Source of the DNA: a virus
IMG/VR virus record: IMGVR_UViG_3300037558_001664
Span: 1-22,487 of that record
Length of the DNA stretch: 22,487 bases
Reading direction: 5' to 3' (one strand)
Shown: positions 1 to 22,487 of the stretch, piece by piece
Position numbering within the stretch: the stretch's first letter is position 1
Layout of the letters: the number at the start of each line of letters is the position of its first letter
Program-made: the position numbers and the translations under genes
The notes under the pieces: generated by a model
What the model saw: the letters and a program-made list of their open reading frames with translations, nothing else
Database searches by the model: none
What the model was told of the DNA's origin: nothing

Positions 1-87
1 CGCTCGCCGTCCGGCCCTGGCTCCCCCCCGCCCCGTTGGGTACCCGGGGGTGTTGATTCAGCCCAGGCCAATCACCTCGTAATGAAT

Positions 88-117
88 TTGTCATTGTGCA
101 CAAAGACATGTGATATT
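88..117 (+). promoter_or_regulatory. Weak sigma70-like promoter candidate
   Basis: TTGTCA (88-93) and GATATT (112-117) are separated by 18 bp and overlap the twin palindromes. Matches are 5/6 and 4/6 to consensus. Position fits transcription of the gene at 192 and the operon behind it, but the match alone is not strong evidence. Confidence 0.3.
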
Positions 118-125
118 GTGCACAA
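94..125. promoter_or_regulatory. Twin palindromic sites, likely operator
   Basis: The perfect 10-bp palindrome TTGTGCACAA occurs at 94-103 and again at 116-125. It lies within a longer direct repeat (ATTGTGCACAAAGA at 93-106 and 115-128). The centre-to-centre distance is 22 bp, about two helical turns, so two protein dimers could bind the same face of the DNA. The sites overlap a weak promoter-like sequence ahead of the early genes. An operator for a phage or host regulator is inferred; no regulator gene is seen in the window. Confidence 0.5.
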
Positions 126-191
126 AGAAATGTTTATTCTTTTTCCGATTTGATTGACAATGCACGCAAACCATGCATTGGTTATTTCATC

Positions 192-437
192 ATGTTGATA
201 AAAGGAAACTTCGCAAATCTCAACGGCTCGCGAGCGCGCACCGTTGTTAAATTTAAACTGGCTCGAAAGCTATCAGAAAAAGGTCAGGTCATGTTGGCTG
301 ACTTTTTACGTCCAAAGGTTGAGGGCTTAACCGCCATGAATATTCAGGACATAATTTCGGACGAAATTTCATCATTGGGCTTAAAAGATGATGATTGCCG
401 ATTAGCCGATTCTATTTTTCAACTCATAAACCAATAA
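192..437 (+). CDS. Small unknown protein, first early gene
   Basis: An 81-residue protein of unknown function. It has a basic N-terminal half (RARTVVKFKLARKL) and an acidic, helical C-terminal half. ATG at 192 is preferred because the upstream in-frame alternative at 150 is a TTG with no SD sequence. There is no SD before 192 either. The basic segment might contact nucleic acid, but no known domain is recognised. Its stop lies within an 8-bp tandem repeat that forms the leader of the next gene. Confidence 0.5.
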   Translation: MLIKGNFANLNGSRARTVVKFKLARKLSEKGQVMLADFLRPKVEGLTAMNIQDIISDEISSLGLKDDDCRLADSIFQLINQ

Positions 438-447
438 ACCAATAAAA
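426..447 (+). repeat. 8-bp tandem repeat in a gene junction
   Basis: The unit ATAAACCA occurs twice (426-433 and 434-441), followed by a partial copy running into the ATG at 448. The next downstream junction, before 838, carries a similar ACCAATAAAAAATGAC. The repeat supplies an A-rich, SD-less leader and may be a duplicated translation-enhancing element. Confidence 0.5.
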
Positions 448-720
448 ATGACAAACAATACACTATTAAACGAAGTAATTGAAACACGCAACGGGCATTA
501 TTGCCATGCGTTTGAGGCTGAAGAAGTTTATCAGCTTAAAAGTTTAGCGGAAGCCGTATTTGAGGAGAACGAAGAAAAGCACGGTTTTAAAGCGTGTTTG
601 GAATTCCTTGAGTCTTTGGAAATCATTTGCACGGAAGAAGAGAACGAGGAAGAAATTTATTCTTTTGACTTTTTCGAATATATCAAAAGCCTCAATATTT
701 CATCCTTTATTATTGAATAA
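448..720 (+). CDS. Acidic unknown protein
   Basis: A 90-residue, strongly acidic protein; Glu dominates, including an EEENEEE run near residues 63-69. It contains a single HxxxxH-like His pair near the N-terminus and a Phe-rich acidic C-terminus. No family is recognised. Small acidic early phage proteins sometimes mimic DNA or inhibit host enzymes, but that is only an analogy here. It sits 10 bp after the previous gene and 1 bp before a membrane micropeptide, so the three are probably co-transcribed. Confidence 0.55.
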   Translation: MTNNTLLNEVIETRNGHYCHAFEAEEVYQLKSLAEAVFEENEEKHGFKACLEFLESLEIICTEEENEEEIYSFDFFEYIKSLNISSFIIE

Positions 721-721
721 A

Positions 722-841
722 ATGGATTTACTTAATCACATTCAAAGCGATATTTTCGCCCTTTTTGGCGCGATTGTCTCAATCTTAAGCCTCGTCGGTC
801 TATTGGTCGGCGCGGTTAACCTAAAAACCAATAAAAAATGA
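722..841 (+). CDS. 39-residue membrane micropeptide
   Basis: Starts at ATG 722, one base after the preceding stop, and ends in the TGA of an ATGA overlap with the gene at 838. A single hydrophobic segment of about 22 residues (roughly 11-32, rich in Leu, Val, Ile and Gly) is followed by a basic tail (KTNKK), which predicts one transmembrane helix with a cytoplasmic C-terminus. The function is unknown. Early phage micropeptides of this kind can act on the host membrane, for example in superinfection exclusion, but nothing here proves that. The stop-start overlap on both sides supports it being real. Confidence 0.55.
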   Translation: MDLLNHIQSDIFALFGAIVSILSLVGLLVGAVNLKTNKK

Positions 842-1182
842 CTCATCACGAATTATACCTAAAAATACAGAATCAAAAACACGCTAGCGCATGGTCAAAA
901 GGCGTCAGCAAATACGCGCTGGAACTCGTTGAAATGTTAGAGCAAGAAGGTTGGGAAACTAAGGAAAAAAATATGCTTAACGGGGCTAGTAATTGGCGCC
1001 AGTTCTCCTATGGCGGCAGCGCCCTAATCTATAACGAAGAAATCGCCGAACGCCTTTGCCCTCCGTCTCAGTTCAAAAAGAAAAAAGGAGGCAATTTACC
1101 GCCCAATAAATGCGAGCAATGGCTAGAAGTTCAAGCGCGCGCGCTTTTTCAGGCGGCAAGGCTAATTCTCAACCAAGTTTGA
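838..1182 (+). CDS. Conserved unknown protein of mobile elements
   Basis: A 114-residue protein. The central and C-terminal segments (GASNWRQFSYGGSALIYN, then EIAERLCPPSQ, then EQWLEVQARALFQAARLIL) resemble a family I remember from plasmids, integrative elements and phages of gut bacteria, always of unknown function. It appears to be a soluble alpha/beta protein without metal-binding motifs. The start overlaps the preceding stop as ATGA, implying translational coupling. Family membership comes from memory of the motif and was not searched. Confidence 0.6.
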   Translation: MTHHELYLKIQNQKHASAWSKGVSKYALELVEMLEQEGWETKEKNMLNGASNWRQFSYGGSALIYNEEIAERLCPPSQFKKKKGGNLPPNKCEQWLEVQARALFQAARLILNQV

Positions 1183-1197
1183 AGAAAGACTAATAAT

Positions 1198-1395
1198 ATG
1201 AAAACAAAAGAAAAGAAAATCCACAATCCATTTGCTTCAATTAATGCCAAAGTTTCCCTTGGGGCTTTTGGTATGATAAGGATTGAAACAGAAAAAGATT
1301 GTATCCACGCAAACCCAAATGGGTTTTACTCCAAAACGGGCGACAAGTTAACTGGAAAAGAGGCCAAGCAAACACTAGGAATTGACGAGGGATAA
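1198..1395 (+). CDS. Small basic unknown protein
   Basis: A 65-residue protein, Lys-rich at both ends, with a central beta-like stretch. It begins after an A-rich leader (TAATAATATG) without SD and ends 2 bp before the micropeptide at 1398. No domain is recognised. Confidence 0.45.
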   Translation: MKTKEKKIHNPFASINAKVSLGAFGMIRIETEKDCIHANPNGFYSKTGDKLTGKEAKQTLGIDEG

Positions 1396-1397
1396 AA

Positions 1398-1484
1398 ATG
1401 AATCCTGAATTAATCCGATACATAGCGGGAGCAGTTGTTTTGATTGCTCTCGTTTTAACCAACACTAAACAAAAAAACAATTAA
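1398..1484 (+). CDS. 28-residue membrane micropeptide
   Basis: This very short reading frame encodes a polar N-terminus, a hydrophobic segment of about 14-16 residues (IAGAVVLIALVL) and a KQKNN-type basic tail: a minimal single-pass membrane peptide. It lies 2 bp after one gene and 4 bp before the next, filling the gap exactly, which is the main argument that it is translated. The function is unknown. Confidence 0.4.
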   Translation: MNPELIRYIAGAVVLIALVLTNTKQKNN

Positions 1485-1488
1485 TAGG

Positions 1489-1686
1489 ATGAAGATAAAA
1501 CAATATTCAATTAGACTTGGTCATGATTATTATGACGGCACGGGATTTAGTCGTGTAATTATTAAAGCGCCAGTATTTTTTCCCAGCATGAAAGAAGTAC
1601 GAAAGGCTTACGATGAGATTAGCGAATCGTACGGGCTGGGATTGCTTCACGATTGCGAAACCGTAGAAATGGACTTAGAAATTTAG
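1489..1686 (+). CDS. Small unknown protein
   Basis: A 65-residue protein with an N-terminal beta-like part (MKIKQYSIRLGHDYYDGTGF) and a short helix (MKEVRKAYDEISE). This layout would suit a compact alpha/beta fold, but no family is recognised. It starts 4 bp after the micropeptide stop, with a weak AGGA (1486-1489) close to the ATG. Confidence 0.45.
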   Translation: MKIKQYSIRLGHDYYDGTGFSRVIIKAPVFFPSMKEVRKAYDEISESYGLGLLHDCETVEMDLEI

Positions 1687-1710
1687 AGATAAACAAAGGA
1701 GAAAAAAGAA

Positions 1711-1926
1711 ATGAATTCACTACTAAAACAGACACAGAAAGACGTTGCCAAGCACTACGCACGGAAGATAGACCTTGCGGGATTGGCAGAGCTTCACGCA
1801 ATAGAGAAGAAAATCACTCGACACTACGAAAACGGTACGCTGAGCGCGTCTGATCTTGGCAAGCTGGACGTGAAAGTAATGGAAGAAATCGCTAGATTCG
1901 ACGAAATGCATAAACTTTATACTTAA
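1711..1926 (+). CDS. Small helical unknown protein
   Basis: A 71-residue protein predicted to be almost entirely alpha-helical, with alternating charged and hydrophobic residues. It is preceded by one of the clearest SD sequences in the early region (AAAGGAG at 1695-1701), which decides the start over the overlapping +2 frame. No domain recognised. It ends 6 bp before the methyltransferase-like gene. Confidence 0.5.
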   Translation: MNSLLKQTQKDVAKHYARKIDLAGLAELHAIEKKITRHYENGTLSASDLGKLDVKVMEEIARFDEMHKLYT

Positions 1927-1932
1927 AACATT

Positions 1933-2565
1933 ATGAAAATAGCAATACTATGCGAGACAAGCGGCACGATTCGCGAACTAATGAGAGAAAAGGGGCATGA
2001 CGTTATATCATGCGACACCTTACCCTCTGACGATCTATCGCCAAGCGATTCACACCACTGGCAAGGGGATGCCATGAAATTCCTACAGGATAGTGACGAT
2101 GGAGAGTTCGATTTGATAATTGGACATCCACCGTGCACTGCCCTTGCGGTAAGCGGAAATAGATGGTACGGGCAAGGAATGGAGAAACACTCTAAGCGAT
2201 TAGAGGCCATGCAATGGACGGTGGATTTGTGGAATCTAGCTAAGCGCAAAGCAAAGCGGGTAGCCTTTGAAAATCCCGTGGGCGTGCTGGGACACACCGA
2301 AATGGGCAAGGCTACGCAATACGTTCAGCCGTGGCAGCATGGGCATCCTGAAAGCAAACGTACGGGCTTATGGCTACACAACCTGCCTAAACTACAGGAG
2401 ACGGACAACGTGAAAGAGGAGTTCGACAAGCTTCCAAAGCGAGAGCAACAGCGCCTACACTATCTGCCACCATCGCCTGATCGATGGAAGATCCGTAGTA
2501 AAACATTTATGGGCATAGCTCAAGCAGTAGCAAATCAATGGGGAGATTTAGACAATGGAATATAA
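1933..2565 (+). CDS. Cytosine-5 DNA methyltransferase-like protein
   Basis: A 210-residue protein resembling the compact phage cytosine methyltransferase-like family. It would transfer a methyl group, or a related modification, from S-adenosylmethionine to cytosine. The N-terminus (ILCETSGTIREL) corresponds to the SAM-binding motif. GHPPCTALAVSG near residues 64-75 holds the Pro-Cys of the catalytic motif. FENPVG near residue 115 corresponds to the ENV motif with Pro in place of Val. PWQHGHPESKRTGLWL lies where the QxRxR motif is expected. At 210 residues it is much shorter than classical enzymes and has no obvious target-recognition domain. No partner restriction enzyme is seen, so self-DNA protection or base modification is more likely than a restriction system. 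Confidence 0.65.
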   Translation: MKIAILCETSGTIRELMREKGHDVISCDTLPSDDLSPSDSHHWQGDAMKFLQDSDDGEFDLIIGHPPCTALAVSGNRWYGQGMEKHSKRLEAMQWTVDLWNLAKRKAKRVAFENPVGVLGHTEMGKATQYVQPWQHGHPESKRTGLWLHNLPKLQETDNVKEEFDKLPKREQQRLHYLPPSPDRWKIRSKTFMGIAQAVANQWGDLDNGI

Positions 2566-2935
2566 AACGCTCTACAAGGATTATAAATTCGACGGGGAGG
2601 TCGCCCCCTATCAAAGTTGGAATGAATTTATCGACTTTGACGATGAGGCAAAAGCGTTAGAGGGGGCCTTGTGTGCATACAGAGAAAAGGCCGATAAATT
2701 TGCCCTAAAAAACCTAACAACACATTGGGGTTTTTGGGGGCTGGAAATATCCCCCTCATACGACGGCGCGCCGTGCATGGAAATCCCCTATGAGGATTTT
2801 TTGAATGCTATGGTCGAGAAAAGCCATGAATATATAGAATATGATGACACAATGGAAAACCTAGATGCATACATTGAAGATACCGAAAAAACGCTAAAAA
2901 CCCTTAAAGCCCTCAAGCAATGGAAAAAGAAATGA
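2555..2935 (+). CDS. Unknown acidic protein
   Basis: A 126-residue protein with an acidic N-terminal half rich in aromatic residues (repeated Tyr and Trp, FWGLEISPSYDG) and a Lys-rich helical C-terminus (EKTLKTLKALKQWKKK). It overlaps the methyltransferase-like gene by 11 bp and the next gene by ATGA, so it is part of the same operon. No family recognised. Confidence 0.5.
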   Translation: MEYKTLYKDYKFDGEVAPYQSWNEFIDFDDEAKALEGALCAYREKADKFALKNLTTHWGFWGLEISPSYDGAPCMEIPYEDFLNAMVEKSHEYIEYDDTMENLDAYIEDTEKTLKTLKALKQWKKK

Positions 2936-3078
2936 CAAAAGAAGAAGAAGCCGAGTGGGAGGAAGCTTGGCGTGACAAGCGGCAAGAGAAACAAGCCGAG
3001 GCAATGCAGACCCTTCGCGAGAGCATGAGGGAGTGGGCAAAACAAGCCTTGACAGAGACTAAAAAAAAGGAACAATAG
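2932..3078 (+). CDS. Small charged helical peptide
   Basis: A 48-residue, highly charged peptide dominated by Glu, Lys, Arg, Ala and Gln, probably one long helix or coiled coil. ATG at 2932 overlaps the previous stop as ATGA and is preferred; an in-frame ATG at 2920 would add four residues. No family recognised. It ends 5 bp before the next gene. Confidence 0.45.
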   Translation: MTKEEEAEWEEAWRDKRQEKQAEAMQTLRESMREWAKQALTETKKKEQ

Positions 3079-3083
3079 AAATC

Positions 3084-3332
3084 ATGGAAAGAAAAATAGA
3101 CATAATAGACGGATATGGTCAAACCGTGTACATAACGTACGAAATTATACCTTTTGAGGAGCGTACCTTGGAGCACCCTGGCGTAGAGGGAAGCATCGAA
3201 ATACTTGGAGCTGAAACGGCGAAGGGCAGAACGAGCGACCTAAGCACTGAAATTCTAGAGGATATGGTGCGGCGAGAGCTTGAGAGTTACGCAGAAGATG
3301 CAATAATTAACGAGTGGGAAGTTCACTCTTAA
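3084..3332 (+). CDS. Small unknown protein
   Basis: An 82-residue acidic protein. The first half looks beta-rich (IDIIDGYGQTVYITYEIIPF) and the second helical (LSTEILEDMVRRELESYAED). No recognised domain. The C-terminus is followed by a 16-bp A/T-rich gap to the next gene. Confidence 0.45.
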   Translation: MERKIDIIDGYGQTVYITYEIIPFEERTLEHPGVEGSIEILGAETAKGRTSDLSTEILEDMVRRELESYAEDAIINEWEVHS

Positions 3333-3348
3333 ATAGAAATATAATAAT

Positions 3349-3630
3349 ATGAAAAACACACACACACACACACATATAGCACTCGATGGAGTGCTTGTAG
3401 ATATAGCAGAGATTCGAAAGGATGTCATGAACGGGCATCGAGAAGGTGCTGATCAGCAGCTCTGTAGCTTGGAGAGTACCATCAAGTCTATCCAAAGAGA
3501 GCAGCTTCCAGTGGATTCAGGAGACGATCAATTCGATCAAACAATGACCGATGCCCGAACCACAATCGGGACGTTCTTCGGCGATCTCAGGGACATTTAC
3601 GAGCCAAAGGAGTGTAATCTCAAGCCGTGA
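3349..3630 (+). CDS. Unknown protein with a (CA)9 repeat at its start
   Basis: A 93-residue protein whose first codons run through a dinucleotide repeat, giving the N-terminus MKNTHTHTHI. The rest is helical, polar and acidic, without a recognised domain. It ends in a GTGA-type overlap with a possible upstream start of the next gene. The repeat lies immediately after the ATG, where slippage would shift the frame of the whole protein. That could be a contingency locus, or simply an accident in a non-essential gene. Confidence 0.45.
   Translation: MKNTHTHTHIALDGVLVDIAEIRKDVMNGHREGADQQLCSLESTIKSIQREQLPVDSGDDQFDQTMTDARTTIGTFFGDLRDIYEPKECNLKP
3357..3374 (+). repeat. (CA)9 dinucleotide repeat
   Basis: Nine perfect CA units begin six bases after the start codon of the gene at 3349. 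A change of one or two units would shift the reading frame; three units would keep it. Confidence 0.85.
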
Positions 3631-3646
3631 AACTAAGCCGTGAAAC

Positions 3647-3667
3647 GGTCGGTTTTTTTAACCGATC
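3647..3667 (+). promoter_or_regulatory. Hairpin just upstream of a strong ribosome-binding site
   Basis: GGTCGGTT and AACCGATC form an 8-bp stem (one G-U pair) around a loop of five T. The SD AAAGGAGG (3668-3675) starts at the next base, and GTG follows at 3681. A duplicated AAGCCGTGAAAC (3622-3633 and 3635-3646) lies just upstream. The hairpin could shield or expose the ribosome-binding site, or end partial readthrough. The T run is in the loop, so it is not a standard terminator. Confidence 0.5.
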
Positions 3668-3680
3668 AAAGGAGGCATCT

Positions 3681-3815
3681 GTGGCCTACGTAGGCAATCC
3701 CTACGGGCCAAACAAAACCCAGGCAGGGGTTAATTTGTTATTTAAGGAGCAGCAGCCAGCAGAGGCAGTTAATCAGGCCGAGCTGGAATTAATTCTTGCA
3801 GAGTATGGATTATGA
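3681..3815 (+). CDS. 44-residue unknown protein (GTG start)
   Basis: GTG at 3681 is chosen because a near-perfect SD (AAAGGAGG) ends five bases upstream. The alternative GTG at 3627 overlaps the preceding stop and would add 18 residues encoded by the duplicated sequence and hairpin. The product begins (M)AYVGNPYGPNKTQAG and ends in an acidic helix (NQAELELILAEYGL). No family recognised. It overlaps the next gene as ATGA. Confidence 0.45.
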   Translation: MAYVGNPYGPNKTQAGVNLLFKEQQPAEAVNQAELELILAEYGL

Positions 3816-3985
3816 ACCACAAAAGAAGGAAAAAAATGATTGAGATGAAGAAACAAGCTCAAAATGATTATCAAAAGGATTTAAGGCGATTGCGCCGAAA
3901 CGGCATATTTTTTGCTTTTCAATGTTATTTGACCATCGTTGGAATGATTTCATTGATTGTTTTGATGATTTGGATTGTACTGTAA
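3812..3985 (+). CDS. 57-residue membrane protein with basic N-terminus
   Basis: The product has a very basic N-terminal half (HKRRKK, then RRLRRN) followed by a hydrophobic helix from about residue 37 to the C-terminus (TIVGMISLIVLMIWIVL). This predicts a single membrane anchor with a positively charged cytoplasmic part, which could tether DNA or a partner at the membrane. The ATG at 3812 overlaps the previous stop as ATGA; an ATG at 3836 behind AAGGA is an alternative. It is the last gene before the terminator at 4025. Confidence 0.5.
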   Translation: MNHKRRKKMIEMKKQAQNDYQKDLRRLRRNGIFFAFQCYLTIVGMISLIVLMIWIVL

Positions 3986-4024
3986 TCCATTTTTCTCAAA
4001 AACTGAGAGAAAAAACCACTCTAT

Positions 4025-4066
4025 AAATCTCTAAGCCGTTAAAGCTTAGGGGTTTATTTTTTTATT
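4025..4066 (+). terminator. Rho-independent terminator
   Basis: AAATCTCTAAGC (4025-4036) pairs with GCTTAGGGGTTT (4044-4055) as a 12-bp stem with two G-U pairs around a 7-base loop. It is followed by ATTTTTTTATT. It ends the operon whose last gene stops at 3985. Confidence 0.8.
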
Positions 4067-4093
4067 GACATCTGGCGAGCCGAGGAATATCAT
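4065..4093 (+). promoter_or_regulatory. Sigma70-type promoter
   Basis: A perfect -35 TTGACA (4065-4070) and -10 TATCAT (4088-4093, 5/6) are separated by 17 bp. They lie at the very end of the preceding terminator and upstream of the SSB-like gene. Predicted transcripts would start near 4100 and carry a leader of about 140 nt. Confidence 0.6.
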
Positions 4094-4180
4094 GAGCGGC
4101 GAGTCTGGTCGATGTAGAGGCGCGAATTAATGAGCATATTTAGCTGCCTTTGCTTTTATGGAAATAAATGAAATTAGGGC

Positions 4181-4208
4181 TTGACCTTAAAGGCAATCTG
4201 AACATAAT
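4181..4208 (+). promoter_or_regulatory. Second sigma70-type promoter candidate
   Basis: TTGACC (4181-4186, 5/6) and CATAAT (4203-4208, 5/6) are separated by 16 bp and lie 33 bp before the ATG at 4242. This would give a short-leader transcript of the SSB-like gene. Confidence 0.5.
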
Positions 4209-4241
4209 GTTTCTTATCACTAATTTAATCATTAAATAATT

Positions 4242-4898
4242 ATGGAAGAAAAATACATAGTAAACCCTGCAAAATTCACACTCAAATGGGCTGGCGGTAA
4301 AGATACTGGCAAGTTCAGGTATTACGATAATGAGAAAAAGGAGAAGGTCTTCGTTGATGGCATTGAGTTTGTTAAACTTGAAGAGGCCCATTCAATTAGT
4401 GGCTACAGTAACCAATTCGGTACTTGCTTTAGCAATGAGGAACAGGACCACAACGCCCCTAAGCACGTCCAGATTTTCAATGAAGGAGGGTCGGAGGTTG
4501 TACTATCTGGCACATGGAAAGATATTAAATACGAAGCACAGGGCAAATACGGTGCTAAGTTCACAAGCGTCATTTACGCATCCACAATAAACTGCACAAA
4601 TTCAGAAATTGAGGATGGTTCAATTGTTCGCGTCTTGGTTAAAGGATGCTCACTCTCCCCTTGGATTGAGTTTGGCAAATCCCATAAGGGGGCCAAGAGC
4701 GTCAAATGCACAGGTGCCAAAGACCATAAGACCGGAGATATTCAGTTCAGGTCTCCAGTTTTTGAGGCTGGTGAAGGTTCTCCCAAGGCAGATGTTAATG
4801 CCCAACGCGAAGAGGTTCGCAATTTCCTCTCAGAAAAGAAAGCTGAACTTGATGCCAAGCTTGCTCAGGAGCCAGAGCTAGCCGAGTCGCCTTTCTAA
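4242..4898 (+). CDS. Probable phage single-stranded DNA-binding protein
   Basis: A 218-residue protein, beta-rich through about residue 165 (e.g. SISGYSNQFGTCFSNE; VVLSGTWKDIKYEAQGKYG; VRVLVKGCSLSPWIEF), followed by a charged helix and a C-terminus ending ELAESPF. An acidic tail ending in Pro-Phe is the hallmark of SSB proteins, which use it to recruit replication and repair partners. The core resembles phage SSB-like proteins I recall from aquatic phages rather than E. coli SSB. It would coat ssDNA during replication and recombination with the nuclease and helicase encoded downstream. It has its own promoters and terminator, consistent with high expression. The assignment is by resemblance and C-terminal tail, not by search. 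Confidence 0.55.
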   Translation: MEEKYIVNPAKFTLKWAGGKDTGKFRYYDNEKKEKVFVDGIEFVKLEEAHSISGYSNQFGTCFSNEEQDHNAPKHVQIFNEGGSEVVLSGTWKDIKYEAQGKYGAKFTSVIYASTINCTNSEIEDGSIVRVLVKGCSLSPWIEFGKSHKGAKSVKCTGAKDHKTGDIQFRSPVFEAGEGSPKADVNAQREEVRNFLSEKKAELDAKLAQEPELAESPF

Positions 4899-4952
4899 TC
4901 CTTGCCTAATCCCACCAAGCAATAGTAGCTCTTCACGCCAGAGAAGACACCT

Positions 4953-4986
4953 GCCCCGCAAGCCGTAATGGAGCTGCGGGGCTTTT
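4953..4986 (+). terminator. Rho-independent terminator after the SSB-like gene
   Basis: GCCCCGCA (4953-4960) and TGCGGGGC (4975-4982) form a perfect G+C-rich 8-bp stem around a 14-base loop, followed by TTTT. The T tract is short and the next gene starts 16 bp later, so partial readthrough is likely. Confidence 0.75.
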
Positions 4987-5001
4987 GGGTAAACTCAAAA
5001 A

Positions 5002-5292
5002 ATGAAACCATCAAAAACGCAATTAGACAAACTCGTTAAGGGCCACAATGGTCAAGACGACCAGACCTGGCATCGCACCCTGGCAACCAAGTATCCAAGA
5101 AATGGAGGCATAGAGGTCATTGGTCTCGACAGCTACCGCAATTTATACTTTGTGCAAATCTCTGATGACGAGAGGGTTATGATTGATTGGATAAGCAAGA
5201 CAGAAATTGGCAAGCAACAAACCGAAGCAATGCCTGAGCATTTTCGCGTTTCTGATTCTGTACTTGATAAATTTAGACAGAAAATGAAATGA
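5002..5292 (+). CDS. Unknown protein
   Basis: A 96-residue protein, basic at the N-terminus, with a central beta hairpin-like stretch (GLDSYRNLYFVQISDDERVMIDWI) and a helical basic C-terminus. It has no recognised family. The start lies 16 bp after a terminator and shows no promoter of its own, so it probably depends on readthrough. It overlaps the next gene as ATGA. Confidence 0.5.
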   Translation: MKPSKTQLDKLVKGHNGQDDQTWHRTLATKYPRNGGIEVIGLDSYRNLYFVQISDDERVMIDWISKTEIGKQQTEAMPEHFRVSDSVLDKFRQKMK

Positions 5293-5486
5293 ATTTTATA
5301 AAACTTATCGACTTAGAGGAAGAGGGCGAAGCCGAGGTGCTTGTATCCATAATCGAGGAGGCCATCGAACGCCACTGCTCAGAGGAGCAGGAGGCGAGCA
5401 TTGTAGACTACGTAGAGCGACGCATTGAGCTTGAGAGTTTGCAATTTGGAGATGAATATTTGCTCAAAATTAGCGAATTAGGTTGA
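5289..5486 (+). CDS. Small acidic unknown protein
   Basis: A 65-residue, very Glu-rich protein predicted to be helical. The ATG overlaps the stop of the previous gene as ATGA, implying coupled translation. No domain recognised. Confidence 0.5.
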   Translation: MNFIKLIDLEEEGEAEVLVSIIEEAIERHCSEEQEASIVDYVERRIELESLQFGDEYLLKISELG

Positions 5487-5519
5487 CCTCGTGTTTAAAC
5501 TTCTTAAAACTATCGACAT

Positions 5520-5948
5520 ATGAATATTAAAGTTTTAGAAAAGAACGGCGAGTGGGTAAAGGTTCAGGTGCAACGAGGTGAGGAATCTGACGATGCCGCC
5601 ATCAAAGCCATTGATCCGAAAAAGTACGAAGTGGGCCAGGAATATAAAGGTGTGCAAGCTGAATATCGAAGCACTCAGGAGAGCGGCTTGGTTACCTATG
5701 AAGAAAAGAGCCCCCTAAAAGATACAAACAGTGAAGAAAAGGGCCCCATAAAATATACAGACAATGAAGGAAATTCGGTGCAAATCGCAGAGATAGGCAC
5801 TATTCCAGACACGGCCTACATCATTGGCTTCTTGGAGGCTTTGGCGGTTGTGACGTTTGAGGCTGCTGGCATTGAAATGGACGTAGATAAGATTAGCATG
5901 ATTGCGGCAAGTCGAGCAGCCAGGCACATGCAGAAGGGGCAGTTATGA
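5520..5948 (+). CDS. Unknown protein with an internal duplicated 11-residue unit
   Basis: A 142-residue protein in three parts: a beta-like N-terminal region (about 1-55), a hydrophilic linker containing two tandem 11-residue units (EEKSPLKDTNS, EEKGPIKYTDN), and a helical C-terminal region (about 95-142) with a hydrophobic stretch. No family recognised. The start follows a 33-bp gap holding only a weak promoter-like pair (TTGACC at 5483, TAAAAC at 5505). The C-terminus overlaps the sigma-like gene as ATGA, linking their translation. Confidence 0.5.
   Translation: MNIKVLEKNGEWVKVQVQRGEESDDAAIKAIDPKKYEVGQEYKGVQAEYRSTQESGLVTYEEKSPLKDTNSEEKGPIKYTDNEGNSVQIAEIGTIPDTAYIIGFLEALAVVTFEAAGIEMDVDKISMIAASRAARHMQKGQL
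5700..5765 (+). repeat. Tandem 33-bp duplication inside a gene
   Basis: Two units, 5700-5732 and 5733-5765, match at 28 of 33 positions by direct comparison and keep the reading frame. They encode the paired 11-residue hydrophilic units of the gene at 5520. The high DNA identity suggests a fairly recent duplication. Confidence 0.8.
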
Positions 5949-6517
5949 TAGACGATGACGATCAAACCGAAATTGATGGCGAGTGGTTAGAAAAATGGGC
6001 AAACATTGGTGCAAGCAAGGCCCTCAAGGGAAGAAGTCATTGGTATGGCTTTGATAAATCGGACATAGCCCATGAAGCAATCATTTACGTTTTAAGATTC
6101 AGAGACGACCCCAGAAGATGGAATCGCGCTTACTTAAACACATCGCTGAGATTAAAGTGCATCGAAATTCTAATTGTAATGGCGCGGAAAATGTCACGTC
6201 TAGATGGGAAAGAGCCAGAAATTAAGCTAGTCATGTATAGCGGTCAGCAAAGCCGCCTAAGCAAGAATTTAAGTGAGGCTAGACAATTGATGAGGCAGTG
6301 TCTTAGCAACGACGATCAATGGGAAACTGTTAATCGAAATATGGACGGTGAAACACTTAATCAAATTTCTAAAAGTCGAGGTTTACCGCTGTCTACTATT
6401 AAAAGTCACAAAATCCGAGCCTACAATACTTTGAAAATAAGACTTTCGGGGAGAGCTGGCAACAAAACCAGGGAGCTTATAGAAAATTTAATCGGACAAA
6501 GAGAATGCAAACTCTAA
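5945..6517 (+). CDS. Sigma-70-family-like RNA polymerase sigma factor
   Basis: A 190-residue protein with the two-domain layout of a small sigma factor. Residues about 22-85 resemble region 2 (DIAHEAIIYVLRF, then an Arg-rich helix YLNTSLRLKCIEIL). Residues about 134-166 form a helix-turn-helix of region 4 type (GETLNQISKSRGLPLSTIK, ending in SHKIRAYNTLKIRL). Such a protein would direct host core RNA polymerase to phage promoters, typically for middle or late genes. Its cognate promoters are not evident: the strongest late promoter here is a perfect housekeeping-type one. It could instead be a sigma-like DNA-binding regulator. Its ATG overlaps the previous stop as ATGA. Confidence 0.6.
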   Translation: MIDDDDQTEIDGEWLEKWANIGASKALKGRSHWYGFDKSDIAHEAIIYVLRFRDDPRRWNRAYLNTSLRLKCIEILIVMARKMSRLDGKEPEIKLVMYSGQQSRLSKNLSEARQLMRQCLSNDDQWETVNRNMDGETLNQISKSRGLPLSTIKSHKIRAYNTLKIRLSGRAGNKTRELIENLIGQRECKL

Positions 6518-6543
6518 TTCTCAAACAACGAATCAAATAGATT

Positions 6544-7206
6544 ATGAGCAGATTATTAGTAGTCGGAGACCTTCACGAGCCTTTTTGTTTGGACAAATAT
6601 TTGTCGTTTTGCAAGAAGCTCTACAAAAAAAAGAAGTGCAATCGAGTGTTGTTTATCGGAGACATCATAGACAACCACTTTTCCTCGTTTCATGAAAGCG
6701 ACCCAGATGGCATGGGGGCTGGTGATGAACTAGATGTGGCCATTAAGCAAGTTGCAAAGTGGTTCAAGGCATTCCCGTTGGCAGACGTAGTGATCGGAAA
6801 CCATGACCGAATTGTATCGAGGAAGGCATTTTCTGCCAGCATCGCCAAGCGGTGGATTCGCACTTGCCCAGAGGTGCTAGAGACTCCTAGTTGGAACTTT
6901 CATGAGTCAATCATCATTGACGAGGTTAAATATTGCCACGGCGAGGGCAAGAAGTCCATGCAGCGAGCCCAAAAGGACATGATTTCAAACGTGCAAGGGC
7001 ACTATCATACGGAGTGCTACGTTAACTGGTCAGTTGGCCACTCCCACAGAATATTTGGTATGCAAACCGGATGCGGAATTGACCACGAGAGTTATGCAAT
7101 GGCCTATGGGAAACACGGCCCCAAGCCAATAATTGCGTGTGGATTTGTAGAGAATGGTGGTCGCAAGGACACCGATGAGGTTAGCGTTTACCCAATGGCA
7201 TTATGA
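6544..7206 (+). CDS. Calcineurin-type metallophosphoesterase
   Basis: A 220-residue protein with the full set of metallophosphoesterase motifs in order: GDLHEP (Asp9, His11), GDIIDNH (residues 39-45), GNHDR (residues 85-89), then downstream His residues in CHGEG and QGHYH. These bind two metal ions and hydrolyse phosphomono- or diesters. Length and motifs fit phage members of the family; the substrate may be nucleotides, RNA/DNA ends or cyclic nucleotides and cannot be told from sequence. A role in countering host cyclic-nucleotide signalling is possible but speculative. The stop overlaps the next ATG as ATGA. Confidence 0.8.
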   Translation: MSRLLVVGDLHEPFCLDKYLSFCKKLYKKKKCNRVLFIGDIIDNHFSSFHESDPDGMGAGDELDVAIKQVAKWFKAFPLADVVIGNHDRIVSRKAFSASIAKRWIRTCPEVLETPSWNFHESIIIDEVKYCHGEGKKSMQRAQKDMISNVQGHYHTECYVNWSVGHSHRIFGMQTGCGIDHESYAMAYGKHGPKPIIACGFVENGGRKDTDEVSVYPMAL

Positions 7207-7547
7207 CTGAGTTTGAATATTTACGATTGATGGTGCAGCCTAAAAGCACATGCCAAAAAAAAGCTGTTGCTGCTGGTTGCTGGGTTGGAGAGCGGTTTGT
7301 AACAGCCGCCAACTATTGCGAGTACACTGGCCAGGTTTGTGGGCGAATCGACCTTCCCACTGGTGCACGGCCCGATCTTTGCGAATCAGAACACGCTGAG
7401 ATTCGATTGCTCGATGAGCTAAAAAAAATTGATTTATCAATGATTCCGAACGTAGTTTGGATTTATGGGCACAAACACATTTGCCACAATTGTGCAGAAG
7501 CACTTCATGAGTTCGGAATTAAAGAAATACGAATTAGGGAACATTAA
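7203..7547 (+). CDS. Cytidine/dCMP deaminase-like zinc protein
   Basis: A 114-residue protein carrying the deaminase core HAE (His64, Glu66) and a CHNC pair (Cys94, Cys97). Together they would bind zinc and activate water to deaminate cytosine-containing nucleotides. In the usual dCMP deaminase motif Pro precedes the first Cys; here it is Ile. The N-terminal part is Cys-rich (17, 26, 39, 46, 60), which may form a second metal site. The product would be dUMP or another uracil nucleotide for thymidylate supply, or a step in base modification. It overlaps the metallophosphoesterase gene as ATGA and is followed 1 bp later by the DUF6378-like gene. Confidence 0.65.
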   Translation: MTEFEYLRLMVQPKSTCQKKAVAAGCWVGERFVTAANYCEYTGQVCGRIDLPTGARPDLCESEHAEIRLLDELKKIDLSMIPNVVWIYGHKHICHNCAEALHEFGIKEIRIREH

Positions 7548-7548
7548 C

Positions 7549-7833
7549 ATGGTGGAGAAAACATTACAAAAGCGCGGGGAAACATACGGTAGGTTTGCTG
7601 ACAACGCCGAGATAGCCCAACGGCTGAAGCGTGTTGTTCGTGATGGAGTAAAGTACAGCGAACTTCCGTTTGATGTCTGCGAGGCTTTCGACATGATACT
7701 TAGCAAGATCTCTAGAGCGGTTACTGCGGACTACAAACACCTTGACACATATGAGGACATTCAGGGGTACGCTAAGCTGGTTCAGGACAGGCTTGAAGAA
7801 GACAAGAAACAAAACGAAATCAATTATCCTTAA
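7549..7833 (+). CDS. DUF6378-like phage protein
   Basis: A 94-residue protein with the pattern I associate with DUF6378: KRGETYGRFADNAEIAQRL at the start, then CEAFDMILSKISRAV, then a C-terminal DTYEDIQGYAKLVQDRL. The family is common in phages and its function is unknown. Conserved Asp/Glu and helical character vaguely recall nucleotide-pyrophosphatase-like helical proteins. ATG at 7549 is used, since an upstream in-frame ATG at 7465 would lie deep within the deaminase gene. Its position between nucleotide-related genes fits a nucleotide-pool role, but this is inferred. Confidence 0.65.
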   Translation: MVEKTLQKRGETYGRFADNAEIAQRLKRVVRDGVKYSELPFDVCEAFDMILSKISRAVTADYKHLDTYEDIQGYAKLVQDRLEEDKKQNEINYP

Positions 7834-7839
7834 CTAATC

Positions 7840-8247
7840 ATGGCAAACGAAGAACATGAGAATTTCGAGCTAGGAGACCTGTGGGCACTCTCAGTAGAGG
7901 CCAAGAGGCGTCTCACCGAGAACCACACAGACAAAGACAGGGTTCGGCGATCTTTTGCTCCGTTCCTTGGAGGCAACAAGCACTTTGAGGAAGAGGAGAT
8001 TGGCCCTGCTGAATTGATTTCTTATTTCGAGCATGACATCAAGGCTGAAAGGGTTTACGATCTTTACGAGTTGAAGGAGTTTGATTTGTCCGAGGGGGAG
8101 TCGATTAAGGCGTATGTTTGCACACAAAGGTGCGTTATCGAAAATGACCCCGTGCCCCAAGAAAAATACTTAAGCGAAGAGATGGCCGAGTGCCTGTTGA
8201 TTTGCTATTTAGCGGATTACTTAGCCAGAGACGATGCATTGTTATGA
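7840..8247 (+). CDS. Unknown acidic protein
   Basis: A 135-residue acidic protein with mixed helix and strand, and a C-terminal helix rich in Leu and Cys (MAECLLICYLADYLARD). No family recognised. It starts 6 bp after the DUF6378-like gene and overlaps the next gene as ATGA, so it belongs to the same operon. Confidence 0.5.
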   Translation: MANEEHENFELGDLWALSVEAKRRLTENHTDKDRVRRSFAPFLGGNKHFEEEEIGPAELISYFEHDIKAERVYDLYELKEFDLSEGESIKAYVCTQRCVIENDPVPQEKYLSEEMAECLLICYLADYLARDDALL

Positions 8248-8471
8248 ATAAACAAATGTCTCAATTGCACGATCACCTTGAGTGTGCGCAGTATGCTCAA
8301 AAGATTATTGATAAAAACGTGAATGCGTTAGTAAGTATTCTGCGTCACAGTAAAGGGAGCATCGTCCATGAAATTGTGAACCAAGCCGTGATAAACGGGG
8401 AAAGCCTAGAATGGATTTTAGATGAAATGAGTGCCTGGGAACAATACACAGACGATCTTTTAAAAAACTAA
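8244..8471 (+). CDS. Small helical unknown protein
   Basis: A 75-residue helical protein. ATG at 8244 is chosen for its ATGA overlap with the previous stop; an in-frame upstream ATG at 8190 would overlap the neighbour by 58 bp. No domain recognised. It precedes the nuclease-helicase pair by 12 bp. Confidence 0.5.
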   Translation: MNKQMSQLHDHLECAQYAQKIIDKNVNALVSILRHSKGSIVHEIVNQAVINGESLEWILDEMSAWEQYTDDLLKN

Positions 8472-8483
8472 ACAAACCAGCAC

Positions 8484-9242
8484 ATGAGCCATTTCTACAC
8501 GCAACAAAAAAACGGCAAGGTAAAGCTGTTAAAAACGGTTGATACCATTGCCAAAGCACGAAGGCACGGCAATTGCAGCAAGTCTGTTACGACAGTGCTT
8601 CAATTGTTTCCCAGGCAACTCAGGGGATTTGACATCAACAACTGGCGTGAGCGTCGTTTGATTGCTCTAGCTAGGCAACACCCTTCGGACACTGAAGAAA
8701 AGCTCTTAGAGAGGCTCTGGGGGTACAGAGAGGACATTGACGGCAGTGTATTGACCTCCTCCGAGTTTGGAACCAAGCTACACGCAGAAATGGAGGAGGC
8801 CATCCTTCAGAAAATGGCAGGTGCTGACTACTACAGCGAGTACCGTCATTTCTACGGGAAGTTCTTGGAGTGGCTAGACTTCTCCGACATCGAGCCAGAG
8901 GTGGTTGAACACTCAGTCATGGACAGCAAGCGTCGCGTGGCAGGTATGATTGACTTCATTGGCAACAACAACGGCTCACCCATACTGATGGACTTTAAGT
9001 TTAGGCAGGGCAACCCAAGACGTAAGAGCTACGACACTGACCTTTGCCAGCTAGCGGTAGAGGCAGACATCATTGCAAACGAGCGAGGCATCAACATCGA
9101 CACTATCGACTGCTGTAGCGTCATCTTTAATTGCGAAAACGAAGAAATGTACGTGAAGCTTTGGCCTTCTGAAAAGGTTAAGTGGGGAGTTGAGGCGTTT
9201 GACAAGTTAAACGACACGTACAACTTCTTCACGGGACTATAA
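8484..9242 (+). CDS. PD-(D/E)XK (RecB/Cas4-like) nuclease
   Basis: A 252-residue protein with the core of a PD-(D/E)XK nuclease. A helix with GTKLHAEMEEA lies near residues 96-106, Asp157 sits in AGMIDFI, the DFK triad is Asp170/Lys172 in ILMDFKF, and a following helix carries Gln189 (CQLAVEA). Spacing matches RecB/Cas4-type exonucleases, which degrade DNA ends and generate ssDNA for recombination. No Fe-S cluster cysteine pattern is evident, unlike Cas4. The helicase gene starts 4 bp after its stop, suggesting the two proteins act together in a RecBCD/AddAB-like manner. Replication-coupled recombination is inferred. Confidence 0.75.
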   Translation: MSHFYTQQKNGKVKLLKTVDTIAKARRHGNCSKSVTTVLQLFPRQLRGFDINNWRERRLIALARQHPSDTEEKLLERLWGYREDIDGSVLTSSEFGTKLHAEMEEAILQKMAGADYYSEYRHFYGKFLEWLDFSDIEPEVVEHSVMDSKRRVAGMIDFIGNNNGSPILMDFKFRQGNPRRKSYDTDLCQLAVEADIIANERGINIDTIDCCSVIFNCENEEMYVKLWPSEKVKWGVEAFDKLNDTYNFFTGL

Positions 9243-9246
9243 GCCA

Positions 9247-10587
9247 GTGCTTTCGCTCCAACAGCAACAGGTATTTGACCTAGTAACTAGGCGAAGGTGT
9301 CGGTTCCTCCGCTTGGACGGGTCAGCGGGTACTGGAAAGTCCTACCTGATTGACGAGCTGCGAAGAAAAGAGCCCAGAATTTGCATTGTCGCACCTACCG
9401 GAAGGGCAGCGTCCAATGTTAAGGGCGAAACATTCTTTAGGCAGTTTGGAGTTCCGAGTGCAGACGCACTTGATCCGAGTGTGGCAATTACCAAGCAGCG
9501 ATCCGATCAAATAGAAACAAGGTTTTTTGGGAGGAAAAAAGACAAGCTCCTTAGAGGTGTTTCTTGGATTGTAATTGAGGAGTGGACTATGGTTCGCTGT
9601 GACCACATAGACTTCATTTCTAAGGCCATGCGTAGGGCCACAGGCATCCCTAAACCCTTTGGTGGGGCCAGTGTGATGTTTGTGGGTGGGCCAGGCCAAC
9701 TACTACCCGTAGCCGATGAAGGAGACGTTAAGGCCCTATCAAGCTTTGGCTACAAGCAGCCCTTTGGCCTTGAGGAGTCTAGGTTCTGGCAAGATTATGG
9801 AGAAGAGGTAAAAATTAAGAGCCTTAACCACATCTTCAGGCAGTCAAACCCCATAGAGGCTAACATCTTGGAGCGTGTTAAGGTGGGGAACCAGACCGAC
9901 ATAGATCTCGTCGCCATTAACAAACAGGTTGGCACTCCCTCCCCTTCTGCTATTGTCCTGTCCCCATATCGGAGGAGGGCGGCACAGATTAACGCAAAAA
10001 AGCTGTCTCGGCTCAGAACCAAGGAGTACACCTTCTTGGCCAGCAACAAGGGCGAGACCAAGGGGTTAAGTGCGATGGAGCAAACACTCACGCTCCGAGA
10101 GGGATGTCGCGTCATCATTAAGAAGAACATCCGCAAGAAGATTAGGGGAAGAGTTCAGAGCGTGGTCAATGGTGACACGGGAGTGTTTGTTGGCCTAGAC
10201 AAGTACCAACGCCTAGTTATCATGCGTGACAGCGACTGCGATTATGTTTTCATCTCGAAGGAAAAGGAAGTTAAGTTTAAAAACAAGTTAGACAAGGACG
10301 GCAACATCGAGTGTGAAGAGGTGGGCAGCATAAAGCAATACCCAGTCAGGCTAGGGTGGGCCATGACCATTCACGCCAGCCAGGGTCTTACCTTGGAGAA
10401 GGTGCACTTGGAGCTAGGCGATAAGCCCATCACCGAATGGGGACACGGCCTAATGTACGTTGGCTTGTCTCGTATTAAAAGTTTTTCTGGTCTGACAATT
10501 AGTCGGGCCTTGACGCATCGGGACATATGTAGTACAATTAAGTCTTTCCAAAACCCCAATCAACAATATGAGTTGCAAGAATCCTAA
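9247..10587 (+). CDS. Superfamily 1 DNA helicase (RecD/Dda/Pif1-like)
   Basis: A 446-residue ATP-driven helicase starting at GTG 9247. Walker A is GSAGTGKS (25-32), motif Ia is VAPTGRAASN (48-57), motif V is AMTIHASQGLTLEKV (about 376-390), and motif VI is MYVGLSRIKSFSGL (about 406-419). Two key sites are unusual. The Walker B Asp-Glu is Glu-Glu (IEEWTM, 111-112), and motif III reads GGPGQL (147-152) where Gly148 replaces the usual Asp. Substrate is probably DNA ends or recombination intermediates made with the adjacent nuclease and SSB-like protein. The 3' end overlaps the HNH gene by 20 bp. Whether it retains full ATPase activity is uncertain. Confidence 0.75.
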   Translation: MLSLQQQQVFDLVTRRRCRFLRLDGSAGTGKSYLIDELRRKEPRICIVAPTGRAASNVKGETFFRQFGVPSADALDPSVAITKQRSDQIETRFFGRKKDKLLRGVSWIVIEEWTMVRCDHIDFISKAMRRATGIPKPFGGASVMFVGGPGQLLPVADEGDVKALSSFGYKQPFGLEESRFWQDYGEEVKIKSLNHIFRQSNPIEANILERVKVGNQTDIDLVAINKQVGTPSPSAIVLSPYRRRAAQINAKKLSRLRTKEYTFLASNKGETKGLSAMEQTLTLREGCRVIIKKNIRKKIRGRVQSVVNGDTGVFVGLDKYQRLVIMRDSDCDYVFISKEKEVKFKNKLDKDGNIECEEVGSIKQYPVRLGWAMTIHASQGLTLEKVHLELGDKPITEWGHGLMYVGLSRIKSFSGLTISRALTHRDICSTIKSFQNPNQQYELQES

Positions 10588-11011
10588 GCCACATAACTCA
10601 GGTCAATGGACTGACGCCCGTAAGCGTAGCTTTGCTATGTCTGCTTTGCGTGGTGCTAGGTGGCCTGTAAAGTACCAAGCAATTAGAGATGCTTACGTCA
10701 AAGATGGCATCAATCCCGCAACGGGTCGGAAATGCAAGCTCCACAAGTGTGCCCAGTGCGGCAACCTGTTCCCCCAAAAAGACATGGCCGCTGACCACAT
10801 TGACCCAGTGGTTCCCATAGGGGGATTTACCGGAGAAACTTATTTGGGCTACAACTGGGGCGAGCTAATCCAACGCCTCTACTGCGAAGCTGATGGCTTC
10901 CAAGCGTTATGCAAGGAGTGCCACAAGCTTAAGACAGCAGATGAAAGGGCGTTAAGAAATGCCGCAAAGCAACACCCAACACCAAGCGATTGGTCAAACG
11001 CCCACGGTTAA
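10568..11011 (+). CDS. HNH endonuclease
   Basis: A 147-residue protein with a zinc-stabilised HNH (beta-beta-alpha-metal) nuclease. Cys61/Cys64 (CAQC) and Cys115/Cys118 (CKEC) would bind zinc, and ADHIDPV (Asp76, His77) and CHKLKT (His119) supply the catalytic metal site. The N-terminal 55 residues are basic. Such proteins nick or cut DNA in packaging, recombination or homing. Placed after the nuclease-helicase pair it may process recombination junctions, but a free-standing homing nuclease cannot be excluded. An ATG at 10637 would shorten it by 23 residues. Its stop overlaps that of the convergent tailspike gene. Confidence 0.75.
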   Translation: MSCKNPKPHNSGQWTDARKRSFAMSALRGARWPVKYQAIRDAYVKDGINPATGRKCKLHKCAQCGNLFPQKDMAADHIDPVVPIGGFTGETYLGYNWGELIQRLYCEADGFQALCKECHKLKTADERALRNAAKQHPTPSDWSNAHG

Positions 11012-12960
11012 ACAGTTCTTTTGCCTATCACCGCAAGGGACAGTACAGCACTGGAATTAGTGGCAGCGGCTGATGCGTTTGTATGCAATATACGGAAAGA
11101 ACCAACTGCCTTTGTCGTAATGGCTACAATTCTGTTAGACGCAGCAGGGGCAATGGCAACCGTATAGTTTGCATTAGACATATCATCTGCAATTGTCACA
11201 TCGTATATCCCCGTGCCAGCATACGCAATGCTGCAATTGAATGATTCCGTTGTGCTAATTGAGCCAGCCGTAGCATCAAACGTAGCATAAGCCTGGGTAG
11301 CGTAGTCAGCAACAACAGGATGATTGTTGACTGCTCCAGCTTCACTACGGGGAGATGATCCAGTAATGCTGCCAGCCATGCCTTGGTCAACATTGACCAG
11401 TCGGTAGTTTGTGTACGTGGCCGCAATGCCAGACCCTCCGCTAATGTTTCTAAACTCTGGCGATCCCTCTGGCCTTCCAGTAGATGGCTCAGTGCCTTGA
11501 ATCAATAAGTCCTCAGCAGCAATAAAGCCATTAGCCATTAAGTTTCCGTAGCTTACGCCACTATATGGGGGTGATGGATCAGGAGTGCCCTCAAACACTA
11601 CGCCATTGTTAGTGGTGGGATCGTTAAGCTCAGTGTAGAAGTTAAGGACACTATTGCCACTGCTAGTGGGAGCAAACAAAATGCCAACACCATCATTTAG
11701 TTCAGCGGTACACCTGTCTATTGTGCAACCACGATGCGGTCTAAAGAAAATACCAGCACCATCGCTTGGGGCACTTGTTTCATCATATGTTGCATCCAAG
11801 CCGTTGTTGTATGCCCATAGGTTAGAAAATAGTACGCCATTGCATTTCCAGTTTCCATGATTTGTTGTTCCTGACCAATTCAAATCTGGATCTGCCGCAC
11901 CAATGCTAATTCCGCGACCGCCATTACTGCGAGCAATGATGTTCTGAAACATACCAGAGTATGTCCCGTTAATGTACCATCCATCTCCCTCGCACTGACG
12001 AGCAACACAGTTTGTAACGTAGGGCTGCTGCAACCTAGCTGCATAAAATCCGTACTTGGCCTTGTCGTTACCATTAAAGGTAATGTTTTCAAACCTCACA
12101 CCCCAAATAGTGTTCTCAAAAGTAGAGGATGGCTCCGTTCCCACCGCCTCGGCACTAATTGCAATTACCGCAGTGGTTGATCCGGTAGAACCATCATAGA
12201 AAATCTGACACTCCTTGGTGCCGTCCCAAGCGGGACCACCCGTTTGCTGAGTTGCGGGATAAATAGATGGGGAAACAGACCCAATAAACCCACAATTACG
12301 ATTGCGGATGGGATCAATAACAAGGTTAGAGGTGGTGCGGTACTTGCCTGCTGGCATGATTACCAAAGCATTACTGTCTAACGCCCCTTGCAATGCAGCT
12401 GTATCATCTGCCACACCGTTGCCAACAGCACCAAAGTCTGTTACAGACTTGTACTCTGGAGTCAGGGCACTAGCGGTAACTGCTTGAATTGCACCGTTAG
12501 CATCAAAGCCCAAGACTTTGTTGGCTCTGTCCGTGGCGTTAGGTATTTCCGTGGACGCTGTGTCGCTGATGGGTAGCTTCAATGCACGATCAGCTTTACC
12601 GTCTGCTTCTTGAGTTCCGATAGCCAGCCTGTCAAAGGTGTACTCTAACGACTTGGCCTGGAACTCACCAGCCGTAGCTAACGTGGTAGACTGGGCGTTG
12701 CCAGCGTCTGAAAACATTACCCAGTTGGTGCCTGCAGGAATGGCTGAAGACGGAGTAATGGTAACACTAGAAGACGTGTCCCCAGCACCTGCTACAGTAA
12801 AGTCAGTGCCGTTTACCAACGCTGTCTCGACGTATGTGGTGGTGTCGTACTTAAACCCCTTGATGTCGGTTGAGTTAAATACCTTGCGATTAAACGCAAT
12901 TGTAGGAGTTGACCCGTCGCCAACAACATTAACTTTATACAATTCTGATGATACGCTCAT
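11008..12960 (-). CDS. Tailspike/tail fibre with T7-fibre-like N-terminus and pectate-lyase fold
   Basis: A 650-residue virion protein. Residues 1 to about 110 resemble the N-terminal attachment domain of podovirus T7-like tail fibres (GDGSTPTIAFN motif, then a helical LEYTFDRLAI segment). Residues from about 168 begin with DFGAVGNGVADDTAAL, the signature of the pectate-lyase-3 parallel beta-helix family, which binds and often cleaves surface polysaccharide. The Gly/Asn-rich middle is consistent with beta-helix turns. The C-terminal 100 residues are Ser/Thr/Ala-rich and probably a trimerisation or receptor region. It is the last gene of the minus-strand block. It overlaps the small basic-protein gene upstream by ATGA. 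Enzymatic activity is inferred from the fold only. Confidence 0.85.
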   Translation of the reverse strand: MSVSSELYKVNVVGDGSTPTIAFNRKVFNSTDIKGFKYDTTTYVETALVNGTDFTVAGAGDTSSSVTITPSSAIPAGTNWVMFSDAGNAQSTTLATAGEFQAKSLEYTFDRLAIGTQEADGKADRALKLPISDTASTEIPNATDRANKVLGFDANGAIQAVTASALTPEYKSVTDFGAVGNGVADDTAALQGALDSNALVIMPAGKYRTTSNLVIDPIRNRNCGFIGSVSPSIYPATQQTGGPAWDGTKECQIFYDGSTGSTTAVIAISAEAVGTEPSSTFENTIWGVRFENITFNGNDKAKYGFYAARLQQPYVTNCVARQCEGDGWYINGTYSGMFQNIIARSNGGRGISIGAADPDLNWSGTTNHGNWKCNGVLFSNLWAYNNGLDATYDETSAPSDGAGIFFRPHRGCTIDRCTAELNDGVGILFAPTSSGNSVLNFYTELNDPTTNNGVVFEGTPDPSPPYSGVSYGNLMANGFIAAEDLLIQGTEPSTGRPEGSPEFRNISGGSGIAATYTNYRLVNVDQGMAGSITGSSPRSEAGAVNNHPVVADYATQAYATFDATAGSISTTESFNCSIAYAGTGIYDVTIADDMSNANYTVAIAPAASNRIVAITTKAVGSFRILHTNASAAATNSSAVLSLAVIGKRTV

Positions 12961-13250
12961 TTCTTTGCTTTTCTATTTTTTGGTGAGCTTTTAGTCCTGC
13001 CACCCTTGCCTGCCCATAACTCGGTACATGCTAAATGTTTTGCCGTTCCTGCTTTTGCCGTGCTACACTTGTGCCTAGCCCTAAAAGACTTACGAGCGGA
13101 AGCAGAGTAGTTGTGCCCATAGCCAGTGGCTCCAGCATGAACTAGCTTCTTCTTGCCGTCCATACAGTAGAGCTTCATTATTTTTTTGCCTGGACGGGTG
13201 CTTTTTTTCACCTGCCCACAACTCATTGATGCTTTAGGACTTTTTGCCAC
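12957..13250 (-). CDS. Small basic Cys-containing protein (DUF-like, aquatic-phage type)
   Basis: A 97-residue, Lys/Arg-rich protein starting at GTG (13248-13250 on the plus strand), with LVHAGATGYGHNYSASARK and SFRARHKCSTAKAGT, then LACTELWAGKGGRTK. The segment with RARHxCSTAK and Cys-Thr-Glu-Leu-Trp recalls small basic proteins of unknown function common in marine phages and giant viruses. High charge suggests nucleic acid binding, perhaps inside the virion, but this is not shown. It has four Cys that could bind metal. The stop overlaps the tailspike start as ATGA. Confidence 0.65.
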   Translation of the reverse strand: MAKSPKASMSCGQVKKSTRPGKKIMKLYCMDGKKKLVHAGATGYGHNYSASARKSFRARHKCSTAKAGTAKHLACTELWAGKGGRTKSSPKNRKAKK

Positions 13251-13256
13251 GTCGTA

Positions 13257-13358
13257 CTACTTCTTTTTCTTTTTACCTGCTATTGGCTTTTTTTGACCTT
13301 TAGCAGCCTTAGATGGGCGACCTACTTTACTTCCGTATGTTCCTTTTCCGTATGGCAT
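13257..13358 (-). CDS. 33-residue Lys-rich micropeptide
   Basis: The product begins MPYGKGTYGSKVGRPSKAA and ends in a run of Lys. About a third of residues are Lys. Short, disordered and strongly positive, it resembles tiny basic phage peptides that accompany packaged DNA. The ATG at 13356-13358 (plus-strand coordinates) lies 4 bp after the stop of the gene at 13363 and its own stop is 6 bp before the next GTG, so it fills the gap between two genuine-looking genes. Confidence 0.5.
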   Translation of the reverse strand: MPYGKGTYGSKVGRPSKAAKGQKKPIAGKKKKK

Positions 13359-13362
13359 AATA

Positions 13363-13512
13363 TTACTTTCTTTTTTTTGCAGTTTTAGCTGATTGCTTAA
13401 ATGCTTTAGCCGTTGGTGCGCCCTTTGATCCAGGTTTTCTCATCCGTTCTCCAGATCCAGCTTTAATCCTTTTGCGTTTAGCGTAAATGTTTGCGTATAA
13501 TCCTTTTGACAT
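13363..13512 (-). CDS. Small basic phage protein (GLYANI type)
   Basis: A 49-residue, very basic protein beginning MSKGLYANIYAKRKRIKAGS and continuing GERMRKPGSKGAPTAKAFKQ. I recognise this sequence pattern as a recurrent small protein in aquatic tailed phages, usually next to structural genes, with no known function. Arg/Lys richness makes DNA binding likely. The start is supported by a clear SD (AGGA, 8 bp upstream, on the minus strand). It is the first of three tandem basic genes. Confidence 0.7.
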   Translation of the reverse strand: MSKGLYANIYAKRKRIKAGSGERMRKPGSKGAPTAKAFKQSAKTAKKRK

Positions 13513-13536
13513 AATTATTTCCTATTTAATTTTAAA

Positions 13537-13758
13537 TTATTTATCCTTTGTTTCTTCTTTTCTGATTTTAATTCCTAGCACTAAAAAGTATATTCCAAGG
13601 CCAGTAGAAACAATACTAAGTATGCCACCGACCATCGACAGCAAAGTGTTTAATTCTGCTAGTTTATCAACCATAGTTCCCGTTGCAGCCAAAAGCCCTC
13701 CAAAAGAAAAACGAAACCCCTTAATAAAAGAGTCTTGTGCTGCCACTGCTAAGTTCAT
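13537..13758 (-). CDS. Small membrane protein, possible second holin
   Basis: A 73-residue protein with two hydrophobic stretches, about residues 16-29 and 39-64 (VGGILSIVSTGLGIYFLVLGI), and a basic C-terminus (RKEETKDK). The start at 13758 gives an ATGA overlap with the preceding holin-like gene and is preferred to an in-frame ATG 45 bp further upstream. Pairs of small membrane proteins are typical of lysis cassettes, where one is a holin and the other an antiholin or pinholin. No direct functional motif is visible. Confidence 0.55.
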   Translation of the reverse strand: MNLAVAAQDSFIKGFRFSFGGLLAATGTMVDKLAELNTLLSMVGGILSIVSTGLGIYFLVLGIKIRKEETKDK

Positions 13759-14219
13759 TCCGAAAATAATCTCTTGTTTAGATCGCGTTGCCCAAAATAC
13801 CAACCACCATAGGCAAAGGCTATTGTAAAAATCTGATTTAAAATAATGTTTTGGTACTCTTCAGGCATTTGAAAATACAAGATTCCTGCTAATACGTGGG
13901 CACCTAATGCCAACATTGGTCGCACACTTCCTTTGAATATAAAATGCCAGATAAGCAATCCCTTCTGCCAAGGCTTCTCTGCTATTTGAGCTACCGAAAT
14001 TAAGGCGTCACCTTCAACTTGTGCTGACTTCTGAGAGGCTTGGAAGTCTGCACTGTCTGCCTCTATAGTGCCCTTGTCAATTTGCAGCTTGAGCATCTCT
14101 AGGTCTATTTCGGCCTTAACCTTCATGCCCTTTAACTTCATCCACCCAGACGCAACAGAGCCGACAATCCCTAAGACGCCACCCGTACCTGCGTTTGTTA
14201 ATGCTTGAATCCAATCCAT
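13755..14219 (-). CDS. Holin-like 3TM protein
   Basis: A 154-residue membrane protein. A glycine-rich N-terminal hydrophobic segment (AGTGGVLGIVGSVASGWM) and a charged amphipathic stretch come first. Then follow KPWQKGLLIWHFIF, RPMLALGAHVLAGILYF and a final hydrophobic helix (NQIFTIAFAYGGWYFGQ). The pattern, including the conserved-looking RPML segment, resembles the 3TM holins of gene-transfer agents and related phages, which form lesions in the inner membrane at lysis. No endolysin is seen in the window, so its partner may lie outside. Confidence 0.65.
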   Translation of the reverse strand: MDWIQALTNAGTGGVLGIVGSVASGWMKLKGMKVKAEIDLEMLKLQIDKGTIEADSADFQASQKSAQVEGDALISVAQIAEKPWQKGLLIWHFIFKGSVRPMLALGAHVLAGILYFQMPEEYQNIILNQIFTIAFAYGGWYFGQRDLNKRLFSE

Positions 14220-14223
14220 AATC

Positions 14224-14475
14224 TTAAGGGTTATAGTTTTCGGCGTATTCGTAGGTTAATCTGACAGACAATGTTCGATCTTCTAGTGCCTTCCTTAGTT
14301 CTTGGCGATCAGCTAAACCAAAGCACTCATCACTAAACAAAACATAATCCCTAAATGTCTTAAACTCCCAGTCGTTTTGCTTGCAGAGTTCATTGATTAC
14401 GTAGGCATAGTCCTTGAACCCCAAAAATCTTTCACTTGAGGAGTTGTTTAAAGTTTTTACATTACAGGCAATCAT
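14224..14475 (-). CDS. Small unknown protein
   Basis: An 83-residue protein with a helical, charged character and aromatic-rich motifs (FLGFKDYAYVINELCKQN, FKTFRDYVLF). No family recognised. It lies directly after the stop of the gene at 14476 and 4 bp before the holin-like gene, so it is part of the lysis-region operon. Confidence 0.5.
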   Translation of the reverse strand: MIACNVKTLNNSSSERFLGFKDYAYVINELCKQNDWEFKTFRDYVLFSDECFGLADRQELRKALEDRTLSVRLTYEYAENYNP

Positions 14476-14601
14476 TTAAAACAAAGGAGTGCTTCCGCTC
14501 CATTTAACCGCCAAAACCAACAACACTAAAAAAACGCCAATTAAAAACATTCTTCGCGTTGCTTTCCTAGAATTTAGCCACATATCTTTAAGCCAAGTCA
14601 T
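14476..14601 (-). CDS. 41-residue single-pass membrane protein
   Basis: The product has a basic N-terminus (KDMWLNSRKATRRM) followed by a strong hydrophobic helix (FLIGVFLVLLVLAV, about residues 19-32) and a short exposed tail. This predicts one transmembrane helix with an internal N-terminus. Its ATG overlaps the stop of the secreted protein gene as ATGA, and its stop abuts the next ATG. It may act with the holin-like protein or with the secreted partner. Confidence 0.5.
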   Translation of the reverse strand: MTWLKDMWLNSRKATRRMFLIGVFLVLLVLAVKWSGSTPLF

Positions 14602-14975
14602 GATTTATTTCCTCTCAGTTTTTGTAAAAATTTCTTTCCCAACCAAGCTAATGGGTTGCTTTCTTTATTAACTTTAAGATCCGATGGAGCTACGGGGCCG
14701 ATAGTAATCTCAGTAACTACGTTAGAATAGCTTGATTCGCCGTATTGGTTTACTGCTCTCACTCTGTAGGCTAGTTTCCCTCCCGAGGGAACCTCTGCGT
14801 CAATGTAACTGTTTTCGTTAGGGCCTGTACCATTTAAAAACACAAACTCGCCATCTCCAACCTTACGCTCAACTTCAAAACCGTCTTCGTTGTCTGAATT
14901 ATCAGACCACACCAAACGTAGATCGGCAGCGTAAATACTCGTTGTGAGCATGATGATTGCTAGGAGTGTTTTCAT
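14598..14975 (-). CDS. Secreted fibronectin type III domain protein
   Basis: A 125-residue protein with a signal peptide (MKTLLAIIMLTTSIYA, cleaved before ADLRL). One fibronectin type III domain occupies about residues 18-92, with the signature pattern DGFEVERK and YRVRAVNQYGESSYS. The C-terminus is a basic amphipathic helix (LAWLGKKFLQKLRGNKS). Export to the periplasm or cell surface is likely. Fibronectin domains are common on phage particles, but a signal peptide on a stand-alone one is unusual. It overlaps a membrane protein gene as ATGA and could serve in lysis, virion adsorption or superinfection exclusion; none is proven. Confidence 0.65.
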   Translation of the reverse strand: MKTLLAIIMLTTSIYAADLRLVWSDNSDNEDGFEVERKVGDGEFVFLNGTGPNENSYIDAEVPSGGKLAYRVRAVNQYGESSYSNVVTEITIGPVAPSDLKVNKESNPLAWLGKKFLQKLRGNKS

Positions 14976-14976
14976 T

Positions 14977-15654
14977 TTATGCAGGCTTTAACGCCACTGC
15001 TACCATAGAATTTCCAGTTGTTGCGCTAGGCGTAACAGTTCTGGTTTTGGATCCAGCACTAGATTCAAGCTTTTCATTGATCGATACACTTGCAAATGTA
15101 CCAGGATACGCTGTATCAATTAGCTCTGTTCCATCCGACCAAGTGGACGTAATGGTTGGCGTAGTGCATCCAGATATTGCAACAATCATTGCATTGCTAG
15201 TGTTAGTTGTAACATCAACAGTCCAAGGTGTACCATAATTCATTGCCGATGAGCCGTAGGCATCAACAGGGGATCCGCTGGAAACGCATCCAGAATAAGC
15301 TCCAACCCAGATGTAATAAGTTTCTCCATTAGGGAAAAACGAGGACCAAGTTTCAGTGGTAGCTGTAGATCCAGACGATGCTCGTTTCCAATATGCGGCT
15401 GTCGTTGATTGATATGATGGCGTACCGTCTTGCTGAGTTATCTTGGTCCAACCTGAAGGAGGGGAAGCTGTTGGGTCAGATTCACCGTCTGTCGCTACCA
15501 AAAGCAGCAGAATATCATTAACTGCTACCGCTGGTATATTAACGTCGATGTTTACTGGCGTTGCGTAGCTAGTAGCCGTCGTTGTCGCAGAAGCCTCAAG
15601 AGTGATACCTGTAGCAGCCGCAGCAGGCTTTAAACTGGCTTTCCAGCGTAGCAT
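14977..15654 (-). CDS. Beta-rich virion/adhesin-like protein
   Basis: A 225-residue Ser/Thr/Gly-rich protein. PPSGWTKITQQ and AYWKRASSGST with later WVGAYSGC resemble phage structural and decoration proteins with Ig-like beta folds. The C-terminus ends MVAVALKPA. It lies between tail-fibre genes and the secreted protein, so it is probably a minor tail or decoration protein that may bind host surfaces. No catalytic residues seen. Its start overlaps the previous stop as TAATG (1 nt). Confidence 0.55.
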   Translation of the reverse strand: MLRWKASLKPAAAATGITLEASATTTATSYATPVNIDVNIPAVAVNDILLLLVATDGESDPTASPPSGWTKITQQDGTPSYQSTTAAYWKRASSGSTATTETWSSFFPNGETYYIWVGAYSGCVSSGSPVDAYGSSAMNYGTPWTVDVTTNTSNAMIVAISGCTTPTITSTWSDGTELIDTAYPGTFASVSINEKLESSAGSKTRTVTPSATTGNSMVAVALKPA

Positions 15655-16337
15655 TACAGTTTCTCGTACTCAGATTGGAAAGTGACAGTGAGGTCGCCAG
15701 CATCAGCTTTAGCTAGTGCGTTCTCCTCAGCCGTAAAACAATTTTTAATATGGGTGCTGACCAGAGAAACCATTTCGTTCCAGTCCTCTAGCGTGTTGTG
15801 CCGAAACTGTTTTTGCCAAATCTCTTTGGTGTATTCAATTTTATTACCCTTTTCGTCTTCGACTGGGTAACTCACAGTGACACGTTTGTCCATCTTCCAG
15901 CTAGCGTAACCAGTGGATGTTGGATCTGCATTTAACATAGCCAAAACAGAAGTCATTTTAACCTGACTGTTCTCGTCTGTTCCTATACGCCACAAGTCAA
16001 AATTCTCATCTAGCCACTCAACACCGCCTTGCTCCATGTCCCAGCGATTAGAGGTAATTTGACCCTTAAGCTTATTTTTAGCAGCATCTTCTTCAAAGTC
16101 TATAACATCCCAAGCCTGTACCCACCAGCCTTCATAACGCTGTTCAAATTTCCACTTAACGTATTGCAGAGTGCTGTTGTACTCTGGCTTTGGGTCTATG
16201 GTGTACGTGTAGCAATTGTAGTCTACTAGAACAACATCGTTTAAGGGGTTGGGGAAACTAACATTAGGGTTGTCCCGTTTCAACGCACCCTCGCTATACT
16301 TAGCAGGTACTCCATCTGTAAGTTTTAGTATATTCAT
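15654..16337 (-). CDS. Tail-fibre-associated protein with DUF4376-like C-terminus
   Basis: A 227-residue protein. The N-terminal half, rich in Trp and Tyr, fits a fibre-associated beta domain. The region from about residue 100 to the end (GGVEWLDENFDLWRIGTDENS and later VSLVSTHIKNCFTAEENAL) resembles DUF4376, common in phage tail-fibre assembly or fibre-associated proteins. It probably helps fold or attach the fibre encoded just upstream. The start overlaps the fibre gene stop as ATGA. Confidence 0.6.
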   Translation of the reverse strand: MNILKLTDGVPAKYSEGALKRDNPNVSFPNPLNDVVLVDYNCYTYTIDPKPEYNSTLQYVKWKFEQRYEGWWVQAWDVIDFEEDAAKNKLKGQITSNRWDMEQGGVEWLDENFDLWRIGTDENSQVKMTSVLAMLNADPTSTGYASWKMDKRVTVSYPVEDEKGNKIEYTKEIWQKQFRHNTLEDWNEMVSLVSTHIKNCFTAEENALAKADAGDLTVTFQSEYEKL

Positions 16338-17563
16338 GATGCTACCCCTGGTGTCATTCCGTAGAGATCAGATCCGACCTTCCAAAGAACTATTACATTT
16401 TTATTAGTTGTATCTAATGTTGGAGCTGATCCGCCAATCCATTTATCAACCGCTCCAGTCCAATTAATTGTGTAACCAGAACCGTCATCTACAACTAGTG
16501 TTACAGCCTCACCGTCATTTAAACTGTCCGTAACGCTGCCACTTCCTACACTTCCCGTCAGGGTAATGTTTTGTATTGTGCCGTTTCCAGCACTCAATGT
16601 ATACGTTCCGGTTACATTAGCGGTGTAAACTAACTCTTGTATAGCACCAGCCATGTCTAGGGTGGTGACTACAGGAGTGGTTAGTGTAGGATTGTTTGTA
16701 AAACTTAAAACACCGCTTCCGTTTGTTGTAATTAAACTATTAGCAGCACCAGTGGCTGTTGGGAGAGTAAGAGTATAGGTTGCACCAGCAGAATGTGCAG
16801 GAGACTGTATTTTAACCCCGTGGTTATTGTTAGAACAATTTAGCTGTATTGCTCCAGTAGTGCCACTTGTTGTGCCATCACCCATAGCCTCTACACACCC
16901 TGTGCCGTTGGGATTTAGCTTAATATTGCCGTTGCTTGTAGTGGTATTTATTTCTGTTGCCTGAACATCTAAGTTTGCCGAAAGGTGCGGGCTACCATCA
17001 TCTGAAAGATCCTGCATAGCAGAATCGGCCTTAGTTCCTTGTGCAGCCGTTGCGTAGTCAGATGAGGCAAAAGCCTTTACCTGAGCAAGATTAGTAACTT
17101 CGCTGTCCATTAAAGCCCCAGCAGCGGTCACTGTACTTGTATTTGTTACATTTGCTCCAGCAGAAATACCGTCCAGTTTAGTTTTATCACCATTCACAAA
17201 CGCTCCCTCACTTGGCTTAAGCTGGTACGTTGAGAGGTTTTGGTCGCCCGTATTTGTCCCGCTAGTGTTGGATAGCTTGGTTATATCAGCCGCTGTAACA
17301 AACTTATGAGTTGTTGAAGAATCATCAATGTCATCGGCGTCCTGTCTGGTGTTCCCCATGTACACCCAAGCTGAACCGTTCCAGCGATAAAAACCTGCAT
17401 CATACCCCGTGGTTGCGGCAATAACTAAATAAACATTGCCTGACGTTGCACCTCCAGGTAAACTGGCATAATTTGCAACCTCACCTTTAATTTCAGGGAT
17501 TTGAGTAGCTTTGCGAACGCCTTCGTCCACCTCTGGGCCAGTATAGGAACTATTGTATGCCAT
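16334..17563 (-). CDS. Tail fibre protein
   Basis: A 409-residue fibrous virion protein with low-complexity, Gly/Ser/Thr/Asn-rich sequence. DKTKLDGISAGANVTNT and KIQSPAHSAGATYTLTLP are signatures common to phage tail fibres. The N-terminus (FYRWNGSAWVYMG) is typical of small beta domains in fibres. It would form a trimeric fibre for host binding. It overlaps its upstream neighbour by 1 nt (TAATG) and its downstream one by ATGA. Confidence 0.75.
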   Translation of the reverse strand: MAYNSSYTGPEVDEGVRKATQIPEIKGEVANYASLPGGATSGNVYLVIAATTGYDAGFYRWNGSAWVYMGNTRQDADDIDDSSTTHKFVTAADITKLSNTSGTNTGDQNLSTYQLKPSEGAFVNGDKTKLDGISAGANVTNTSTVTAAGALMDSEVTNLAQVKAFASSDYATAAQGTKADSAMQDLSDDGSPHLSANLDVQATEINTTTSNGNIKLNPNGTGCVEAMGDGTTSGTTGAIQLNCSNNNHGVKIQSPAHSAGATYTLTLPTATGAANSLITTNGSGVLSFTNNPTLTTPVVTTLDMAGAIQELVYTANVTGTYTLSAGNGTIQNITLTGSVGSGSVTDSLNDGEAVTLVVDDGSGYTINWTGAVDKWIGGSAPTLDTTNKNVIVLWKVGSDLYGMTPGVAS

Positions 17564-17727
17564 TATTGTCTTACGTTAAATGCTTCATTAGATGGGCCAA
17601 CATTGTAGGCTTGGTGTCCACCTGCCCCGTCGTTTACGTTGTACTGATGACGTAACACAGGAGCAACCTCACCCCCTAATAAAAGGGAGGTCACAAAGGC
17701 TTTGACCTTAACTATAGTTGCAGACAT
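17563..17727 (-). CDS. 54-residue unknown protein in tail operon
   Basis: A short protein beginning MSATIVKVKAFVTSLLL, followed by a Gly/Asn-rich polar tail (NVNDGAGGHQAYNVGP). It has 1-nt TAATG overlaps with both neighbours, which strongly supports translation. It may be a small tail or virion component. No family recognised. Confidence 0.55.
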   Translation of the reverse strand: MSATIVKVKAFVTSLLLGGEVAPVLRHQYNVNDGAGGHQAYNVGPSNEAFNVRQ

Positions 17728-17981
17728 TAGAGCCTAGCTGCAATAAGTGGCGTAGCCGTGGTTCCAGATGACAAGATGTGAGTGCCTTGCAATGGGTGAT
17801 AGCTGTTAGCTGCAACGGGGATAGTGACGTTTGTCTGTCCACCGCCTGGGCTGACTACGACGTTTCCAGCCGTACCTCCCACGTAGATCCATTGAAACTT
17901 AGCATCAGTAAATACCCTATTTGTGTCATGTGGGCTTACGGTTTTGTAAACTTCTGCTGGTGATCCTATTGTTTGTGCCAT
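17727..17981 (-). CDS. Small beta-rich virion-type protein, first gene after the late promoter
   Basis: An 84-residue protein rich in Gly, Thr, Val and Pro with alternating strand-like segments (FQWIYVGGTAGNVVVSPG; HILSSGTTATPLIAARL). Such short proteins are typical decoration or connector proteins near tail genes. It is the first gene downstream of the consensus promoter, with a leader of roughly 27 nt and no SD. It overlaps the next gene by 1 nt. Confidence 0.55.
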   Translation of the reverse strand: MAQTIGSPAEVYKTVSPHDTNRVFTDAKFQWIYVGGTAGNVVVSPGGGQTNVTIPVAANSYHPLQGTHILSSGTTATPLIAARL

Positions 17982-18004
17982 AATAAATGTTGTTTGTTAT
18001 GCGG

Positions 18005-18027
18005 AATGTGGCGTATTATACCACATT
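18005..18027. promoter_or_regulatory. 7-bp inverted repeat over the -10 box, candidate operator
   Basis: AATGTGG (18005-18011) and CCACATT (18021-18027) are perfect inverted repeats separated by nine bases that include the -10 box of the late promoter. A repressor dimer bound here would block polymerase. An RNA hairpin is less likely because the upstream arm lies ahead of the predicted start. Confidence 0.55.
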
Positions 18028-18043
18028 ATATCGTTATTGTCAA
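18015..18043 (-). promoter_or_regulatory. Perfect consensus sigma70 promoter for the tail operon
   Basis: On the minus strand TTGACA (18038-18043) and TATAAT (18015-18020) are separated by exactly 17 bp, a complete match to the housekeeping sigma70 consensus. It lies 8 bp after the stop of the large upstream gene and 34 bp before the ATG of 17727-17981, so transcription would start near 18008. Confidence 0.85.
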
Positions 18044-18051
18044 GTAAAAAG

Positions 18052-21000
18052 TTAAAAATCCCACTTGCCTCGGATGGTTTTGGTTTCTTTATTTTCCTTG
18101 TCTTGCTTAGTTATTGATTTTAAATACTTATCTGCAGTGTATGAAAAGTAATTAGCCCCAGGAACGCCCATTAATTTTGAAGCAGCCGAAACATAGTTAT
18201 CTCTATGCGCGTCTTGAAATGCAGAAGTAAAGACCATATTGTTCTGGCTCAAAAACCAAGCGGCGGCATCGTCGCCCACAAGCTGTGCAGTTTTGCCTTC
18301 TATTAGTTGACCAGCAAAAGGTATGCCGCCAACAAATTGAGACACTGCGTAGCGTGACGAGTCTTGCCAAAATTGCTTGTCCTTTTCTTCGTCTTCTTCT
18401 CGAACGCCTATTACTTCTTTAAGCGAGTCTCCTATGAAATCTGTGCCAGCTAAGTATAGCGAAGATAACACAACTGGAAATGCTACAAACATTATAGCCT
18501 CTCGCACCTTGCCGTCTTTAAGTTGCGTTGTAGAATATCCAAGATTTAACATTCTGTTCATGTCTGCAGTAAACGCAGTAAGTTGCTTTTCTAGGCCCCC
18601 AGATGTAAAAAAGAATGGCAATTGATCTATTCTGCCAGAAGGATAGTAAACGTTAATAATTCTATCAGCTTCTTTTACCGCTAAATTATGGTCTCCCGTT
18701 TTCCCAGCGACTTCTTTGTACTTTGATGTCCACGCTATAGTTGTAGAATAAGAATCTAAAGCACCATAAACAGCCCATCCAAGTTCTTTAAACTTTTTAG
18801 ATGTTTTTTTGTAAGCAGATAAAACTTGAGAAGTTGTTTCTCCGGTAGGAATAATCCTACTTCTAAGAGATTGTTCAGACATTTCTGCAACCTCAATGCG
18901 ATTAGTATCTCTTCTGGTTGCCATTAACTTTGATGAACCTACAGCAAATTCATGTTGTTTACCATAATTTTCAAAATCAGACAAGGTGTTAAACCAAGCA
19001 CCAGATTCAATATCCTTCTTAATTGCAATTAAGGGAGCAAAAGTTTTAAGCCAAGACGCAACATTTAATGCAGTTAAACTTGCCGCAGCGTTTTGCCTTA
19101 AGTGCGAGGTAAGCTCTATTATTGCACTACTTGGAGAGTCAAACGTTCCCCTAGCAACTTTTTGCAAATACTTATTAACCCACTGTACGGCAACGTCATT
19201 AGATTTAATTAACTCTGTCCGAACTGCTTCAGAAGAAAAAACTGCTTCGGCTCTTCTAATTGTAGAATAGGTCGCTATTACGTGTTCTGTGTTGGCAATG
19301 TTTGATAACATATCCCCAACAAAATCTAGATTCCTGTTGCCCCACCCAACTTTTGCTCCGACTCTAAACTTCTGATTGTTCATTTTAAACCCAGCATATT
19401 GAGTGTGGTCGTTAAAGATGTTTGAGCCTGCAGAAATGTTGCTTAAACCAGTTATAGGTAAATACCTTTCTTCCTTGGGCATATCTGCTCCAAAACGTTT
19501 TTTATAAATGTTATTTAATCTAGGGTAAATATCATTATCAAAATAATCTATTACAAAATCCACAAGGTCTTTGTATTTCTGTGGAAGTGTTTCGTTAATC
19601 AACCTTATTTGCTCTCCCTTTAGTGCCACCCCGCCAAAATTAGTAGCAGAGAGATGCCCACGGCCACGAGCATTTTGGTTGTGCCCGTAAACAAACATTG
19701 CCTCGTGAATGGACATTGCTCGATTACCAACAGTCAACAATTGATTTGTTCCAACAGAAGAAATATCTATTTCAAGTTCTTTTAGTTTGTTCTCTAGCAA
19801 CCCATTCTTGCCAGAAAATCTTTGCTGCATCAGTATGCCTTCGCTAAAAGCCTCAGAAATAGAATCAAACAAAGATTCAAATTTAGATCTTTTCTTTCCG
19901 GTAAGAACTGTAGATATTGTTTGATAAGTAGCAAGTTCCGATCCGTACTTAGCAATAAAGCTACGCATCTGAGCTACTTCTCTGGCATCAGTTTTGCCCT
20001 CTGTTTTAGAAAGTTCTAACTTTATTGTTTCAGATAAAGCTTTTATCTTTCTTTTTTCGTTTAATACATCTAGCTTTCTTTTGGTAACGCCCTCTTTTTT
20101 TATTGAATCAATGTTGGTTGATATTGCGTCTATTGTTTCCTCAGTTAAATTTTCTTCTAAAAGAGGAGTTTGAGAACGCTCAACAATATCATTGTCAGGA
20201 TCGGTAAGCTCATAATTTTCTTGCTCGTCAATTCTCTTATTTAAATCTTGTAAATCTAATTGTGCCTGGTTTCTAGCAGCTTCAGAGTTTTTGGTTAAAC
20301 CAAGCAAATCTAAATAATCACTTAACCTTGGTGTGTAATCAGATGCCCAAGGAGTTTTTGCTTTTCCCTTTTCTGCCTTTTCTATAACTTTAGATATTTT
20401 TGTAAGCTCTTTTTTAAGTTCGGCTTTTTTAAAGGCAATAGTTTCTTCCTTAAAACTTGACTCAAGAATGTCTAGTTTTTTGTTTAACAAGTCTTCTAGT
20501 TTCTCCAAGTCTTTTTTAGTAGACAAATCAGAAACCTTCATAGGCTTTAACTTGTTACTTTTGGGCAACTTAGCATTTAGTTCTCGATGAAGTGCCTCAA
20601 CTTGACGAATAGCATCTGTTATAGACTTGCGTATTTCATTGTTTTCCCACCTTTTATTTCTAGCCTGTTGTTGTGCCTCTTGTTTAATCTCTTTAACTTT
20701 ATCAGAATGTTTTTTTCTCAGGTCGCGAGCAGTAGTTACAAGAGCCCTCCGAAGTGTGCCAATTTTTGAAGCTTGTTGTCTTTCTTTATCTAAAAACTTT
20801 TCCTTTTGTGCAGACAATTTAGCATCGCTTTTAGTTCGCTCAGCTTTTACTGCGTTTAATCTTTTTTTAACTTCTTTTGCTAATTGCTTGTCTTTACGAA
20901 GTCTTTCTTTTAAAACGGCAAATCGTTTTGGTGTTAGTTTTTTCCCTTGACGACCCGTTAGAACACCAAACTCATATCTTCCTGCTACGTGACCAAGTAT

Positions 21001-22487
21001 ATCGCTAATTGTTTTTTCTTGTGATTTAGTTAGCTTTTCTTCTGGCTTAGGCTTAGCATCATCTTGTTGAGTTTTTTCTAATTCTTCTTTTGCTTTTTGA
21101 GGAATTTCTATTGCTTCATTTATTTCCCTTAATTCAGCCTGAATTTGCTTTTCAATTTTTTGAGCCTCTTGCTCTTTTGCTGCTTCTTGCTCTGCCTTGC
21201 CCCTCGGATCGCCAGGGCGAATTGGCATTTCTCCAGATTTCTTAGTAGCCGAACCTTTTTTAGTAACTACTATTGATGCGCCATTTAATCCAGTTTTCTT
21301 CTTAACGTCAAACCCATCTCCAAGTAAATTCAAAACATAAGATTCAAGTTCATTTTGGGTAAATCCTTTTTGAAATGTTGTTTTTTTGCCCTTGCCAATT
21401 ATGAAAGCATTTTCCTCTCCACTCACTGGGGATTTTAATTTAGCACCCTTTACGTCACTAACAGTTCTTGCAGTAATAAATGCCTGGCCCCCTGGTGCCA
21501 AAACTCTTCCTATGTTTTCTACTATAAAATCGCGAACATCTTTTTTTACTACGTTTAAAACAGAAAAAGAAACAATCGAATCAAAAGAATTGCTTGGTAT
21601 TTTTGAAGCAGACTCCGGCGTTGCAAAATCTGGAGGAGATTCACCCTTCCATTTATCTGGAAACGGCTCGTGGCTAGTTACATCAAGACCGGATTCAGAA
21701 ATTGCAACAGTACCAACTCCTTCGCCAGCACCATAATCTAAAACCCTTCCACTTAACTCTGGTATGATTTTTTTATACGTTGGCTCGGTTGCCCTGCCCC
21801 TTTGAGTAGCCGAACTCTTAGAGTCAGTTTGCGGCAAAGCTGTATTGGTTGTTTCGCCTTCAAGCTCAACGCTAACGGTTGCGTCTACTACGTCAAGATT
21901 AACGCCTGCCTTTACTTCGGCGTCTCTAATACCTTCAGCCAGCAACAAAAGCTCTTCTTTTTGAACTTCGATGGGCTCTCTAGGCAGCGTAAATTCTTCC
22001 GCAATTCCTAATCCCTCTACGGCTTTTTGAGACTCTACTATCTTTGCAACAAGTTCTTCGGCACCAGGACTGTCTTCAATAACTTTTCCAAGAACAAGAG
22101 CCTCCTCTGAAGTCATTCCTTCAGTAAACTCCTCCATAGATGTTGCCTCAACCATTTTCTTAATCAGGCGAGAATCTGGAGGAATAGCCTCGTCCATCAT
22201 CATTGCTTTCCATGCAGATGATCCGTTTAACAATCTTTGCGAAAGCACCTCAACAGACCCAACGGGCAACTCAATGAGCATTTCCGTGGCAATGTCTTTA
22301 AAATTTGGGTCTTCCCCAACAATCAAATCTGCAGCCAAAGCACCAATGCCAGCCGCTCCAGGTTGAATAGCAAGAGCATTAAAAGCAGCAGATCCAATTT
22401 TTCCAGCAGAAGCAAAGGCCAATGATTCGGTTATGGCTTCTGGGGCAGCTCGAAGCATTGCATAATTAAGTGCTTCTTGAAAAAACT
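18052..22487 (-). CDS. Giant virion/ejection-type protein with embedded methyltransferase domain (5' end beyond window)
   Basis: The frame is open to the window edge, so at least 1,477 residues are present and the N-terminus is missing. Numbering here is from the Met at 22458. Residues about 225-400 form a class I SAM-dependent methyltransferase: RVLDYGAGEG (motif I), SHEPFPDKW, FDSIVSFSVLNVV and VLAPGGQAFITAR. Residues about 415-830 are Lys/Glu-rich and predicted coiled coil. The C-terminal 600 residues are helical with a hydrophobic segment (FVAFPVVLSSLYLAGTDFIG, about 1320) and resemble large polyvalent or internal virion (DNA-ejection) proteins. Size, position before the tail genes and architecture fit a protein injected with the DNA. 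The methyltransferase substrate is unknown. Confidence 0.7.
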   Translation of the reverse strand, partial: FFQEALNYAMLRAAPEAITESLAFASAGKIGSAAFNALAIQPGAAGIGALAADLIVGEDPNFKDIATEMLIELPVGSVEVLSQRLLNGSSAWKAMMMDEAIPPDSRLIKKMVEATSMEEFTEGMTSEEALVLGKVIEDSPGAEELVAKIVESQKAVEGLGIAEEFTLPREPIEVQKEELLLLAEGIRDAEVKAGVNLDVVDATVSVELEGETTNTALPQTDSKSSATQRGRATEPTYKKIIPELSGRVLDYGAGEGVGTVAISESGLDVTSHEPFPDKWKGESPPDFATPESASKIPSNSFDSIVSFSVLNVVKKDVRDFIVENIGRVLAPGGQAFITARTVSDVKGAKLKSPVSGEENAFIIGKGKKTTFQKGFTQNELESYVLNLLGDGFDVKKKTGLNGASIVVTKKGSATKKSGEMPIRPGDPRGKAEQEAAKEQEAQKIEKQIQAELREINEAIEIPQKAKEELEKTQQDDAKPKPEEKLTKSQEKTISDILGHVAGRYEFGVLTGRQGKKLTPKRFAVLKERLRKDKQLAKEVKKRLNAVKAERTKSDAKLSAQKEKFLDKERQQASKIGTLRRALVTTARDLRKKHSDKVKEIKQEAQQQARNKRWENNEIRKSITDAIRQVEALHRELNAKLPKSNKLKPMKVSDLSTKKDLEKLEDLLNKKLDILESSFKEETIAFKKAELKKELTKISKVIEKAEKGKAKTPWASDYTPRLSDYLDLLGLTKNSEAARNQAQLDLQDLNKRIDEQENYELTDPDNDIVERSQTPLLEENLTEETIDAISTNIDSIKKEGVTKRKLDVLNEKRKIKALSETIKLELSKTEGKTDAREVAQMRSFIAKYGSELATYQTISTVLTGKKRSKFESLFDSISEAFSEGILMQQRFSGKNGLLENKLKELEIDISSVGTNQLLTVGNRAMSIHEAMFVYGHNQNARGRGHLSATNFGGVALKGEQIRLINETLPQKYKDLVDFVIDYFDNDIYPRLNNIYKKRFGADMPKEERYLPITGLSNISAGSNIFNDHTQYAGFKMNNQKFRVGAKVGWGNRNLDFVGDMLSNIANTEHVIATYSTIRRAEAVFSSEAVRTELIKSNDVAVQWVNKYLQKVARGTFDSPSSAIIELTSHLRQNAAASLTALNVASWLKTFAPLIAIKKDIESGAWFNTLSDFENYGKQHEFAVGSSKLMATRRDTNRIEVAEMSEQSLRSRIIPTGETTSQVLSAYKKTSKKFKELGWAVYGALDSYSTTIAWTSKYKEVAGKTGDHNLAVKEADRIINVYYPSGRIDQLPFFFTSGGLEKQLTAFTADMNRMLNLGYSTTQLKDGKVREAIMFVAFPVVLSSLYLAGTDFIGDSLKEVIGVREEDEEKDKQFWQDSSRYAVSQFVGGIPFAGQLIEGKTAQLVGDDAAAWFLSQNNMVFTSAFQDAHRDNYVSAASKLMGVPGANYFSYTADKYLKSITKQDKENKETKTIRGKWDF

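Follow-up and report, generated by a model that had tools for sequence, protein, structure and literature searches.

A removable methyltransferase cassette of non-DNA type in a cysteine-free giant protein at the probable gp16 position of a phage

Introduction

Why would a giant phage protein of ejection type carry a methyltransferase, and could the enzyme be delivered together with the phage DNA? This question is raised by a large open reading frame at the end of the window, the 22,487-nucleotide stretch of viral DNA analysed here. A preliminary description, made from the sequence of the window, pointed out that the protein, if it enters the cell with the DNA, would bring along a ready-made methyltransferase, which could protect the incoming DNA or modify a host target. 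The source is a marine-type phage, and its contig is an uncultivated metagenome fragment.

Results and discussion

Extent and position of the giant gene

The giant open reading frame (Table 1) is open at its 5' end, where the contig stops. Its homologue in the closest relative, L002, has 311 extra N-terminal residues, and thus about 311 residues are likely missing from the window protein. A stretch rich in K/R and D/E follows the methyltransferase domain and leads into a long C-terminal region with only one strong hydrophobic segment near its end, in line with the preliminary description, which had placed a coiled coil and a long helical region there. For this C-terminal part, no family match was found in the databases or in the PDB (a sequence search of the PDB returned nothing), and a backbone search with the C-terminal alignment recovered only L002. 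PADLOC gave zero matches, and NCBIfam contributed no function, returning only methyltransferase models far below cut-off.

Table 1. Features of the giant gene and its surroundings (positions in the window, residues of the visible protein)
Feature	Position	Strand	Basis or remark
Giant virion/ejection-type protein gene	18052..22485	-	Stop included, 1477 aa visible
N-terminal backbone, residues 1-210	21856..22485	-	93% identity to L002 residues 312-521
Left linker VVDATVSVELEG, residues 199-210	21856..21891	-	VDETVGVELEGK in L002 and L003, 25 identical nucleotides
Methyltransferase cassette, residues 211-418	21232..21855	-	Missing in L002, present in the unrelated backbone of L003
Folded class I SAM methyltransferase domain, residues 231-409	21259..21795	-	Pfam, AF2, fold matches, motifs
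Motif I DYGAGEG, residues 250-256	21718..21738	-	GxGxG type
HEPFP, residues 272-276, with E273 after strand 2	21658..21672	-	E273 invariant
VLNVV at motif IV position, residues 309-313	21547..21561	-	No DPPY-type motif
QKGF, family-specific and invariant, residues 372-375	21361..21372	-	Retained in 80 of 80 relatives
Right linker EMPIRPGD, residues 419-426	21208..21231	-	24 nt identical to L003, 14 nt to L002
C-terminal backbone, residues 419-1477	18055..21231	-	Charged helical stretch, then long C-terminal region; 79% identity to L002
Tail-fibre-like genes downstream of the giant gene	16334..17981 (17727-17981; 16334-17563)	-	gp17 after gp16 order, as in T7

The gene order in L002 is portal (phrog_332), protease/scaffold, MCP, TTA (phrog_394), TTB (phrog_376), gp14-like (phrog_418), gp15-like, giant and fibre. 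The same placement, after the gp14-/gp15-like genes and before the tail fibre in a portal-scaffold-capsid-TTA-TTB block, is found in the relatives L002, L003 and L092-L109, while the window's own part of this T7-type order consists of the downstream fibre genes. No sequence similarity was found between the giant backbone and T7 gp16 or its PHROG, and a comparison of C-terminal profiles was not significant; it is common to recognise homologues of gp16 from their size and gene position, as in the P-SSP7 record. Full-length L002 has no Pfam match to a peptidoglycan hydrolase. This is not decisive, since, according to PMC8954989, the N-terminal hydrolase is not universal and P22 and Sf6 are also without one. 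By synteny, the giant protein is assigned the position of T7 gp16, that of an internal virion or ejection protein.

A genuine class I methyltransferase fold

Two Pfam families match residues 242-344 above their cut-offs. Methyltransf_23 reaches 31.8 bits against a cut-off of 27 (E 1.5e-7), and Methyltransf_11 reaches 26.8 bits against 21.2 (E 8.2e-6). The AF2 model of the domain, in which model residue n corresponds to residue n+215 of the giant protein (P0001), has a pLDDT of 89.3 and a pTM of 0.84, and Foldseek and VIA matched it to METTL6, GNMT and similar enzymes (Z 15-16.6). GxGxG, the [VTIM][LIT]N motif and QKGF are retained in 80 of 80 relatives, and therefore the domain is not a chance match. 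An APGG sequence occupies residues 330-333. The acidic residue after strand 2, E273, is invariant in 26 diverse family members and, going by the fold, probably contacts the SAM ribose. The presence of a real class I SAM methyltransferase fold in the giant protein is confirmed. The preliminary description had located it at about residues 225-400 and proposed structure prediction as a check, which indeed returned a methyltransferase fold (Z ~16 against METTL6/GNMT-like PDB entries), over residues ~231-409.

DNA or another substrate

Motif IV of N4/N6 DNA methyltransferases, (D/N/S)PP(Y/F/W), occurs in 0 of 80 family members, and so does the PCQ/PPC motif of the C5 type. Moreover, none of the 80 methyltransferase domains contains a cysteine, and thus the Pro-Cys catalytic cysteine of C5-cytosine enzymes is absent. 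The nearest folds belong to enzymes that act on small molecules, proteins or tRNA; DNA methyltransferases are absent among the best 50 fold matches listed, which alone excludes nothing. The fold ranking does not point to one substrate, because the top matches differ by no more than about 2 Z. According to PHROGs, a separate early gene of the same phage (1933-2565) encodes a DNA methyltransferase.

A DNA methyltransferase shielding the incoming genome in the manner of P1 DarB would fit the timing of entry, and N6-adenine methylases are frequent in polyvalent proteins, as described in PMC5512222. Against this stand the missing motifs and the non-DNA fold neighbours, and no SF2 helicase partner was found in the window protein. 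We rejected DNA protection on the motifs and consider it very unlikely. The domain is, as far as its motifs tell, not a recognisable DNA methyltransferase, and is best classified as a non-DNA type.

A removable cassette between two linkers

L002 encodes the same giant protein (79-93% identical) minus exactly residues 211-418, and no methyltransferase copy was found elsewhere in its 27.9 kb record. L003, in contrast, has an otherwise unrelated giant protein at the same gene position, which includes the methyltransferase at 77% identity (78% DNA). The tree places the domain of the window and that of L003 as sisters (support 100/99). The methyltransferase is a removable cassette, present in one phage, absent in another, and exchanged between backbones. 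This modularity, our main finding, was not visible to the preliminary description, which had the single sequence.

The only DNA of at least 14 nt common to L002 and L003 are the two slot linkers, with 25 and 15 nt, and in a codon-shuffled control (200 shuffles) the longest stretch shared by the two peaked at 19. Beyond weak chance matches, a search of IMG/VR and of 1.69 Mb of loci found no further copies of the linkers. A match of the right linker in L117, from a translated search, was dismissed as chance, being antisense and within an unrelated gene region. Different inserts occupy the slot in L103, L094 and L003 relatives. The first cassette of L003 may be GNAT-like (Pfam E 0.052; single-sequence AF2 pLDDT 47), and no further viral relatives of it were found. 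Recombination likely drives the exchange of cassettes.

Two other explanations for the inserted domain have to be weighed. As the window is an uncultivated contig fragment, an assembly chimera could be suspected. Both joints are in frame, though, and an independent contig contains the domain at 77% identity between joints of its own, so that this is no misjoin of the same reads. A chimera is extremely unlikely. Alternatively, the domain could be a degenerate or purely structural Rossmann spacer, as might be suggested by SFS, which in the window and L003 replaces the common N-L/M-N before VLN. However, the SAM motif residues are invariant over 80 members in many backbones, and the L002 backbone can do without the cassette. 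A spacer role is thus highly improbable.

Distribution of the family and exclusion of cysteine

The methyltransferase family is mainly viral, with 324 viral matches versus 12 in 85,000 species genomes, and its members lie mostly within giant virion-module proteins. Some relatives carry a lysozyme or cell-wall hydrolase in the same polypeptide, and relatives also combine the methyltransferase with ART-PolyVal, LPD38, LPD23, InPase and a strawberry-notch helicase. The window protein has one recognised enzyme domain and the relatives have several polyvalent domains, with virion genes as neighbours. Stand-alone relatives are found between TerL and portal (L031) or adjoining the portal (Microcystis phage MJing1).

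Cysteine is missing from all 1477 residues of the window protein. All complete giants of the gp16 slot, as well as the gp14/gp15-like proteins, are cysteine-free, and 60 giants of the family contain together 8 cysteines in 81,997 residues. The shorter ORFs and stand-alone methyltransferases have none in 5,437 aa, and the mycobacteriophage relatives have 7-12. The proven ejection proteins of T7 (gp15/gp16), N4 (vRNAP/gp51/gp52) and P22 (gp7/20/16) also have zero cysteines, compared with 0.6-0.9% in the other proteins of those phages. Ordinary virion proteins can be cysteine-free too (28 of 61 neighbours; one 420-aa TerL), which makes the signature a strong one only where proteins are very long. 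We found nothing on point about cysteine exclusion in ejection proteins in open-access papers, and no mention of cysteine in PMC5512222, PMC8954989 and PMC10925440; it may be described elsewhere. If the signature holds, missing cysteines in long virion proteins could serve to single out enzymes that are candidates for injection, stand-alone ones among them, by their sequence.

Proposed function

A methyltransferase fold in a gp16-position giant that excludes cysteine, as proven ejection proteins do, makes a pre-formed delivery likely. We consider it fairly probable that the giant is a gp16-position ejection protein with a swappable slot, whose non-DNA methyltransferase cargo acts in the host early in infection. 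The giant gene would encode the internal virion protein of a phage whose virion genes follow the T7-type order, with a cargo slot between the N-terminal domain and the charged helical/C-terminal region, filled here by the class I SAM methyltransferase cassette. The packaged protein would cross portal and envelope together with the DNA and deliver the methyltransferase into the host cytoplasm, where SAM is available. There, it could methylate host RNA, protein or a small molecule as infection starts, most likely for counter-defence or host take-over. Cassettes would be gained, lost and exchanged among phages via recombination at the short linkers flanking the slot. Packaging, ejection, activity, time of action and substrate are what we infer for this protein, as is recombination for the exchange; the enzyme is probably already in the host when the first phage gene is expressed. 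Of the initial proposal, the enzyme-bearing ejection protein has thus gained ground, and the protection of incoming DNA has not.

The methyltransferase could instead work in the producing cell at assembly, on portal, capsid, terminase or other virion proteins, and be merely carried along. Its gene is late and part of the virion module, and the stand-alone relatives next to the portal would suit such a role. On the other hand, the proteins that contain the domain have links to lysozyme, cell-wall hydrolase, ART-PolyVal and LPD domains, L002 is without it while its portal-to-fibre module looks complete, and the cysteine exclusion reaches the stand-alone copies. We consider an assembly role unlikely.

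More tentatively, and with slightly less than even confidence, the reading as a delivered enzyme may extend to podoviral gp16-position proteins in general. These would have a slot loaded by recombination through portable linkers, in which cysteine-free enzymes are swapped and delivered ready-made, with cysteine exclusion marking the ejected cargo. Its modules would be the non-DNA methyltransferase family, a metallopeptidase-like module, a possible GNAT and DUF7178. If this holds, phages load virion-borne enzymes into a DNA-ejection protein as one would swap cartridges, and so gain a counter-defence layer that works ahead of transcription and can vary with hardly any change in the capsid genes. 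The window and L002, with and without the cassette, would be natural controls.

Comparison with known systems

The same methyltransferase family occurs, in other backbones, in virion-module proteins of Roseobacter phages CRP-3 (gp36) and CRP-738 (gp40) and of Pelagibacter phages HTVC103P/104P, and in mycobacteriophages Myrna (gp97), Bigswole and ScoobyDoobyDoo, which are not cysteine-free. In Microcystis phage MJing1 it stands alone. Domain identity to these relatives, most of them annotated as hypothetical, is 36-42% in the alignment. On methyltransferases in internal virion proteins we found nothing on point in open-access papers; they may be described elsewhere. METTL6, glycine N-methyltransferase and other class I small-molecule, protein and tRNA enzymes share the fold (Z about 15-16.6) at only about 12-22% identity, and their substrates are thus not transferable.

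Polyvalent proteins (Iyer et al. 2017, PMC5512222) are likewise large phage proteins with accessory enzymes. In the passages found in that paper, their methylases are of the N6-adenine DNA type, coupled to SWI2/SNF2, whereas the giant has a different, non-DNA-type family, and no account was found there of a recent exchange in a slot that keeps its linker DNA. P1 DarB, the antirestriction methylase-helicase of the virion described in the same paper, also places a methyltransferase in a virion protein, as we propose for the giant, but combines a DNA methylase of N6A type with a fused helicase, neither of which was found in the giant. The giant differs from T7 gp16 by its methyltransferase cassette and by having no detectable sequence similarity, and its relative L002 by having no detected transglycosylase domain. 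With T7 gp16 and other podoviral ejection proteins (PMC8954989), it shares the place in the gene order, a similar size, a hydrophobic C-terminal segment and the lack of cysteine.

Methyltransferase domain and gene order

The preliminary description had placed a methyltransferase inside the giant protein, and this was borne out by motifs, fold and structural neighbours. Residues 242-344 of the protein, from a 22,487-base virus fragment in IMG/VR, match Pfam Methyltransf_23 and Methyltransf_11, both above curated cut-offs. The structure prediction proposed at that stage, run in AlphaFold2 on an alignment of 26 diverse relatives, gave a class I methyltransferase fold for residues ~231-409 (pLDDT 89.3, pTM 0.84). 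Foldseek and VIA-align returned METTL6, glycine N-methyltransferase, TylM1 and similar enzymes (Z 15-16.6).

The closest relative locus, L002, retains upstream genes missing from the window. Its gene order (portal, protease/scaffold-like, major head protein, tail tubular A and B, a gp14-like internal virion protein (phrog_418), gp15-position, giant, tail fibres) is that of T7, and therefore the giant protein occupies the gp16 place. Similarity to T7 gp16 was not detectable in the giant protein, its L002 version has no Pfam hydrolase, and no PDB relative of the backbone was found. According to a field review (PMC8954989), gp15/gp16-type homologues diverge fast, and gp15-like homologues are matched mostly through size and synteny.

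Coordinates of the giant proteins and associated features
Feature	Locus	Position	Strand	Length or remark
Giant-protein ORF	window	22485 to 18052	minus	5' end cut by contig
Early gene, phrog_757	window	1933-2565	plus	
First module of giant protein	L003	5390-5785		between two linkers
gp16-position protein	L108	11523-16019		1498 aa
gp16-position protein	L103	9274-16404		2377 aa
gp16-position protein	L094	9106-16935		at least 2610 aa
CRP-3 gp36	L005	4600-8478		
S-adenosylmethionine decarboxylase gene, HTVC104P	L006	10911-11288		
S-adenosylmethionine decarboxylase gene, HTVC103P	L010	10959-11336		

Exchange of cargo modules

The methyltransferase behaves as a cassette. Window residues 1-210 and 419-1477 are 93% and 79% identical to L002, while residues 211-418 are wholly missing from the L002 giant protein, and the 27.9 kb L002 record holds no copy of the methyltransferase at any other place. 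L003, whose tail tubular B is 84% identical, comes from a related phage and has its giant gene at the same position; this giant protein resembles that of the window only in the methyltransferase (77% identical). The two domains are sisters in the tree (support 100/99).

Exact DNA identity over 14 bases or more between the L002 and L003 giant genes is limited to two linkers, the left of 25 bases (VGVELEGK) and the right of 15 bases (EMPIR); the longest common stretch in 200 codon-shuffled control comparisons was 19. Window and L003 share all 24 bases encoding EMPIRPGD, which comes after the methyltransferase in the window but ahead of it in L003. The linkers directly adjoin each other in L002, enclose the methyltransferase in the window, and in L003 enclose another module, with the methyltransferase after the right linker. 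In the 1.69 Mb of loci the linkers are, weak chance matches aside, confined to these three phages, and a degenerate IMG/VR search brought up one more match only, antisense and due to chance. The identity, distribution and three architectures of the linkers suggest recombination at these sequences, and the change between window and L002 could run in either direction.

Other cargo was found at the slot. Further relatives collected via tail tubular B gave two more backbones, and among these L108, L103 and L094 are close relatives. At residue 788, where L108 is unbroken, L103 carries an insert of 885 residues with DUF7178 and a zincin-like motif, HELVHAQ (HExxH), and part of the insert is similar to what is called a "minor capsid protein" in Microbacterium phages; L094 has another 267 residues. 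L096 and L106 are continuous at the site of the L003 insert. The first L003 module is GNAT-like on a weak Pfam score (E 0.052), gave no usable fold in structure prediction, and has its nearest hit in Pseudomonas phage HRDY3, to a protein annotated as hypothetical.

Profile searching identified 324 relatives of the methyltransferase family (METHYLTRANSFERASE) in viral contigs and 12 in 84,980 species genomes. Among the best viral loci, 60 have ORFs 584-3775 aa long with the domain at widely differing positions, and 16 have complete stand-alone genes of ~240 aa; the remainder are cut or broken. Adjoining genes encode terminase, portal, head, internal virion and fibre proteins, and one stand-alone gene lies exactly between terminase and portal. 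Domains in the same polypeptide include cell-wall hydrolase or lysozyme, ART-PolyVal, LPD38, LPD23, InPase, strawberry-notch helicase and SAP. In Pelagibacter phages HTVC104P and HTVC103P, an S-adenosylmethionine decarboxylase is encoded only a few genes away from the giant gene that bears the methyltransferase.

Cysteine exclusion

Known ejected proteins served as a control: T7 gp15 and gp16, N4 vRNAP, gp51 and gp52, and P22 gp7, gp20 and gp16. All of these lack cysteine (T7 gp14 has one), against 0.6-0.9% in the rest of the proteins of T7, N4 and P22; the P-SSP7 gp15/gp16 pair is likewise cysteine-free. The window giant protein has none in 1477 residues, with 2.13% in early and 0.75% in other late genes. 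Pooling related, and hence not independent, sequences, we counted 8 cysteines in 81,997 residues of 60 giants and none in 5,437 residues of 20 shorter ORFs of the family. The slot inserts also have none (1726 residues, four inserts examined), and the small cellular methyltransferase relatives L126, L128 and L130 have 2-3 per domain. In L002, the gp14-like, gp15-like and giant proteins are cysteine-free, and portal, capsid and tail tubes contain cysteine.

Near-absence of cysteine extends across known and predicted ejection proteins (window 18052-22485; L002, L003, L013-L091; controls L131-L134), stand-alone methyltransferases included. A plausible cause is that these proteins would have to travel through a narrow channel and then an oxidising periplasm, and for Gram-negative hosts missing cysteine may be a general means of recognising injected phage proteins by sequence. 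As caveats, cysteine is also absent from many shorter virion proteins, and mycobacteriophage and clostridial-contig relatives have some. The eight cysteines of CRP-3 gp36 are all C-terminal, in one cluster at residues 1113-1123 and another at 1222-1233 that may make up a metal site, with none in its methyltransferase part.

Proposed delivery and target

Most likely, the giant protein would be packaged in the head and exit along with the DNA, so that the methyltransferase would then face the cytoplasm, the site of SAM. The gene order, the fold with its motifs, the cassette's modular presence and its exchange, the linker identity and the missing cysteine are observed; packaging and delivery, as well as catalysis and target, are inferred from them. 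T7 gp16 after ejection spans periplasm, membrane and cytoplasm, according to PMC8954989. The main rival reading is that the enzyme works on virion proteins inside the producing cell. A host RNA, protein or small molecule is more probable than DNA as the target; DNA-methyltransferase motif IV occurs in 0 of 80 family members. Separately, the window has an early gene in a PHROG termed DNA methyltransferase (E 7e-60), with a GHPPC motif and no Pfam match.

The window protein is best read as a putative gp16-position ejection protein that holds a polyvalent-type cargo enzyme and would be packaged and delivered with the genome. In the passages found in the polyvalent-protein paper (PMC5512222), this probable non-DNA methyltransferase family does not appear.
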